From the NCBI RefSeq assembly GCF_900090325.1, contig NZ_FMHW01000002.1, forward strand, positions 3,100,001-3,164,000: a stretch of 64,000 nucleotides of DNA, given 5' to 3'. The notes below the pieces were generated by a model that was not told where the DNA came from, searched no databases, and saw only the letters and a list, made by a program, of their open reading frames with translations. The DNA is from Micromonospora pallida. Lineage in GTDB: Bacteria; Actinomycetota; Actinomycetes; Mycobacteriales; Micromonosporaceae. A program made the translations under genes and the position numbers. Shown here piece by piece: positions 1 through 64,000 of this stretch. Position 1 is the first letter of the stretch, and each line of letters starts with the position of its first letter.

Positions 1-463
1 ACCGGCTGCTGTGCAGCGTCACCACCGCGGTGTCACCCTCCACCGACATCGCCCAGAAGCCCGGCTGCCCGTCGGTGGTGTAGTCCGAGCCGGTCGCCCG
101 GTTCAGGTCGCGGTCGTACCGGTAGCTCTCCCGGCCGTCGGGGCTCGACACGGTCACGTAGTCGCCGTGGGCCAGTCGCAGTGAGCTGAAGTGCACCTTG
201 ACGTACGACGCGCCGGGATGCCGAATGACCTGTGTCCGGCCGTCCCGGGCATAGGACAGCGAGCCGTCGACGGTGCGGAGTTCGCCGACCGTGGTGACGC
301 CCTCGGCCGAGAACTGATCCGATTCGGGCGCTCGCGCGGAGTGTGGTGCCAGAGGTTGGACCGAGTACGCCTCGGCGGCCGGTACCGACAGCACACTCAG
401 CCCGAGTGTGCAGGCGCCGAGCGCGACCGCCGCCGTTCGCAGGCGGCGCAGAGTGTGTTTCAT
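1..463 (-). CDS. Secreted protein, N-terminal part (possible serine protease), cut by window edge
   Basis: Reading left from an ATG at 463, the frame stays open for 154 codons to the window edge. It begins with a Sec signal peptide (MKHTLRRLRTAAVALGAC, cleavage likely near SVPAAEA). The mature part has a beta-rich stretch around SYVKVHFSSLRLAHGDYVTV, then SPDGRESYRY and GFWAMSVEGDTAVVTL. I associate this kind of N-terminal beta domain with actinomycete secreted trypsin-like peptidases and lysyl endopeptidases, but no catalytic residue lies in the window, so that function is a guess. A GGGAGGAGC ribosome binding site precedes the start. Confidence 0.6.
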   Translation of the reverse strand, partial: MKHTLRRLRTAAVALGACTLGLSVLSVPAAEAYSVQPLAPHSARAPESDQFSAEGVTTVGELRTVDGSLSYARDGRTQVIRHPGASYVKVHFSSLRLAHGDYVTVSSPDGRESYRYDRDLNRATGSDYTTDGQPGFWAMSVEGDTAVVTLHSSR

Positions 464-629
464 CGTCGCTCCTCCCAGGACCAGCATCCAGACATGCTTT
501 CGGTCTTCATACACGTCGAGGAGAAATATGTAAATACATCGATGCATTGGGTCCTGGTTCGCCGTGACATCCAGCAGGCTGTCGCGAATTCCGCTGTCGG
601 GTGACGCCGCAACCGCCTAACGTCGCCGC

Positions 630-998
630 ATGGCCAGGAGTCGCGAGCGGAGGATCCACGTCGACGGCGTCGACTATCGATGGATGGTCCGGCACGTCGA
701 CCCCGGTCACGTCGTCGTCAGGGTCTGGCACACCACGACCGGACGGGGCACCCCGTTGGAGGTCCGGGTGGCCTACGACGACCCGTGGCTCAACTACGGA
801 CCGATCATCACCACGCCCTCGGAGCAGGCGGCCGAGGTGTTCGCCCTGACCCCGGTCACGCCGCAGCTGGTCGCGGACCTGATCCGGGCGGCACTGACCG
901 CAGGCTGGCAGGCCGAAGACGACGGCGGGCCGCGGCGCTTCACGCTCACCCGGGACCGCGAGCGGCTCGAGCCCGTCTCCGGGCGACCACCCCACTGA
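630..998 (+). CDS. Small conserved hypothetical protein
   Basis: A 122-residue soluble protein with actinomycete-like codon use. It opens MARSRERRIHVDGVDYRWMV, and the second half (TPQLVADLIRAALTAGW) looks like one amphipathic helix after a beta-rich start. No signal peptide or membrane segment is seen. It is the only convincing frame between the divergent secreted gene on the left and the convergent propeller gene on the right. I do not recognise a family with a known function. Confidence 0.6.
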   Translation: MARSRERRIHVDGVDYRWMVRHVDPGHVVVRVWHTTTGRGTPLEVRVAYDDPWLNYGPIITTPSEQAAEVFALTPVTPQLVADLIRAALTAGWQAEDDGGPRRFTLTRDRERLEPVSGRPPH

Positions 999-1091
999 CC
1001 GACCGGCCCGGGTCGCGATCACCTGGCAGGCGGGCCACCGTCCGCAGGCTGTCCGTGACCGTGCCGGTCCGCCCGGCGGTCGACGCCGCTG

Positions 1092-1130
1092 GGCCCGGGC
1101 GGGCGGCGGAGGTCGCCGCCCGCCCGGGCC
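1092..1130. terminator. Bidirectional hairpin terminator
   Basis: A 17-bp perfect GC-only stem (1092-1108 with 1114-1130) closes a 5-base loop. It sits between the convergent ends of the hypothetical gene (stop 998) and the propeller gene (stop 1138). There is no U-tract, as is usual for actinomycete intrinsic terminators. Confidence 0.7.
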
Positions 1131-1137
1131 ACCGGGC

Positions 1138-3117
1138 TCACCGCACGAGCCGGTACAGCTCCCCGCCCCGGGCGTAGTACATGACGCCGGACGCGTCCAT
1201 CGTCCAGACGTCACTGATGCCGCTGGCCAGCTTCTGCACCGAGAGCGTCTCGGGATCGACGCAGGCGACGGTGGTCCGGAAGTTGCCACACACCGCGCCG
1301 TCCGGCGCGACCGCCAGGTGGTCACTGCGCCAGACGTGGGAGACGTTCCTCCAGTCGAACGGCTCCACCTCGACGGTCCGGACCACGCTCCGGCTCACCG
1401 GGTCGAACTCGAAGAGCGTACCGACCGTGGCCCCCCAGATCCGGCCGTCCGGCGCCACGATCAGTTGGGTGATCGCCTTGGCACCCGGAATGGCGGTGCC
1501 CTCCCAGACCTTCGTCGCGGTCGCCGGGTCCCAGAGGAAGAGCTTCGCCTCCGTCTGGGTCGGCGCGATGCCGAGCCCGCCCCAGATGCCGGTGCCGCCG
1601 AGCACGAGGTTCCCGACGGTCGTCAGGGCGGTGACGCTCTGCTCCGGTACGACGTTCCGGTGCACCTCCTTCGCCCCGGTGGCCGGGTCCACGAGCGCCA
1701 GCGCTCCACCGAGCTGGCCGTACTCGGGGATGGTGCCGAAGGCGACCCGGTTGCCGACGCCGGTGATGGCGAACGGCCGGTCCTGGTGGTCGGCACCGAG
1801 TGAGGCGAACTGCCGGGGGTTGGTGCCACGCACGATCGGCCTGGCCGGGTCGATCTCGAGCAGGTTCGCGCCCGGGTACACGCCGGCGTAGATCCTGTTC
1901 TGGTAGGAGTACAGCCCCTCGGCCTGGCCCAGCGCCCCGGCGTTCTCGTTGAACGTGCCGGTCGCCGGGTCGTAGGAGGTGATGCCGCCGCTCGGGTAGG
2001 CGCTGGACCAGATCTTGCCGTCCGGGCCGGCCGCCACCGTCTGTAGTTGGGCGGGGTGTCCCTTGACCCCGGCGGAGACGACCTTCTTGGCGCCACTCTG
2101 CGGGTTGTAGTAGGACAGGTTGCCGCCCAGGCTGATCGTGACGAGCGTCCTGCCCGGCCACTCCGGGTCGTCCAGGTGCGTCCAGCCGAATCCACGGGAG
2201 GTGCCGAATCCGGTGAAGCTGGTCGGGGTCAGCGTCCGGGTGTGCAGGTTGTAGGCCATCAGCCGGCCCGTCGACGTCGAGCTGAAGTAGACGTTCTTCT
2301 TCGCGTCCGGCGGGGAGAAGTCCAGGCCCGAGGCGGTACCCAGTTCGGCGATCCACTGGCCGGCCTTCAGGTCGTGCACCAGCACCCGGTTGCTGTTGGC
2401 GAGCCGGGCGAAGAGCGTGTGCTGGTGGACGTCGAGGTCGTAGACGAACTGCTCCGTGCGGTACTGCTCGGGCAGCGGGATCTCCCGCCGCTCACCGGAC
2501 TCGACGTCGACCTCCACGAGCCGGGCCACCGTGCCCAGACCGACGTAGATCTTGCCGTTGGCGACGGCGACGCTACGGGCGTACTGCTCGCCCGGCCAGA
2601 TCTGCCCGTAGTCCCGGACGGCGCCGGTGCCATGGTGGAACGAGTAGACCTTGCCGGTGGGGAAGGTGCCGACGAAGACCCGCTCCCCGTCGTTCGCCAG
2701 GCGCCACGCGGTGGTCTCACCCGGTACCGGCGAGCCCAGGTCCTCCACGTGGTCGGCGCCGGGTCGGTAGCGGAACAACTTGCTGTCGGCGCCAATGTAG
2801 GCGGTGCCGTCCGGGGTGACGGTGCCACCCCACGAACCGCCGGCGCCAGGTAGGGGCAGGGTCCGGACCACGGTCGCGGTGCGGGTGTCGATGACGTTGA
2901 GTGCGCCGGTGGTTCCGCGCGCCACCGCGTACGCGTAGTCGCCGGCGGACGTGGAGCCGAAGGTCGCGCCGTAGATCGCCAGGTTGTGATGTGGCACGCC
3001 GACCAGGGTCTCGGTCGGCGTGGCGGCCACCGCCGGGAGACCCGACACGGCGGTGCCGGCGACGAGGGTCGCCAGGACGGCGACCGACGCCAGGCGGCGG
3101 CGCTGCTGGATAGGCAT
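1138..3117 (-). CDS. Secreted beta-propeller protein
   Basis: A 659-residue exported protein. The Sec signal is MPIQQRRRLASVAVLATLVA, with cleavage near GLPAVAA. The mature protein is built of repeats that look like propeller blades, each carrying phrases such as VTPDGTAYIGAD, GPDGKIWSSAYPSGG, APDGRIWGATVG and APDGAVCGNF; this is the pattern of PQQ-like or SMP-30-like propellers. No catalytic motif is evident, so it may bind ligand or be a lyase-like enzyme. The start at 3117 is chosen because GGAAGGG at 3124-3130 lies 6 bases upstream; ATG 3123 is too close to it. Function unknown; the glycosidase genes nearby suggest a sugar-related role. Confidence 0.75.
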   Translation of the reverse strand: MPIQQRRRLASVAVLATLVAGTAVSGLPAVAATPTETLVGVPHHNLAIYGATFGSTSAGDYAYAVARGTTGALNVIDTRTATVVRTLPLPGAGGSWGGTVTPDGTAYIGADSKLFRYRPGADHVEDLGSPVPGETTAWRLANDGERVFVGTFPTGKVYSFHHGTGAVRDYGQIWPGEQYARSVAVANGKIYVGLGTVARLVEVDVESGERREIPLPEQYRTEQFVYDLDVHQHTLFARLANSNRVLVHDLKAGQWIAELGTASGLDFSPPDAKKNVYFSSTSTGRLMAYNLHTRTLTPTSFTGFGTSRGFGWTHLDDPEWPGRTLVTISLGGNLSYYNPQSGAKKVVSAGVKGHPAQLQTVAAGPDGKIWSSAYPSGGITSYDPATGTFNENAGALGQAEGLYSYQNRIYAGVYPGANLLEIDPARPIVRGTNPRQFASLGADHQDRPFAITGVGNRVAFGTIPEYGQLGGALALVDPATGAKEVHRNVVPEQSVTALTTVGNLVLGGTGIWGGLGIAPTQTEAKLFLWDPATATKVWEGTAIPGAKAITQLIVAPDGRIWGATVGTLFEFDPVSRSVVRTVEVEPFDWRNVSHVWRSDHLAVAPDGAVCGNFRTTVACVDPETLSVQKLASGISDVWTMDASGVMYYARGGELYRLVR

Positions 3118-3346
3118 AGGCATCCCTTCCGTGATTACGGCCATCACCGTAAAGCTCGGAACATTGAAGGTCAACCACTAACAGCAGCATGAAGGGCTAC
3201 TGGGCAGCCGTCGACTTCGAGGTGCAGCCCAACCAGCCAGTTACGGTCTGACCGATATCCACACACTCGCGCCACAAACTGCGGCCTCGGTAGGGACGGT
3301 CACTGGTGTCAGCCCGCCCCGGCCACCGGGGCCGAAAACGCGCGGC

Positions 3347-3372
3347 GCCGCGACCGTCCATCCGGTCGCGGC
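3347..3372 (-). terminator. Hairpin downstream of the phoD remnant
   Basis: A 9-bp stem (GCCGCGACC / GGTCGCGGC) with an 8-base loop lies 18 bases after the remnant's stop codon, where the intact gene's terminator would be. Confidence 0.45.
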
Positions 3373-3390
3373 ACCGCGTCGAGAGAGAAC

Positions 3391-3633
3391 TCAGGCTGCC
3401 TGCGCCCCGAGCTGCCCGTCCTCCAGGACGTAGGACGCGCCCCGGCGCACCGGCGAGCCGGCGTCGACGATGTCGTCGACGAACCAGAGGTCGGCGGTCC
3501 ACAGCTCCGGCGTCACGGTGCAGGACAGGTAGCCGCGCTGACGCCCGTTGCAGTACCGGACCTGCGGGTTCTCCGGCAGCGCCGCCTCGAAGAGGTCGTT
3601 GTTGCCCTTCTCGCTGGTGGGCACCGAGCCGTT
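3391..3633 (-). pseudogene. Alkaline phosphatase D (PhoD) C-terminal remnant
   Basis: About 80 codons ending at a stop at 3391 encode the typical end of PhoD-family secreted phosphatases: a stretch around ALPENPQVRY, then QRGYLSCTVTPELWTADLWF and ASYVLEDGQLG. Family members are about 500 residues; the signal peptide and the metal-binding core are missing. The frame continues upstream as antisense of the next gene with no family resemblance, so this is a decayed 3-prime end. The match comes from remembered family sequence, not a search. Confidence 0.6.
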
Positions 3634-3816
3634 TAACACCCGATCACAGCCGGTCGATTCGACGTTTTCACTGGTAGCAGGCATGTCTGCCGGCAAACGG
3701 CCGGTCCGGCCACACCACTGTCGGCCACAGTGGACACCGGGCGTGCCGCTGGCCGAGAATGCTCGGGCTTGTGGAGGTGTATGCCCGAGATGTTGCATCA
3801 AGTCGAGAGGATCACC

Positions 3817-5490
3817 ATGCGTCGCAGCACCGTACGACTTGGTTTGGCGGGTGGGGTGACGGCGGCCTGTCTCGCCGTATCGTCGCTGGCCGCGGCCGCA
3901 CCGAACGGCCCCGACGGCCGGCCGCTCGCGGACGCGCCCGGCGGGTCGTCGCTGGCGCAGGTGCCCGGTGGGCTGCCGCTCGGGCCGGCGGCTCTGGCCG
4001 AGACCCGCACCACCCGCCAGCTCGCCGCCGGCGTCACCCACGTCGCGATCGAGCGCGGGGCGCCCTCCGCCGACGACTTCTGGACCGTCACCGTCGGTAC
4101 CGCGACGACCGAGGCCGAGGCGGTCGCGCTGGAGCAGCGGGCCCGAGCCGCCGGCTACGAACCGAGGCGCGACCCGGCCGCCGGGCCGTCGCCGGTCGGT
4201 CCGGGCGACCGTCCGCTCGGTTGGATGGTCCGGGTGGGGCGCGCTGCGGACCAGCCGGCAGCGCAGGCGATCGCGGCCGACCTCCAGGCGAAGGGGGTGG
4301 GCGGCAGCGTCCAGTTCACCGGCGAGGACGGCCACCCGACGACCGGACCGTGGTCGGTCGACGTGCTGGTCGTCGACCCGCGCCAGTTCCGGGGGCGACT
4401 CGGCTCGGAGCTGGCCACGCAGATCGTCCCGGGTCGGGAGACGACCAGTTCGATCGCGCAGCGTACGGGGGCACTCGCCGCCGTCAACGGCGGCTTCTTC
4501 GTCATCTCCCCGACCGGCACGGGTCAGCCTGGCCCCGGGCTGGCCGGCACCGACGGCGACCTCGCGGGGATCTCGGTCGTCGACGGCGACCTGGTGTCGG
4601 AAGCCGTCAACGACCGGCCGGCGCTGGTCGTCCCGACCGACTCCGGCACGGGTGCCACGGTACGTAGGCTGGCGACCCGCCTGTCGGTGCGGGCTGGGCG
4701 TGTCCAGCACGAGGTGACCGGCCTCAACCGCAGGCCGGGGCTCATCGTGAACTGCGGCGGAGTCGGCGCGGCGTACCCGTTCACGCGTCCGGCCCACGAC
4801 TACACCTGCGGCAACGACAACGAGCTGGTCGCGATCACGCCCGTCTTCGGCCCGGCCGCCCCGGAGGGCGAGGGCTACCAGGTGACGCTGGACGCCGACG
4901 GCACCGTGGTCGCCGTACGGGAGCGTCTCGGTGGACCGGTGCCGGCCGACGGCAGCCTGCTCCAGGGCACCGGCACGGGCGGGCAGTGGCTGCGCGAGCA
5001 CGCCCGGCCGGGCCAGCGGCTCGCCGTACACGACACCGTCCTCGACGCCGAGCGCGGTACGCCGGTACCGCTCACCGCGGGCACCTCGGTCGTCAACGGC
5101 GGTCCGCTGCTGCTGCGCGACGGTCAGGTCGCGCTCGACCCGGTCCGGGACGGTTTCAGCCCCGAGGACATCGGGGCGGCCGACCGTGGGTCGTTCTACA
5201 ACGGCTGGTACCTGCGGCGTAACCCGCGTACCGCCGCCGGGGTCACCGCGGATGGTCGGATCATCCTGCTCACCGTCGACGGCCGCCGTCCGGGACACAG
5301 CGTGGGTCTCAGCCTCCCCGAGGTGGCACAGGTGATGCGGAGCCTCGGTGCCGTGGACGCGCTCAACCTCGACGGCGGCGGCTCCACCGCCATGGTGGTC
5401 GACGGCGTGCTACAGGGCGTGCCCAGCGACAGCACCGGCGAACGGCCGGACGGGGACGCGATCGTCGTCCTGCCGCAGCGGCGTTCCTGA
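3817..5490 (+). CDS. Secreted phosphodiester glycosidase (NAGPA domain) with SPOR-like region
   Basis: A 557-residue exported protein. The signal peptide is MRRSTVRLGLAGGVTAACLA, cleaved near SSLAAAA. Residues about 85-170 contain two short modules (WTVTVGTATTEAEAVALEQR and VRVGRAADQPAAQAIAADLQ) resembling SPOR repeats, which bind peptidoglycan in other proteins. The rest is the NAGPA fold, with its hallmarks LAAVNGGFF and, near the C-terminus, LNLDGGGSTAMVVDG. NAGPA-family enzymes hydrolyse N-acetylglucosamine-1-phosphodiesters, so a cell-wall or teichoic-acid-like substrate is plausible. The start is fixed by GAGAGG 6 bases upstream of ATG 3817; earlier in-frame ATGs would add a stretch without a signal peptide. 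Confidence 0.88.
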   Translation: MRRSTVRLGLAGGVTAACLAVSSLAAAAPNGPDGRPLADAPGGSSLAQVPGGLPLGPAALAETRTTRQLAAGVTHVAIERGAPSADDFWTVTVGTATTEAEAVALEQRARAAGYEPRRDPAAGPSPVGPGDRPLGWMVRVGRAADQPAAQAIAADLQAKGVGGSVQFTGEDGHPTTGPWSVDVLVVDPRQFRGRLGSELATQIVPGRETTSSIAQRTGALAAVNGGFFVISPTGTGQPGPGLAGTDGDLAGISVVDGDLVSEAVNDRPALVVPTDSGTGATVRRLATRLSVRAGRVQHEVTGLNRRPGLIVNCGGVGAAYPFTRPAHDYTCGNDNELVAITPVFGPAAPEGEGYQVTLDADGTVVAVRERLGGPVPADGSLLQGTGTGGQWLREHARPGQRLAVHDTVLDAERGTPVPLTAGTSVVNGGPLLLRDGQVALDPVRDGFSPEDIGAADRGSFYNGWYLRRNPRTAAGVTADGRIILLTVDGRRPGHSVGLSLPEVAQVMRSLGAVDALNLDGGGSTAMVVDGVLQGVPSDSTGERPDGDAIVVLPQRRS

Positions 5491-5520
5491 CGTCGCTCCC
5501 CCGTCTTCGTACGAGAAAGG

Positions 5521-5552
5521 TGCGGCGTCGGCCTCGGCAGGCCGACGCCGCA
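5521..5552. terminator. Bidirectional hairpin terminator
   Basis: A perfect 14-bp stem (5521-5534 with 5539-5552) and 4-base loop CGGC sits between the convergent ends of the NAGPA gene (5490) and the Ro60 gene (5559). Confidence 0.75.
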
Positions 5553-5558
5553 CGGCGC

Positions 5559-7097
5559 TCAGAACGGCCACTGGTCGCGGGACCCGGCCTCGATGAGCGG
5601 GATCATCGCGAACGCGGCGTCGGAGAGACCACCGAACGTGTGCCGGTTCCCGACGGTCGGCGCGTGCCCGATCCGGTATCCCGCCAGGTTCCAGGTGTAC
5701 ACCGGAACCTGCGCGGGCACTGCGGCCGCCACGTCCGCCGACCCGTGCCAGTGCGCCTGCTCGTCGGTGAGGATGACCACCCGGTCGTGCCCGTCGTAGT
5801 GGTTCCGGACCGCCTTCTCGGTCTCGGTCCCACCGCCGTAGAAGTAGCCACCGTCCTTGAACCGGCGCACGCCCGCCAGCACCGACTCCCCCGCCACCGC
5901 CGGGAACACCCGGGTGGCGTTGGAGAACGACACCACCGTCGCGTGCTGCGCGCGGGCGGCCAGCGCGAGGCCGAACACGGTGGCCGCGTCCCAGCAGCGC
6001 AACGTCCCGTCCTTGCTGAACGCGCTGTTCATCGACCCGGACGTGTCGATCAGGACCAGCGTCCGACCGTCCAGCGCCGGCACGTTGGCCAGCGCGTGCT
6101 GCAACGCCTTCTCCAGCGGGTACCCCCACCGCAGGCTCGGCGCCGCGTTGTACGCCGACAGGAAACGCATCGGCAGTACGCGCGACCGCGCGACCTCGCC
6201 CGGGTCGGACAGCTTCGCCGCCACCTGCTCGGCGACGGCGTCGCTGACCCCGGCCTGGTCGAAGTTGCGCAGGTTACGCAGCAACGCCAGGTAGCCCATG
6301 GTCGGGATGATCGCCTCCCACGCCGCCGCGTCCATGATGGTCTGCCGCCAGCCGGCGAGGGCCTCCCACGTCATGCCGGCCGCGCCGAGCACCGCCGGGT
6401 CGGTGACCTCCCGACGCCGCTCGACCGGCAACGCCATCAGCTCGGCCCGCGCCGCCAACATCCGCAGCGACTCCGGTAGCGGGTTGTCGCGCTGGTGGCG
6501 CCGGTCCAAGGCGTGCCGGAACAGCTCGCCCTGCCGCTCGTCTTTCGCCTTCGGGTGGGTCAGGTCGACGACGTCACCGAACCGCACCGCACTGCGCTCG
6601 GAGTCGTACTTGAGCAGGCTGCGCTCGTGGTACAGCCGCACCACGGCGTCCGCGATGCCCCGCTTGACCGGCTTCGGCAGCGCCCGGCTGTGCCGTCCCA
6701 GCCAGTACGCCAGCGCTTCGCCCGGCTCGTCGGCACGCTGCAACGCGGCGTCCACGGTCGACCGGGAACCCGGCACGCCCGCCGCGACCTGCGCACGGGC
6801 ACCTTCCAGGGCCGCCACGACCGACGCCGAACGCAGCAGCGCGCCGGTCCGCAGCCACGGCACGAACCGGCCGAACCACTCGGGGTCGGCGACCGCGACA
6901 GTGGCGATCAGCTCACGGAAACGGGCGTCCCGCGCCGCGGCGCCCTCGTAGAAGGTGTCCTCGCCGACCATGTTCGACACGGCCAGCAGGAACAGCTCGG
7001 CACGCGGCTCACGGGCGAAGCCCGGTGCGCCCTCGGCGGTCACGATCGTGTCGGCCTCGGGCCGATTCCGCCGAAGCGTGAAGTTGAACTTGGCCAT
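5559..7097 (-). CDS. rsr: Ro60/Rsr orthologue (TROVE-vWA RNA-binding protein)
   Basis: A 512-residue protein. Residues about 1-340 form the helical TROVE ring (start MAKFNFTLRRNRPEADTIVT; later FYEGAAARDARFRELI, FGRFVPWLRTGALLRSASVV and MGYLALLRNLRNFDQAGV). A vWA domain follows, with an intact MIDAS motif VLIDTSGSM near residue 350 and later ILTDEQAHW. Ro60 rings bind single-stranded ends of structured RNAs through the hole and Y RNA on the outer surface; in Deinococcus the orthologue Rsr works with PNPase and a Y RNA in RNA decay. Four Y-RNA-like genes lie directly upstream on the same strand, the nearest ending about 38 bases before this start, which strongly supports the call. A G-rich GGGGGG site precedes ATG 7097. 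Confidence 0.95.
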   Translation of the reverse strand: MAKFNFTLRRNRPEADTIVTAEGAPGFAREPRAELFLLAVSNMVGEDTFYEGAAARDARFRELIATVAVADPEWFGRFVPWLRTGALLRSASVVAALEGARAQVAAGVPGSRSTVDAALQRADEPGEALAYWLGRHSRALPKPVKRGIADAVVRLYHERSLLKYDSERSAVRFGDVVDLTHPKAKDERQGELFRHALDRRHQRDNPLPESLRMLAARAELMALPVERRREVTDPAVLGAAGMTWEALAGWRQTIMDAAAWEAIIPTMGYLALLRNLRNFDQAGVSDAVAEQVAAKLSDPGEVARSRVLPMRFLSAYNAAPSLRWGYPLEKALQHALANVPALDGRTLVLIDTSGSMNSAFSKDGTLRCWDAATVFGLALAARAQHATVVSFSNATRVFPAVAGESVLAGVRRFKDGGYFYGGGTETEKAVRNHYDGHDRVVILTDEQAHWHGSADVAAAVPAQVPVYTWNLAGYRIGHAPTVGNRHTFGGLSDAAFAMIPLIEAGSRDQWPF

Positions 7098-7135
7098 CAC
7101 GTCCCCCCATGTCAGTCGAAGACGGGAGAACGCCA

Positions 7136-7287
7136 CCACACCGCATACCCGAGATCAGAAGTCGACGACGGACTAGTCCGCTGCTCTGTCCGCTTGAGCT
7201 ATCAGCCCGAAGGCTTCGGGGGACTCGAACCCCCAACCTGCGGATCCGGGAAGTAACCGTTGCCTGCGCACCGGGTATGCGGTGTGG
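7136..7287 (-). ncRNA. Y RNA with permuted tRNA-like module (YrlA type), copy A
   Basis: About 152 nt. The ends pair perfectly over 15 bp (7273-7287 with 7136-7150). Inside is the shared Ro-stem motif, 5-prime CCCGGUGCGCAGGCAACGG and 3-prime CCGUCGUCGAC...CUGAUCUCGGG. The centre is a tRNA mimic in permuted order: anticodon-stem strand UCCGC (7240-7244), variable region, T-arm with 7-base loop UUCGAGU (7218-7234), an acceptor stub capped by a UUCG tetraloop (7204-7215), D-arm (about 7181-7201) and anticodon-stem strand GCGGA (7177-7181). This is the arrangement known for YrlA Y RNAs, where the closed acceptor replaces the tRNA ends and the anticodon stem opens into the Ro-binding stem. It lies 38 bases before the rsr start. 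Confidence 0.88.
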
Positions 7288-7288
7288 T

Positions 7289-7386
7289 CGCGCCTCCCGA
7301 GTTCAGAATCCGGTGACGGACGGACTCTTCACCGGGGTCGTGGACCCCTCCAAGATGTAACCGTCACCTTCGCACCGGGAAGTGCG
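7289..7386 (-). ncRNA. Y RNA without tRNA module, copy B
   Basis: About 98 nt, directly upstream of copy A. It has the conserved 5-prime strand CCCGGUGCGAAGGUGACGG and 3-prime strand CCGUCACCGGAUUCUGAAC followed by UCGGG. GGUGACGG pairs perfectly with CCGUCACC, and the outer stem pairs CGCACUUCCCG with CGGGAGGCGCG. The interior holds only a small hairpin (GGGGUC-CAC-GACCCC), with no D-arm or T-arm. A promoter at 7393-7422 would start transcription at its 5-prime end. Confidence 0.8.
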
Positions 7387-7392
7387 GGTCCG

Positions 7393-7422
7393 ACGTTAGT
7401 GGCGGCCACAGTGGCCGGGCAA
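7393..7422 (-). promoter_or_regulatory. Promoter for Y RNA pair B-A
   Basis: Reading leftward, TTGCCC (7417-7422) and TAACGT (7393-7398) are separated by 18 bases. The -10 box ends about 6 bases before the 5-prime end inferred from the Y RNA stem. The layout matches the promoter before copy D. Confidence 0.6.
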
Positions 7423-7461
7423 CGGAGTTTGTCGTCCTGTGATCATGGACGAGAACAACAG

Positions 7462-7611
7462 TCACGCCGCATGCCCGAGATCAGAAGTCGACGACGGAGA
7501 GTCTATTGCTCTGCCACTGAGCTACCAGCCAGCACAGGCTGGAGGGGATTCGAACCCCCGACCCATAGATTACGAAGTATCCGTCGTCTGCGCACCGGGC
7601 ATGCGGCGTGA
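7462..7611 (-). ncRNA. Y RNA with permuted tRNA-like module (YrlA type), copy C
   Basis: About 150 nt. The ends pair perfectly over 15 bp (7597-7611 with 7462-7476), with base differences from copy A that keep pairing. The Ro-stem is CCCGGUGCGCAGACGACGG with CCGUCGUCGACUUCUGAUCU then CGGG; GACGACGG/CCGUCGUC is 8 perfect bp. The tRNA mimic has an anticodon stem (UCUAU 7565-7569 with AUAGA 7502-7506), a T-arm with loop UUCGAAU (7544-7558), an acceptor stub CCAGCC/GGCUGG closed by 6 bases (7525-7542) and a D-arm containing GGUAGCUCAGUGGCAGAGC. Different T, D and anticodon stems from copy A with the same fold argue for selection on structure. Confidence 0.88.
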
Positions 7612-7612
7612 G

Positions 7613-7684
7613 AACTTCCCGAGGTCACCAACGGCGACGGTATTTCGTAAGAGGAAGGAACCGTCACCTTCGCACCGGGAAGCG
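7613..7684 (-). ncRNA. Minimal Y RNA, copy D
   Basis: About 72 nt, first in the array. The outer pairing is CUUCCCG (7676-7682) with CGGGAAG (7615-7621). The conserved 5-prime strand CCCGGUGCGAAGGUGACGG pairs with CCGUCGCC using one G-U. The interior is a short unstructured loop. A promoter ends 7 bases upstream and copy C begins 1-2 bases after this stem closes. Confidence 0.75.
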
Positions 7685-7691
7685 CGGCAAC

Positions 7692-7720
7692 AGCCTACGC
7701 ACGACGATCTTGAGTGGCAA
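7692..7720 (-). promoter_or_regulatory. Promoter for Y RNA pair D-C
   Basis: Reading leftward, TTGCCA (7715-7720), a 17-base spacer and TAGGCT (7692-7697). The expected start falls about 7 bases on, at the 5-prime end of copy D. Read-through could also reach copies B and A and the rsr gene. Confidence 0.65.
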
Positions 7721-7784
7721 CACGATTCCGGATCGGGCGACGGGGCCAGCCCGCTCAGGTCGAGGAGGGCCGGCCCAGCCTCCG

Positions 7785-10328
7785 TCACTCGTACCGGTGG
7801 AAGGTCCCGGCGTGCAGGGCGGCGACGTCCCCGGCACTGAGCGCGACCCCGTAGAGCCGGAAGTCGCCGACCGCGCCGTGCAGCCACGGGTGCTTGACGT
7901 TCTGCGAGCGACCCAGGAAGTTCTGCTGCGTGGCGCCGAGCAGCAGCGGGGACATCACCATCTGCTCATTGATCCCCACCTGCTCGCCGTCGAGGTACAG
8001 CCGGGCCACGCCCGGCGCCACCGTGACGGCCACGTGGGTCCACACCCCGGTCGGCAGTGGCCGGTCCGCGTCGACGAAGTCCTCGGTCTCCATACCGCCC
8101 AGCTTCATGGCGAACCGTGCCGTCCCACGACCGGTGCGCGACGTCAGGAACATGTACGTCTGGGCGTTCGACCCGAGGTCGAAGACGCGGGCGGAGTTGG
8201 CGACGGACTCCAGGCGGGTCCACACGGACACGGTCAGTTCGGTCAGGTTGGTGGGCAGTCCTGCGGGAAGGACGACGTGCCCGCCCTGCCCGTCGAGCGC
8301 CACCGCGCCACCGCCGTCCCGACCGACGAACGAGGCCCCGCCCGCGAGCGCCGCGTCGGCCCAACGTCCGGTGGAGTCGACCAGCCCCGCGCTGTCGTCG
8401 AACGCGTAGCGGGCCACCAGCTTGGGCGCCGGCCGTCCGGGACGCACGGCCCAGTAGACGTTGTAGTGCTCGTGGTGCACGTCCAGGAACGGGCTCAGCC
8501 GCACCCGCCGCCCGTCGGCGAGGACCGTGAAGTCCGCCGTGCCGGCCACGCGCGTCAGCGAGGACGGTTCGATCGTCGGAAGGGTGGCGGGCGGGGTGTC
8601 GCCGTACCGCCCGGCGAGCACCAGCGGACCGTACGTCAGGGCGTGCACCGCCGGATTGTCGGGAGCCGGCCGCCACACCGTGGCCATCGGCAGCGACAGC
8701 TCCACGATGTCGCCGGCCGCCCAGGTGCGGCGGACCGCCACGTACGCGCCCGGTCGACAGACCACCCCGACGGAGCGGCCGTTCACCCGGAGCTTGGCGG
8801 GCTGCCCGGTGCGCTCGACCCATCCCGGGACGCGGACCCGGATCTCGGCGTCGCCGCCCCGGTCCACGGTGAGCCGCACCGTGGGGTCGTACGGGTAATC
8901 GGTCTGCATCCGCAGTCGCAGCCCCTGCTCGCGCCAGTCCAGTTCGGACGGCACGAACAGGTTCACCCAGAGCACGTCGCCACGGGTGAAGTAGACGCTG
9001 TCGGCGAACTTGACCTGCGTCTCCAGCGCGGTGCCGTGGTCGCAGGAGAAGTTGTCGTAGTCGCTGCTGTAGGTCCCCGGGTCGGAGACCAATCCGCCCT
9101 TGCCCTGGCGGCTGGCGGAGTTGGACAGGCCGGTGTAGTACGTGACGAACCCGTGCGCGGAGTCCGGGTCCTGCTCGCCGAGCATCTGGTTGAGCAGCGT
9201 CCACTCGTAGTAGTCCATGTACGCCGCGCGATCCGGGTCGTTGCGGAAGAGCTGCCGGGTGAGCTTGAGCATGTTGTAGCTGTTGCAGTTCTCGCAGGTG
9301 TTCTCGCCCAGTTGGCTCACGATCTGGCCGGGCGGGCCGAAGAACTCGGCGTTGCTGTTCCCGCCGATGACGTACGTGTGGTGCTGCACGACCTGGTCCC
9401 AGAAGTAGGTCGCGATGGTGCGGTAGCGCTCCTCGCCGGTCGCCTCCCACTGCGCCGCGGCACCCACCACCTTGGCGATGTCCGTGTTCGCGTGCCGCCC
9501 GGCGAGGGTGTTCCGGCGCTCGGCGAGCGGCCCGAAGATCTCGTCGTGGTCGAACCGGGCGGCGAGTTCCAGGTGCCGCTCGTCCCGGGTGACGAACCAC
9601 AGGTTCGCCAGCACCTCGTTCATGCCGCCGAACTCCGTGTGCAGGACCTTCTGCAGGGCTTCCCGGGACAGCCGTGACGTCCGGGTGTCCACCCAGTCCA
9701 CCATGCCGAGCAGGACCGTGAGGGCCTGCGCGTTGCCGAGCAGGACGTGCTGGTCCAGCAGCCCGGCCATGATCTTGTGGATCGTGTAGTACGGCGCCCA
9801 CACGTTCTTGCCGGCCTCGATGTCGTCGAACGCCGTCTCAGGGAAGGCGGACAGGTAGCCGGGGGTGGAGCCGGTCTTGGCCGCCGCGACCTGGCACTCC
9901 GCGAGGGCGGCCACCAGTCGCGCGCCCTTCGCCGCCAGCTCTGCGTCGCCGGTGTTGGCGGCGGCCAGGGCGAGGCCGCTGAGCAGATGGCCGGTGGTGT
10001 GCCCGCGCAGTTGTACGTTCGGCGCCTCCCAGCCGCCGCACGGCTGTGCGGTGCTGGGCAGGCCGACGGTGAGTCGGAACGTGTGCAGCAGCCGGTCCAG
10101 GTCGACGACCCGCAGGTACGCGGTGGTCCGCCGCATGTTGGCCAGGAACCTGCTCTCCAGGAGCTGGACCCGGTCGAGGGGCAGGGACGCCAGCGGCGGC
10201 GCCCCGGCACCGGCTGTTCCGGCTGTTGTGGTGGCGTACGCCGGCAGCCCGCCGAGCCCCACCGCCAGGCCGGCGCCGAGGAGACCACCGAGGAGTCCCC
10301 GCCTACCCAGTCTCACGTGGTCGTTCAT
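7785..10328 (-). CDS. Exported GH127 beta-L-arabinofuranosidase with C-terminal LamG domain
   Basis: An 847-residue protein with a twin-arginine signal (RLGRRGLLGGLLGAG). The GH127 (DUF1680) alpha/alpha barrel runs from about residue 50: CGGWEAPNVQLRGHTTGHLL, PYYTIHKIMAGLLDQHVL, then GENTCENCNSYNMLKL (341-356) and NFSCDHGTALE. In characterised GH127 enzymes a Glu-Cys-Cys-Cys zinc site includes the nucleophile Cys; the cysteines here fit that pattern. Beta-sandwich domains follow, and the last 200 residues are a LamG/concanavalin-like module (ELTVSVWTRLE, GVWTHVAVTVAPGVARLYLD), probably for substrate binding. Expected reaction: release of L-arabinose from beta-L-arabinofuranosides outside the membrane, feeding the adjacent importer and araBDA. 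Confidence 0.9.
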   Translation of the reverse strand: MNDHVRLGRRGLLGGLLGAGLAVGLGGLPAYATTTAGTAGAGAPPLASLPLDRVQLLESRFLANMRRTTAYLRVVDLDRLLHTFRLTVGLPSTAQPCGGWEAPNVQLRGHTTGHLLSGLALAAANTGDAELAAKGARLVAALAECQVAAAKTGSTPGYLSAFPETAFDDIEAGKNVWAPYYTIHKIMAGLLDQHVLLGNAQALTVLLGMVDWVDTRTSRLSREALQKVLHTEFGGMNEVLANLWFVTRDERHLELAARFDHDEIFGPLAERRNTLAGRHANTDIAKVVGAAAQWEATGEERYRTIATYFWDQVVQHHTYVIGGNSNAEFFGPPGQIVSQLGENTCENCNSYNMLKLTRQLFRNDPDRAAYMDYYEWTLLNQMLGEQDPDSAHGFVTYYTGLSNSASRQGKGGLVSDPGTYSSDYDNFSCDHGTALETQVKFADSVYFTRGDVLWVNLFVPSELDWREQGLRLRMQTDYPYDPTVRLTVDRGGDAEIRVRVPGWVERTGQPAKLRVNGRSVGVVCRPGAYVAVRRTWAAGDIVELSLPMATVWRPAPDNPAVHALTYGPLVLAGRYGDTPPATLPTIEPSSLTRVAGTADFTVLADGRRVRLSPFLDVHHEHYNVYWAVRPGRPAPKLVARYAFDDSAGLVDSTGRWADAALAGGASFVGRDGGGAVALDGQGGHVVLPAGLPTNLTELTVSVWTRLESVANSARVFDLGSNAQTYMFLTSRTGRGTARFAMKLGGMETEDFVDADRPLPTGVWTHVAVTVAPGVARLYLDGEQVGINEQMVMSPLLLGATQQNFLGRSQNVKHPWLHGAVGDFRLYGVALSAGDVAALHAGTFHRYE

Positions 10329-10422
10329 TGTCGTGTCCCGCTTTCCGTCGCGTACGCCGGATGCCGCAGGACGATGGCCCGAGCAGCCCCGACGTCAGGG
10401 GGTGACTGTGTTCGTCGGTGCG

Positions 10423-10462
10423 GCGGGTTCGGGCAGCGTCGCGCGACGCTGCCCGAACCCGC
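10423..10462 (-). terminator. 20-bp perfect inverted repeat terminator
   Basis: Bases 10423-10442 are the exact reverse complement of 10443-10462, with no unpaired loop bases. It begins 6 bases after the stop codon of the GH63-like gene and separates it from the GH127 gene. Confidence 0.75.
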
Positions 10463-10468
10463 CCTGGG

Positions 10469-12955
10469 TCAGAGCCGTACCTGGGTCGTGCCCGCCGGCA
10501 CCTGAACGGTGCGGGGCTTTCCACCGCCCTCGGGGAAGACCTTGACGGTGGCCTCGCCGTCCGACTTGACAGTGAAGGTCGCCGTGCCGTCCGCGACCAC
10601 GAAGTCCCGGACGACGACCCGCGCCCCCTGCGCCATGAACAGCGGGCGGCCGTCCTGGTGGACCACCGTCGACTTGGGGCCGGCCACCACCTTGTAGCGG
10701 TGCCCGTGCAGCGGCACCTCGTTGACCGAGTTGGTGCCCGGCAGGCCCAACGTCCCGAAGCGCATGCCCCGGGGGTCACCCCACGGCTCGTCGGCGATCA
10801 GCTCCTGGGTGCCCATCAGCGGCATCAGGTTCGACCAGCTGTAGGTACGCCACGCGGTGTCGGTGGCCGCGCCGTTGACCACCTGGCCGGGCTCGGCGTC
10901 CCAGTACTCGGGGAACCAGCCCATCTCCTCCCAGGTGGACAACCACAGGTCACTGCTCTTGGTGGCCAGCTCCGCGGCCGGCTTGTCGAAGCCGTACCGC
11001 TTCAGGCCGTCGTAGACCGTGGCGTTCATCGGCGGCCACACGGCCCCCTTCCACTCCTCGCACGCGTCCTCGTCGTTGTAGCGCTGGAAGTAGCGGTACG
11101 GCGGGGCGACCTCGTGGGTCCGCCCGGCGGAGCAGAACGCCGGGTCGTTGCGCGCCACGCTCGGGATGGCGTACTCGCCCCAGAACTCGTCTGGGTTGAG
11201 CAGGTGGTCACGGACCAGGATCTCGGCCCGGTCCGGGGCGGCCAGCCCACCGAACAGCGGGTAGAAGACCGTCGGCGTGGTGGTCGGCTCCCAGGTGCCG
11301 TCCAGATACCGGTTGAGGTACAGGCCACGCTCGGCGTTCCACAGCCGGTCGTTCATGCGCTGCTCGAGCTTCGCGTGCAGTTGCGCGAACCGGGTCCGGT
11401 CGGCGTCCTTCCCGAGTACCTCGGCCATCTGCGAGAGGTTCTCGGCGAAGAGCCCGTAGTACGAGTTGAGCGCGACGTCGGTCAGGTTGGTGTTGTCCCG
11501 GTTGTCGCTGCCGTTCGTCGGCACCTGGATGGCGTTGTAGTACTGCGGACTGTCGTCGAGGCCGAGGTGGTTGCCGCGACCGCCGAGACGCTCGCCCGCC
11601 CAGGGGGTCTCGAGCAGGCCGTCACCGTCGGTGTCAAACTCCCGCATCCGGTCGATGTAGGGCACCATCAGCGGATAGACCAGGTCGAGGATGCTGCGGT
11701 CGCCGGTGCGGACGTAGGCCCGCCAGGCGAGGTAGGCGTGCATCGGGCCGGCGTGGAGCTGGTCGTACCGGGCGCCGCCCTGGTCGTAGAAGTCCCGGAT
11801 GTGGTCCAGCGCGAGCGCCGGGTCGAGGCTCAGGGCGGTGATCCCGTCCCAGGCCGAGTCCCAGCCCTTGAAGATGTCGTCGCCACCGCCGCCGAGGCCC
11901 CACATCACGAAGCTGCGGTTGAACTTCTCGTCGTAGTTGGCGTTGAGCGCCATGGCGTCACGCATGTACGTCGACGTCTGACCAACCGAGCCGTCACCGT
12001 CCACGCTGCCGTCGTTCACCCGGCTGCGGGCCTGCGTCAGGATGGCGAGCGCCTCGGCCTGCGAGCGCGACGAGGCGGCGAGCGTCGCGTCGCCCATGCG
12101 GGCGGTGAAGGTGACCGTTTCGTCGCGGTCGAGCTCCCAGCGCATGGCCGCGGCGCCGTCCCCGGCCGCGCCGTTCTTGCCCACCATCGCGTCGAGCATG
12201 GCCTTCAGCGAGGCGTACGACGCGCTGCTGTCGGCCGGCACGCTGGTGTCGACGCGCAGGTGCGCCTGCCGGTCGGGGTCGGTGAGCCCGGTGGTGGTGC
12301 CCGTCATGGCCCGGTCGCCCGCGACCACGTAGCGGCTGGGCTCCAGCCAGGGCGCGCTCGCGTCGAGGAAGACGGTGGTGTCGTCGTCGAGCGCGGTCAC
12401 GGATCCGACGAGTTCGGTCGGGCTGACCCGGGCGAAGCGGATGACGATGTTGCGGCGGTTCCGCTGGTTCCGCTCGTACTGGGCCTTGAGGGTCGGCAAC
12501 TGGGTCCGGGCCGCCGCGACGTCCTCGGCGGACCAGCTCTCCGGGTGGTCGAGGGTCGCCTGCAGGCCGCCGATCTTCTCGGCGGTGAGGACCCGGTCGT
12601 CGGTGCTCAGTTCGATCTCGTAGTAGGAGCCGTCGGTGGCGATCGGGCCGATGCGCCGGATGTTCGGCACCATGTTCTCGTGGACGATCTTGTTGTCCTT
12701 GGTCAGCAGGTCGACCGAGACCGAGAACCGGGTCTCCCCCTCGCCGACGAGGAGCGCGCCGTTGAACTCCTGCTCCTTGAAGCCGGGCATGACGAACGGC
12801 CTGGACAGTGGCGCCAGGTCGACCTGCGGCTCCCGGCCGGCGGTGGGCTCTCCCTGGGCCGGCTGGGCGGCCAGGGTCGAGGTGAGGGTCGCGGCGAGCG
12901 CTGCGGCGAGTAATTTGCGCCGTCGGGTGACGGACCAGCGGTGGGGGTGTGGCAT
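10469..12955 (-). CDS. Exported GH63-like (MGH1-type) alpha/alpha-barrel glycoside hydrolase
   Basis: An 828-residue secreted protein; signal VTRRRKLLAAALAATLTSTL cleaved near AAQPAQG. An N-terminal beta-sandwich (to about residue 280) leads into an (alpha/alpha)6 barrel with the clan GH-G signatures GWDSAWDGITALSLDP and EEWKGAVWPPMNATVYDGL, as in GH63 glucosidases and mannosylglycerate hydrolases. A beta domain ends the protein. Asp in GWDSAWD and Glu in EEWKG occupy the usual acid/base and nucleophile-side positions, by analogy. The substrate is not predictable; its place after araA and before GH127 suggests an arabinose-containing glycan. Start ATG 12955 has GGAAGGAG upstream. Confidence 0.8.
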   Translation of the reverse strand: MPHPHRWSVTRRRKLLAAALAATLTSTLAAQPAQGEPTAGREPQVDLAPLSRPFVMPGFKEQEFNGALLVGEGETRFSVSVDLLTKDNKIVHENMVPNIRRIGPIATDGSYYEIELSTDDRVLTAEKIGGLQATLDHPESWSAEDVAAARTQLPTLKAQYERNQRNRRNIVIRFARVSPTELVGSVTALDDDTTVFLDASAPWLEPSRYVVAGDRAMTGTTTGLTDPDRQAHLRVDTSVPADSSASYASLKAMLDAMVGKNGAAGDGAAAMRWELDRDETVTFTARMGDATLAASSRSQAEALAILTQARSRVNDGSVDGDGSVGQTSTYMRDAMALNANYDEKFNRSFVMWGLGGGGDDIFKGWDSAWDGITALSLDPALALDHIRDFYDQGGARYDQLHAGPMHAYLAWRAYVRTGDRSILDLVYPLMVPYIDRMREFDTDGDGLLETPWAGERLGGRGNHLGLDDSPQYYNAIQVPTNGSDNRDNTNLTDVALNSYYGLFAENLSQMAEVLGKDADRTRFAQLHAKLEQRMNDRLWNAERGLYLNRYLDGTWEPTTTPTVFYPLFGGLAAPDRAEILVRDHLLNPDEFWGEYAIPSVARNDPAFCSAGRTHEVAPPYRYFQRYNDEDACEEWKGAVWPPMNATVYDGLKRYGFDKPAAELATKSSDLWLSTWEEMGWFPEYWDAEPGQVVNGAATDTAWRTYSWSNLMPLMGTQELIADEPWGDPRGMRFGTLGLPGTNSVNEVPLHGHRYKVVAGPKSTVVHQDGRPLFMAQGARVVVRDFVVADGTATFTVKSDGEATVKVFPEGGGKPRTVQVPAGTTQVRL

Positions 12956-13000
12956 GGGTGCTCCTTCCGAGGTGGGGGCGTTCGGGCAGGGCTGATCGCC

Positions 13001-13023
13001 CGTCGAACCGGTGCGGTTCGACG
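13001..13023 (-). terminator. Hairpin after araA
   Basis: CGTCGAACCG (13001-13010) pairs perfectly with CGGTTCGACG (13014-13023) around a 3-base loop, 22 bases past the araA stop. It may end or attenuate the operon before the GH63-like gene. Confidence 0.65.
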
Positions 13024-13045
13024 GTGGTCGGGGGCTACGGTGCGG

Positions 13046-14557
13046 TTACAGGCGCGCGGCGAGGCGGTGGTAGGCGGCGCTCCAGCGGAGTTCCCGCTGG
13101 AGCGTCTCCGGCGTGGCGTCCGCGCCGATGACGACGAGTTCGGTCTGCAGCATCTCGGCCAGCTCGCGGAACTCCTGCGTGCCGACCGCCTTCGAGAGCA
13201 CGGTGTGGTGCGGGCCGCCGGCCAGCAGCCAGCACTCGGCGGAGGTCGACAGGGTGGGTCGCGGCTCCCACACGGCGCACGCGACCGGGAGCCGGGGCAG
13301 CGCCTCGTCGGGCTCGACGACGTCGACCTCGTTGAGGGTCAGGCGGAAGCGGTCGCCCAGGTCGCTGATGCCCACCACCACGGCCGGGCCGGGGGCGGCG
13401 GTGAAGCGCAGGCGCACCGGGTCCTCCCGGTTGCCGATGCCGAGGGGGTGGATCTCGAGGGTGGGCCTGCGCCCGGCGATGCTGGGGCAGACCTCGAGCA
13501 TGTGGGCGCCGAGGCTCTTCTCCTGTCCGGGCACCAGGTGGTAGGTGTAGTCCTCCATGAAGCTGGTGCCGCCGGGACGGCCGGCTTCCATGGCCTTGGT
13601 GGTACGGAGCAGCACCGAGGTCTTCCAGTCGCCCTCGCCGCCGAAGCCGTAACCGTCGGCCATCAGCCGCTGCACGGCGAGGCCGGGCAGTTGGCGCAGG
13701 CCGCCGAGGTCCTCGAAGTTGGTGGTGAACGCCCGGAAGCCGCCGTCGGAGAGGAAGGTCCGCAGGCCCGCCTCGATCCGGGCGCCGTAGCGCAGGGAAT
13801 CGTGGCGGTCCCCGCCCGGGCGTAGCTCGGCCGCCACGTCGTAGCTGTCGAGGTACTCGGCCACCAGGTCGTCGACCACCGCGTCGGCGGTCTGGTCGAC
13901 GACCTCCACCAGCTCGCTCACCCCGTACGTGTTGACGGAGACCCCGAACCGCAGCTGCGCCTCGATCTTGTCGCCTTCGGTGACGGCCACGTCGCGCATG
14001 TTGTCGCCGAACCTGGCCAGGCGCAGCGTCCGCAGCTCGTGCGCGCCGAGGGCGGCGCGGGCCCAGGCGGCGACCCGGTCCACGACGACGGGATTGCTGA
14101 CGTGGCCGGCGACGACCTTGCGGGCCACACCGAGTCGGGCGGTGACGTAGCCGAACTCGCGGTCGCCATGCGCGGCCTGGTTGAGGTTCATGAAGTCCAT
14201 GTCGATGGTGGACCAGGGCAGTTCCGCGCCGGCCTGGGTGTGCAGGTGCAGCATCGGCTTGCGCAGCGCGTCCATGCCGGCGATCCACATCTTCGCCGGG
14301 GAGAACGTGTGCATCCAGGTGATCACGCCGATGCACTGCTGGGCCGCGTTGGCCTCGAGTACCCGGGCGTGGATGGCGGCCGAGTCGGTGAGGACCGGCT
14401 GCCAGACCACCTTGGCGGGCAGCGCGCCGCTGGCGTCGAGTTGCTTGGCGATGGCCTGCGACTGCTCGGCCACCTGGCGCAGGGTCTCCTCGCCGTACAG
14501 GTGCTGGCTGCCGGTCAGGAACCACAGCTCGGGGGCGTGGGAAGGGTCAGCGGGCAT
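13046..14557 (-). CDS. araA: L-arabinose isomerase
   Basis: 503 residues, the usual length for AraA, which converts L-arabinose to L-ribulose in the cytoplasm. Family stretches are [20 protein letters not shown] at the N-terminus, [20 protein letters not shown], and [16 protein letters not shown] around the active site. Metal-binding Glu and His residues sit in the expected motifs ([17 protein letters not shown]). Start ATG 14557 follows AGGAG at 7 bases; the upstream extension to 14707 is arginine-rich and lacks homology. It is the last of the overlapping or closely spaced catabolic genes LacI-araB-araD-araA. Confidence 0.95.
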
Positions 14558-14586
14558 GGGTGGATCTCCTCGTGTGGCCGGGCGGG

Positions 14587-15264
14587 TCAGCGCTGCCCGT
14601 AGACGTTCTGGTAGCGGTCGTAGAGGGAGTCGACGTCGCGCTCGTCGATGGGCAGCGGATGACCGAGCTGGCGGGCGATGTGGACGGTGCGGGCAACGTC
14701 CTCGCACATGACGGCGGCCTTGACGGCGGCCCGGGCCGTCGGTCCGACGCTGAAGACGCCGTGGTTGCGCATGAGCACCGCGGGCGAACGGCTCTGCGAG
14801 AGAGCCTGGACGATCCCGCGCCCGATGGAGTCGTCGCCGATGAGCGCGAACGGCCCGACGGGGATGTCGCCGCCGAACTCGTCGGCCATCATCGTCAGCA
14901 CGCAGGGGATCGCCTCACCCCGGGACGCCCAGGCCGTGGCATAGGTCGAATGGGTGTGCACCACGCCGCCCACGTGCGGCAGGTGGCGGTAGACGTACGC
15001 CTGGGCATCGGTGTCGGACGACGGCGCGTGGGCGCCGTCGACGACCCGGCCGTGCAGGTCGCAGACCACCATGTTGTCCGGCGTGAGCTGGTCGTACGCC
15101 ACACCGCTGGGCTTGATCACCAGGAGGTCGCGGTCGGGCACCCGCGCCGACACGTTGCCGGCGGTCCACACCACGAGTTCGTAGCGGATCAGCTCGGCGT
15201 GCAGCCGGCAGACCTCCTCGCGCAGGCGTCGGATCGTCGCGTCCACGTCGGTCAGGACGGTCAC
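14587..15264 (-). CDS. araD: L-ribulose-5-phosphate 4-epimerase
   Basis: 225 residues, class II aldolase/epimerase fold; it converts L-ribulose-5-phosphate to D-xylulose-5-phosphate. Zinc ligands are visible in [16 protein letters not shown] and RNHGVFSVG, with the substrate loop [18 protein letters not shown]. The start is GTG 15264: AAGGAG inside the end of araB lies 8 bases upstream and no ATG is available. Only 2 bases separate the araB stop from this start, so the two are probably translationally coupled. Confidence 0.95.
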
Positions 15265-15266
15265 GG

Positions 15267-16943
15267 TCAGTTCTCCTTCCGGCCGGCGGCGGCCATCGCG
15301 GAACGGCGGATCTCCTTGAGCCGCTTCATCACCGGGTTCGTGCCCCGGCCGAAGTAGTCGTGCAGCGTCAGGTACTCGGCGAACAGTTCGTCGTAGGCTG
15401 CGGCCCGCTCCTCGTCGGGCAGGTAGGCGGCCCGGGCGACCCGGCCCATGGCCTTCGCCGCGGTGGTGATGTCGGGGTACGCGCCGGCGGCTACGGCGGC
15501 GTGGATCGCCGCGCCGAGCGCCGGCCCCTGCTCGGAGGCGAGCACCGACAGCGGCATCCGGGTCACGTCGGCGTAGATCTGCATGAGCAGGCGGTTCCTG
15601 GTCAGACCGCCGGCGACGATGACCTCGGAGACCGGCACGCCGCTGTCCCGGAACGTCTCGAGGATGACCCGGGTGCCGAAGGCCGTGGCCTCGAGCAACG
15701 CGCGGTAGGTGTCCTCCGGGCGGGTCGCCAGCGTCTGCCCCACGACGACGCCGGACAGCTCGTGGTCGACGAGGACCGACCGGTTGCCGCTGTGCCAGTC
15801 GAGCGCGACGAGCCCGTGCTCCCCCACCGCCTGGCCGGCGGCCCGCTCGGTGAGCAGCTCGTGTACCGAGATGCCGCGCTCGGTCGCCTCGGCCTCGTAC
15901 GCCGCGGGCACGCCGGTGCGGGTGAACCAGCCGAAGATGTCCCCCACCCCGGACTGACCGGCCTCGTAGCCCCAGAGCCCCGGGACGATCCCGCCGTCCA
16001 CCACGCCGCACATGCCCGGCACCTCGCGCAGCACCGTGCTCGACATGACGTGACAGGTGGAGGTGCCCATGATCGCCACCAGCTGACCGGGTTCGGTGGC
16101 CTGGGCGGCGGGCGCGGTGACGTGGGCGTCGATGTTGCCGACGGCCACCGCGATGCCTTCGGGCAGTCCGGTCCAGGCGGCCGCCTGCGCGGTGAGCCGG
16201 CCGGCGACCTCGCCGAGCTGGCCGATGGGGTGCTCCAGCTTGTCGACGACGAAGCGGGCGAAGCCGGGGGCGAGCGCGGCGAGGAACTCCGGCGACGGGT
16301 ACCTCCCGTCCTGGCGGATGCCCTTGTACCCGGCCGTGCAGGCGTTACGGACGTAGCTGCCGCAGAGTTGCCAGACGATCCAGTCCGCAGCCTCCACCCA
16401 GCGTTCGGTCGCGGCGTAGACCTCGGGGTCCTCCTCGAGGACCTGGAGCGCCTTGGCGAACTCCCACTCGGAGGAGATGAGCCCGCCGTAGCGTGGCAGC
16501 CAGGCCTCCCCGCGCCGGCGGGCCAGCTCGTTGATCCGGTCGGCCTGTCCCTGGGCGGCGTGGTGCCGCCACAGCTTGACGTAGGCGTGCGGCCGGTCCG
16601 CGTACGCGGGCAGTTCGCACAGCGGGGTGCCGTCGGCCGTGGTCGGCAGCACCGTGCAGGCCGTGAAGTCGGTGGCGATGCCGACGACGGCGGCCGGGTC
16701 CACCGCCGCCGCCCGTACCGCCTGCGGCACCGCCACCCGCAGGACCTCGCGGTAGTCCTGGGGCACCTGCAACGCCCACTCCGGGGGCAGCGCCACGCCG
16801 GCGGGAAGGGCGTCGGTGACCACGGCGTGGGGATACTCGTACACGGCCGACCCCAGTTCGGCGCCGTCGGAGACCCGGACCACCAGGGCCCGTCCCGACA
16901 GTGTGCCGAAGTCGACCCCCACCACGTACCTGTCGTTGCTCAT
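15267..16943 (-). CDS. araB: L-ribulokinase
   Basis: 558 residues, FGGY carbohydrate kinase family; it phosphorylates L-ribulose. The N-terminal phosphate-binding motif is YVVGVDFGTLSGRALVVRV, followed by the ribulokinase-type FTACTVLPTTADGTPL and NACTAGYKG; the second nucleotide-binding lobe has EVIVAGGLTRNRLLMQIYAD. The start ATG 16943 shares its A with the TGA stop of the upstream LacI gene (TGATG), so the regulator and kinase are co-translated. Confidence 0.95.
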   Translation of the reverse strand: MSNDRYVVGVDFGTLSGRALVVRVSDGAELGSAVYEYPHAVVTDALPAGVALPPEWALQVPQDYREVLRVAVPQAVRAAAVDPAAVVGIATDFTACTVLPTTADGTPLCELPAYADRPHAYVKLWRHHAAQGQADRINELARRRGEAWLPRYGGLISSEWEFAKALQVLEEDPEVYAATERWVEAADWIVWQLCGSYVRNACTAGYKGIRQDGRYPSPEFLAALAPGFARFVVDKLEHPIGQLGEVAGRLTAQAAAWTGLPEGIAVAVGNIDAHVTAPAAQATEPGQLVAIMGTSTCHVMSSTVLREVPGMCGVVDGGIVPGLWGYEAGQSGVGDIFGWFTRTGVPAAYEAEATERGISVHELLTERAAGQAVGEHGLVALDWHSGNRSVLVDHELSGVVVGQTLATRPEDTYRALLEATAFGTRVILETFRDSGVPVSEVIVAGGLTRNRLLMQIYADVTRMPLSVLASEQGPALGAAIHAAVAAGAYPDITTAAKAMGRVARAAYLPDEERAAAYDELFAEYLTLHDYFGRGTNPVMKRLKEIRRSAMAAAGRKEN

Positions 16944-17962
16944 CAGCCGGTCCTTGTCGGTGGCGCGGTGCTCTCGCGCACCACGAGCGTGGGAATGACC
17001 AACGGCGAGGGGTGCAGCTCCTCGCCCTTGATCGCCTGCGTGACGACCTCGATCGCCCGTCGACCGACGGCGTCGAAGTCCTGTTTGATCGTGGTCAGCG
17101 GCGGGATGAGGTAGGCGGCCTCCGGGACGTCGTCGAAGCCGATGACGGAGATGTCCTCCGGCACCCTCCGGCCGCACTCGTGCAGCGCGCGGAGCACGCC
17201 GATCGCCATCTGGTCGTTGGCGGCGAACACCGCGGTCGTCCCGGGCATCTCGCAGACCCGCAGCCCTGCGGCGTAGCCGCTGCGGGAGCTCCAGTCGCCG
17301 TGGATCGGCTCGGCCGGGCGCAGGCCCGCCTCGCTCATCGCCAGGCGCCAGCCCTCGACCCGGGCGCGGGCCTCCGCCCAGTTGAGCGGACCGCTGACGT
17401 GCACGATCTCGCGGTGTCCCAGTTCCAGCAGGTGTGCGACGGCCATTCGGGCACCGCGTACCTGGTCCACCCCGACGGTGAGGGACGCCTTCGACAGGTC
17501 CCCCTCCACCACCACGAACGGGACCTGGGATCGCTGGGTACGGACCACCTCGAGCGCCTCGTCGTGGCCGGCGATCATGACCATGCCCTCCACGCCGACC
17601 CGCATCAGGTGCTCGGTGGCGTCGCTGAGGGCCCGCCGCGTCACCTCGGAGAGGTTGACCGAGGTGGCGAAGTAGCCGGCGGCGCGGGCCGCGTCCTCGA
17701 CGGTCCGGTGGATGCTGGTCGGGCCGAACAGCGTCCGGGCCGTGCCGACGATGCCGATGATGCCGGAGCGTCCGCGCACCAGCGCGCGGGCGGCGGTGTT
17801 GGGGCGGTAGCCGAGTCGTTCGATGGCCTGAAGCACCCGATCCCGGGTTTCCGGCTTGATGCTGGGCGACCCGTTGATCACCCGGGAAACCGTCTGGTGC
17901 GACACGCCCGCGAGGCGGGCGACGTCGGCCATCACCGGGGCCTTGGCCGCGGCCGCCGTCAC
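16943..17962 (-). CDS. LacI-family transcriptional regulator of the arabinose locus
   Basis: 339 residues. The N-terminal HTH is MADVARLAGVSHQTVSRVIN with the hinge YRPNTAARALVRGRS; a periplasmic-binding-like sensor domain follows (FAANDQMAIGVLRAL, ISVIGFDDVPEAAYLIPPLT). The start is GTG 17962, with GGAGG upstream; the GTGA overlaps the stop of the permease gene by 4 bases. It is embedded between the transporter and the catabolic genes, so it should set its own level by feedback. Likely target: the paired sites at 22833-22846 and 22957-22970. Effector presumably L-arabinose or an oligoarabinoside (inference). Confidence 0.92.
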   Translation of the reverse strand: MTAAAAKAPVMADVARLAGVSHQTVSRVINGSPSIKPETRDRVLQAIERLGYRPNTAARALVRGRSGIIGIVGTARTLFGPTSIHRTVEDAARAAGYFATSVNLSEVTRRALSDATEHLMRVGVEGMVMIAGHDEALEVVRTQRSQVPFVVVEGDLSKASLTVGVDQVRGARMAVAHLLELGHREIVHVSGPLNWAEARARVEGWRLAMSEAGLRPAEPIHGDWSSRSGYAAGLRVCEMPGTTAVFAANDQMAIGVLRALHECGRRVPEDISVIGFDDVPEAAYLIPPLTTIKQDFDAVGRRAIEVVTQAIKGEELHPSPLVIPTLVVRESTAPPTRTG

Positions 17963-18972
17963 GGCTTCCTCCCCAGGAAGACCCGCTGCATGACGATGAA
18001 GACGAGCAGGAGTGTGCCGATCGCGATTTTCGTCCACCATGAACTCAGCGTGCCCTGGAACGAGATCAGTGTCTGGATGACACCCAGAACGAGAACGCCG
18101 AGCAGTGAGCCGAGGACGTAACCGACGCCGCCGGAGAGCAGGGTGCCGCCGACGACGACGGAGGCGATGGCGTCCAGTTCCATGCCGACGGCGTGCAGGC
18201 CGTAGCCGGAGAGCATGTAGAGCGAGAAGAGAAGTCCGGCGATGGCGGAGCAGAGTCCACTGATGGCGTAGACGCCGACCTTCACCCGGGCGACCGGCAG
18301 GCCCATGAGCAGCGCCGAGTTCTCGTTGCCGCCGACCGCGTACGCCGTGCGGCCGAACCGGGTCCGGTGCAGCACCCAGACGGCCACCGCCACGAGGGCC
18401 AGGGCGATCACCACGCTCCAGGTGATCGAGACCGTGTCGGACAGTGGGATCGCGGCGGTGGCGACGGTACGGAAGGTCGGGTCCTTGATCGAGATCGACT
18501 CGACGCCGACGACGAAGCACAGCCCCCGGGCGAGGAACATGCCGGCCAGGGTGACGATGAACGGCTGGATCTCGAAGTGGTGGATGACCAGACCCATGAG
18601 CAGGCCGAACGTCGTTCCCATCGCCAGCACCAGCAGCACCACCAGCGGCGCCGGCAGCCCGGCCCGCAGGCCGGCCGCGGCCACCATGGTGGAGAGCGCG
18701 ACCACCGCCCCCACCGACAAGTCGATGCCCCCCGTGACGATGACGAAGGTCATGCCGACGGCCAGGACGATGAGGAAGGCGTTGTCAATGAAGAGGTTGG
18801 CCACGACCTGACCGGACAGGAACCCGTCGTAGCGGGCGGTGCCGACCCCGAAGAGGAGCACGAACAGCACGAACGTGGCGACCACCGGGACGACCCGGCC
18901 GGGGAGCGACCGGCGGCCCGGGAGCGCCCCGAGCGGGGCCTTGCCCTTGACGGGCGTTGCTGAGGTCGTCAT
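17959..18972 (-). CDS. Sugar ABC transporter permease 2 (YjfF-like)
   Basis: 337 residues with about nine hydrophobic segments, BPD_transp_2 (RbsC-like) family. The hallmark is FVIVTGGIDLSVGAVVALST, plus ALLMGLPVARVKVGVYAISG and VVVGGTLLSGGVGYVLGSLL. It pairs with the upstream permease as the YtfT/YjfF heterodimer does. ATGA overlap (4 bases) with the upstream permease gene, GTGA overlap with the regulator. Confidence 0.93.
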   Translation of the reverse strand: MTTSATPVKGKAPLGALPGRRSLPGRVVPVVATFVLFVLLFGVGTARYDGFLSGQVVANLFIDNAFLIVLAVGMTFVIVTGGIDLSVGAVVALSTMVAAAGLRAGLPAPLVVLLVLAMGTTFGLLMGLVIHHFEIQPFIVTLAGMFLARGLCFVVGVESISIKDPTFRTVATAAIPLSDTVSITWSVVIALALVAVAVWVLHRTRFGRTAYAVGGNENSALLMGLPVARVKVGVYAISGLCSAIAGLLFSLYMLSGYGLHAVGMELDAIASVVVGGTLLSGGVGYVLGSLLGVLVLGVIQTLISFQGTLSSWWTKIAIGTLLLVFIVMQRVFLGRKP

Positions 18973-20075
18973 GGCTGGGCCACCTTCTCCACCGCCGCTG
19001 CGGTCGGGGTCTGCGGACTCGGAGGGGCTGTGGGCGCGACGGCCGGAGCCGGGGGCGCGGGCCGTCGCCGGGTGCGGCGGAGCAGGGCCGCCCGGGCCTT
19101 GGGCGCCTGTAGGAGGCACACGGCGATGACGACGACGGCCTTGAAGACGAGCGTGATCTCCGGCGCGATGCCCATGCTGTAGACCGTCGTGGTGAGGGTC
19201 TGGATGATCAGCGCGCCGAGCACCGTGCCGGTGAGGCTGTAGCGCCCGCCGGCCAGCGAGGTGCCACCGATCACCACGGCCAGGATGGCGTCCATCTCGA
19301 TCCAGAGGCCGGCGTTGTTGGCGTCGGCGGCGCTGACGTTCGAGCTGACCATCAGGCCCGCGACGCCCGCGCAGATCGCGGCGAACACGTAGACGGTCCA
19401 CCGGATGGTGCCCGCCCGCAGGCCGGCGAGTCGGCTGGCCTCGGGGTTGATGCCGACGGACTCGATGAGCAGGCCGAGGGCCGTCTTCCTGGTCACGAGC
19501 GCGACGAGCGCGAACACGGCGACGGCGACGAGGATCGAGACGGGCAGCACCAGGAAGCCGGCGCCGACCGTACGGAACGCCGGGTTACGGACGGTGATGA
19601 TCTGACCGTCGGTGATGAGCATGGCGATGCCCCGTCCGGCCATCATCAGCACCAGCGTCGCGATGATCGGCTGGATGCCGAGGGCGGCGACGAGGAAGCC
19701 GTTCCACAGCCCGAGGACGGCGCACAGGACCAGCGCGATCCCCATGCCGACCAGGGCGGTCCCGGCGCTGCCGGGGTCGGCCGCCCCCGCGATGTAGGAA
19801 CAGGCGACCGCACCGGCGATCGCGACGACCGCGCCCACCGACAGGTCGATCCCCCGGGTCGCGATGACCAGGCACATGCCGAGCGCGATGAGAATGGTCG
19901 GCGCGCCGTTCTTCAGGATGTCGACGAGGCTGCCGTAGAGGTGGCCGTCCTGGAACCGCAGCGCGAGGAACGACGGGCGTACCACGGCGTTGGCGGCCAG
20001 CAGCACGACGAGGGCCACCAGGGGCCAGAGCAGCCCGCTGTCGCGGAACCGCTCCAGGGGACGGGTGGCGGTCAT
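18969..20075 (-). CDS. Sugar ABC transporter permease 1 (YtfT-like)
   Basis: 368 residues, RbsC-like permease: LVIATRGIDLSVGAVVAIAG, GTSLAGGRYSLTGTVLGAL. A proline- and alanine-rich C-terminal tail of about 45 residues (PAPPAPAVAPTAPPSPQTPT) extends beyond the last membrane helix and is unusual for the family. Start ATG 20075 overlaps the ATPase stop by 4 bases (ATGA). The earlier part of the open frame, up to 20450, is antisense-like and excluded. Confidence 0.93.
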   Translation of the reverse strand: MTATRPLERFRDSGLLWPLVALVVLLAANAVVRPSFLALRFQDGHLYGSLVDILKNGAPTILIALGMCLVIATRGIDLSVGAVVAIAGAVACSYIAGAADPGSAGTALVGMGIALVLCAVLGLWNGFLVAALGIQPIIATLVLMMAGRGIAMLITDGQIITVRNPAFRTVGAGFLVLPVSILVAVAVFALVALVTRKTALGLLIESVGINPEASRLAGLRAGTIRWTVYVFAAICAGVAGLMVSSNVSAADANNAGLWIEMDAILAVVIGGTSLAGGRYSLTGTVLGALIIQTLTTTVYSMGIAPEITLVFKAVVVIAVCLLQAPKARAALLRRTRRRPAPPAPAVAPTAPPSPQTPTAAAVEKVAQP

Positions 20076-21637
20076 GCCGCCACCGCCTCGGAACGCTCGT
20101 CCACGTGGGCGATGAGCCGCATGATGTCGTCCACGGTCGCGTGCTGGTCGAGTTCGGCGATCTTGGCTCGGTCCCTCATCACCACGACGCGGTGGCTCAG
20201 GCGCACGACCTCTTCGAGCTCGGCGGAGATGTAGACCACGGCCATGCCTTCCTGGGCGAGTTCGGCGACGAGCTTCTGGATCTGGGTCTTGGCCCCGATG
20301 TCGATGCCCCGGGTGGGCTCGTCGAGGATGAGCAGCTTCGGCTTGGTGACCAGCCAGCGGGCGAGCAGCACCTTCTGCTGGTTGCCGCCGGACAGCCTGC
20401 CGACGAGCGCGTCCGGGTTCGCCGGCCGGATGTCCAGCGCCTTGATCCACTTCTCGACCAGTTGGTCCTTGACGCGACGGGGAATGGGTCGGGCCCAGCC
20501 GTTGGCGGCCTGCATGGCCAGGATCAGGTTGTCGCGGATGCTGAGGTCAGCCACCACGCCCTCGCCCTTGCGGTCCTCTGAGCAGAAGGCGATTCCGGCG
20601 GCGATGGCGGCGCGGGGACCACGCAGGTGCACCACCTTGCCGTCGACGGTCACCTGACCGCTGTCCGGGCGGTCCGCTCCGAAGAGCAGCCGGGCGAGCT
20701 CGGTGCGGCCGGAGCCGAGGAGCCCGGCCAGACCGACCACCTCGCCGCGGTTGATCTGGAGGTCGAACGGCGCGACCGAACCCTTACGACCGAGTCCGGT
20801 GGCCCGCAGCACGGGGACGGTGGCGGCCTCCTCACCGGCCTGTTCGGCGAGCCGCTCCACCTCCGCCAGGACGCCGAGTTCCCGGCCGATCATGAGGGAG
20901 ACCAACTCGAGCCGGCTGAGTTCGGCGGTGAAGTACTCCCCCACCAGACGGCCGTTGCGCAACACCGTCATCCGGTCGGAGATCTCGTAGACCTGCTCGA
21001 GGAAGTGGGACACGAAGAGGATGGCGACTCCCCGGTCCCGCAGCACGCGCATGATGCGGAATAGCTCGGCGACCTCGTCCTGGTCGAGGCTGGAGGTCGG
21101 CTCGTCGAGGATGAGGACCTTGGCGTCCACGGCCACGGCGCGGGCGATCGCCACGAGCTGCTGGACGGCGATGGGGTGCTCGGCCAGGACGGAGCCCGGG
21201 TCGATGCGCAGCCCCATGTCGGCGAGCAGTTCGGCGGCGCGGGCCCGGGTCGCCCGTCCGTCGACGGCACCGAACCGCCGCGGCTCACGGCCGAGCAGGA
21301 TGTTCTCCGCCACGGTGAGGTTCGGGCAGAGGTTGACCTCCTGGTAGACGGTGCTGATGCCCGAGTCCTGGGCCGCGGCCGGGCCGGAGAACGACACCCG
21401 GTGCCCCGCGAGCGTGGTCACCCCGGCGGTCGGGGTGTAGACGCCGGTCAGGGCCTTGATGAGCGTCGACTTGCCCGCGCCGTTCTCGCCCATGAGGGCG
21501 TGCACCTCGCCGGGGAACAGTCGGAAGTCCACCTCCTGTAGGGCCTTCACCCCCGGGAACTCCACCGAGATCCCCCGCATCTGCACGAGCGCGACCGGTT
21601 GTCCCGTACGCGGTGCCTGCTTCGCGTCCACCGACAT
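20072..21637 (-). CDS. Sugar ABC transporter ATPase (two nucleotide-binding domains, YtfR-like)
   Basis: 521 residues with two ABC domains. The first has Walker A GENGAGKSTLIK, a Q-loop YQEVNLCPNLTVAENILLG and Walker B VLILDEPTSSLD. The second has the degenerate P-loop GLLGSGRTELARLLFG, the signature LSGGNQQKVLLARWL and LLILDEPTRGID. This is the MglA/RbsA/YtfR type that energises CUT2 sugar importers. Confidence 0.95.
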   Translation of the reverse strand: MSVDAKQAPRTGQPVALVQMRGISVEFPGVKALQEVDFRLFPGEVHALMGENGAGKSTLIKALTGVYTPTAGVTTLAGHRVSFSGPAAAQDSGISTVYQEVNLCPNLTVAENILLGREPRRFGAVDGRATRARAAELLADMGLRIDPGSVLAEHPIAVQQLVAIARAVAVDAKVLILDEPTSSLDQDEVAELFRIMRVLRDRGVAILFVSHFLEQVYEISDRMTVLRNGRLVGEYFTAELSRLELVSLMIGRELGVLAEVERLAEQAGEEAATVPVLRATGLGRKGSVAPFDLQINRGEVVGLAGLLGSGRTELARLLFGADRPDSGQVTVDGKVVHLRGPRAAIAAGIAFCSEDRKGEGVVADLSIRDNLILAMQAANGWARPIPRRVKDQLVEKWIKALDIRPANPDALVGRLSGGNQQKVLLARWLVTKPKLLILDEPTRGIDIGAKTQIQKLVAELAQEGMAVVYISAELEEVVRLSHRVVVMRDRAKIAELDQHATVDDIMRLIAHVDERSEAVAA

Positions 21638-21701
21638 GGTGGTCCTCCATCACGTGCTACGAGCCTTGGCCGGTCGGGTGGCCGGCACCGGGGTTGCGCC
21701 G

Positions 21702-21727
21702 CCCGCCATCCACGTGCGGATGGCGGG
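21702..21727 (-). terminator. Intercistronic hairpin after the binding-protein gene
   Basis: CCCGCCATCC (21702-21711) pairs with GGATGGCGGG (21718-21727), in the 116-base gap between the binding-protein stop (21754) and the ATPase start (21637). Such attenuating or mRNA-stabilising hairpins let the binding protein be made in excess over the membrane parts. Confidence 0.6.
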
Positions 21728-21753
21728 GCGCCGGTGGGCGGATTCCGCCCGTC

Positions 21754-22734
21754 TCAGTACTGGCGGTTGGGCAGCGCGGTCTTCGCCTGCTCCTGGGTGA
21801 ACGTCGTCTCCTCCGTCACCACCCGCTGGGGCACCTGCTCGCCGTCGATGACCTTCTTGGCGAGGTCCATCAACTGGGGGCCGAGGAGCGGGTTGCACTC
21901 GACGATGTAGTTGATCTTCCCGTCGGCGAGGGCCTGCATGCCGTCGCGCACCGCGTCGACCGTGATGATCTTGATGTCGACGCCCGGCTTCTTGCCGGCC
22001 GCCTCGATGGCCTCGATGGCGCCCAGGCCCATGTCGTCGTTGTGGGCGTAGACCACGTCGATCTTCGGGTTGGACTTGAGGAAGGCCTCCATCACCTGCT
22101 TGCCGCCGGACCGGGTGAAGTCGCCGGTCTGCGAGGCGACGACCTTGATCTGCGGGGCCGCCTTGATGGCCTCGGCGAAGCCCTCCTTGCGGTCGATGGC
22201 GGGGGCGGCGCCGGTCGTGCCCTGCAACTCGACGACGTTGACCTCGCTCTGACCCGTGGACTCCTGGACCAGCCACTCGCCGGCCTTCTTGCCCTCGGCG
22301 ACGAAGTCCGACCCGAGGAAGGTCCGGTAGAGCGAGGTGTCCTCCGAGTCCACCGCCCGGTCGGTGAGGATCACGGGGATGTTGGCGCGCTTGGCCTCGA
22401 GCAGCACCGCGTCCCAACCGGTCTCGACCACCGGGCTGAAGGCGATGACGTCCACCTTCTGCTGGATGTAGCTGCGGATCGCCTTGATCTGGTTCTCCTG
22501 CTTCTGCTGGGCGTCGGAGAACTTGAGCTCGATGCCGGCCTCCTTGGCCGACTCCTGGATGGACTTGGTGTTGGCGGTACGCCAGCCGGACTCGGCACCG
22601 ACCTGGGCGAAGCCCATGGTGATGGTGTCGTCGCCGGCTCCGCCGCCACCGGACGCGGACGAGTCACCACCGCACCCGGCCAGGCCTACGGCCAGCACCA
22701 CGCCGGCGACGGCCGCGAGGAACTTCTTCGACAT
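21754..22734 (-). CDS. Sugar ABC transporter substrate-binding lipoprotein (YtfQ-like)
   Basis: 326 residues. A lipoprotein signal ends in VGLAGCGGD, with the lipidated Cys. The mature part is a type I periplasmic-binding fold: GFAQVGAESGWRTANTKSIQ, SYIQQKVDVIAFSPVVETGW, VVYAHNDDMGLGAIEAIEAA. This is the YtfQ subgroup, which in E. coli binds furanose sugars (galactofuranose); here arabinofuranose or arabinose is likely from context. Start ATG 22734 follows GGAGGAAGG. First gene of the operon. Confidence 0.92.
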   Translation of the reverse strand: MSKKFLAAVAGVVLAVGLAGCGGDSSASGGGGAGDDTITMGFAQVGAESGWRTANTKSIQESAKEAGIELKFSDAQQKQENQIKAIRSYIQQKVDVIAFSPVVETGWDAVLLEAKRANIPVILTDRAVDSEDTSLYRTFLGSDFVAEGKKAGEWLVQESTGQSEVNVVELQGTTGAAPAIDRKEGFAEAIKAAPQIKVVASQTGDFTRSGGKQVMEAFLKSNPKIDVVYAHNDDMGLGAIEAIEAAGKKPGVDIKIITVDAVRDGMQALADGKINYIVECNPLLGPQLMDLAKKVIDGEQVPQRVVTEETTFTQEQAKTALPNRQY

Positions 22735-22832
22735 TGGACCTTCCTCCAACTTTCTGACGCCTTGGTGGGCCATCCCGTGCGGCCGGTCCCCGGCTCCGCG
22801 GCCTGGCAGCCACTACCCATCTGGCCGAGAAG

Positions 22833-22846
22833 TGTGAGCGTTAACA
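22833..22846. promoter_or_regulatory. LacI-type operator 1 (over the start of the leftward promoter)
   Basis: TGTGAGCGTTAACA is an imperfect palindrome centred on CG, a typical LacI-family site. It begins 7 bases after the -10 box of the leftward promoter, so a bound repressor would cover the transcription start. Confidence 0.7.
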
Positions 22847-22853
22847 TCCGGGG

Positions 22854-22882
22854 ATGTCAACCCCCGATGTCCTCCTTGTCAA
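22854..22882 (-). promoter_or_regulatory. Promoter of the arabinose transport-catabolism operon
   Basis: Reading leftward, TTGACA (22877-22882), a 17-base spacer and TGACAT (22854-22859). It faces the binding-protein gene about 120 bases away. Confidence 0.65.
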
Positions 22883-22909
22883 CGGGAGATGTCGTCGCAG
22901 GTAGAGCTC

Positions 22910-22938
22910 TTGACAAGATCGGAGAGCGTCCGTAGTTT
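22910..22938 (+). promoter_or_regulatory. Divergent rightward promoter without an apparent gene
   Basis: TTGACA (22910-22915), a 17-base spacer and TAGTTT (22933-22938) face right. The second operator lies about 18 bases downstream. No credible coding frame follows; transcription would run toward the opposite-strand Y RNA genes at 23.27-23.55 kb. Confidence 0.5.
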
Positions 22939-22956
22939 GGCGAACACTTCGGCTCC

Positions 22957-22970
22957 TGTTAACGCTCACT
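22957..22970. promoter_or_regulatory. LacI-type operator 2
   Basis: TGTTAACGCTCACT is the reverse complement of operator 1 at 13 of 14 positions, 111 bases from it centre to centre. Two sites in this arrangement could allow repressor looping. Confidence 0.65.
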
Positions 22971-23270
22971 TGCCTAGCCAATCGCCAGGCCACGCACAGC
23001 GCAGCGATCCAGACCGCACCCGGCCTCACCACCCGTTTGGACGCCCGGCCCCGGCCGCCGCCACCAGGAGGAAGTCCGGCCATGCCCCCGCCCCGTCCGG
23101 TACGCCACCGAACCCACCGGCCGCTCGCCGACCTCACCGCGCGCTGTCCCGAGCCCGCATCGGCGGCATCCTGCTCCAGCAGGAGTGGTCGCGTCGGCGC
23201 CCGGACCGCGCAGGGGCAGAGAGAACGATGATTCCGAACGGCAGGACGACTCCGGGCCCTGAGAACCGTT

Positions 23271-23386
23271 CACGCCGCAGAACCGAGATCAGGGTCGGAC
23301 ACGGCGTCAGCGGGTTCGAACCGCAGGGCCTCACAGGCCCCATACCAGAGAAGTGGCCGTGTCCTTCGCACCGGGTATGCGGCGCG
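23271..23386 (-). ncRNA. Y-RNA-like gene E (orphan locus), with T-arm
   Basis: About 116 nt. The ends pair as CGCCGCA (23378-23384) with UGCGGCG (23273-23279). It shares CCCGGUGCGAAGGACACGG, and the inner stem GGACACGG (5-prime side, from 23357-23364) pairs perfectly with CCGUGUCC (from 23297-23304), a compensatory version of the stem in the Ro60-linked copies. The 3-prime motif CUGAUCUCGG is retained. Inside are a hairpin GGGCC-UGUGA-GGCCC (23326-23340) and a T-arm GCGG-UUCGAAC-CCGC (23310-23324), but no clear D-arm. Confidence 0.7.
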
Positions 23387-23388
23387 CG

Positions 23389-23546
23389 GGCGCCTCCCGA
23401 GACCAAAGCGGCGACGGCGACTGGCCCTTGCGGGCCAAGGTGACCTGGGCCGCTGGTCGACACCGCCAGAGGCGGCGGCGGGATTCGAACCCGCGGCTCC
23501 CCGTTGGGAGCGGAAGTAACCGTTGCCTGCGCACCGGGAGGTGCCG
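23389..23546 (-). ncRNA. Y-RNA-like gene F (orphan locus), with permuted tRNA-like module
   Basis: About 158 nt. The outer stem pairs GGCACCUCCCG (from 23535-23545) with CGGGAGGCGCC (from 23389-23399). The Ro-stem 5-prime strand CCCGGUGCGCAGGCAACGG is identical to copy A, and the 3-prime strand is CCGUCGCCGCUUUGGUCUCGG. The tRNA mimic has a canonical T-arm GCGGG-UUCGAAU-CCCGC (23478-23494), a 7-bp acceptor stem CGCCGCC/GGCGGUG capped by UCU (23461-23477) and a D-arm GACC-AGCGGCCCA-GGUC (23442-23458). An extra GGCCC-GCAA-GGGCC hairpin (23423-23436) and a CUCCC/GGGAG hairpin are added where copies A and C have a simple anticodon stem. Gene E starts 2-3 bases after its end. Confidence 0.78.
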
Positions 23547-23619
23547 CACGAACGGTATGGCAGTTCCCCGCACATTAGGAAGGCAAAATGTTCCGGCCGC
23601 TGGTGAACGGCAGGAGTGA

Positions 23620-23909
23620 GTGTCTGACGTCCACGGCGGACACCGGCCGGTCGGCCCGGTCCCTGCGAGCAGACGGCAAACGAAACGTGCCAGGTCGTCG
23701 GGGACGTCGCGCCGGTACTCGGTGACGACCGGAACCGGCGCGCGCAGGTGCTGGTGCAGCATGTCCAGCGCGCTCCTGGCCGGGCAGGGCGGGCAACCGG
23801 TGAGCATCTCGAACAGGATGCGGCCGAGGGCGCACAGGTCCGCGCCCGGTCCCACCCCCTGCCAGAGGGTCCGGGCGAGGCGGGGCGATGAGTAACCACA
23901 GCCTCGCAC
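23620..23909 (-). pseudogene. Serine/threonine kinase fragment
   Basis: About 95 codons resemble the C-lobe of PknB-like kinases: GADLCALGRILFEMLTGCPP, LHQHLRAPVPVV and VPDDLARFVCRLLA. The ATP-binding lobe and catalytic loop are missing, and the frame then runs into Y RNA F without a family-like end. It is probably a decayed kinase 3-prime part. GC and codon choice remain typical of the genome. Confidence 0.55.
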
Positions 23910-24200
23910 TCCGTGATCAAGCCGTTACCTTCGCGTTATGTCACCGACCTTCGTGATCAGTTCGGAAGATATGCGCATCTTGTGGACAACCGCCAACCGT
24001 CCACCCAACCCTGCGTGACCAGTCGCGGTGCGCTGCGTAGTGACCGGCCGGATCGGGGACCATGGCGATGACCGTCGCCTATATGATCGTGGCGTCGGAA
24101 GCTCTGGTGGCCAACAGAATCCGACCCAGTGGTTCGGCGGCCGGCGGGGCACCCCCCGCTTCCCGTCCGTCCAGTTCAACACCAACGGGGATAATTCTAA

Positions 24201-24524
24201 ATGATGAGTAAATTGCGATCGGCAATTATTGCTGGCGCCGCGCTAACAGCATGCCTGCTGTCCGGCCAGCCCGCGTCGGCCACCGACGCCGCTCCACTGT
24301 GGTTCGGTGCCACGCATGTCACCACCGACACCAGCACCACCTACGCCGGCTGGGTCGACGGCAACGGACCTGACCGGTATCGGAGCTTTGCCCACTGCAA
24401 AGTCGGGGACCCGTCGTATGGTGTCTGGCGCTGGGCCGGTGATCGTCGCGGCTCGTCCTCCTACTGCCCGTCAGGAATCAAGGATGGCCCCGGTCAACGA
24501 GGGTTCATTCTCGAGGCCGTCTGA
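24201..24524 (+). CDS. Small secreted protein, paralogue 1
   Basis: 107 residues: a signal peptide (KLRSAIIAGAALTACLLSG, cleaved near QPASA), then a mature domain of about 80 residues with PLWFGATHVTTDTSTTYAGW, VDGNGPDRYRSFAHCKVG and WAGDRRGSSSYCPSGI. The two mature cysteines probably form a disulfide. The next gene encodes the same motifs in the same order. The DNA around the start is AT-richer than the neighbourhood (AAATTGCGATCGGCAATTATT region), suggesting transfer. Start at 24201 or the overlapping ATG 24204. Function unknown. Confidence 0.75.
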   Translation: MMSKLRSAIIAGAALTACLLSGQPASATDAAPLWFGATHVTTDTSTTYAGWVDGNGPDRYRSFAHCKVGDPSYGVWRWAGDRRGSSSYCPSGIKDGPGQRGFILEAV

Positions 24525-24585
24525 TCTGGGCACGGGCCGCTAACCGCCCAGATTTACTTCATTCGTGGACGGAGATTTCCTCATC

Positions 24586-24912
24586 ATGCGCATGAAAACC
24601 GCAATCCCAGCCTTGGCTGCTGCTCTGGTCCTTCCACTTCTTCCCGCTTCTCCCGCCCTGGCGACAGAAGTGACGCCGACGTGGTTCGGGGCTCAACACA
24701 TCACCAAAGATGACGGCTACAATTACGGCGGCTGGGTCGACGGGAACGGACCTGACGAGTACTGGGCCTACGCGTTCTGCAAGAGTGGCGCGTTCAAGTC
24801 CGGCACGATCCGTTGGGCCGGCGACCGCCGCGGCTCTTTCGTCTACTGCCCGGACGGCATCGACATGAGCGGCAGCACCATGAACAAGGGCTTCTTCTAC
24901 AACGACAACTGA
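24586..24912 (+). CDS. Small secreted protein, paralogue 2
   Basis: 108 residues. Signal peptide MRMKTAIPALAAALVLPLLP, cleaved near SPALA. The mature part mirrors paralogue 1: PTWFGAQHITKDDGYNYGGW, VDGNGPDEYWAYAFCKSG, WAGDRRGSFVYCPDGI. Tryptophans, the VDGNGPD turn, WAGDRRGS and both cysteines are conserved, so this is a tandem duplication with diverged signal and C-terminus. A GGAG site lies 11 bases before ATG 24586. Confidence 0.75.
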   Translation: MRMKTAIPALAAALVLPLLPASPALATEVTPTWFGAQHITKDDGYNYGGWVDGNGPDEYWAYAFCKSGAFKSGTIRWAGDRRGSFVYCPDGIDMSGSTMNKGFFYNDN

Positions 24913-24934
24913 CCGAGCTTCCTCGGCTGACCAG

Positions 24935-24964
24935 GGCTCCGTCTCCCCACTGGGAGACGGAGCC
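24935..24964 (+). terminator. Terminator of the small secreted gene pair
   Basis: A 13-bp perfect stem GGCTCCGTCTCCC / GGGAGACGGAGCC with loop CACT, 23 bases after the paralogue 2 stop. Confidence 0.75.
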
Positions 24965-25280
24965 ACGTCGCATGTCCGGGCCGCAGCCCGATCAGGCTCC
25001 GGCACCCCTGCCTGCTGCATCGGAGCGGTTGGCCGGAGCCGCCCCAGCGCGCCGACCAATCGAGCCAGGCGGCCCTCGGGAGGCACGCGTTCGACGAGCG
25101 GGGATTCGATGCCCTGTCCCAACAATGAAGCGGGGGCGCACCGGGACAATTGACGAGCAGACCCGCGACTGAATCTGCGTCGTCGCCCGGTGCGACCTCC
25201 GCTTCCTCGGCCAGCCGTTCTCCTGCTGGTTCGTTGAGCCGTATGCCAGGTCGCTCCGCCACTGCCGTTCGGATGCCTGC
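24965..25280. other. Intergenic stretch without a recognised feature
   Basis: 316 bases between the terminator and the stop of the membrane protein gene on the other strand. Frames on both strands are short, arginine-rich and resemble no family I know. Confidence 0.5.
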
Positions 25281-26978
25281 TCAGTTCCGCTCCGGTTTCT
25301 GGCGGCAGAGGTAAACCTGGTAGCCCGCGATCTCACGTACAGAAACCACGTCGACCCCCTGAGGGGCAGACCGGGCCATGTTGTCCGCCATGGCGCTCGA
25401 TCCGGGCAGGACGTAGGCCACCTGCTCCGACTGCCGGACCTGGTCACGGTACGGTCGGTAACGATCGAACCCGGGTGCCAGGTTCTCGTCGAGGACCGCG
25501 CAGCGGACCTGCTCCCCGCTGCGGTAGGCAAGCCGGTTGCACGTCCAGTACTCGGAGTAGATGTGCGCGATGCCATCTGCCCGCAACTGGTCCAGAAGTT
25601 GCTGTTCATCGTCAGCTTTGGCAGCGTAGTGAGACCGGTGGGCGATCAACTGCCCGGTAGCGACCAGCAGGCCGGCGAAGACCGCGCAGGTGAGTGCAAC
25701 ACAGCCGACGGCCAGGACGACGCCGCGTCGGCCCGCGCCGGTCACACGGCGTTGGCGTACGCCCCTGCCGTTGGAGATGTTGGCCCCAGCCCTGCCGACC
25801 AGGGAACCCATGCCGGTCCACAGCGGCCAGAGAATGGCCGGCAGCGACACCATCCCGTAGTGAAGGTAGCGGGCGCTTTCGATCGGGGTCGTCGCCGACG
25901 AGGAACTCGCGATGTACGCGGCCAGGGTCATCGCAGCACCGGCGACGAGAGCAAGCCGACTGGCATGCACATGACGTTCGCCGGGGTCGGCGCGGCGTAT
26001 CGCAACGACCGCGATGACCGCTGCCACGACCATCAGAATCAGGTAAGCCGGTCCCCACCACATCTGCCAGGTCGCACAGTGACTGGGCGCACACATCCCG
26101 GAACTGAGCGGCAGACCGAGGAGAACCGCACCGTGCAACCTGTCCGGCCACGCGGCCGACTCGGTCGCGCCACTGATCGACAACAGCACCGAGAAGGAGT
26201 TGGGGTGATCGGAGCGGAGGTTGAACCAGATCAACGGCGCTGCGCCGAGGAGGAATCCAGAAACTGCCAGGGACACCCGACGTATCGTCAGCTCTGATCG
26301 ACTCATCCATGCCACGAGCAGCACAGCAGCGGCCACATACGGCAACGCGAGCCAGTGGGTCCAGACAATGTAACCGGCCAGCAAACCCCACACGGCGAAT
26401 GTCATGTTCCGCTTCTCCGGCTGAAGAGCCAGAAGTGCAGATGCCAGCATGAGCCCGGCGGTGGCAGTGGCCACGTCGGAATAGCCGCCAGCTCCGATGA
26501 TCTGATCCTTGACCACCCGGTCGGACCCGAACGCCAGGACCGCCATGATGAAGACGGCGAACCAGGGCGTGTAGAGCGTGCGCGTCAGCCGGAAGACGAG
26601 AAGAAGGAAGACGGCATAAATCGCGAGTGCCGGCAGACGAAGTACCCACCAGTGTGTGCCGAGGACCTGAGCCAAGGGGGCCGCAAGATAGGAGTAGAAA
26701 GTGCCCATGTAGTCCTGGCCGTAGAAGAACGTCGGCCAGTGCCGGCCTTCTCCGATGTGCAGGGCGGCCAGCCCGGCAGTGCCCTCATCGCTATTGGCTG
26801 GCGGAACGTCCAGCGCCATCAGAATCGCCCGATACAAGACACCCGCAAGACCGACAGCCGCCGCCACATAGCCAGGGAGCGTTTTTCCCAGGCGAGGCGA
26901 TGCAGCCGACTCCGCTGTCGCTTCGCCTGTGGTCCGTACGCGCCCGCCGAGCTTGTCCTTCTCGACCAACTTCGCCAC
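25281..26978 (-). CDS. Polytopic membrane protein, GT-C glycosyltransferase-like
   Basis: 565 residues with about ten hydrophobic segments. After a short cytosolic start, the first loop carries ANSDEGTAGLAALHIGEG and FYGQDYMGTFYSYLAAPL; an acidic motif in the first extracytoplasmic loop followed by many helices is the GT-C (ArnT/PMT-like) layout, which transfers sugars from polyprenyl phosphate. The C-terminal 100 residues are a soluble extracytoplasmic domain (HIYSEYWTCNRLAYRSG). The GTG start at 26978 is preceded by GGGAGG. GC is lower than in neighbouring regions. Donor and acceptor unknown. Confidence 0.65.
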   Translation of the reverse strand: MAKLVEKDKLGGRVRTTGEATAESAASPRLGKTLPGYVAAAVGLAGVLYRAILMALDVPPANSDEGTAGLAALHIGEGRHWPTFFYGQDYMGTFYSYLAAPLAQVLGTHWWVLRLPALAIYAVFLLLVFRLTRTLYTPWFAVFIMAVLAFGSDRVVKDQIIGAGGYSDVATATAGLMLASALLALQPEKRNMTFAVWGLLAGYIVWTHWLALPYVAAAVLLVAWMSRSELTIRRVSLAVSGFLLGAAPLIWFNLRSDHPNSFSVLLSISGATESAAWPDRLHGAVLLGLPLSSGMCAPSHCATWQMWWGPAYLILMVVAAVIAVVAIRRADPGERHVHASRLALVAGAAMTLAAYIASSSSATTPIESARYLHYGMVSLPAILWPLWTGMGSLVGRAGANISNGRGVRQRRVTGAGRRGVVLAVGCVALTCAVFAGLLVATGQLIAHRSHYAAKADDEQQLLDQLRADGIAHIYSEYWTCNRLAYRSGEQVRCAVLDENLAPGFDRYRPYRDQVRQSEQVAYVLPGSSAMADNMARSAPQGVDVVSVREIAGYQVYLCRQKPERN

Positions 26979-27229
26979 GGCCCTCCCTCACCAAACGGCA
27001 TCACATTCCATTGAGTCGTGCCCGGCGATTCTGCCACAGCACGCACGGCGAAGCGTGACGTGCACCAAGGACATCCCCCATCGCCAGTGCCACTGACGGG
27101 CGGATCAGGCCCTGCGTACGCGTATCCCGGCCGAGGAGAAGACCCAACGGAATCATGATTCCCGTCTGCTGTCGCCTCGCGCTCTAGATCGTCAGGCGCG
27201 GGACAACGTAGCGGACCGGTGCGGCCGCC
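26979..27229. other. Intergenic stretch with a degenerate repeat
   Basis: No complete gene is seen. Bases about 27074-27122 are closely similar to 35551-35597 (shared CATCGCCAG..CACTGACGGGC, ending CGTACGCG). On the minus strand both read as a short LIRPSVALAMG / LLRPSVLLAMG peptide, so they look like leftovers of one membrane-protein gene. Confidence 0.4.
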
Positions 27230-27272
27230 GACCCGTCGCCGGGGGACGGGGACATCCCCTACGCGACGGGTC
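27230..27272 (-). terminator. Terminator of the oxidase-Rid gene pair
   Basis: GACCCGTCGC (27230-27239) pairs perfectly with GCGACGGGTC (27263-27272); the interior can fold as a smaller GGGGAC/ATCCCC hairpin. It lies about 25 bases past the Rid stop. Confidence 0.6.
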
Positions 27273-27297
27273 GACGGTTCCTACGTGACGGGTGGGA

Positions 27298-27996
27298 TCA
27301 CTCGTCCTTCGACGGGTAGGCGGCGTCCACCTCGACCTCGACCAGCCAGCCGTTGACCGGCAGATTCTCGATCTCGAGCGCGAACCGCGACGGCCGGGCC
27401 GGGTTGACCACCATCGGCGGGGCCGGCGCAGCCGACCCGAGGGGCACGAGCACCGGCTTACCGGTCGACAGGCTGGTGTTGGCGAAGAACTGGCGGTAGG
27501 CCCGGTTCCAGCCATTGAAGTCCATCCGCTCTTGGCCGGCGGGATTCTGGAGGAACACCCGCATGGAGATGACGTCCTCGTAGGACAGGCCCGCCTTCGC
27601 CAGGTTCTCGCCGATGCGGCGCAGCACGTTGATGCCCTGCGCCTCGGTGATGGTCACGCCGGCCGGCAGCACACCGCCGGGGAACACCTCGGTGTCGATG
27701 TAGCGCGCCTCCGACCCGGCCGGTGCGGCCGTGTTGAGGGCCGAGGGGCCGAGGCCGCTGGTCTTGTACAGCGCCGTGCCCTTACCGATGGCCACCCCCT
27801 CGGCGATCATCGGGTTGTCCTGTCCGGCGGGGAGCACGCTGACCGTGGTACCGGGCCGGGGCGGGAACAGCCCGCCGGCGGCGGCGACGGTCGGGACGGC
27901 GAGAAGGATGACGGCGGCGGGGATGAGGATGCCGAGTCGGCGCACTGCGGGGGCCTTTCTGGTGGGGATGCCGGGGGTGGGGGCGGGCGTGCTCAT
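27298..27996 (-). CDS. Exported Rid/YjgF-family protein
   Basis: 232 residues. An N-terminal hydrophobic segment (LGILIPAAVILLAVPTVAAA) exports or anchors it, which is unusual for this normally cytosolic family. The rest follows the Rid fold: GLGPSALNTAAP, INVLRRIGENLAKAGLSYED, VISMRVFLQN, YRQFFAN and LEIENLPVNGWLVEVEVDAA. An arginine in the C-terminal part could be the imine-binding residue. RidA proteins hydrolyse reactive imines made by amino-acid-oxidising enzymes; the gene overlaps such an oxidase by 4 bases (ATGA at 27993-27996), so a shared extracytoplasmic pathway is likely. Confidence 0.8.
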   Translation of the reverse strand: MSTPAPTPGIPTRKAPAVRRLGILIPAAVILLAVPTVAAAGGLFPPRPGTTVSVLPAGQDNPMIAEGVAIGKGTALYKTSGLGPSALNTAAPAGSEARYIDTEVFPGGVLPAGVTITEAQGINVLRRIGENLAKAGLSYEDVISMRVFLQNPAGQERMDFNGWNRAYRQFFANTSLSTGKPVLVPLGSAAPAPPMVVNPARPSRFALEIENLPVNGWLVEVEVDAAYPSKDE

Positions 27997-29606
27997 GCGG
28001 CCGTGACCCGGGCGTGGATGGACTCGACGGCGACGCGGGCGGAGACCATCGCGCCGTGCTGCCAGGCGATGGCGTGGCTGAGGTGGTCGCCGGCGAAGTA
28101 GACGTTCCCGGTCGCCTCCAGGAGGCTGCGGTACCCCGCACCGGTCTGCCCGCCGACCGCGCCGGGCCAGCCGACCCACGCCCCTTCAGAGAACGGCGTG
28201 GAGGCCCAGTCCTGGGAGAAGGACGCGGTGATGCCCTGGCCGTACACGTCGCCGAAGATCTTCTTCCCCTGCGTGACCGCCTCCGCCAGCCGCTGCGGCG
28301 GGGTGAGGTTGCCGTAGAAGTTCGCGTTCCCGCCGGTGTTGTAGTAGCCGATCATCGTGCCCCGGTCGCTGTGGTAGCCGTACGACGGGTGCCACATGTT
28401 CGCGAGGTTGGTGTTGGCGTTCGTGATGCCGCCGTAGATCCGGAAGTCCTCCTCCCACCACCGGCGGTTGTACTCGATGCCGATCTTGCCGGCGTTGGTG
28501 ACGCTCACCGACCCGAGTGCGGTGACGACCGCAGTGGGCAGGTTGGACTTGATCTTCGCGGCGATGTGCGGAGGCATGGCGTTGATCGCGAAGTCGGCGA
28601 CAGCCTTCTTCGTACCGCTCGGGGTCGTGTAGACGACCTCGACGCCATCGGCCGTGTTGTTGTACTCGACGATCTGGGCGTTGTAGCGCAGTCGGCCGCC
28701 GCCGATCGCCTTGGCGAAGGCGTAGGCGATCCGGTCCATCCCGCCGACCGGCTGGTACATCATCATCGCCTGGTCGAAGCCCATCTCGAACGAGAAGTAG
28801 TTGCCCAGCGTCGAGGCGAAGAGGTCGGACATCGCGTACTGCGGGATGGGCGTGCCCGCCTCCAGGCCGGCACCCGGCTGCGGGGCGTAGCCGCGACGCC
28901 CGCCGCCGTTGTACTTGAAGCTGGCCGCCGGGTCACCAGCGACCCGGTTCCCGATGGCGCCGAAGCTGCGCAGGTAGGTGAGCAGGCGCTCCTTGTCCTC
29001 GGCGGTGAGGTACTGGTCGAGCGATCCCTGGTCGGTCGCCTTCGCGAGCAGCTCGGCCGTGTAACCGTAGGCGTCCGCCTTGGCGGCCCGCTGGCGGACC
29101 GGGACACCGTTGAGGGCACCCGGCACGTTCTCCCGGTAGAGGAAGGCGTCGGCGTTCTGGTTGGTGAAGACCTCGATCGGGACGCCGAGTTCCTTGCAGT
29201 AGTCCAGCGTCACGTGCATCTGCGGGATGCGCCCGGGGCCCGCGTTCATGTACTGGCCCTTGGAGAAGGTCGCCGTCTGGGTCTGGCCCTTCAGGTCGGT
29301 GTAGGTGTCGCCGCCACGCACGGTCCAGTTCCGGCCGCCGGGCCGGCCGCGGCCTTCCAGGACGGTGACGTCGTAGCCGCCCTTGAGCAGCTCGTACGCC
29401 GCGGTGAGGCCGGCGATGCCGCCGCCCATCACGATGACCGTCTTCCTGCCGTGCCGGCCGAGGTCGCTCTTCTTCAGCGGTGTGAACGGGGGTGTCTCCG
29501 CGGCATGGGCGCTGGTCAGGCCGAGCGCACCCATGCTGTGAAGCATGACGCCAGCGCCGCCGGCGATGCCGACGCGGCGAAGAAAGTCCCTGCGGGTCTG
29601 GCTCAA
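27993..29606 (-). CDS. Tat-exported flavin amine oxidase (L-amino-acid oxidase-like)
   Basis: 537 residues. Twin-arginine signal SQTRRDFLRRVGIAGGAG, cleaved near SAHAAE. The FAD dinucleotide fold is VIVMGGGIAGLTAAYELL with GRGRPGGRNWT after it; the C-terminal FAD motif is GNVYFAGDHLSHAIAWQHGA. The overall layout is that of snake-venom-like L-amino-acid oxidases, which yield an imino acid, peroxide and ammonia. The start is TTG 29606: GGAGG at 29613-29617 sits 6 bases upstream and no ATG precedes the Tat motif. Coupled to the Rid gene. Confidence 0.9.
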   Translation of the reverse strand: MSQTRRDFLRRVGIAGGAGVMLHSMGALGLTSAHAAETPPFTPLKKSDLGRHGRKTVIVMGGGIAGLTAAYELLKGGYDVTVLEGRGRPGGRNWTVRGGDTYTDLKGQTQTATFSKGQYMNAGPGRIPQMHVTLDYCKELGVPIEVFTNQNADAFLYRENVPGALNGVPVRQRAAKADAYGYTAELLAKATDQGSLDQYLTAEDKERLLTYLRSFGAIGNRVAGDPAASFKYNGGGRRGYAPQPGAGLEAGTPIPQYAMSDLFASTLGNYFSFEMGFDQAMMMYQPVGGMDRIAYAFAKAIGGGRLRYNAQIVEYNNTADGVEVVYTTPSGTKKAVADFAINAMPPHIAAKIKSNLPTAVVTALGSVSVTNAGKIGIEYNRRWWEEDFRIYGGITNANTNLANMWHPSYGYHSDRGTMIGYYNTGGNANFYGNLTPPQRLAEAVTQGKKIFGDVYGQGITASFSQDWASTPFSEGAWVGWPGAVGGQTGAGYRSLLEATGNVYFAGDHLSHAIAWQHGAMVSARVAVESIHARVTAA

Positions 29607-29970
29607 GTCAAGCCTCCGGTGTGGGGGTGGGTGATCACCCCGGACGCTAGGAAGCCCTCGTTAAGCTGGTGAATCGCGGATGAGTCGGCCGCGTCACGTA
29701 CCCGCTGGTAGATCGCCGTTTCGATTACAGGAGCGGTGCACCATCGGTGCTACCGACAGCGCGGCTCGGCGGCCGGTGACGGGTCAGCCGGTCGACCTCG
29801 TTCTGCAGCAGCCTCGCCGCCACCGCGCACAGGACCGATTACAGGATTCTTCGACCTTCTCGCGTTCGAGGCCGCTTCTCCCCGACACTCCCTTGGTCGA
29901 CCCGGAATTGGACAACGCTGTGTAGAATCGATGGCCGCGTTCGGTCCATCTCCTTGAGGATGTGACGTAG
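29607..29970. other. Intergenic stretch holding a gene remnant
   Basis: No intact gene. Bases 29806-29853 match 33414-33462 (start of the secreted gene at 33.5 kb) at about 90 percent. On the minus strand they read RRIL-stop-SVLCAVAARLL against RRILQSVLSAVAAMLL, so this is a decayed signal-peptide segment with an in-frame stop. The rest contains nothing I recognise. Confidence 0.55.
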
Positions 29971-30892
29971 TTGCCCGCCGAAGATTCCACCCCTCGCCGA
30001 CGGCCGGAGAGTCAGGACGGAGACCCGACCCCGCGCGAGAAGTGGCTGTCACGCGCACTCGTAGCGGGCGTCATCTCAATTGTCGTCGCCGTGGTCGGCG
30101 GAGTGGGGACCACAGCCGGTGTGAAGTGGCTCGGCCTGGGTGGAGAGGACAAGCCGACCCCGACGCCGTCGGCCACCCCCGGCAGCAGCCCGACCGCTCC
30201 CGTCGGCGACCCGATCAAAGTCAACAAAGTCACCCTTGCCCCCCCGGGAGAACGACAACACCTGGGTGTTTCCCGGCCCGGTGAGCGCACAGACCCTCAG
30301 AGACATCAACGGCGATTTCGCGGCGTACGAAAAGAGCACCCAGGAAATCATGCGCTCGTACGGGGGAGTCGAGTCCGGGGTCTCCACGGTGGAGCTGGAA
30401 CTTGAGGGAAATCGCGCAAAGGAGGTCCGTATCACCGACATCGCCATTCGCCCGCGTTGCCGTGAGCCACTGAAGGCCGCACTTTTCGACAATTCGCCGC
30501 AGGGTTCTGCGGAAACCGTCCAGATCGGCTACGACCTCGACCGCGACTCCGTCTTCGCGCAAGAATCCAAGGTGGTCGACGGCGCCCCACTTCCGCAGTT
30601 GACCGGCAACTACTTCGCCAGCCGCAAATATACCCTGAAGCTCGGCGAGCAGGTCACCTTCCGCCTTTCCACCGTGACCAGAGAACGATACTGCGAATAC
30701 ACCTTCAGAGTGGAGTTCATCGCGGATGGCAACGTCGGATCGATAGACATCGACGATCAGGGCAGGCCGTTCCAGGTCACCGCCCTGGTGACGCGGAGCG
30801 GCCAGCTCGACTGCTCCGCCTACCAGCAGATACACCAACCCTCGGAACGTGGCTGGACCAGGGTGGCGCCGTCCTCTGCATGCCCCAGGTGA
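29971..30892 (+). pseudogene. Membrane-anchored hypothetical protein, frameshifted in a C7 run
   Basis: Two frames make one protein. The first (TTG start 29971) has a cytosolic PREKWLSRAL segment, one membrane helix (VAGVISIVVAVVGGVGTTAG) and a proline/threonine linker, then reaches VNKVTLAP at a run of seven C (30239-30245). The second frame continues ENDNTWVFPGPVSAQTLRDI to the stop at 30892, with a beta-rich extracellular domain containing several cysteines (RPRCREPL, RERYCEYTF, LDCSAYQQ). Deleting one C joins them as TLAPRENDNTWVF. It may be a true frameshift, a phase-variable tract or a sequence error. The lipoprotein gene follows 6 bases later. Confidence 0.6.
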
Positions 30893-30898
30893 TCAGCC

Positions 30899-31963
30899 AT
30901 GACTCTCCCCTCGCTGACCCGGATCATCTGCCTGGCGGCAGTCCTGCTCGCAACGGGCACGGCCTGTTCCGCTGACGAGACCCCGAGCGAACCCACGAGG
31001 ACGGCGACCGTCCAGCCACCGAAGGACTTTCGAGCCACCATCCTGTCCGAGCCCGCCGGCACTGCGCACAGTGTGGCTATGAGCAGTGACGGCAAGCGCG
31101 CCGTTACGAGTTCCGTGCAGGAGGGCGCGGACCCTCCCCACGGATCGGTGTCACTCTGGGACCTGACCGATCCGCTGAAGCCCCGCGCCTCCGAACTCAT
31201 ACCTGATCGTGGCGGCACGGCAGTCAAGGTGGCCTTGAGTGGAGACGGCAGGTACGCGGCGACCTTTCACCTGAGCGGGAAGCTGACGCTCTGGGATCTC
31301 GCGGACCCGGCCCGGCCGATTCCCCGGGAACTGGCCGCCAAGGGGGTCACCTCGCTCGCCCTCAACCACGACGGCCACTACGCCATCTCCGGCGGCAGCG
31401 ACGGCGTGCATTTCTGGGACCTCACGAACTCGAGCCAGGTGAGGAAGAAGCAGCTCCTGGGTTCCGGCGCATACTCCGTCGACTACTACGAGGTGGCCAT
31501 GAGCGCCGATGCGAAACGCGCTCTGGTAAGTCACCAGTCCGGCAACGGCGACGGGGGTGTGCTGGTCTACAACCTGTCAAGCCCGGCCAACCCGGAGGCA
31601 TACTCGTTGATCCGGAACGCCGGCTACCACTCGGCCAACACCGTCGCCCTCAGTGGCGACGGGAACATCGCCCTCGTGGGTTACCACCACTGGACCACCT
31701 ACAACAATTTCCTCACCTACTGGGACCTGCGCACCTGGGACAAGACCGAACTGAGGCCGATGACCGGTTGGAAGATCGTCCCGGACACCGTTGGCAGCAT
31801 CGTGCGATGGGAGGTCGCCCTCGATCAGGAGGGCAAACGCGCACTCATCGCGCAGCGCAACGATCCCGCGTCCCCGGGCGAGACGGACCCGCCGCGCTCC
31901 GATGTGCAACTGTGGGCGCTCGACACTCTGGCCGGCTTCCCCCGATTCTCACTCACCGACTGA
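30899..31963 (+). CDS. WD40-like beta-propeller lipoprotein
   Basis: 354 residues. A lipobox at ATGTAC marks Cys-23 for lipidation. The mature part has repeats ending in VSLWDLTDP, LTLWDLADP, VHFWDLTN, LVYNLSS, LTYWDLRTW and VQLWALD, with SGDGRYAA / MSADAKRAL turns between them, i.e. about six to seven propeller blades. Probably a surface-anchored protein-interaction scaffold. It is likely co-transcribed with the frameshifted membrane protein just upstream. Confidence 0.8.
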   Translation: MTLPSLTRIICLAAVLLATGTACSADETPSEPTRTATVQPPKDFRATILSEPAGTAHSVAMSSDGKRAVTSSVQEGADPPHGSVSLWDLTDPLKPRASELIPDRGGTAVKVALSGDGRYAATFHLSGKLTLWDLADPARPIPRELAAKGVTSLALNHDGHYAISGGSDGVHFWDLTNSSQVRKKQLLGSGAYSVDYYEVAMSADAKRALVSHQSGNGDGGVLVYNLSSPANPEAYSLIRNAGYHSANTVALSGDGNIALVGYHHWTTYNNFLTYWDLRTWDKTELRPMTGWKIVPDTVGSIVRWEVALDQEGKRALIAQRNDPASPGETDPPRSDVQLWALDTLAGFPRFSLTD

Positions 31964-32032
31964 GGTACAGGCCCGTAGCCTCGGCTCGCAGCGCCACATC
32001 CGGCGCGCGACGGGTGCCCGCCCCTGCCGCGG

Positions 32033-32737
32033 TCAGATGCGGCTGAGGGTGAACTCGTTGCCGTCCGGGTCGGCCAGCACGAGAGCGCCGTCGGCACCGG
32101 TCTCCAGCCGGGTCGCCCCGAGGTAGACCAGCCGGTCGACCTCGGCCTGCTGGTCGCCACCGGTCGGGGCGAGGTCGAAGCGCTGCCGGTTCCGCCCGAC
32201 TTTCGGGGCCACCGGCGGGCCGCCCCACGCCAGCTTCGTACCACCGTGCGGTGACTGGATCGCGGTCTCCTCGTTCTGGTCCCAGACGAGTGGCCAGTCC
32301 AGCGCCGCGCTCCAGAAGAGGCCGACCTCCCGGGTGCCGTCACAGGCGACCTCCCCGAGGAAACCGCACCCGGCGAGGAAGTTGTTGCCCGCCTCGATCA
32401 CACAGAACTCGTAGCCCTCGGGGTCGGCCAGGACGACGTGCCCCTCCTCGGGACGCTGCCCGACGTCGAGGTGGTCACCACCGAGCCGCAGCACCGTCTC
32501 CACCGTTTGCGGCTGATCGGCGGCGCTTGCGCTGGTCAGATGCAGGTGCATGCGGTTCGGCCGGACCGTCTCCGCACCACCGGGCGCGAACCCGAGGCCG
32601 ACCTGGGTGTCGTCGCCGGGCAGGAGCACACCACCGGCGTCCTCGACGACCTCCCGACCGAGCAGATCGGCCCAGAATCTCGCCAGGCGGATCGGATCGT
32701 GCGCGTCGAAGGTCACCGACAACAGTCGCAAAGGCAT
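32033..32737 (-). CDS. VOC-family (glyoxalase-like) two-domain protein
   Basis: 234 residues made of two similar halves. The first has SVTFDAHDPIRLARFWADLL, MHLHLT and HVVLADPEGYEFCVIEAG; the second has EVGLFWSAALDWPLVWDQNE, RQRFDLAP and ALVLADPDGNEFTLSRI. This tandem is the Glyoxalase_6 arrangement common in actinomycetes. The FCVIE glutamate could be a metal ligand. Substrate unknown. ATG 32737 is preferred because homology begins there; in-frame starts to 32761 exist. Confidence 0.85.
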   Translation of the reverse strand: MPLRLLSVTFDAHDPIRLARFWADLLGREVVEDAGGVLLPGDDTQVGLGFAPGGAETVRPNRMHLHLTSASAADQPQTVETVLRLGGDHLDVGQRPEEGHVVLADPEGYEFCVIEAGNNFLAGCGFLGEVACDGTREVGLFWSAALDWPLVWDQNEETAIQSPHGGTKLAWGGPPVAPKVGRNRQRFDLAPTGGDQQAEVDRLVYLGATRLETGADGALVLADPDGNEFTLSRI

Positions 32738-32870
32738 CCCCGCACGGTAGGCACGGACCAACCGGACGACAAGGCGATTTCGCGGACGACGCGGGGGCTC
32801 GCTCGCCTACGACCTTGCGGTGACCCGACGTCGGGGTGTCAGCGGGGGCTGCTCGGCCAGGCCCCACCTG

Positions 32871-32914
32871 CATCAGGGGCCGGAGCCCGTAGCGGGCGGT
32901 TCCGGCCCCTGATG
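32871..32914 (-). terminator. Terminator of the secreted protein gene
   Basis: CATCAGGGGCCGGA (32871-32884) pairs perfectly with TCCGGCCCCTGATG (32901-32914), and the interior contains a second GCCCG-TAG-CGGGC hairpin. It follows the stop at 32928 by 13 bases. Confidence 0.75.
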
Positions 32915-32927
32915 GGGTGGAGCAAGG

Positions 32928-33473
32928 TCAGGGCACCCACTCGTAGGGCGAAGGGACGCTGCCACCGACCCAGGTGGACGGGCTGACTTCGTACTCAGCG
33001 AATGCGATCGTCCGGTAGTAGCCCTGGCCGCACGAGGCCGACCCGCCGTAGTCCAGGATCTGCGACGGACCATACGGCCCGCCCAGTTCGCCGCTCGACC
33101 AGCCGAAGCTGCCGTACGCCCAGCCGGAGCCACGGCAGAAGGTCCAGGCAGTCCCGTTCCATTTCTGCACGTCCAGGCGAGCGCGGCCCCAGCCAGTGGC
33201 AGCCAGTTCGCAGGAACGCCACCCGGTGATGATGTCCACACGCACCCTGAGCAGGTAGGCGTTGGAATAAGCCAGGTTCCCCGAGAAAGAACCGGGAACG
33301 AAGTGGTCGATTCCGGCCTGGGCTCGCACGCAGTAGGACGAGCCGATCGGGTAGTACACGTTCGTCACGGACGACCAGGTCCATGCGGACGCCGGTTGTG
33401 CGGTCGTCGCCACCAGCAGCATCGCCGCCACTGCGGACAGGACCGATTGCAGGATTCTTCGACGTTTGGGCAT
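32928..33473 (-). CDS. Hypothetical secreted protein
   Basis: 181 residues. Signal peptide MPKRRRILQSVLSAVAAMLL, cleaved near QPASA. The mature part is aromatic- and glycine-rich (VTNVYYPIGSSYCVRAQAG, NGTAWTFCRGSGWAYGS) with four cysteines that could form two disulfides. No catalytic motif seen. Start ATG 33473 begins the signal peptide; the earlier frame to 33548 does not look coding. A decayed copy of its first 50 bases lies at 29.8 kb. Confidence 0.7.
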   Translation of the reverse strand: MPKRRRILQSVLSAVAAMLLVATTAQPASAWTWSSVTNVYYPIGSSYCVRAQAGIDHFVPGSFSGNLAYSNAYLLRVRVDIITGWRSCELAATGWGRARLDVQKWNGTAWTFCRGSGWAYGSFGWSSGELGGPYGPSQILDYGGSASCGQGYYRTIAFAEYEVSPSTWVGGSVPSPYEWVP

Positions 33474-33772
33474 GAGTTCTTCACCTTCCACGGCCAGTGC
33501 CGTCGACAGGCCAGTTGCTGGCGTCCACCAACACCCCAGACCGATCAACCCTGCGATCGGCTTTCACCTTCTTCGGGAGTGTCCTGGCCGCTACAGACGC
33601 ATGTCAAGACGCGGAGCGTCGAATCGACACACACCGACAATAGATCAGAAACCGCGTTCGATAAGGGTCATTCACATAGGCGATCATGAATCAGAATTTC
33701 CTTTTGCCGGAAAGCTCCGACTTTTCGCGATACAGCCGCGTCTCGCGGCATCCCCGCACCAGCAGGTCCAGA
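33474..33772. other. AT-richer intergenic stretch
   Basis: 299 bases with runs such as CATGAATCAGAATTTCC and several GATC repeats, unlike the genome average. No gene, RNA motif or convincing promoter pair could be fixed. Confidence 0.4.
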
Positions 33773-34051
33773 TCAGGCGAGCAGCAGATACCCTCCGACG
33801 AGGAACGTCACGGTACCCGACACGGCCACCATGCCCCCGAAGATCCTGTCGAACACCACGAAACGAGCGCGGCGTCGGACAAGACGCTCATCCATCCAAC
33901 CCGCCCGGCGGGACGGGCCAAGCGGATACACCACGCGTGAGGCAAGCTCAATGTGCTTCGTCGCAACCCCGCGGTAGTCGGTTGCGAGGGCTACGCCAAT
34001 CGCGATGAGGACGGCTCCCCAGAGCAGCCCGATCAACGCTCGCCACACCAT
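33773..34051 (-). CDS. Small membrane protein
   Basis: 92 residues with a transmembrane helix at each end (ALIGLLWGAVLIAIGVALAT and FGGMVAVSGTVTFLVGGYLL) and a basic loop between. GGAGGAGG directly precedes ATG 34051. No family recognised. Confidence 0.55.
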   Translation of the reverse strand: MVWRALIGLLWGAVLIAIGVALATDYRGVATKHIELASRVVYPLGPSRRAGWMDERLVRRRARFVVFDRIFGGMVAVSGTVTFLVGGYLLLA

Positions 34052-34150
34052 GCCTCCTCCGTCCTGGACGGCCCATCATGACGGACCTTGCGGGGTGAAC
34101 CCGGCCTTCGGGTAGTAGGGTGCTGGCCGCCTGACGACGTGGGGGCGGTC

Positions 34151-34495
34151 ATGGGGATGCTTTTCACGGTAGACGGCCGGGAGATCTGGGACCGTGGCCT
34201 CCGTACCTCGCAGATGTTCTGCGGGCAGGTCCTGCTGCTGGAGAAGCTTGTCGAGACACCAAGCGGGATCGACGACACCGGACAGGACGAGGTGCAGGTC
34301 GACCCGGTGGCGTTGCGGGCGTTCCTGCGTGCGGTGTTCGCGTACCTGGATCGAAGCGGCTCGTGGCCGCTGAGGGCGATGGTGCGTGGCGTGGTCCAGG
34401 CAGGACTGTTCCTGGACTACCGCACCAACGGGGACTGGTTGACGGTGCCGGACCGGTTTCAGGACTTCGCGGAGGGCCTTGACCGGATCACCTGA
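34151..34495 (+). CDS. Hypothetical protein
   Basis: 114 residues, soluble: MGMLFTVDGREIWDRGLRTS, then QVDPVALRAFLRAVFAYLDR and VPDRFQDFAEGLDRIT. Mostly helical by composition. Start ATG 34151 (or 34157) after GGGGGCGG. No motif suggests a function. Confidence 0.6.
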   Translation: MGMLFTVDGREIWDRGLRTSQMFCGQVLLLEKLVETPSGIDDTGQDEVQVDPVALRAFLRAVFAYLDRSGSWPLRAMVRGVVQAGLFLDYRTNGDWLTVPDRFQDFAEGLDRIT

Positions 34496-34588
34496 GTAAC
34501 GCCGGTGCCAGCCATAGCGTGTCCCGGGAGAGCATGCCCTGAGCAGAATCGCTCGCTACCCGCCATCCGCTGCGGGCAGGCTGTCGGA

Positions 34589-35377
34589 GTGGGAACGGGC
34601 TTCAGTGGCGAGGTGGCGGCGTACTACGCGAGGCACCGACGCGGTTACCCGCCCGAGGTGCTCGACGTCCTCGTCGGAGCGTTCGACCTCAGCGCCGGAG
34701 ACACGGTGGTCGACCTCGGCTGCGGCACCGGCCAGTTGAGCCTCCCGCTCGCTGCCCGGGTGCGGTCCGTCATCGGCGTGGACCCCGAGCCGGACATGCT
34801 GGCCCTGGCCCACCAGGCCGCCCGCAACGCGGCAAGCGCCAACACCACGTGGCTGCTCGGCGCTGACCGCGACCTGCCGGCGCTGGGCCGGCTACTCGGC
34901 GAACGGACGATCGGGGCGCTGACCGTCGCTGTCGCCGTCCACTTCATGGACCGCGACACGCTGTTCCGGGCCGCCCGGCCACTGCTGCGGCCCGGCGGCG
35001 GCGTCGCCGTGGTCACCAACGGCGCGCCGCTGTGGTTGCAGGACGCCGAGTGGTCCGGGGTACTGCGCGAGTGCCTGGAACGGCTGCTCGGGCATCCCGT
35101 CACGGCGACCTGCCAGACCGACGAGGCCGGCCGCCGACGCAATCAGGATGCCCTCGTTCGCGCCGGCTACCGATACGCGGAGTCGTCGGTGCAGTACGAC
35201 GCACCGCTCACCGTCGACGACATGGTGGGCGGCGTCTTCTCCGCCCTGTCGGCCGACCGGCTGCCCTCCCCGCAGGGCCGCGCCGCGTTCACCGCCGAGG
35301 TCCGCGACGCCCTCGGCGGGCGCGACATGGTCACCGAGCGGGTCCGCGTCTGGCTACAGTTCGGCACGTCCGACTGA
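34589..35377 (+). CDS. Class I SAM-dependent methyltransferase
   Basis: 262 residues. SAM-binding motif I is VVDLGCGTGQLSLPLA and motif II VIGVDPEPDMLALA; FSGEVAAYYARHRRGYPPEV at the N-terminus is typical of UbiE/SmtA-like small-molecule methyltransferases. A WLQDAEW segment and a C-terminal helical region complete it. GTG 34589 is chosen because the family homology begins there; an in-frame extension to 34505 is cysteine- and arginine-rich and probably untranslated. Substrate unknown. Confidence 0.85.
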   Translation: MGTGFSGEVAAYYARHRRGYPPEVLDVLVGAFDLSAGDTVVDLGCGTGQLSLPLAARVRSVIGVDPEPDMLALAHQAARNAASANTTWLLGADRDLPALGRLLGERTIGALTVAVAVHFMDRDTLFRAARPLLRPGGGVAVVTNGAPLWLQDAEWSGVLRECLERLLGHPVTATCQTDEAGRRRNQDALVRAGYRYAESSVQYDAPLTVDDMVGGVFSALSADRLPSPQGRAAFTAEVRDALGGRDMVTERVRVWLQFGTSD

Positions 35378-35748
35378 GACCCGAAGGCCACCCAGCGTCG
35401 GGCACGCATAGCGACATCATCGACCACCATCGCCAGCACAACCAGGCCGGGTCGATCGCGGCCGCCCGTGCAGATCCGTCAGTCCACCAGCCAGTTCCGG
35501 ACGCTCGGGATGGCATCCACGCCGCCGAGGATCACGGCGACCACGAAGACCCCCATCGCCAGAAGCACTGACGGGCGGAGCAGTGTGTCCGTACGCGCTC
35601 ACCGTTCCCGTCACCCAGGGCTGGTGGCACTCGTCCGTCGACGCGATCCCCACCCCGGGTCAGGTAGCACCTTCGCCCCGCCGAGACGGGGCCGCAGTGC
35701 TCGCGCACCACGACCCCGTCGGACGAGTCGGAACGGAACCGGTCAGGG
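35378..35748. other. Intergenic stretch with gene remnants
   Basis: Two decayed pieces. Around 35620-35670 (+) the DNA reads GWWHSSVDAIPTPG, close to the GWWHSYIDAIPEWF segment of the intact Scr1-type regulator at 39.4 kb. On the minus strand, from 35597 down, a short frame ends LLRPSVLLAMGVFVVAVILG then VDAIPSVRNWLVD and stop, with a stop just upstream; it shares 50 bases with 27.1 kb. Neither is intact. Confidence 0.45.
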
Positions 35749-37329
<1,581 letters not shown>

Positions 37330-37400
37330 GGTGATCCCTTCCGTGCTGACGCTGGGTGTGGGAAACCTTGGAGAACGCAGATCATGATCTACCGCGCGCC

Positions 37401-37430
37401 AGAATATCGACGCCCTTAACTGCAAGTCAA
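37401..37430 (-). promoter_or_regulatory. Promoter of the subtilase gene
   Basis: Reading leftward, TTGACT (37425-37430), an 18-base spacer and TATTCT (37401-37406), about 70 bases before the start codon, in a locally AT-rich stretch. Confidence 0.5.
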
Positions 37431-37600
37431 TTGACGGGATTCATTGGATCTTGGCCACCTCGATAACGGCACGTCCGCGCGGCAAACCAGGAACCCGCCA
37501 CCGCGTGTCCGACTTCCAACTCTATGAACTCTTAAATGGTTGATATCCGTTAATAGGAGGTGCGGATCGTGGATGCGTTCCCCTTTCACCAGGAGGCAGC

Positions 37601-38125
37601 ATGAAACGGTCCGCACCACTACGTCTCGCCCTCGCGGCGCTCCTCACCGTCGCCGCCCTGCTCTCCGCCGTCCCGGCCCAGGCCGCGGCCCCAACCCCCG
37701 CCCCCTCGACCGCCAAACCCGAACTGGTCGTCCACCCGGACGGCTCCTGGGAGATCCGCGACCCCGACAACGTCAACTACCCGATCTCCTACTGCGCGGG
37801 CACCTCGCACGGCCCGAAGATGATCGGCACCCTCACGCTCGAGTTCGGCGCGCAGCAGACCTGCGACAACGCCCGCGACTGGCCTCACCGCGTCGTGGTC
37901 TGGCTCCAATCGACATGCTCCGACTTCTGGTGCATCGTCTTCGACGACGAGGGCTACATGGACACCGGCTGGGTGACGGGCCGCGTGGCCACCAAGACCG
38001 GCGGCCTGGGCTGCGACAACACCAACCGCCGCAAGTACCGCCTGGTGGTCGACGTCTACGCCCGAGGCACCTACCTCGACACCGTCGTCGGCAGCAACGA
38101 ACCCGTCCTGTCCTGCTCGATGTGA
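37601..38125 (+). CDS. Hypothetical secreted protein
   Basis: 174 residues. Signal peptide LRLALAALLTVAALLSAVPA, cleaved near AQAAA. The mature domain holds six cysteines (ISYCAG, QQTCDN, QSTCSDFWCIVF, GLGCDN, LSCSM), implying three disulfides, and a beta-rich pattern (RVVVWLQ, YRLVVDVYARGTYL). AGGAGG lies 5 bases before ATG 37601. Function unknown. Confidence 0.75.
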   Translation: MKRSAPLRLALAALLTVAALLSAVPAQAAAPTPAPSTAKPELVVHPDGSWEIRDPDNVNYPISYCAGTSHGPKMIGTLTLEFGAQQTCDNARDWPHRVVVWLQSTCSDFWCIVFDDEGYMDTGWVTGRVATKTGGLGCDNTNRRKYRLVVDVYARGTYLDTVVGSNEPVLSCSM

Positions 38126-38162
38126 CCGCACGGGGCTCAGCGGCCGGCTAGGGTCGGCACCT

Positions 38163-38558
38163 ATGACGGTCGCTGAGCCCCGACTCCTCCAGCCGCCGGC
38201 GATCCTCGCGCGCGGCGGCGGGCTGGTCCTCCTGCACAACGGAGTCATCGACGGCCCGCACGGGCTGATGATGGTGATCGACATCCTCGAAGAGCCGGGG
38301 TCCGGCGCTCTCCGGACCCCGGACTGGACAGGACCGGGGCTCCCGTCCCCGCTGACCGTGACCGCCACGGGCCCGGACGGCGAGCCGGTGCAACCCAAGG
38401 TCATGACCAGTGACGGCGGTCCCGGTTACCACCGGGCCGTCGTCACGTTTGGCCGCTACGGCAAGCCCACCCGGCTCTCCCCTGAGGACACCCGGATCGC
38501 CGTCACTCTCGCCCCGCCCGGCCTGTCCGCCGCCATCAACCTCGCAGGCGGGCAGTAA
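38163..38558 (+). CDS. Hypothetical protein
   Basis: 131 residues, no signal: ARGGGLVLLHNGVIDGPHGL, MVIDILEEPGS, AVVTFGRYGKPTRLSP and RIAVTLAPPG suggest an all-beta domain. It starts 38 bases after the secreted gene. No family recognised. Confidence 0.55.
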   Translation: MTVAEPRLLQPPAILARGGGLVLLHNGVIDGPHGLMMVIDILEEPGSGALRTPDWTGPGLPSPLTVTATGPDGEPVQPKVMTSDGGPGYHRAVVTFGRYGKPTRLSPEDTRIAVTLAPPGLSAAINLAGGQ

Positions 38559-38749
38559 CCGCCATCGCCAGGCCGAGCTACTGGCGGCCGAGGATCGGAA
38601 TGTCCGGCATCAGGCCCAGCCCGCTCGTGCCCGATGCCGTCCCGCTGGACTGCGGCCATGAGCTGCGCCCGGAGGTCTCGGTCGAAAGCCCCGGCCCGGG
38701 TAGTCCGGTTGAGGCAGCGCAGCGAAGCGGTCACGTCGACGACGAGGTC

Positions 38750-38985
38750 TCACGGGCGCAGCCCCTCCGGGACGAGCTTGTGCAGGGCGCGTTGCCCTGT
38801 ACTGCAAAGCCTCGACGGCGCCCTCGGTCTTGTCCATCGCCTCACTTTTCCGATACCGAAAACCCCTTGAATAAACCGAAGGATGACGCACTCCTGCTGG
38901 TCAGGGTTGAGCTGTCTCACCGTCTGGCCCAGGACGTCGCTCGTGAGGTGAGCGAGCGCGGCATCCTCCGGGCCTACTTCGTGAG
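38750..38985 (-). pseudogene. RNA polymerase sigma factor (region 4) remnant
   Basis: The minus strand reads LGQTVRQLNPDQQECVILRF, then in a second frame MDKTEGAVEALQYRA, then back in the first QRALHKLVPEGLRP and stop. Together these are the region 4 helix-turn-helix of an ECF-like sigma factor, broken by at least two indels. Region 2 is not found upstream. Confidence 0.65.
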
Positions 38986-39024
38986 CGCGGCTGCACGCAA
39001 ATCGCGCGCATGGGAATTGCGCGC

Positions 39025-39076
39025 CAATGGCGATTACCGACCGCTTCCGGTAGGGTCCAATGCGTAATCGCCATTG
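39025..39076. repeat. 13-bp inverted repeat upstream of the XRE gene
   Basis: CAATGGCGATTAC (39025-39037) and GTAATCGCCATTG (39064-39076) are exact reverse complements 26 bases apart, about 100 bases before the XRE start. This is a possible operator pair or hairpin in the leader; no terminator role is obvious. The rest of 38986-39175 holds no gene. Confidence 0.5.
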
Positions 39077-39175
39077 CGTGGACGCCGACCTGACAAATCT
39101 TTCCCGAGGCGACAGAGTCACGTTTCACCGATGGCGGCGCTATGTAACAAAAAGCAACACGGAGAGGGGTGGCGG

Positions 39176-40057
39176 ATGGCCGACGACATGGGATCGACCG
39201 TCCCGAGACGGCAGCTCGGGCGGGCTCTACGGGAGCTACGCACCGAGGCACGGATGACTCTCGACGGCGCGGCAGAGGCGCTGCACTGCAGCCGACAGAA
39301 GATGTGGCGCATCGAGACCGGCCTCGGCCCGGCCCGCGCTCTCGACGTCCGGGTCCTGTGCGAGCTGTACCGCGCGACGCCCGAGCTGGCCGCCGCGCTC
39401 ATCGCCCTCGCCCAAGAGACCAAGGCCAAGGGCTGGTGGCACTCGTACATCGATGCCATCCCCGAGTGGTTCGAACTCTACGTCGGCCTGGAGTCCGCCG
39501 CGTCTTCCATCCGCCGCTTCGACGAAGCGCTGATCCCCGGGCTGCTCCAGTCGCGTGCCTACGCCTTCGCGGTCTACCAACATCGACACCAGGTGACGGA
39601 AGACGAGCGTGAGCGGCTGGTCGAGGTACGGCTACAACGGCAGGCCCTTCTTCACCGGAGGCTGCCTCGGGCACCCAAACTTGAGGTTGTCCTGGCCGAG
39701 GCGGCGCTGCTCCGCACAGTCGGCAATGCGTCGACCATGGCGGACCAACTCCGTCACCTACTGAAGGTCGGGGAGCTACCCAACGTCTCCATCCGGGTGT
39801 TCCCCCTCAGCGCAGGCTTGCACTTCGGCGCGGTCGCCGGCTCGTTCGTCATCCTGGACTTCCCGATCCGCAACCGAGTCGAGCCCGAGCCGTCGGTCAT
39901 CTACAAAGAGTCGTTGACCGGAGCGCTCTACCTCGACCGCAAGGAAGAACTCGCCATCTACGAAGAAGTCTGGGCAAGCCTCGATGACCTGACGCTTGAT
40001 AAGGCACAATCAAGTCAACTGATCAACAAGATCATCGGGGAGGTCCACCATGGCTGA
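39176..40057 (+). CDS. XRE-family regulator with DUF5753 (Scr1-type)
   Basis: 293 residues. HTH: LGRALRELRTEARMTLDGAA then ALHCSRQKMWRIETG. The DUF5753 domain follows (KGWWHSYIDAIPEWFELYVG, ALIPGLLQSRAYAFAVYQ, RHLLKVGELPNVSIRVFPLS). These proteins are paired with DUF397 partners throughout actinomycetes and control development or act in toxin-antitoxin-like pairs. Start ATG 39176 after GGAGAGGGG. The stop overlaps the DUF397 start by 8 bases. Confidence 0.93.
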   Translation: MADDMGSTVPRRQLGRALRELRTEARMTLDGAAEALHCSRQKMWRIETGLGPARALDVRVLCELYRATPELAAALIALAQETKAKGWWHSYIDAIPEWFELYVGLESAASSIRRFDEALIPGLLQSRAYAFAVYQHRHQVTEDERERLVEVRLQRQALLHRRLPRAPKLEVVLAEAALLRTVGNASTMADQLRHLLKVGELPNVSIRVFPLSAGLHFGAVAGSFVILDFPIRNRVEPEPSVIYKESLTGALYLDRKEELAIYEEVWASLDDLTLDKAQSSQLINKIIGEVHHG

Positions 40058-40244
40058 ACTGACCGGCGCTCAGTGGCGCAAGAGCACCCGCAGCGGCGAC
40101 AACGGGGGTGACTGCGTGGAGGTCGCTGACAACCTGCCCGGCCTCGTCGCCGTACGCGACAGCAAAGACCCGACCGGACCCACCCTCACCTTCTCCCCCA
40201 CCGCTTGGACCCGCTTCGTCCGGGCGGCCAAGACTCCGCACTGA
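40050..40244 (+). CDS. DUF397 protein (partner of the XRE regulator)
   Basis: 64 residues with the full DUF397 pattern: WRKSTRSGDNGGDCVEVADN, VAVRDSKDPTGPTLTFSP and WTRFVRAAK. In characterised pairs the small DUF397 protein binds and neutralises the XRE partner. Overlap of 8 bases with the upstream gene indicates coupled translation. Confidence 0.93.
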   Translation: MAELTGAQWRKSTRSGDNGGDCVEVADNLPGLVAVRDSKDPTGPTLTFSPTAWTRFVRAAKTPH

Positions 40245-40310
40245 GCCTGCGCCAAGACGGCACAGCGCTCCCGTCCGTGGCCCATGTCTTCGACGGGTGG
40301 GCCTTCCTGG

Positions 40311-41894
40311 TCATGGAGCGTCCGGGCGGCGCAGCCCGGACAACAGACCGGCGATCTCCTGCGTCCTGGGATGGGTAGCGCCATGCAGCCGGGTCAGATC
40401 AGCGAGGAGACGGCTCATCGTCTGCTCGGCCGCACGCCGCTGACCCGCTCCGAGCTGGAGCAGGCCGATCTGGCGACGAAGCTCCAGGGTGCGGGGGTCG
40501 TCTGCGCCGAACGCGTCGGTCTGGTCGCGTACCAGTGCGTCGAGCTGCCGCAGCGCCTCGCTCGTCTCACCGAACAGGGCACGGCAGGTGGAGCTACGGA
40601 GCCGGCATTGCAGTGCGAGTTCCGCGCGCGGCCCTTCCGCCTGGGCGACGTCCGTGGCGAGTTCCTCGTACACCGGGGCGGCTCGCCGGTAATCGCCCTC
40701 CTCGAACAACGCGTCGGCGAGTTCGAGCCGCGCCCGCACCACGTCGCTGTCGGTCCGACCGAGGGCATCGATCGCCGGCTGGACAGCGGCAGCGAGCACG
40801 TCCGCCGCCTGCCCGTAGCGGGACGCCCCTGCCAGCCGCCCAGCGTTCGCCCGTAGGCGCCGCAGCTCCGAGCGACCGATTCCCGGTCGCGCCTCGCCGC
40901 GCGGTTGCGGCGGCCCTACTGGCTTGGGCGGCGGGGCCGGTGGCACCGCGGGTTGGGCCGGCCCGGCGGGCGGTGGGCCGCCGAACACCCGTCCGAGCAC
41001 CACGCTGTACATGCGGATGGGACTGATCGCCGACGGCGGGTGGAGGGTCCCCGGGATCGGTCGGAGATCGGTGGCGAAGGGCAGCAGCCGTTCGTAGACG
41101 ACCTGCGCGCTCTCCGGCCGATCTTCGGGCTTCTTCTGCAGCAGGTGCAGGAGCAGAGCCTCCAGCTCGGTGGGGACGTCGTCGCGTACGCCGCGGACCG
41201 GCACCGGCTCGTGTCCGACCTGCTTGCTCCACACGTCGTACGACGTCGAGCCGGTGAACAGCCGCTCTCCGGTGAGCATCTCGTGCAGGGTGCAGCCCAA
41301 CGCGTACAGGTCGGTGGCAGGACCGCTCATGTTGGTCTGAATCTGCTCGGGTGCCATGTACGGGGGTGTGCCGGGGGGCAGACCCGTCGCCGTGATCTTC
41401 GAGAAGTCGGAAAGCGTGGGCGCGGCGGCGAGTCCGAAGTCGAGGACCTTGACGGCACCGTCCGGCTGAAGCATGAGGTTGCTCGGCTTCAGGTCCCGGT
41501 GCACGAGCGAGGCCTGATGCGCGGCGGTGAGGACGGCGCAGACCTGTGCAGCGATCGCCGCCGACCATCCGATGGAGAGAGAGCCCTGCTCGGCCACCAG
41601 GTCGCTGACGCTGATCCCGATGATGCGCTGCATGACGAGGTAGGGCCGGCCGTCGTGGGTGCCAACGTCGTAGACGGCGGGGACGCCGGGGTGTTCCAGG
41701 CGGGCCGTGATCCGTGACTCACGCACGAACCGGCGGATGTAGTCCCGATCCGGTTCGCCGTTGGGAAACCGGATGAACTTGACCGCCACCGGCCGGTCCA
41801 GTTTGGTGTCATGGCCGAGCCACACCTCGCCCATGCCCCCGCGACCGATCGGCAGAACGTCCAGTTCGTACCGGCCGTTGATCAGCGTCCCCAC
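40311..41894 (-). CDS. Serine/threonine protein kinase with TPR-like C-terminus
   Basis: 527 residues. Kinase domain about 1-270: glycine loop IGRGGMGEVWLG, catalytic Lys in VAVKFIRF, HRDLKPSNLML, DFGLAAAP and the APE motif YMAPEQIQ. A proline-rich linker (PPPAGPAQPAVPPAPPPKP) leads to helical repeats (YGQAADVLAAAVQPAI, ADALFEEGDYRRAAPVYEEL) like TPRs. No transmembrane segment is seen. GTG 41894 begins the family homology; ATG 41930 is an alternative. It lies 93 bases after drmC on the same strand and could be co-transcribed with the defence genes, though kinases are not DISARM components. Confidence 0.85.
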   Translation of the reverse strand: MGTLINGRYELDVLPIGRGGMGEVWLGHDTKLDRPVAVKFIRFPNGEPDRDYIRRFVRESRITARLEHPGVPAVYDVGTHDGRPYLVMQRIIGISVSDLVAEQGSLSIGWSAAIAAQVCAVLTAAHQASLVHRDLKPSNLMLQPDGAVKVLDFGLAAAPTLSDFSKITATGLPPGTPPYMAPEQIQTNMSGPATDLYALGCTLHEMLTGERLFTGSTSYDVWSKQVGHEPVPVRGVRDDVPTELEALLLHLLQKKPEDRPESAQVVYERLLPFATDLRPIPGTLHPPSAISPIRMYSVVLGRVFGGPPPAGPAQPAVPPAPPPKPVGPPQPRGEARPGIGRSELRRLRANAGRLAGASRYGQAADVLAAAVQPAIDALGRTDSDVVRARLELADALFEEGDYRRAAPVYEELATDVAQAEGPRAELALQCRLRSSTCRALFGETSEALRQLDALVRDQTDAFGADDPRTLELRRQIGLLQLGAGQRRAAEQTMSRLLADLTRLHGATHPRTQEIAGLLSGLRRPDAP

Positions 41895-41987
41895 GGCGCG
41901 AACCCTTTCCCGTTCTCGATTCCGCCACATCCGTACGTTAGTCCGCAGTCGTCGTCGGCCGCGTGGCGCCGGCCGGGCCTGGTTTGC

Positions 41988-42770
41988 TCACCGCCCCCGC
42001 GCCGATGTGCGCAGCGGAACCAGCAGACCACGGCTCTGCAGCTCGGCGATGTGTTCGGCGGCCCGCGCGGGTGCGGTCCCGCCACGCACCAGCAGCCCGG
42101 CCTCGATGTTGCGATTGACCCCCGACTGGGTGAGGTTGGCACTGGACAGCAGCAACACCCGCCGATCGGCTACCGCGATCTTTGCATGCATCTTGGCGTG
42201 CTCCACGGCCCGCTGCTCGACCGGCCAATGCCACAACCGGACGCCGGGCAGGTCGACGAAGGCAGCGGCGGGCTCGGCCCCGTTCAACGCCCCGCGCGCC
42301 CCGGCCAGTGTCTCGACCACGACGGTCACGGCCACGCCGCGCGCGACCGCCGTGGCCAGGGCCGACACCAGCGGGGGGTAGGGCCGGGCGGAGTACGTCA
42401 TCAGCAGCAGTTCGGTACGCGCCTCCGCGACCAGCTCGACGAGAACCTGCGCGGTCGCGCGGACCGGAACCGGATGGGTGCTCGGCCCGCTCCACACCGA
42501 CTCGATCCGCACGGCCGCCGACTGTTGGGCGTGGCCGGCGGCCAACCCTCGCAGGTAGGCCGCCGCTTCCACACCCGACACTCCGGTGGCTCGCTTCGCG
42601 GCGAGCACCGCCCCGGCGGCCTCGGCGAACCCGGGAACCGGCACGGCGTGCAGTACGGCCTGCTCCGGCCAGCCGTCGCCGAGCCGGTCGGCCAGGACCC
42701 GCAGGTGCGCCGGGCCGAGCCGGTGCACCGCGGCTTCGGCCGCCGCTTCGAAGGCCGGCTGCCAGGTCAC
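41988..42770 (-). CDS. drmC: DISARM protein DrmC (phospholipase D-like)
   Basis: 260 residues. A helical N-terminal part (WQPAFEAAAEAAVHRLGPAH) precedes a PLD-like domain with one HKD motif, HAKIAVADRRVLLLSSANLT, near residue 195. In DISARM, DrmC is a PLD-family protein that accompanies the DrmAB core and is reported as dispensable in one studied system. Start GTG 42770: its GTGA overlaps the drmB stop by 4 bases, and no ATG is near. Confidence 0.9.
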   Translation of the reverse strand: MTWQPAFEAAAEAAVHRLGPAHLRVLADRLGDGWPEQAVLHAVPVPGFAEAAGAVLAAKRATGVSGVEAAAYLRGLAAGHAQQSAAVRIESVWSGPSTHPVPVRATAQVLVELVAEARTELLLMTYSARPYPPLVSALATAVARGVAVTVVVETLAGARGALNGAEPAAAFVDLPGVRLWHWPVEQRAVEHAKMHAKIAVADRRVLLLSSANLTQSGVNRNIEAGLLVRGGTAPARAAEHIAELQSRGLLVPLRTSARGR

Positions 42771-44665
42771 GGCAGCTCGGGAAAGAGCGCCAGCTCCGGC
42801 TGGTCGATCGGTACGACGAACCGCCGGTCCAGGAACCGGTTGCCGCGTTCGCAGGTCGTCTCGGAGACGAACAGGCAGACGTGGCAGGCGGCGCCGTGCA
42901 GGAAGTCCTCCGGGTGGTGTGGAAGCCGCTCGGCGCAGAGCGGGTCCGACGAGCAGTGCATAGCGTCGTGCAGGGCCCGTCGGGTGAGTCGGACCAGCGC
43001 GTCGGGTTCGGCGAGCGACACCAGGCCGCCGAGTGTCCCCTCTCCGTCGGGTACGGCGGTGTAGATGAGGATCCCGGCCCGCTGCGGGTCGTCGGGCGTG
43101 CCCGGGTAGATGCGTTCCGACAGGCTGGCCGAGCTGTAGCCACATTCCAGTGCGATGGTGCGGATCAGCAGGTGTGACAGGGTGTGCAGGGCAATGTACC
43201 GCTCGCCCGGCCAGTTCTTCATCCGCTCGAAGCCGCCCCGGACGCGTCCGGAGTAGCGGCTCTCCCGGAACCGCCCGTACGCCTCCCGGTGCGTCTCCAT
43301 GCACTCCGTGTCGGTGACCCGCCGCTCCCACCCGGCGAGCAGGTCCTCGGGAAGGCGTAGGAAGATGCCTTCACCGCGTACCTCACTGGCCGGTATCCAG
43401 TTCTGCGTGGCCTTGAACAGCGGGGCCCGCTGGACCAGTTCCGGGTCCATCGGGTCGGGGGCGTCGAGGCGGGTGAAGCCGACCAGGGCGCGGACCTCGC
43501 GCAGCCGTTCCGCGTGGATCACGTCGGCGTAGATCTCCTTCAGCTCCCCTGGCACGCCGTCCGGGTCCCGACGGAGGGTGAAGTCGTCGGTGGCGGGTGG
43601 CAGCTCCGCAGCGGAGAAGACCTCCCACTCCGGCGTGTGCAGATCCGGATAGGTCTTCTCGTCGTCGTCGGCCGGGGGCCCGTTGCGCTGCCGTTCGATC
43701 GCGGCCCAGACCTGGGCGTCGGACCACCGGTCGAACTCCCGCAGAGCGGGCACGACGGTCCGCAGGTAGGGCAGCATGTCCACGCTGGGCATGCCCTTGA
43801 GCGCTTCCCAGTGCTGTTCCACCTTGGTCTGCAGCTCGCTGGCACCGGTCCGGGGCACGGCCAGGGCGGAGAGTGTCTGGGCGAACCACTGGTTCGAGGC
43901 TCCGACGATGAGGAGTTTCAGCTCGCCGGTGCACGCCCCGGGCTCGAAGTCGCCGAGGTGCGCCCGGCGGCCCCGGCAGCGGGGTAGCTTCTCCGCGCCC
44001 CGGCCGCCGAGGACCTCCTTCATGTTGCGGCGGGCGCCGCAGGGCACGCACCTGATCTCGACGTTGGCACCGAGGTTGCCACCCCGGTCGTCCATGCGCA
44101 GCTTCGGGTGGCTGGCGTCGGGACAGCCGCCGCCCTGGTGCACGTACTGGGTGTAGGGGAAGTCGTCCAGATGGCCGGCGGTGCAGGCGAGCACGAACCG
44201 GGCGGCGACCGCCATCGGCCGCCGGCCGGACTTCTTCCGTCCGCAGGCGGTGTGGAAGAACCGGGCCTCGTGCGGTTTGCGGGCCTTGGCGTTCTCGAAC
44301 CCGAAGACGCCCCCGTCGACCGGTGCCAACTCGTCACAGGCGGTGCAGCGCAGCCAGCCGGGGAACGGCGTGATCGGCACGCCGACCTTCGCCGCCGGGC
44401 CGTTGGGCTGCTGGTCCACGCCGTCCATCCACGGCGCCGGGCGCAGCTCCTTGATGGACTTGTCCTTGAGCAGCCTCCGCACGGCGGCGAGCAGCCGGGG
44501 CTCGGTGATCGGCTCCCAGTCCGGCACCGTGGTGTAGTTCCAGTCGTCGAGCCCACGGACGAGCACGGAGAAGTTGGGCAGGTCGACGATGGCACCGACG
44601 CCGGTGGTGAACATCAGATGGCTGGGGCGGACCGATCCGACCCGCCGGAAGTGCTTGCCCGCCAT
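42767..44665 (-). CDS. drmB: DISARM protein DrmB (DUF1998)
   Basis: 632 residues. N-terminal GSVRPSHLMFTTGVGAIVDL is the DrmB start motif; cysteine pairs follow in LRCTACDEL and IRCVPCGARR, and the DUF1998 C-terminus has AGILIYTAVPDGEGTLGGLV, SSDPLC, CHVCLFVSETTCERGNRFLD. These probably bind zinc. DrmA and DrmB form the core complex that loads on phage DNA. The ATG shares its A with the drmA stop (TGATG). Confidence 0.92.
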   Translation of the reverse strand: MAGKHFRRVGSVRPSHLMFTTGVGAIVDLPNFSVLVRGLDDWNYTTVPDWEPITEPRLLAAVRRLLKDKSIKELRPAPWMDGVDQQPNGPAAKVGVPITPFPGWLRCTACDELAPVDGGVFGFENAKARKPHEARFFHTACGRKKSGRRPMAVAARFVLACTAGHLDDFPYTQYVHQGGGCPDASHPKLRMDDRGGNLGANVEIRCVPCGARRNMKEVLGGRGAEKLPRCRGRRAHLGDFEPGACTGELKLLIVGASNQWFAQTLSALAVPRTGASELQTKVEQHWEALKGMPSVDMLPYLRTVVPALREFDRWSDAQVWAAIERQRNGPPADDDEKTYPDLHTPEWEVFSAAELPPATDDFTLRRDPDGVPGELKEIYADVIHAERLREVRALVGFTRLDAPDPMDPELVQRAPLFKATQNWIPASEVRGEGIFLRLPEDLLAGWERRVTDTECMETHREAYGRFRESRYSGRVRGGFERMKNWPGERYIALHTLSHLLIRTIALECGYSSASLSERIYPGTPDDPQRAGILIYTAVPDGEGTLGGLVSLAEPDALVRLTRRALHDAMHCSSDPLCAERLPHHPEDFLHGAACHVCLFVSETTCERGNRFLDRRFVVPIDQPELALFPELP

Positions 44666-47600
44666 CAGTGTCCCTTCCCCGCGAGGGTCGACTCGCCCAG
44701 TTCGTCCCCGTCGGGGAGGTCCTCTTCCCGCGCGTCGTCACTCTGCGGGCCGAACGACCAGTCCGGCGCTCCGTACTGCGGGTCGAAGATCTTCTCCCCG
44801 GCGGGCAGTACCAGGTTGATCTCGTTCTCGGTCTCCCGCATGGACTGCCCGACCGTGAGGTCGGTCCAGCGCTCGCCACCGGCGACGGTGAGCAGGCCGG
44901 CGAGCTTCTGCTGCTTGAAGGTTCCGTCGGCGTAGCCGAGCCGCGTGGAGCCGGTCTTACGCTCGTTCCACCGGTCCCGCAGCCGGTTGATCCGCTCGCC
45001 GAGGTAGTCCCGGGCGCGGGTGCCACCGATCGCTTCGGCCCGGTCCAGGAACCGGTCGACGACCCGCCGCACCTCCGGGCCGTCGAGCGGCACGTCGTGG
45101 GCGTCGGTGTTCCGGGAGAAGGCCTCCTCCGTGTTACGCACCGCTGCGACCATGGTCGCGGTGGTGCCCCGGTCCAGCGCCCGCCGGGTGTACGGGGTGA
45201 CCGACAGCGCCTCCACCTGACGGTAGAAGGTGGCGTGGTAGTACTCGAAGTCCTCGTAGTGGGCCAGGTCCCGGGGGCGGGTCCAGTTGTAGAGGGTCAC
45301 CACCAGGCCGGGGCGACGGGCGTCCCGGCCGACCCGGGAGGACGCCTGGATGTACTCGGCGGTGTTCTTCGGCTGCCCGGTGACCACCATCAGGCCGAAC
45401 CGGGAGACGTCCACGCCGACCTGGAGCATCGAGGTGGCCAGCACCACGTCGACCGGCAGCCGGCCGTCGTGCTGTCGCCGGTAGTAGCGGTCGGTCACCG
45501 GGTGCAGTTTGAGCCGCGGGTTGGAGGCGGTCTTGGCCTTCATGGCCTCCCGCATGTCCTCGAAGACGGCCCTCCGCCGGGCGGTCGTGTCGATCTCCGC
45601 GTCGAAGCCGATCTCCAGCCGCTTCAACACGTCACTGATGTCTCCGGACGAGATCCGGGAGGTCAGCTCCTGGACGTTGAGCATCACCGGCCCGGTGAGC
45701 CGGTCCGACATGCCCTTGCGGCGGCCGTGGGTGCGTACCCGGGTGGTCACGTCGTCGTCCAGGAGCCGGCGCATGCCGGCCAGCTCGCGGGTGGCGCTGA
45801 AGTATCCCACCGTGGTCAGGTACGGGTCGGCGGGCGAGCCGTACTGGTCGAAGAGGGTCTGCCCGGCGAGCAGCAGGATCTCCGCGACGCGGATCTCGGC
45901 CGACTTCATCCGTACGCCGTGGGCACAGACACCCAGGTAACGACGGCCCGGGTGGTCCACGGTGACCGGAACCTGACGGCTGAAGAAGGTGTCGGTGATG
46001 TCGATGACCGGCGGCGGGAACACCGCCAGGTCCCGCCCGAAGACACCGAGCACCTGTGCCCTGGCCCGCTTGGTGGTGGCCGTCGACGCGACGATCTTCG
46101 GCCCGGCCGCGCCGCCGTCGGGCAACGGCCAGGTGCAGAGCTGGTCGACGGCCGCCTCGAAGAGCCCGACCATGGTGCCGAGCGCACCGGAGATGAGGTG
46201 CAGCTCGTCCTGGATGATCAGATCCGGCGGGCGCAGCCGAACCACGGGCTGGCTGCTGACCGCCTCCAGGCTGCCCTTCTTGTTGTGCCGGTTGCTGCAC
46301 CCTGTACGGGCGTCCAGGTCGTCGTGCCGGTAGCCGTGTCGGGGACAGCGCTGCCGTACCCGGCCGAAGAGCAGCCCGGCGAAGCCGCGCCAGGGGAGCT
46401 GGGCGAGTTTGTCGACGGTGGCGATGACCAGGCTCGGCGCGTACCGGTAGATCTCCTCGTCGACGGTGAGGATGGGCAGACCCTCGGCGCTGCGGGTGCG
46501 GGAGAACGGGCAGGCGTCCGCGCCTTCCGCCTCCGGGCAGAACAGCAGGACCCGCCGGAGGTCCTCCTTGGGTTCGAGATCCCGCTCGGCCCGCAGCTTC
46601 GACCCGCACCACGGGCAGCTCAGAGTCTGGAGCACGTTGGTGAACTTGCCGTGGCCCGCCTCGCGCGCCTCGGCGATCTGCGCGGCTGCCTCGTCGAACC
46701 AGTTCGGCGACACGCCCCCGCCGACCCACAGCCCGATCCGGAACGGCTCGACGCCCCAGGTGCGCTCGTCACGTCGGCGCAACACCTCGGCGGCGCAGAT
46801 CAGTGCGGCGGCCCGCTGGAACTGCTGGGCGGTGAGCAGCCGCAGCGTGTACCGCATCAGCACCGACACCCCGGCGTCGCCGCTGCGCGAGTCGGCACCG
46901 GAACCGACCACACCCTGGAGGCGGCGGATGGCGAAGGTGAACGCGGTCAGGCCGAGGTACGCCTCGGTCTTGCCACCACCGGTCGGGAAGAACAGCAGGT
47001 CGACGACGGCGTCCCGGTTCGCCGCCCGCTCCGGGTGCGCCGGGTCGGTCAGCGACGGCAGGTTCAGCAGCACGAACGCGAGCTGGAAGGGCCGCCAGGA
47101 GGCGGCCGAGGCACCGCGCGCGTCAACGGCGGCCTTCGCCTCCACGTACGACAGGCCCTGTTCCTCCCGCAGCCGGGCCACCTCGCTGTGGCGACGCTGC
47201 AACGCCATGGCCTCGTTGGCGAAGCGGAACGCGGCCAGCGCCTCGCCGTGCCGCTCGGCCGTCGGGTCGGTCAGCAGCGCGATGCCGGCCCGGAGTCGCT
47301 TGGCGGCCCGGGTGGCGGTGAATACGGCGTGCTGGGCGGTCCCCCGGAACGGCTCCGGCAGGTCGGGGACCTTCGCTTCCTCGTCGGTGAGCCAGGCTTC
47401 GTACCTGTCGGCGAGGGTCACCAGCCCGGTCCGCAGTCCGTCGACGTCAACCGCAGCCAGGGCGTCCATCGACAGCTCCACGCCGGCCAGCGGCGTACCC
47501 GGGCCGGTCGGTGCCACCGTCGCGGGCACGTTGTAGGTGGGCAGCCAGGTGGTGAAGAGCTTGTGGGCACAGCGTTCCCCGGCGCGCACCCACGGATGCA

Positions 47601-48495
47601 CGGCCACGTTGCGGCCGGAGGCGTGGCGGCGCTGCGCCCGGTACAGCAGCCGCAGATGCGTCTCCTCCTCGTCGTCGCTGATGCCCTTCACGCCGTCGAG
47701 CGGATCGTCGATGGGGAGGAAGACCGCCGCGTGTCCGTCCGACGCGGTCACCGTCAGCGCGGCCTGGAACAGCCACGCGGTGTCCCCGTTGCTCTCCGGC
47801 TCGGCCTGCGAGTTGATCAGGGCGAGCTGCACCACCCGCCGCCCGTCCCGCGGCCGGATCTCGACCGACAGGTGCACTCCCGGCGCGTCCTGGTCGGCGA
47901 CGGTCAACGGAATCCGGTACGAGGTGTCGCCGTCGAGCCGGACCGGTCTGGCGTACGACACCGGCTCGCGGTACCAGACCCGGCGCTTCCGGCCCTTCTC
48001 GTCCTCCGACTCGCGCAGGTCGTAACGCCCCCAGTCGGCGGTCACGGACAGCACGTCGGTGTCACCGGCCACCGCGAACGACATCCCCATCGAGGACGCC
48101 CACATCTTGCCCAGGTTCAGCGGGGTGACCACCTCGGGCAGTTCGGCCTCGCTGCCGTCCCCCTGCACGGCGGCGTCCACGTCCTGCACCTCGGCACTCT
48201 TGTCGGTGCGCGGCCGCTGCTTCGGCCCGAGCATGCCCACCAGGTACCGCTCCCGTGGGCCCATCGCACCGGGTGGGAACTCCTCCCGCTCCCCGTCCCA
48301 CGGCCCGAGCAGGTCCCGCCCGATCAGCTCCTCCAGTTCGTCGCGCAACTGGTAGGAGGTGGCCTTCGTAAAAGTCTGCGGCACGTCGAGCGGCGAACGC
48401 TGGTCCGCGTCGCTGTCGCCGTCCCCGGCCAGGGACAGCGCCTGCTGCTCACCCCGGGGATGCGGGAAGAGGGCGGCCTCGTCGGCTCTCACCAC
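44665..48495 (-). CDS. drmA: DISARM helicase DrmA
   Basis: 1276 residues, SF2 helicase. Walker A is FFPTGGGKTEAYLGL near residue 500, the DExH box is DELHLISGALG near 765, and the C-terminal helicase lobe has LATSMLQVGVDVSRFGLMVV and ASSRVGRDARRPGL near 1050. A CPWCGS / CPEAEGADACPF cysteine cluster lies between them. The DELH box and large N-terminal region are typical of DrmA. The start GTG 48495 has GGAGG 5 bases upstream. Overlaps drmB by one base. Confidence 0.94.
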   Translation of the reverse strand: MVRADEAALFPHPRGEQQALSLAGDGDSDADQRSPLDVPQTFTKATSYQLRDELEELIGRDLLGPWDGEREEFPPGAMGPRERYLVGMLGPKQRPRTDKSAEVQDVDAAVQGDGSEAELPEVVTPLNLGKMWASSMGMSFAVAGDTDVLSVTADWGRYDLRESEDEKGRKRRVWYREPVSYARPVRLDGDTSYRIPLTVADQDAPGVHLSVEIRPRDGRRVVQLALINSQAEPESNGDTAWLFQAALTVTASDGHAAVFLPIDDPLDGVKGISDDEEETHLRLLYRAQRRHASGRNVAVHPWVRAGERCAHKLFTTWLPTYNVPATVAPTGPGTPLAGVELSMDALAAVDVDGLRTGLVTLADRYEAWLTDEEAKVPDLPEPFRGTAQHAVFTATRAAKRLRAGIALLTDPTAERHGEALAAFRFANEAMALQRRHSEVARLREEQGLSYVEAKAAVDARGASAASWRPFQLAFVLLNLPSLTDPAHPERAANRDAVVDLLFFPTGGGKTEAYLGLTAFTFAIRRLQGVVGSGADSRSGDAGVSVLMRYTLRLLTAQQFQRAAALICAAEVLRRRDERTWGVEPFRIGLWVGGGVSPNWFDEAAAQIAEAREAGHGKFTNVLQTLSCPWCGSKLRAERDLEPKEDLRRVLLFCPEAEGADACPFSRTRSAEGLPILTVDEEIYRYAPSLVIATVDKLAQLPWRGFAGLLFGRVRQRCPRHGYRHDDLDARTGCSNRHNKKGSLEAVSSQPVVRLRPPDLIIQDELHLISGALGTMVGLFEAAVDQLCTWPLPDGGAAGPKIVASTATTKRARAQVLGVFGRDLAVFPPPVIDITDTFFSRQVPVTVDHPGRRYLGVCAHGVRMKSAEIRVAEILLLAGQTLFDQYGSPADPYLTTVGYFSATRELAGMRRLLDDDVTTRVRTHGRRKGMSDRLTGPVMLNVQELTSRISSGDISDVLKRLEIGFDAEIDTTARRRAVFEDMREAMKAKTASNPRLKLHPVTDRYYRRQHDGRLPVDVVLATSMLQVGVDVSRFGLMVVTGQPKNTAEYIQASSRVGRDARRPGLVVTLYNWTRPRDLAHYEDFEYYHATFYRQVEALSVTPYTRRALDRGTTATMVAAVRNTEEAFSRNTDAHDVPLDGPEVRRVVDRFLDRAEAIGGTRARDYLGERINRLRDRWNERKTGSTRLGYADGTFKQQKLAGLLTVAGGERWTDLTVGQSMRETENEINLVLPAGEKIFDPQYGAPDWSFGPQSDDAREEDLPDGDELGESTLAGKGH

Positions 48496-48571
48496 TCCAA
48501 CCTCCGGTCCTGCGCTCCTTGGATGCTGGTCACCATCTGTCGTGCCTTCCTCTGGCTCAAGCTGGTCTGAC

Positions 48572-50158
48572 TCACGCGATCACCTGTCGGACCAGCTCGA
48601 AGGCACCGCCCACGAGCAGACCACCGACGGCGATCACCGCCGCGCATCCGCTCTTCTTCTGGGCGGTCATGACCGGAGTAGCCGGCACACGTACGGTGGC
48701 GGGAACGGTGATCCGGATCGTGGGCGTCTCGTCCCAGTCGTCGTGTCGCTCGACGAACCTGGCATGGTACTCGGCGGGAGTCATCTCCCGTGGCCGCCAG
48801 AACTCGTGCCACTCGGGACGAGCCGGACGGGTTGCGGCAGTCCGTTCGGCGGCGAGCCGGCCGGCGACCTGCGCGCCCTCCGCATCGGCGAACAGTCCAC
48901 CCCGGACCTTCGCCGCCTCAGCCTCCAACACCTTGCGCGCCTGATCGGGCGACATGATGTCTATACCGGCGGTGACTGCCTTGGCGATTCGCGGGTCGTC
49001 CTGCCCGGCACCGCCGTCGATCACGAGCCGCACAGTCTTGGTGACGTTCACGGCGACCTTCGCGCCCTGTTCGACGGCGTAGTCGACCACCTCGGTGACG
49101 TCGGCCGAGTCGCCGACCGGCAGGATGCGCCAGCCCTTGAGCGGGCCGTTGGTCCTGGCCCGGTTCGCGGCAGCGGCCTCCTCCAGGTCGCTGATCAGGT
49201 GTGACGCGGCGAGTTCCTTCGCCGCCCGCTGAAGCTCCTTGAGTTCGACGGACGTGACCACGCCGTCGTCCTCCGCGCGGGCCCGCGCCTCGGCCAGGAA
49301 CTCCTCGTGCACCTGCCGCGCCGTACTCTGGGTGAGCCCGGCCCGACCGGCGACGACCGCGAGCTGCGTCGCCTCCTCACCGACGATCCGGCCGTCGACG
49401 AGCGCGTGCGCAAGCAACGCCCGGTAGTCACGCAACCCGTCCGGCCGGGGTGGCGGAGAAGACGCCATGTACGGCAGCCTCGCCGTGAGGGTCGCCAACC
49501 ACCCCTCGGTGCCCTTGCGCAGCCCGGCGGCGCGCGGGCTGATGATCCCGGTACGCGGCAGGCTGGGCAGCGGCCCCGGCGGTGGCCCCGCCCAGGCCAG
49601 CGGCTGTGGTGCTTCGGCGATGAGCTTCGCCAGCGTCGCGGCGAGCGCGCGGGAGTCACCGAGCGCCGAGTGCAACGCTGTCGGCCACTCCCCCGTGATC
49701 AGGTTGGCGACGTTGTCCAGCTTGTAGCCCCACCGGTCGAGGTGGACGCGCGCGGTGACGAGCGTGCACAACCCGGGCACACCCTGAAGGGTGATGCCGA
49801 GCCGCCCGTACTCGGCGATCAGGAACCTCTCCTCGTAGTCCAGGTTGTGACTCACCACGATCGCACCGCCCAGGTACGCGAGCACGTCCCCGGCGACGTC
49901 CTGGAACGTCGGTGCGTGCTTGACGTCCGCGTTGGTGATCCCGTGGTACTCCTCGTTGTTGATCCGCATGCCCGGGTTGACGAGGGTGGAGTACTCGTCC
50001 AGCACGACGCCGTCGCCACGCATCCGGACGATGCCCACCTCGCAGACCCGGGAACCCTTGTTGGGGTGCAGGCCGGTGGTCTCCAGGTCGAGGAAGGCGA
50101 ACGTCAGGCCGCGCGGGTCGACGCCGCGCTGACGGGTGAGCTGGCCACGAACGAACAC
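48572..50158 (-). CDS. DEDDh 3-prime-5-prime exonuclease with BRCT-like region and C-terminal membrane segment
   Basis: 528 residues. The exonuclease domain (about 18-185) has all DEDDh residues: DLETTG (24-29), SHNLDYEERF, and HSALGDSRA. About 340-415 (ILPVGDSADVTEVVDYAVEQ, RIAKAVTAGIDIMSP) resembles the BRCT domain that follows DnaQ-like exonucleases in actinomycetes. A hydrophobic segment (GCAAVIAVGGLLVGGAFELV) ends the protein. The gene sits inside the DISARM operon between drmMI and drmA, 29 and 76 bases from its neighbours. GTG 50158 has GGAGG 8 bases upstream. It could trim host or phage DNA, or be a passenger. Confidence 0.8.
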   Translation of the reverse strand: MFVRGQLTRQRGVDPRGLTFAFLDLETTGLHPNKGSRVCEVGIVRMRGDGVVLDEYSTLVNPGMRINNEEYHGITNADVKHAPTFQDVAGDVLAYLGGAIVVSHNLDYEERFLIAEYGRLGITLQGVPGLCTLVTARVHLDRWGYKLDNVANLITGEWPTALHSALGDSRALAATLAKLIAEAPQPLAWAGPPPGPLPSLPRTGIISPRAAGLRKGTEGWLATLTARLPYMASSPPPRPDGLRDYRALLAHALVDGRIVGEEATQLAVVAGRAGLTQSTARQVHEEFLAEARARAEDDGVVTSVELKELQRAAKELAASHLISDLEEAAAANRARTNGPLKGWRILPVGDSADVTEVVDYAVEQGAKVAVNVTKTVRLVIDGGAGQDDPRIAKAVTAGIDIMSPDQARKVLEAEAAKVRGGLFADAEGAQVAGRLAAERTAATRPARPEWHEFWRPREMTPAEYHARFVERHDDWDETPTIRITVPATVRVPATPVMTAQKKSGCAAVIAVGGLLVGGAFELVRQVIA

Positions 50159-50187
50159 GGAAGCAGCCTCCGGGAAGGGTGTGCGGA

Positions 50188-53100
50188 TCAGAACAGGGTC
50201 GCGGGGCCGGGCTGCGCCTTGCGGCCGGACTTCTTCTTGTCGTGTAGGCCCTGCGCGTCTTCCTCGGCGTAACGCTGGTGGTTCAACTCCAACAGCCGAT
50301 CGAGGATCTCCCGCTGGACGGCGGGCCCGACGGTGTAGCGGGTGTACGCGCCGGCTTTGTGGAAGCCGTGGTCAAGGCCCTGATCGACCAGGTCGTCCCA
50401 GTCGTAGGCTCGGCAGACCGCCACGTCGATGTCCCGGTGAATCCGCCGCAACTCCACGATGTCGTCGTCCTGACACCCCGAGTCAAAGACAAGGTTGTAC
50501 GTAGCCGTCAGCCCCGCCTGCCGGCTGAGCATCACGTTTCGCCGGTACGTGTCGAGTCGATCGCCGAGTCCCCGCAGCTCGGACGTCAACTCCGGCAACG
50601 CAAGCGTCTCGAACACGTCCGACGGGGTGTATCGAAGGTCAGCCTTCATCGACGACGCGCGGCTGGCCGCCCACCAGTAGTGCGGCGCACTCGACAGCAA
50701 CGCCAACATGGCCGTGTCATCCGTCGCAAACACAGCGAGCGCGTGCGAGAAGACCTGGCCGGTCGGCACGATCACCGGCATAACCGTCTTGCTGACGAGC
50801 GTGATCACAACTACCCTGCCAAGCTCCGCAATTGCGGCGCGCAGTCCTGGTGCCAGCTTCTCATATTGCCACCATTTCTCACGAGTGGCTCGCTTAGCGT
50901 CAGGAAGTTGATCCCGCGAAGGTTTTACGAGAGTTCGGAGTCGCTGCATGCAGGCCCGATAAAGGCAGGCACGGTCATACGACCAGTCCCCGAAGTCAAT
51001 AATCCACCGACTTGCCGAAAGGTCGGGTCGAGAATTTACGTCCTGCCCGTTCAGGTATCGGAAAAGAACCTCTTGACTGCGCCCGTCGGCCGCAATCAGA
51101 TCCGCCGCCTCCTCTTCGGACATCACGAAGCCAATGCCGTTGACGAAGTTACCTATGTAAGCAAGGCCGGCACTCCCAGCCAATCGCACAGCCGGCCCGG
51201 ACGCGCGGGATACAGGATCGAGCATGGTGGTGATACCAGGGACGACGACTCCATCGGCCACGCAAGCAGCCTCCCGGCCGACCGGCCGTCGACTAGTCCA
51301 GACGGCACAGTATTCGAGCGCGGCCGAACTTGACGGCCAGGGCTTGCTTTTAACTGATCTCCGGATCGATATCCCACGTGTCACGACCTGCTCCAAGCCG
51401 ACTTCCCGGGTGTCACCCTGGGCCAGGGTATTGGTGGCGATCAGCCCGGTTTGCCCGCCGGCGTTAAGTAAGTCATGTGCCCGGAGAAGGAAGTAGGCGA
51501 CCAGGTCGGCGTTTCCCTTCACGCCCCGCCCGAGCACTGCGACGAGATACTCCCGATATGCCGTGCCCAGTGGACCGCTGATCTTCTTGCCACCCAGGAA
51601 AGGCGGGTTGCCGATGATGGCGTCGAAGCCGCCCTGCTCGAAGACCTCGGGGAACTCCAGGGGCCAGTGCAGCGGATCGCGGTCGAAGCCGCCGTCCGGC
51701 TGGTCGAGGGAGAGCCAGGACTGCGCCTGCTCGATGAGCGGGTCCACCTTGCCGCCCTTGGCCAGTTGCTGGGCGAGCGTGCCGACGCGTGCGGCGATCA
51801 CGACAGGGTCCTGGCCACGCTTGACCGACGCGAGTGAGGCCCCCACCACCAGGTCGGCGTAGGCGTCGGCGCGCTTTCGTACCGCACGCGCTTCGTCGAG
51901 GAGTCGGCGCTTCTCCGCCAGGGTGTCCAGGCGGTCCGGCAGTGCGGCGAGTTTCCGGCGCAGGTCCCGGGCCTCGGCGATGTCGCGTTCCAGCCGCAGG
52001 TCACCGGCGGCCTTCCCGGGCAGCGTCGCCGTGTTCCCGAGACCGAGTAGTGCATCTCCCGGGACCAACCGGTCATCGAGGAAGGTGAAGGGGCGCTGGG
52101 GGTCCATGGAGACCAGCCAGAGGGAGAGCTTCGCCATCTCCACGGCCATCGGGTTGATGTCCACCCCGTACAGGCAGTGTTCGATGATCTGCCGGCGGGC
52201 CTCGATGACGAGCGGGTCGTCGTCGGCGTCCATCGTGCGGCCGGTGTCCCGCTGCTGGTAGGTGAGCGCGCGTTCGTCGCCGTCCCGCGACCAGGCCTCG
52301 ATGAGGTGGCCGGCGAGGTAGCGGGCCGCCGCGACCAGGAACGCCGCCGAGCCCATGGCGATGTCGGCGACCTTCAGGGCGAGGATCTCCTTGGCCGACT
52401 TCGGCTTCCACTGTGCCCTGTCGGCGGTCTGCAACGGGCCGGGCTCGTAGACCAGCGGTTCCAGCGCGCCTTCGACCACCTCTACTGCAAGGAAGCGCGG
52501 GGTGTAGTGGGTGCCGGTGTTGCGGCGCAGCGCGGACTCGGTGACGAAGAGCGCTCCGGGCAGGATGACCACGGGCAGGCCGCGCAGGTCCGCCCGCAGC
52601 ACGCCGACGAACGACAGCAGTCGCTCGGAGAGCGGGTAGTCGCCGCCGGTCACGGCGAGGAGTTTCCGGCGGGCCTCCTCGCGTTCCGCCCCGTCGAGGG
52701 GCGCAAGCTTCTTGGCCAGCGCCGCCGGGGAGCCGATCTTGGAGTCCTTGTGTTTCTCGGCGAGCGCCTTGGCCAGCGCCGACACGTCGGGGTGCAGGCG
52801 GTGCAGCGTCTCCAGGTCGGCGAGGGCGACCTCGTCCTCCAGTCCTTCCTTGCCGATCAGCCCGACGGTGACGTCCTGAGCGCGGAAGCCCTCGAAGGAG
52901 AGCAGGCCCTCGTAGACGTACCCGATCTGCTCGACGTCGAGGGCGCGGAAGCTGACCGTGCGGCGTTCCCGGGACCGGCCGGTGCCGACCTGGACGTACT
53001 GCACCGAACGGAGCATATGCAGGACGGTCCGGTCGTCGATGGTCAGCGGCAGCCAGTCGTACCGCTTCGGGTCGAAGAGCGAGCCGTCGTGGCCGTGCAG

Positions 53101-54186
53101 GGTGAGCCGGGGGTGGTCGATGCCGTGGTAGACGGCGGTGAACAGGGCGAGCAGCCGGTGCCAGGCGGCGGAGCTGTGCTCCAGGTCCTCCTCACTGCCC
53201 TCGGTGACCCGCTGTTCCAGCTCGGCGCAGAGCCGGCCGGCGGAGTACGCCGCCGCGTACAGCTCGTTGTCGGCGGGGAGCAGCCGGCGCTCCTCGGCGA
53301 AGAGCAGGAAGACGATCCGCATCATCACCGCGACCGCGCCCCGGTAGACCTCGTGCGCCTCGACGTGGGCCAGGCCGCGACCACCGTCCTGCCGGTCGCG
53401 TACGTCGATCCGGCCGATCGCGGCGACGAGCAGCTCGACGGCCTGGCGGACCTGGACGCCGAGGGCCTCGGTGATCTCCTCCTGGCTGCCGAGGCTGTCC
53501 CGCAGCAGCGGCACCAACCGTTCGGTGTCGGGCACGCCGAAGAACCGGTGCCGGGAGAGCAGCGAGACGAAGGCGCGGACCACGTCCCGCTCGGCTGCCT
53601 CCGGCCAGGAGACCGCGTCGAAGGTGGCGGTGGTGGTGACGCCGCCGCGCGGGGCCCAGACCAGGGTCCACCAGCGTCCGCCGGTGGCCAGGCCGAGCTC
53701 GATGTTGTGGTGCCGGCACAGTAGCGCGAGCCGGTCGGCGGGCGTCGCGGCCCAGGTGGAGCCCTTGACGCGGGCGGTGGGGTGCTGGCCGGGCGGGATG
53801 ACCAGGCCGAGCAGCCGTACGCTGTCGGCCTTGACCTGTTCCCCCGGCTCGACCAGCACGAACGACGGCCGCAGCTCGGTGTCGTGCTCGGCGACGGTGT
53901 GGGCGAGCGCGTCGAGCCCTTCGGTGTGTCGGGCGTCGCCCCAGCCGAGCAGCTCGTCCAGCACGTACCCGATCCAGTCGGCCTGGCCTGCGGCGGTGTC
54001 GGCCTGCCAGGTGGTGTGCTGTTGGCGCAGCCGTTCGCGGCTGCGCCGATCGAGGGTGTCGAGGGTGGGCCAGGTGCGGCGCAGCACCGGCAGGCTGAGG
54101 AAGGGGCCGCTGACCTCGACCAGGCTGAGCCAGTTGCGGTGCTGCTCGACCCCGTCGGGGGCTGGGCGACGGAAGGTACGGCTCAT
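50188..54186 (-). CDS. drmMI: DISARM class 1 adenine methyltransferase DrmMI
   Basis: 1332 residues, the length expected for this Eco57I-like family. Motif I is ADIAMGSAAFLVAAARYLAG near residue 607 and the N6-adenine motif IV is GNPPFLGG near 858. The last 450 residues are a TaqI/Eco57I-like recognition region (IGNFVNGIGFVMSEEEAADL, PHYWWAASRASSMKADLRYT). DrmMI marks host DNA so that DISARM spares it. Start ATG 54186 overlaps the drmD stop by 4 bases and has GGGAGG upstream. Confidence 0.92.
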   Translation of the reverse strand: MSRTFRRPAPDGVEQHRNWLSLVEVSGPFLSLPVLRRTWPTLDTLDRRSRERLRQQHTTWQADTAAGQADWIGYVLDELLGWGDARHTEGLDALAHTVAEHDTELRPSFVLVEPGEQVKADSVRLLGLVIPPGQHPTARVKGSTWAATPADRLALLCRHHNIELGLATGGRWWTLVWAPRGGVTTTATFDAVSWPEAAERDVVRAFVSLLSRHRFFGVPDTERLVPLLRDSLGSQEEITEALGVQVRQAVELLVAAIGRIDVRDRQDGGRGLAHVEAHEVYRGAVAVMMRIVFLLFAEERRLLPADNELYAAAYSAGRLCAELEQRVTEGSEEDLEHSSAAWHRLLALFTAVYHGIDHPRLTLHGHDGSLFDPKRYDWLPLTIDDRTVLHMLRSVQYVQVGTGRSRERRTVSFRALDVEQIGYVYEGLLSFEGFRAQDVTVGLIGKEGLEDEVALADLETLHRLHPDVSALAKALAEKHKDSKIGSPAALAKKLAPLDGAEREEARRKLLAVTGGDYPLSERLLSFVGVLRADLRGLPVVILPGALFVTESALRRNTGTHYTPRFLAVEVVEGALEPLVYEPGPLQTADRAQWKPKSAKEILALKVADIAMGSAAFLVAAARYLAGHLIEAWSRDGDERALTYQQRDTGRTMDADDDPLVIEARRQIIEHCLYGVDINPMAVEMAKLSLWLVSMDPQRPFTFLDDRLVPGDALLGLGNTATLPGKAAGDLRLERDIAEARDLRRKLAALPDRLDTLAEKRRLLDEARAVRKRADAYADLVVGASLASVKRGQDPVVIAARVGTLAQQLAKGGKVDPLIEQAQSWLSLDQPDGGFDRDPLHWPLEFPEVFEQGGFDAIIGNPPFLGGKKISGPLGTAYREYLVAVLGRGVKGNADLVAYFLLRAHDLLNAGGQTGLIATNTLAQGDTREVGLEQVVTRGISIRRSVKSKPWPSSSAALEYCAVWTSRRPVGREAACVADGVVVPGITTMLDPVSRASGPAVRLAGSAGLAYIGNFVNGIGFVMSEEEAADLIAADGRSQEVLFRYLNGQDVNSRPDLSASRWIIDFGDWSYDRACLYRACMQRLRTLVKPSRDQLPDAKRATREKWWQYEKLAPGLRAAIAELGRVVVITLVSKTVMPVIVPTGQVFSHALAVFATDDTAMLALLSSAPHYWWAASRASSMKADLRYTPSDVFETLALPELTSELRGLGDRLDTYRRNVMLSRQAGLTATYNLVFDSGCQDDDIVELRRIHRDIDVAVCRAYDWDDLVDQGLDHGFHKAGAYTRYTVGPAVQREILDRLLELNHQRYAEEDAQGLHDKKKSGRKAQPGPATLF

Positions 54187-57100
54187 CGGGTGGCCTCCCG
54201 CTTCGGTACGACGAAGACCACGGCCACCGGGAAGCTGTGGTCCTTCGGGTCGCGGTAGCGGGCGGCGACCGCTTCGAGTTCGCGGTCGCGCTCGGCTTCC
54301 AGGGCCAACAGACGGTCCTCCCAGGATTGGCGGTCCTTGCGGTACTGGGTGAGTTCTTCCCTGGTCTTGCTCGCCTCGGCGCGGCTGATCAGCGCCTGTT
54401 CGGTCTCGCTGTCGTCGGCGTCGAGCGCGCCGCGCAGGGTGGCGGCGAACTGTTCGAGGTTGTGGATGATGCGCTGCCGTTCGGCTTCCTGCCGCTGGGC
54501 GAGCTTGCGCTCCAGCGACTCCTGCCGGGCCCTGGTCCGCCACTCGATGGCCGACAGCAGGCCGCCCCGGACGCGGGGCCAGCGCTCGGCCAGCCGTGCC
54601 TGCACGACCGGGGAGGCGGGGGCGCCGGTCGTCAGTGCCCGGTCGAGGATGCCCTTGAGCATGCCGAGGTTCTCCAGGCGGCGGAAGCGGCCCTGTTCGG
54701 GGGCCCAGCCGCCGGCGTGGAGCACCTCCTCGTGCAGCCGCACGCCGTCCGCGCCGACCAGCACGAACCGGGAGTACGCCCCGACCAGCACGTCCTCCAG
54801 GGTGGGATCGTCGCTGACCACAGCGGTGACCCGGTGCAGGCCGATGTCGGGGTTGGAGACAGCGGCGCGCAGCAGCCGGGTCGACATGGCCACCAGGGGG
54901 TGGTTGAGGTGGGCGAGGACGATGCCGTCGCGGTCCTCCTTGGCCACCTGCGGGTCGAAGGTGACCGGCAGTTGGCGGGGCGGCTCGTCGCCGTCGGCGA
55001 GCTTGGCGGTGAGGCCGGCACCGGCCCGCTGCCAGGAGCCGGTCAGCGGCGGCACCGTGTAGAGGCCGTCGAGCAGGTGCTTGTCGTCGGTATGCCGCTG
55101 AAGTCGCTGCTGGCGGGCCAGTTCCAGGGCGGTGTCCACGACCCGCTTGACCGCCGTCGGGGTGATGCCGAGTTCCTCGACGGTCTGGTCGAGGTCGGCG
55201 CGGAGCCGGCGGACCTGCTCGCGCAGGTTGGACTCGACGGGCAGGGTGCCGGCGGCCTTGTCGCGGCCGGCCGTGTCGATGTCGACGTTGACCTGCTCGC
55301 CGAGCATCCGCCGCTGCACCGCGTCGGAGAGGACGGCGTTGACGGAGCCGAGGTCCTCCTCCATCCGGGCGACCTTCGTGGCGACCCGGGACAGGAACTC
55401 CAGGTCGGCCTCGAACGCGTCGACCGGCTTACCGAAGCCGGTGCCGACGAAGTGCTGGATCTCCGGGTTGACCTCCTGCCCGTACCGGTCGATCCGGCCG
55501 ATCCGCTGTTCCAGCTTGTTGGGGTTGAACGGGATGTCGTAGTTGACCAGCCGGTGGCAGTGGTTCTGCAGGTCGATGCCCTCGCTGGCCGCGTCGGTGG
55601 CGAGCAGGATCCGCACCGGGCGCTCGGTGGGCTGGGCCTGGAACGCCAGCCGGATCTGCTCCCGCTCGTCGCCCGGTGTGCCGCCGTGCAGTAGGGCCAG
55701 CCCGTCGCCGCCGAGCCCCTCCTGTCGGAGCAGGTCGGCCAGCCAGGTCTGGGTGTCGCGGTACTCGGTGAAGACGACGACCCGCTCGTTCGTCCAGTGC
55801 CGGCCGTCGGGGCGGCAGATCGCCGTCAGATAGGTGATCAGCTCGCGGGCCTTGGCGTCGGGCTGGGCCTCCTTCTGCTCCGCCCAGTCGAGCATCTTCT
55901 GCAGCAGGGCCGTCTCGTCGTCGGTGGGGTCCGGCTGCATCGGGCGGACCCGGTTCAGCGCATCGTCCTCCGCCTCGGCGAGTTGCTCGTCGTCGTAGGT
56001 GGCCATGTCCTCCATCAGTTCGTCCATCCACTCCGGCACGTCGTCCCCGGCGGCCAGGCTGGGCGAGCCCTTCCGGTTGGCCAGGGTGTCGAGGTAGACG
56101 CGGACGGTGTGGGCGAACGCGGCCGGGCTGGAGAAGAGCCGCTTCTTGAGCAGCAGCGTCACCAGGTCGGTGGCCTTACGGCCGCGCTGCGAATGCAGGC
56201 GCTTGCGCCGCAGCTCGGCGAACTGGGTCAGCAGGGCATGGATCTGCCGCTCGTCTTCCGGGTACGTGACCGGGATCGCGGACGCCTGGCGTTCGACGAA
56301 GCGGGGGGTGCCGTCCGGCTTCTCGATGTGCCGCTTGAGCCGGCGGACGACGGTGTCCCTGACGGCGGTCTGGTCGGGCTTGACGCCACGGGCGAACCGT
56401 TGGTTGTCGAGGATCTCCAGGAGCGCGGTGAACGATGCCTGGTAACCGTTGTGCGGGGTCGCGGAGAGGAAGAGCCGGTGGGTGAAGTGCGGGGCGAGCC
56501 GGCGGATCAGCTTGGTCTGCTGTGAGTCGACGGCGTAGATCTGCTTGGGCGCGGCCGGAGCGACGTGGTGTGCCTCGTCGAGGATGAGCAGGTCGAACGT
56601 GCGCGGATAGGTCGGGCCGTCGGCGGGCAGCACCTCGTCGAGGAGGCGCTGCGCCTTCTGCCCGCGCAGCCACGGCAGGCTGACAATGCTCAGCGGGTGG
56701 ACCTCGAACGGGTTGGCCGCCGAGCCGTGGCTGCGGCGAACGGCGGCGCAGCGCTCGGAGTCGATGATGGTGAAGTCGAGGCCGAACTTCTCGGCCATCT
56801 CGTCGCGCCATTTCAGGGTCAGGCCGGCCGGGCAGACGATCATGATGCGGCGGGCGCGGTGCCGCAGCAGCAGTTCCTGGGCCACCAGTCCGGCCTCGAT
56901 GGTCTTGCCGAGGCCGACGTCGTCGGCGAGCAGCAGGTTGACCCGCGGCGCGTCGACCGCGCGGGCCACCGGTTCGAGCTGGTAGTCCTCGATGGCGACG
57001 CCGGAGCGGAACGGCGCCTGTAGCGTCTTCACGTCAGCCGAGGTGACAGCCGACCAGCGGACCGCGTCGAGGAAGGCCGCCAGCCGCTGCGGCGAGTCGA

Positions 57101-57335
57101 ACGCCTCCCCGGCGACCGGGGGCAGTGCGCCGCTGGGCAGCACCTGCCGGCCCGGCTCGACCTCCCAGATGACGTCGAGGGTGTGGCCGTAGCGGCCGTC
57201 CTCGACGCTCTGCAGCGTGACCAGCGTGCACTGCCCGGCCGGCTCGATGTTGCTGACAACCCAGCGCTGGCCGCGTACCGCGACCAGCTTGCTGACCGCC
57301 AGTTCGTCGGCGTTGGCCGTCGTCATGCTCGGCAT
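54183..57335 (-). CDS. drmD: DISARM class 1 SNF2-like helicase DrmD
   Basis: 1050 residues. N-terminal beta-rich region, then LLLADDVGLGKTIEAGLVAQ (Walker A, near 138), LLILDEAHHVAPA (DEAH, near 253), FLSATPHNG, and the C-lobe LLATDAASEGIDLQNHCHRL with LEQRIGRIDRYGQ near 612. A long coiled-coil-like tail (RQESLERKLAQRQEAERQRI) ends it. DrmD is the signature of class 1 DISARM. ATG 57335 is chosen for GGGAG 4 bases upstream; ATG 57326 is the alternative. Confidence 0.93.
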   Translation of the reverse strand: MPSMTTANADELAVSKLVAVRGQRWVVSNIEPAGQCTLVTLQSVEDGRYGHTLDVIWEVEPGRQVLPSGALPPVAGEAFDSPQRLAAFLDAVRWSAVTSADVKTLQAPFRSGVAIEDYQLEPVARAVDAPRVNLLLADDVGLGKTIEAGLVAQELLLRHRARRIMIVCPAGLTLKWRDEMAEKFGLDFTIIDSERCAAVRRSHGSAANPFEVHPLSIVSLPWLRGQKAQRLLDEVLPADGPTYPRTFDLLILDEAHHVAPAAPKQIYAVDSQQTKLIRRLAPHFTHRLFLSATPHNGYQASFTALLEILDNQRFARGVKPDQTAVRDTVVRRLKRHIEKPDGTPRFVERQASAIPVTYPEDERQIHALLTQFAELRRKRLHSQRGRKATDLVTLLLKKRLFSSPAAFAHTVRVYLDTLANRKGSPSLAAGDDVPEWMDELMEDMATYDDEQLAEAEDDALNRVRPMQPDPTDDETALLQKMLDWAEQKEAQPDAKARELITYLTAICRPDGRHWTNERVVVFTEYRDTQTWLADLLRQEGLGGDGLALLHGGTPGDEREQIRLAFQAQPTERPVRILLATDAASEGIDLQNHCHRLVNYDIPFNPNKLEQRIGRIDRYGQEVNPEIQHFVGTGFGKPVDAFEADLEFLSRVATKVARMEEDLGSVNAVLSDAVQRRMLGEQVNVDIDTAGRDKAAGTLPVESNLREQVRRLRADLDQTVEELGITPTAVKRVVDTALELARQQRLQRHTDDKHLLDGLYTVPPLTGSWQRAGAGLTAKLADGDEPPRQLPVTFDPQVAKEDRDGIVLAHLNHPLVAMSTRLLRAAVSNPDIGLHRVTAVVSDDPTLEDVLVGAYSRFVLVGADGVRLHEEVLHAGGWAPEQGRFRRLENLGMLKGILDRALTTGAPASPVVQARLAERWPRVRGGLLSAIEWRTRARQESLERKLAQRQEAERQRIIHNLEQFAATLRGALDADDSETEQALISRAEASKTREELTQYRKDRQSWEDRLLALEAERDRELEAVAARYRDPKDHSFPVAVVFVVPKREATR

Positions 57336-57526
57336 TGCGCTCCCATGTTCACTTCGCCCCCACTTGAACCCCGCGACCCTACGTCCGTCCAAGGTGAACG
57401 GCGAGTCATCTGATCGGGTTGTTTGTTTCGGTTTGTAGCCCATTGGCGGGTGACCAGAAGATCACCCATGTCCAGTCCGTTCAACGAGACCGCGCAGTCA
57501 GCCGACCGGGTCCGGTCCGGTCCCGC

Positions 57527-59455
57527 TCATCGCTGCCCTCCCTTCGGGCGTAGCGCACCGCCGGCCAGGCCGTCCGCCGCGAGTCGCGCAAGGTCACCGC
57601 CGAGCGCCGTGACCTCCCGTACCGTCGATTCGAAGTCGACCAGCCGGCGGAACGCTTCGCCTTGCGCGCGCTGCTCGTCGAGGTGAAGGCGGCAGATCTG
57701 GGCACGGCGGACGTCGATTCTCGTGCCGGAGAGGCTGGTGACCTGCCGCTCGTTGGCGGTACTACGCAGCTGACCGGCGAGGAACCACGGATCCAGGACG
57801 GCCGGGTTGGCACGCAGCAGGACGAGACTCGGCCCGAGCAGCAGCCCGCCCGTGGTCACGACCTGGGCGACCAACCGGCGGGCAGCCACCGGGACGACGA
57901 CGTCGCCGGGTTGCAGGTTGATCCGCTCGGCCAGGCTGCCGTCGTCGTGGGCGGTCGGCTCGACGCCGTTGGCGACGTCCTGCCCGGTCACCACGACGCC
58001 CGGGACCGCGCTATCCGTCGCGCCGTCCCGCTCGGCTGCCGGCCTGACTCGCACCGGCCCGATGATCTGCAGCGCACCGATGCGTGCCAGTTCGGCGACG
58101 GTCATGGTCTCCGGTACCGTCCGGCGGCCCGCTACGGGCGTGACCTGCGGCATGAGCGCCGGCAGCCGGCCGGCTGCGTCGGCCAGCCGTTGCTGGAGCC
58201 GGGTGAGGTGCTCGCCCGTAGTCTCGCCTGTGACGACGGGTTGCCGGCGGGCCGGGGTGATGTCGACCTCCTCGTCGAGCAGTTCGATCACCGGGACGGC
58301 GCGGGCGAAGCCTGCTTCCTCGACCTCGGCGTCCGGCGTGCTGGTGAAGTCCCGCCACGCCGCGAGGATCCGGGGGCCGGTCTCGGTCAGGTCGTCACCG
58401 GCGGCGTCGACCAGCAGCGTCCGCGCCGGTGGCGGCGCGTCGGGCGCGGGCCGCCGCAACACCCACACATGCAGGGGTACGCCGTGCGGCGCGGCCGCCC
58501 CGGGCGGGAGCGCAACGACGGCGCGCAGGGCGCCGCGACGCAGCAGCTCAGCACGGATCCGTCGGCCGGCGCGGCGGCTGGCCACGGTAGGTGGCATCAG
58601 CAGTACGGCCTGCCCGCCGACCCGCAGGTGGGCCAGGGCGTGCTGGGCCCAGGCCAGCTCCGGTTCGGTACGGGGGGTGCTGCCGACGATCCAGCGTGGG
58701 TCGTGGCCGAGTTCCTCGTCGCCCCAGTTAGTGGACCCGAACGGGGGGTGGCAGACGACGACGTCGAAGGTGCGGCCGGTGAACGCGTCGGCACGCAGGG
58801 AGTCGCCGGTGCTGATCTCCCCCGGCACGTCGCGGAGGGCGAGCCACAGGCTGGCGAGCCGGGCGAGGCCCTCGTCGAGTTCCTGCCCGTCGGCGGAGGT
58901 GCAGCCGGCGCGGACGGCGGCGCGCAGCATGGCGCCGGATCCGGCGGCGGGGTCGAAGACGGCGTCGCCGCCGACGCCGGCGAGGCCGACCATGAGGTCG
59001 GCGACGTCGTCCGGGGTGGCGAACGGGCGGCCGGGTCCGGGTGCGGAGAACCGCTGCCACAGCTCGTCGAAGGCGCCCTGCGGGCCGAGTTCGTCGGCGA
59101 GCGCGTCGACGTCGGGCAGCAGCGCTTTCAGGTGCGGGTCGGCTGGCCGGCGGGGGCGTCGGCCGCGTTGTCGGGCCAGCAGCAGGGTGCCGACGGCGGC
59201 GAGGCCGGCGGCCGGGGATTCGCTGGCTGCGGCGAGGTGCCGCCACAGGCGTTCGGCGGTGGCCAGCTCGGGCAGCTTGCCCTGGGCGCGGAGCCACTGC
59301 TCGACCTGCGCCAGGTCGAACTCGGGGCTGGCCGGGACGCCGCCCACCGGGACGGGGAAGTCGGCGTGGCGCTTGCGCCAGTTGCTGACCGCGGCGCGAC
59401 CGACCCCGGCAAGCCGGGCGATCTCCGCTGCCGTGACGGTCGGTGTCTCCTGCAC
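57527..59455 (-). CDS. N6-adenine DNA methylase with fused HsdS-like region and N-terminal HTH
   Basis: 642 residues. An N-terminal helix-turn-helix (TAAEIARLAGVGRAAVSNWR), an HsdM-like catalytic domain with SAM motif FDPAAGSGAMLRAAVRAG near 170 and motif IV variant CHPPFGSTNWG (HPPF for NPPF) near 237, and a C-terminal TRD-like half (VAELARIGALQIIGPVRV, INLQPGDVVVPVAARRL, FLAGQLRS) as in HsdS. No restriction subunit is adjacent. It reads into drmD after 191 bases and is probably the first gene of the defence operon. GTG 59455 is the likely start. Confidence 0.85.
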   Translation of the reverse strand: MQETPTVTAAEIARLAGVGRAAVSNWRKRHADFPVPVGGVPASPEFDLAQVEQWLRAQGKLPELATAERLWRHLAAASESPAAGLAAVGTLLLARQRGRRPRRPADPHLKALLPDVDALADELGPQGAFDELWQRFSAPGPGRPFATPDDVADLMVGLAGVGGDAVFDPAAGSGAMLRAAVRAGCTSADGQELDEGLARLASLWLALRDVPGEISTGDSLRADAFTGRTFDVVVCHPPFGSTNWGDEELGHDPRWIVGSTPRTEPELAWAQHALAHLRVGGQAVLLMPPTVASRRAGRRIRAELLRRGALRAVVALPPGAAAPHGVPLHVWVLRRPAPDAPPPARTLLVDAAGDDLTETGPRILAAWRDFTSTPDAEVEEAGFARAVPVIELLDEEVDITPARRQPVVTGETTGEHLTRLQQRLADAAGRLPALMPQVTPVAGRRTVPETMTVAELARIGALQIIGPVRVRPAAERDGATDSAVPGVVVTGQDVANGVEPTAHDDGSLAERINLQPGDVVVPVAARRLVAQVVTTGGLLLGPSLVLLRANPAVLDPWFLAGQLRSTANERQVTSLSGTRIDVRRAQICRLHLDEQRAQGEAFRRLVDFESTVREVTALGGDLARLAADGLAGGALRPKGGQR

Positions 59456-59492
59456 CTCCGCAGTGTGCCACGCCCGTCAAGCATTACGTCTG

Positions 59493-59521
59493 TTGACAGC
59501 GTTCACGGATGATGCTCTCAT
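59493..59521 (+). promoter_or_regulatory. Promoter of the DUF4352 lipoprotein gene
   Basis: TTGACA (59493-59498), a 17-base spacer and TCTCAT (59516-59521), about 32 bases before ATG 59554, in the short divergent gap to the methylase gene. Confidence 0.5.
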
Positions 59522-59553
59522 TGACGCCGCCACGCGAGAGCAGGAGGATCCCC

Positions 59554-60072
59554 ATGCGCAAGAGCACCACCATCGCCCTGATCACCACCGGTCTGGTCGC
59601 CCTGGGCTGCAGTTCCGGCGGCACCGACAGCGCCGTTGGTTCCGGCAGCGCGGGCGACGACAAGAAGGCCACGGTCGCGAAGGTCGGCGAGCCGGCCCGG
59701 GACGGCAAGTTCGAGTTCACCGTCAAGTCGTCGAAGTGCGGCGTCGCCAAGGTCGGCACCGACCTGCTCGGTCAGAAGGCGCAGGGCCAGTTCTGCCTGG
59801 TCACCCTGAACGTCAAGAACATCGGCAAAGAAGCGCAGATGTTCGACGGCAGCAGCCAGAAAGCGTACGCCGCCGACGGCACCGAGTACTCCGCCGACGG
59901 CGCCGCCGCGATGTACGCCAACAAGAACGCCGAGACCTTCCTCAACGACATCAACCCCGGTAACCAGGTCACCGGCGTGCTCGTCTTCGACATCCCGAAG
60001 AACGTCAAGCTCGCCAAGCTCGAGCTGCACGACTCCCCGTTCTCCGGCGGCATCGACGTGACGCTCGGCTGA
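59554..60072 (+). CDS. DUF4352 lipoprotein
   Basis: 172 residues. Lipobox ending LVALGCSSGG. The mature domain shows the DUF4352 pattern: VGEPARDGKFEFTVKSSKCG, FCLVTLNVKNIGKEAQMF, QKAYAADGTEYSADGAAA, NPGNQVTGVLVFDIPKN. These small immunoglobulin-like surface domains have no agreed function. AGGAGG lies 7 bases before ATG 59554. Confidence 0.9.
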   Translation: MRKSTTIALITTGLVALGCSSGGTDSAVGSGSAGDDKKATVAKVGEPARDGKFEFTVKSSKCGVAKVGTDLLGQKAQGQFCLVTLNVKNIGKEAQMFDGSSQKAYAADGTEYSADGAAAMYANKNAETFLNDINPGNQVTGVLVFDIPKNVKLAKLELHDSPFSGGIDVTLG

Positions 60073-60183
60073 CCCTCGGTCCGTCCGGGGGCGGAGTGTC
60101 CCCGCCCCCGGTGTTCGTCACTCGGCCGGCGATTGGCACCGCCGCCCGCCGGGTAGTTTCCTTTCGATACGTCAGGAGGCGTC

Positions 60184-60999
60184 ATGCGCTCCGATGAGTT
60201 CCTCCGCGACCTGGACCTGTTCCCTGCCGACCGGCACCACCGGCTGCTCGCCCTGCGCCACTACCTGCGCGCTGCCGACTGCCACGCCTGCCAGCGGGTC
60301 GGCGACGCCGTCCAGTTGGCGGTCACCGCCGCCCGCTACGACGAACTGACCGCCGCCGACGGTCTGCTCCACACCGCCGAACAACTCGCTGCAGACCATG
60401 ACGTACACCGCCGGTCCGACGACGATCCCGGACACGGTCGTGGCCGGGTCACCCGGTGGGCCGCAGGGTCCACGCCACTGATGGCGGCCACGGACGCGAG
60501 CTGGAAGGGACGCGTCGGCGGCATCGGCTATGTCGTCACCGACGGCCGGTACGGGCTGCGGGGCCGAGGCACCGGACGGCTCGACCCGACCGGCCCGTCC
60601 CGGGTTCTCGTCAACGAGCTGCGGGCGGTCGACTTTCTGCTGACCGACTACGACGAGCCGCCGGTCGGGCTGACCGTACTGCTGGACAGCCTCGGTGCGA
60701 TGGAGTGGCTACACCGCTGGCAGGCCGGCGAGACCGCCATGCCAGCCGGCTACCACCTCCGGAACCGCCGCTGGGCGACCCAGCCCACCCTGCTCCGCCT
60801 CGCCACCCAGGTGGCCGGCCGGCCGGACCTGGTGTTCGCACACGTCAAAGGCCACAGTGGTCATCCGCTCAACGAGGCCGCCGACGCGCTGGCCCACATG
60901 GCTCGCCGCCGGCGGGTGGAATCCTTCGACCTACGGCCCCGCGCGCACGACCTGGTCGACGCGTTCCTCCGCGACTGGCACACCACCGCCGCCGTCTGA
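60184..60999 (+). CDS. RNase HI-like protein with N-terminal extension
   Basis: 271 residues. The first 95 are helical with two close cysteines (DCHACQRVGD). From about residue 98 an RNase HI fold appears with the carboxylates in place: Asp in MAATDASWKG, Glu in LVNELRAVDFLL, Asp in TVLLDSLGAMEWL, and the terminal HVKGHSGHPLNEAADALAHM carrying His and Asp. Such enzymes cut RNA in RNA-DNA hybrids. AGGAGG precedes ATG 60184. It lies close to the defence operon but on the opposite strand. Confidence 0.85.
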   Translation: MRSDEFLRDLDLFPADRHHRLLALRHYLRAADCHACQRVGDAVQLAVTAARYDELTAADGLLHTAEQLAADHDVHRRSDDDPGHGRGRVTRWAAGSTPLMAATDASWKGRVGGIGYVVTDGRYGLRGRGTGRLDPTGPSRVLVNELRAVDFLLTDYDEPPVGLTVLLDSLGAMEWLHRWQAGETAMPAGYHLRNRRWATQPTLLRLATQVAGRPDLVFAHVKGHSGHPLNEAADALAHMARRRRVESFDLRPRAHDLVDAFLRDWHTTAAV

Positions 61000-61114
61000 G
61001 CGACCAACCAGGACCGCCGTTCGAGATTCCGCTGGCGGGAGCGGGTAGACGTGGCGCGGCCACCGCGTGATCATCTGTGCGCTGTGGACGTAACAACCCA
61101 AGGGAGTTCAAGAA

Positions 61115-61801
61115 ATGGCAGCTGGTGACCCCGACGGATCGGTTCCGGAGGCAGCCGTACCTGGGCAGCGCATCCTCGACCTCCTGGACAAGGCAATCGC
61201 CCTCCAGAGCCCGCTGGTGCGCAAGAACATCGCTCGGGCCCGCCAGCGAAACCCGGAGGCGACACCGGCACAGGTGATCCGCAATCTGGAGCGGATGTAC
61301 GTCAGCGCCCTGACCGGGACGGGTGCCGCAGTTGGCGGAGCGGCCGCCGCGCCCGGCGTCGGCACGGGGGTCGCACTGGCACTGTCGGCCGGCGAGGCGC
61401 TCTCGTCTCTCGAGCTGAGCGCCCTCTTCGCGCTCTCAATCGCCGAGGTCCACGGAGTTCGCATCGACGAGATCGAGCGCCGCCGAACGATCGTGATGGG
61501 GATCATGCTCGGCGGGTCCGGCTCCGCCACCATTACCAAGGTCGCCGAGCGTACGGGGCAACACTGGGGGCGTCAGGTTGTCGCCAAGGTGCCTCTCCAG
61601 ACGTTGCGCCAGATCAACAAGATCTTGGGAAAACACTTCATCACGAAGTACGGGACCAAGCAGGGAATCATCGTTCTCGGTCGAGTGGCACCGTTCGGTA
61701 TCGGCGCGGTGATCGGTGGTGGCGCCAACGCTGCCCTCGCCACGCTGGCGGTGCGGGCCGGTCGTCGCGCATTCGGCCCGCCTCCGACGTCCTGGCCATG
61801 A
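61115..61801 (+). CDS. Hypothetical protein with glycine-rich hydrophobic segments
   Basis: 228 residues. A soluble N-terminal part (LLDKAIALQSPLVRKNIARA) precedes two glycine/alanine-rich hydrophobic stretches (GTGAAVGGAAAAPGVGTGVA and GRVAPFGIGAVIGGGANAAL) separated by EVHGVRIDEIERRRTIVM. The composition resembles EcsC-like actinomycete proteins that associate with membranes; that is a loose likeness. Function unknown. Confidence 0.65.
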   Translation: MAAGDPDGSVPEAAVPGQRILDLLDKAIALQSPLVRKNIARARQRNPEATPAQVIRNLERMYVSALTGTGAAVGGAAAAPGVGTGVALALSAGEALSSLELSALFALSIAEVHGVRIDEIERRRTIVMGIMLGGSGSATITKVAERTGQHWGRQVVAKVPLQTLRQINKILGKHFITKYGTKQGIIVLGRVAPFGIGAVIGGGANAALATLAVRAGRRAFGPPPTSWP

Positions 61802-61871
61802 CCCACGCGCAGCACACCACCCGTCAGGTTGCTGCGCCCGTGCCGACGTGGCGGGCCGGGTCGGCGACCGC

Positions 61872-62525
61872 TCATCGGTCGGGGCCCAGGTCCAGCAGGC
61901 GTACCACAAGCAGCGTCCGCTGCACCGCCACCTGGACTGCATCGGCCCGTAACTGTCCCGGAAAAGCGTGGAACGTGAACAGGTGGTCGTCCTGGGCGGT
62001 CCATGGTGGGATCTCGTCGGCCTCGTATGCCGCGTGCATCGCAGGGGAGTCGAGCCGGTGGGAGGTGCCGATCGTGCGATGTGGTCGGCGTAGCGCCATC
62101 GGTTCGGTAGGCGCGGGCAGCTTGACCACGACAAACACCCCCCGGCCTTTCCAGCCCCTGACCGAGCCACTGAGCGCGTTGCCGTCCCAGGTGATCTCGC
62201 CGACGGTGAGCGGAAGCCTGTCGACGGTCCGGGTCCAGGCCCGGCGCACCCTGGTCTGGTCGGGTCGCTCGCACAGCGGCAGCCATGGCCACGGTTGGTC
62301 GGCTGGGACGGGCTGCCAGCCCTCGGCCCCGAGCCGGTGCAGTGTCTGCCGGTCGCGGATTTCGCGGACTGCTAGGCGCACGGCGTAGCCGCCGCCGACG
62401 ACGGCCACTGCGACCATCGGGTGTTGCTGGGCCATGACCTTGGCCGTGCCCAATGTCAGCGATCCGGCGCAGCACATCAGCACGAGCGCGGCCAGGAAGA
62501 AGGCGTTGGACACCCGCTCTCTCAT
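61872..62525 (-). CDS. Hypothetical membrane protein
   Basis: 217 residues with two N-terminal helices (AFFLAALVLMCCAGSLTLGT and PMVAVAVVGGGYAVRLAV) and a soluble C-terminal domain (GWKGRGVFVVVKLPAPTEPM, DHLFTFHAFPGQLRADAVQV). Convergent with the preceding gene. No family recognised. Confidence 0.6.
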   Translation of the reverse strand: MRERVSNAFFLAALVLMCCAGSLTLGTAKVMAQQHPMVAVAVVGGGYAVRLAVREIRDRQTLHRLGAEGWQPVPADQPWPWLPLCERPDQTRVRRAWTRTVDRLPLTVGEITWDGNALSGSVRGWKGRGVFVVVKLPAPTEPMALRRPHRTIGTSHRLDSPAMHAAYEADEIPPWTAQDDHLFTFHAFPGQLRADAVQVAVQRTLLVVRLLDLGPDR

Positions 62526-62623
62526 CGACCGTCACCTTATAGATCCGGCACCACCCGGGGTGTTGGTAAGAATCGCGACATCAGGGGCCAGATCTGGGTC
62601 CGGAGTGGCACTACCATGCGAAT

Positions 62624-64000
62624 GTGACTCACGTTGCTCGGGTCCGGAGGCCGTACCCGCTGCTTGTCGCCGTGGTCGTCCTGTTGGGGTTCGGCGCGAC
62701 TGTGGCCTGGGGCGTCGGCGACACGCTCGGGCTGAGCCACACCCCCGCCGCCGTGCCACGCGAGGACGTCACCGCCGCGCCGTCCCGGGTGACCGCGCCG
62801 GCACCGCCGCTGGCGTCCCTCGTCGTACCCGACGAGCCGCGCACCAGGAAGGCGGCGGCCGCAGTCGCCGACGCGCTCGTCTCCCGTGGCCTGCCCCGCC
62901 CGGTCGTCACCCCCGTCCCGCCGCGCCCGGCCATGACCGCGACCGCCGTGGATACGCCGGCAACGGCCGGACCGGCCACCGGTCCCCGGCCAGCCGCCCC
63001 GGCTCCGGCGCTGTCGGCGGTGACCGCCCTGCGGGCGGGCGTGCTCGCCACGCTGGCCGGGGCGCCGGAGTCGTACCGGCTCGGTGCTCGCGGGACCGAA
63101 CTGGCCGTCGAGGGGGTCGACGTCGCGGGCGTCGCGGGCGGGTTGTACCGGCTCGCCGACCGGATCCGCTCCGGTGCCGAGGTGCTGCCCGCCGCCGACG
63201 CGGGCCGGCTGGTCACGCCACGGCTCGGCCTGCGGCTGACCGACGCCGGCTCGGTGGGCCGCGAGCCCGACCCGGCCGCCTTCGCCGCCGGCGCCGACTA
63301 CCGCCTGAACACCGACGTGGTCTCACCGGCGCTGCTGCCGCAGACACCGTGGGTGGACGCCGGGGCGGTGGCCCGGATCGGCGCGCAGTTCCGGCAGTTT
63401 GTCGACCACTCGGTGGCGCAGGGCTACAACGGGATCGTCGTGCCCGGCTTTCTGGAGTACGTCACCTTCGCGAAGGTCGGCGACGGGCACGCCGTCTACC
63501 CGGCCGGCGACCCACACGTCGACCGGGCGCGGGCGATGGTCGCGGCGTTCGGCCCGGTCTTCCGGTACGCCGAGGAGATGGGGGTGAAGGTCTTCCTGCT
63601 CACCGACATGCTCGCGGTGTCGCCCCCGCTGGAGGCGTACCTGACGCGGACCGTCGGCGGCCTCGACGTGACCGACCCCCGACTGTGGGCGGTCTACCAG
63701 GCCGGGCTGGCCGAGCTGTTCGAGAGCCTGCCGTTCGTCGACGGCCTGATGGTCCGCGTCGGCGAGGGCGGCGAGGTGTACGCCGCCGACGGCTGGGACT
63801 ACTCGTCGAAGCTGGTCGTCACCACGGACGCGTCGGTGCGCGCGATGCTGCGGGCGCTGCTGGACACGGCGGCCGAGGCCGACCGGGAAATGGTCTTCCG
63901 CACCTGGACGGTCGGCGTCGGCGCCGTCGGTGACCTGCACACCAACCCCGAGTCGTACGAGCAGGTGCTGGGCGGGTTCGACGACCCGCACCTGATCGTG
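62624..64000 (+). CDS. Secreted TIM-barrel glycosidase-like protein, truncated by the window edge
   Basis: 459 codons, open to the edge. GTG 62624 begins an N-terminal anchor (PYPLLVAVVVLLGFGATVAW); a proline/alanine-rich linker of about 100 residues follows. From residue about 220 the pattern is of a glycosidase barrel: YRLNTDVVSPALLPQTPWVD, VAQGYNGIVVPGFLEYVTF, MGVKVFLLTDMLAVSPPLEA, GLMVRVGEGGEVYA, REMVFRTWTVGVGAVGDLHT. The carboxylates at GFLEY and VGEGG are candidate catalytic residues. The last part loosely recalls alpha-glucuronidase-type barrels; the family is not certain. Confidence 0.7.
   Translation, partial: MTHVARVRRPYPLLVAVVVLLGFGATVAWGVGDTLGLSHTPAAVPREDVTAAPSRVTAPAPPLASLVVPDEPRTRKAAAAVADALVSRGLPRPVVTPVPPRPAMTATAVDTPATAGPATGPRPAAPAPALSAVTALRAGVLATLAGAPESYRLGARGTELAVEGVDVAGVAGGLYRLADRIRSGAEVLPAADAGRLVTPRLGLRLTDAGSVGREPDPAAFAAGADYRLNTDVVSPALLPQTPWVDAGAVARIGAQFRQFVDHSVAQGYNGIVVPGFLEYVTFAKVGDGHAVYPAGDPHVDRARAMVAAFGPVFRYAEEMGVKVFLLTDMLAVSPPLEAYLTRTVGGLDVTDPRLWAVYQAGLAELFESLPFVDGLMVRVGEGGEVYAADGWDYSSKLVVTTDASVRAMLRALLDTAAEADREMVFRTWTVGVGAVGDLHTNPESYEQVLGGFDDPHLIV

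Follow-up and report, generated by a model that had tools for sequence, protein, structure and literature searches.

A Ro60 gene of Micromonospora pallida accompanied by Y RNA units with a common stem and different heads, some of them permuted tRNA mimics

The 64,000-nucleotide stretch of the Micromonospora pallida genome analysed here (the window; G000:C2:3100001-3164000 in our numbering) encodes one Ro60 orthologue and six minus-strand Y RNA units, which share a stem and carry at least four kinds of head, among them permuted tRNA-like folds. The common stem, the different conserved heads, the tRNA fold and the linkage to Ro60 recur in actinobacterial relatives. The best reading of this arrangement, which we consider moderately probable, is that one Ro60 uses exchangeable Y RNA adaptors with a constant docking stem and variable heads.

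Passages of PMC8394870 and PMC9879122 describe YrlA as a modular RNA of 90-150 nt: its stem tethers Rsr, and DusA and TruB modify its tRNA-like domain. According to the same sources, PNPase is bound by both Rsr and YrlA, and YrlA tethers Rsr to this enzyme. In Salmonella, two Y RNAs belong to an RNA repair operon, as reported in parts of PMC7790460 and PMC9879122.

Results

The Ro60 gene and its four adjacent Y RNA units

The Ro60 gene (5559..7097, minus strand) encodes 512 aa with a TROVE domain (Pfam, E 8.8e-15) and a von Willebrand A domain, for which the VWA_2 match is weak (20.5 bits, cut-off 27); both domains align to the "TROVE domain-containing protein" of PDB 9L5Y/9KOP (E 2.7e-30). 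It is the only Ro60 match in the 7.76 Mb genome and had no match in PADLOC. For comparison we used 80 named actinobacterial Ro60 loci from 19 genera, which are the best 80 of 295 encoding a relative and a sample biased to close relatives. The protein is 80-91% identical to its counterparts in 14 of the 15 Micromonospora loci among them, and 56% identical to that of the fifteenth (L092).

Four minus-strand units (A to D) lie directly upstream of Ro60, as originally predicted, and the helices quoted in that prediction are present in the sequence. The helix changes from unit to unit while mostly remaining paired: it is GGUGACGG/CCGUCACC in B, GACGACGG/CCGUCGUC in C, GGUGACGG/CCGUCGCC in D, and GGCAACGG/CCGUCGUC in A, the last with one A.C mismatch and one G.U pair. 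The order in the direction of transcription is D, C, a promoter-like element, B, A, and the Ro60 start codon, which lies 42 nt beyond the end of A. D and C nearly abut, as do B and A, so each pair would form a single precursor.

Direct reading bears out that A and C contain a T arm, a closed acceptor, and a D arm in permuted order. Unit A (7140..7283, minus strand; class I, slot 4), assigned by alignment and Rfam, is a YrlA-type permuted tRNA mimic with an A15-U48 pair. Unit C (7466..7607, minus strand), assigned by Rfam and folding, is a mimic of the same type with an anticodon-like stem of its own (AATAG/CTAT) and a G15-C48 pair; it folds singly as predicted (z -4.74), and its class is also present in loci L020 and L025. 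Unit B (7288..7387, minus strand; class II, slot 3), assigned by alignment, carries a conserved G-rich hairpin head and no tRNA-like part, and unit D (7610..7687, minus strand; class III), located by motif, is a minimal Y RNA composed of a stem and a small loop only (z -2.91). The predicted mixture of minimal and tRNA-like forms is thus real, but of the two units without a tRNA-like part only D is a bare stem-loop. Units A and B did not reach the expected fold when folded singly (z -1.18 and -1.59), and we therefore take their structures from alignments.

Rfam had no match at curated thresholds anywhere in the window, and ARAGORN found no tRNA at the array or in the window. Against the Rfam YrlA family (RF02553, gathering score 69 bits), C scored 52.3 bits and A 41.4 bits; such sub-threshold matches prove little alone because 7 of 14 control genomes have them too, while none has a match above the cut-off.

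Two further units 16 kb upstream of the array

An Infernal search with a covariance model (R1, built from alignment A2 of 12 class I/C units) recovered A, C, and B, the latter (E 1.7e-8) presumably through the common stem, and found two more units, E and F, on the same strand 16 kb upstream of the array. The four units of the original prediction hold, and the set in the window is larger, at six. Unit D was not among the R1 matches at E up to 10. Unit E (23274..23383, minus strand; class V, E 3.9e-9; z -2.72 on folding) consists of a hairpin and a T-arm-like hairpin without a D arm, and its terminal stem is damaged. Unit F (23389..23545, minus strand; class IV, E 6.6e-9) is a permuted tRNA mimic with a tRNA-Glu-like D arm and a GNRA hairpin. 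All six units have a stem of 5' and 3' ends with the common core and pairing; the permuted T arm, closed acceptor, and D arm stand on this stem in A, C, and F and are not found in B, D, and E. The acceptors of A, C, and F are not followed by CCA, no anticodon loop is present, and the ends run into the Y stem on direct reading, so these three units are not tRNA genes.

Units A to D are encoded directly beside Ro60, whereas E and F stand apart from it in the window but belong to classes that lie directly before the array, upstream of Ro60, in many relatives. The interval between E-F and the array in the window holds other genes, among them sugar-metabolism genes as judged by eye from the translations. 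A promoter-like remnant precedes F-E (TTGCCT and TACCGT, 23552..23586, minus strand, by direct reading); its hexamers are 23 nt apart, compared with 17 in L020, L022, and L023 by our count by eye. Because of this abnormal spacing and the damaged terminal stem of E, the E-F pair may be decaying or dead.

Y RNA arrays at the Ro60 loci of relatives

We scanned 157,964 bases upstream of the 80 named loci and 1,333 bases of the window with a strict unit finder, which requires the core plus seven or more pairs in the terminal stem and overlooks some units. It reported 191 units in 76 of the 81 loci, with 1 to 6 per locus; a few units, 160-270 bases long, are probably spurious or result from merging. 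In three control sets, each of about 158,000-160,000 bases, it reported 6, 9, and 5 units. The five loci without a unit include L021, which has only 202 bases upstream, and L060 and L086, which show units by eye. Of the 191 units, 135 have a T arm, whereas 20 mononucleotide shuffles gave 1.8 of 191 on average; 100 units have a closed acceptor and a D arm besides the T arm, and 56 have no T arm. Full tRNA-like and T-arm-less units occur together in 34 of the 76 loci, from 10 genera, so the mixture seen in the window is recurrent, and three Catellatospora loci have T-arm-less units only. Some Catellatospora genomes possess two Ro60 loci (L033/L040, L034/L039, and L043/L041), and in L039-L041 the finder sees only T-arm-less units, mostly minimal ones.

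The fullest array in Micromonospora consists of two promoter-led pairs, four slots in all: class IV followed by class V or C, and then class II followed by class I, ahead of Ro60. Upstream sequence is available for 14 Micromonospora loci, and the Glu-like class IV occurs in 12 of them (nine by the set margin and three as close variants). Thirteen of these loci were examined for the other classes (L092 lies outside this sample): class II, with the head of unit B and many invariant head bases, is found in 9 of the 13, and class V in 8. Slot 3 of L030 is reduced to the bare core.

Ro60 is encoded by 15 of 61 genomes of the genus. Under Infernal's stricter filters, R1 has matches in 14 of the 15 Ro60-positive genomes (the miss is G025) and in none of the 46 Ro60-negative genomes (Fisher 6.7e-13, phylogeny ignored), and this co-occurrence, together with the single Ro60 of the window genome, substantiates the predicted tie between Y RNA-type units and one Ro60 gene. 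No neighbour ORF of at least 140 aa within about 4 kb on each side of the loci, besides Ro60, is common to three or more genera; Ro60 is therefore the only constant partner seen, and gene order indicates no further one.

Pairing in the stem and in the tRNA-like fold

The outer stem helix, scored at its best placement within a 26-nt stretch for own and swapped partners alike, forms 7.14 of 8 pairs with its own partner and 6.39 of 8 with swapped partners (0 of 300 shuffles; kinship ignored). The anticodon-like stem, scored at fixed offsets, forms 3.43 of 5 pairs with its own partner and 2.42 of 5 with swapped ones (0 of 1000 shuffles; kinship ignored). Paired changes between relatives are also seen in alignments. 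RNAalifold obtained the fold for class I/C (12 units, including A), with both-side changes in 14 of 40 pairs, and there are both-side changes in 5 of 49 pairs of class IV (F type, nine relatives), 7 of 38 pairs of class V (E type, eight relatives), and 3 of 26 pairs of class II (B type, ten sequences), again with kinship ignored. These alignments (A1-A4) hold only units with cleanly placed boundaries; among the units omitted are slot 4 in L022, L024, and L027 and the class IV units in L020, L023, and L031.

The 100 full tRNA-like rows gave 97 parsed heads, 94 of them unique (L049 and L097 each have an overlapping longer duplicate of one unit), and the tertiary 15-48 pair is G-C in 59, A-U in 35, and mixed in none, with a parser that requires A or G at position 15 and ignores position 48. 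Under looser criteria, a scan of the 2 kb upstream gave 124 hits in 74 loci, some of them outside units, for which the 15-48 pair was printed for the 39 non-generic hits and not for the 85 generic ones. Eight of these 39 have a mixed pair; they lie mostly outside units, several of them far from any unit.

tRNA types of the heads

We compared the D arms of the hits with 81 distinct tRNAs predicted by ARAGORN in the window genome. One common D arm accounts for 85 of the 124 hits. Another type, TCG[AT]CCAGYGGCC.AGG[AT]C, comes closest to the tRNA-Glu of the window genome and occurs by the set margin in 16 units from Micromonospora, Saccharothrix, Nonomuraea, Thermocatellispora, and Planotetraspora; four more units are close variants (L022, L024, L026, and, in Amycolatopsis, L086). 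The D arm of Thermocatellispora L079 is identical letter for letter to that of the window genome's tRNA-Glu. By the same margin, 11 of the 74 loci that gave a hit contain both the Glu type and the common type.

Planomonospora and Nocardia have rarer D arms that are about equally similar to tRNA-Leu and tRNA-Gln; a firm Gln-like or Leu-like label was dropped, as the two tRNAs of the window genome score about the same. In Nocardia (L070 and L072), the last unit before Ro60 has a variable region and D arm that by eye resemble those of a tRNA with a long variable arm, possibly Leu-like, an assignment that is not secure.

Two groups of tRNA genes elsewhere in the window genome came to our attention. 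Four genes with near-identical bodies and different anticodons lie 1-3 kb left of the window start (L140, G000:C2:3097096-3099094); they score 39-59 bits, and one is a Ser(gct) on a short variable loop. A tRNA array with 26 Rfam tRNA matches in 3.2 kb lies at G000:C2:6513900-6517500 (L135).

Promoter-like elements

Matches to the promoter consensus precede both pairs of the array. P1 (TTGCCA-17-TAGGCT, 7692..7720, minus strand) stands before D-C and P2 (TTGCCC-18-TAACGT, 7393..7422, minus strand) before B-A-Ro60; they end 13 and 14 nt ahead of the D core and the B core, respectively. Across all loci, on a looser list of 297 cores, a promoter-like element precedes 47 of 168 first-of-group cores, hence a minority of groups; the figures for second cores and for control positions are 6 of 129 and 72 of 4050.

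Permuted tRNA-like RNAs downstream of DUF7873 genes

The Rfam YrlA model also touches G000:C2:13584-13693 (36.5 bits), a site downstream of a DUF7873 gene that has no Ro60 core. The gene (PF25283) and its permuted tRNA-like RNA occupy G000:C2:12636-13700 (L100 8636-9700), and further examples are among L151-L188. Such RNAs follow DUF7873 in Micromonosporaceae relatives and in phages of Gordonia, Arthrobacter, Rhodococcus, Rhizobium, and Klebsiella. The succession T arm, closed acceptor, D arm was found downstream, on the strand of the gene, in 25 of 30 DUF7873 loci of the family (L165 is of doubtful quality). A stricter scan of these 30 loci and eight phage loci, in which ten loci with minus-strand genes were mis-oriented, gave 23 hits in 22 of the 38 loci and none on the other strand. 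The 15-48 pair of the 23 hits is A-U in 20, G-C in 3, and mixed in none, and 15 of them have CCA no more than 6 bases beyond the acceptor strand. A hit is present in six of the eight phage loci (not L185 and L188), and six of eight have annotated tRNA genes within 1.5 kb. The Rfam YrlA model touches five of six DUF7873 loci, always below the cut-off. A link of these RNAs to Ro60 was considered and dropped, as those read have no CCGGTGCG core. The name DUF7873 is not used in the literature searched. From their sequences, these RNAs seem to form another family of permuted tRNA mimics that is linked to a protein.

Discussion

The permuted tRNA mimic itself is not new; it is the known YrlA architecture as given in RF02553 and in passages of PMC8394870. 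YrlA (RF02553; Salmonella structure 6CU1, as cited in PMC8394870) has the same Rsr/Ro60-binding stem and the same permuted T arm, closed acceptor, and D arm, and its gene likewise adjoins Ro60. The arrays described here differ from it in having several kinds of unit side by side, with A and C below the Rfam cut-off, and a second class of mimic with a tRNA-Glu-like D arm and a GNRA hairpin; the genes stand upstream of Ro60 in promoter-led pairs, and no RtcBA was seen beside them. The Salmonella rsr-yrlBA-rtcBA operon also has more than one Y RNA per Ro60, but, as far as the accounts in PMC7790460 and PMC9879122 go, these are two Y RNAs downstream of rsr and accompanied by an RNA ligase and a cyclase, whereas here up to six units lie upstream and no neighbour is common to three or more genera. 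The tether to an RNA-processing enzyme is borrowed from the Deinococcus RYPER complex (Rsr-Y RNA-PNPase), as outlined in parts of PMC8394870 and PMC4726728; the corresponding partner here is putative. In the literature searched we found neither an array of several slots with exchanged heads, nor a Glu-type class bearing a GNRA hairpin, nor pairs of units led by promoters, but primary Y RNA papers may already describe such arrays.

If Ro60 does work with exchangeable adaptors, all units would dock on the single Ro60 through the common stem (CCGGUGCG...ACGG / CCGUC...CUCGG). They would be transcribed as promoter-led pairs, D-C on its own and B-A jointly with the Ro60 mRNA, and the paired units would be cut apart between their adjoining terminal stems. 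Each Y RNA may then gate the RNA-binding surface of the ring-shaped Ro60 while its head brings a different partner. The tRNA-like heads may recruit proteins that read the tRNA elbow and acceptor (YrlA of other bacteria binds PNPase and is a substrate of TruB and DusA), and D and B would give a Ro60 particle without such recruitment. More tentatively, and with some doubt on our part, actinobacterial Ro60 might draw on a range of Y RNAs with heads that mimic the common, the tRNA-Glu, and rarer Leu/Gln-like types; these would guide Ro60 to different tRNA-handling machines or let it shield them, with the minimal Y RNAs as an empty adaptor.

The order of the halves in A, C, and F is also that of permuted tRNA genes in other organisms. 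That the units are such genes, or tRNA-derived integration sites, and not Y RNAs is nevertheless very improbable and already disfavoured: the missing CCA and anticodon loop and the negative ARAGORN result speak against it, and it leaves the outer stem and the linkage to Ro60 unexplained. The position of B and A between P2 and the Ro60 start codon, with A ending so close to it, would suit leader elements by which Ro60 controls its own mRNA. We regard this as improbable, since D-C have a promoter-like element of their own, E-F lie far from the gene, and a leader operator has no need of tRNA-like heads.

The heterogeneity of the heads could also have arisen by decay, with only the YrlA-type units functional and B, D, and E being duplicates kept by chance beside Ro60. 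The damage to E and to the F-E promoter in the window, the bare core in slot 3 of L030, and the retention of A as the unit nearest Ro60 fit this idea. We consider it unlikely, given the recurrence of B with its many invariant head bases, the T-arm-less units standing alongside tRNA-like ones in 10 genera, and the three Catellatospora loci in which T-arm-less units occur alone. Alternatively, the tRNA-like heads might be decoys that soak up tRNA-attacking enzymes or nucleases, with Ro60 merely stabilising them. Two D-arm types inside one array would be in keeping with decoys, and YrlA has been proposed, in the part of PMC7790460 that treats it, as a competitive inhibitor of an anticodon nuclease. 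Without an anticodon arm, though, the heads offer anticodon nucleases no site, and neither a neighbour gene common to three or more genera nor a PADLOC match for Ro60 points to such a role, which makes this explanation somewhat unlikely.

We favour exchangeable adaptors on one Ro60. The head-swapped arrays on a constant Ro60 handle occur in culturable species of Micromonospora, Nocardia, and Streptomyces and offer ready-made variants that bear on the role of the tRNA-like domain of bacterial Y RNAs. If the adaptor model is true, exchangeable RNAs would retarget an RNA quality-control protein in a modular way.
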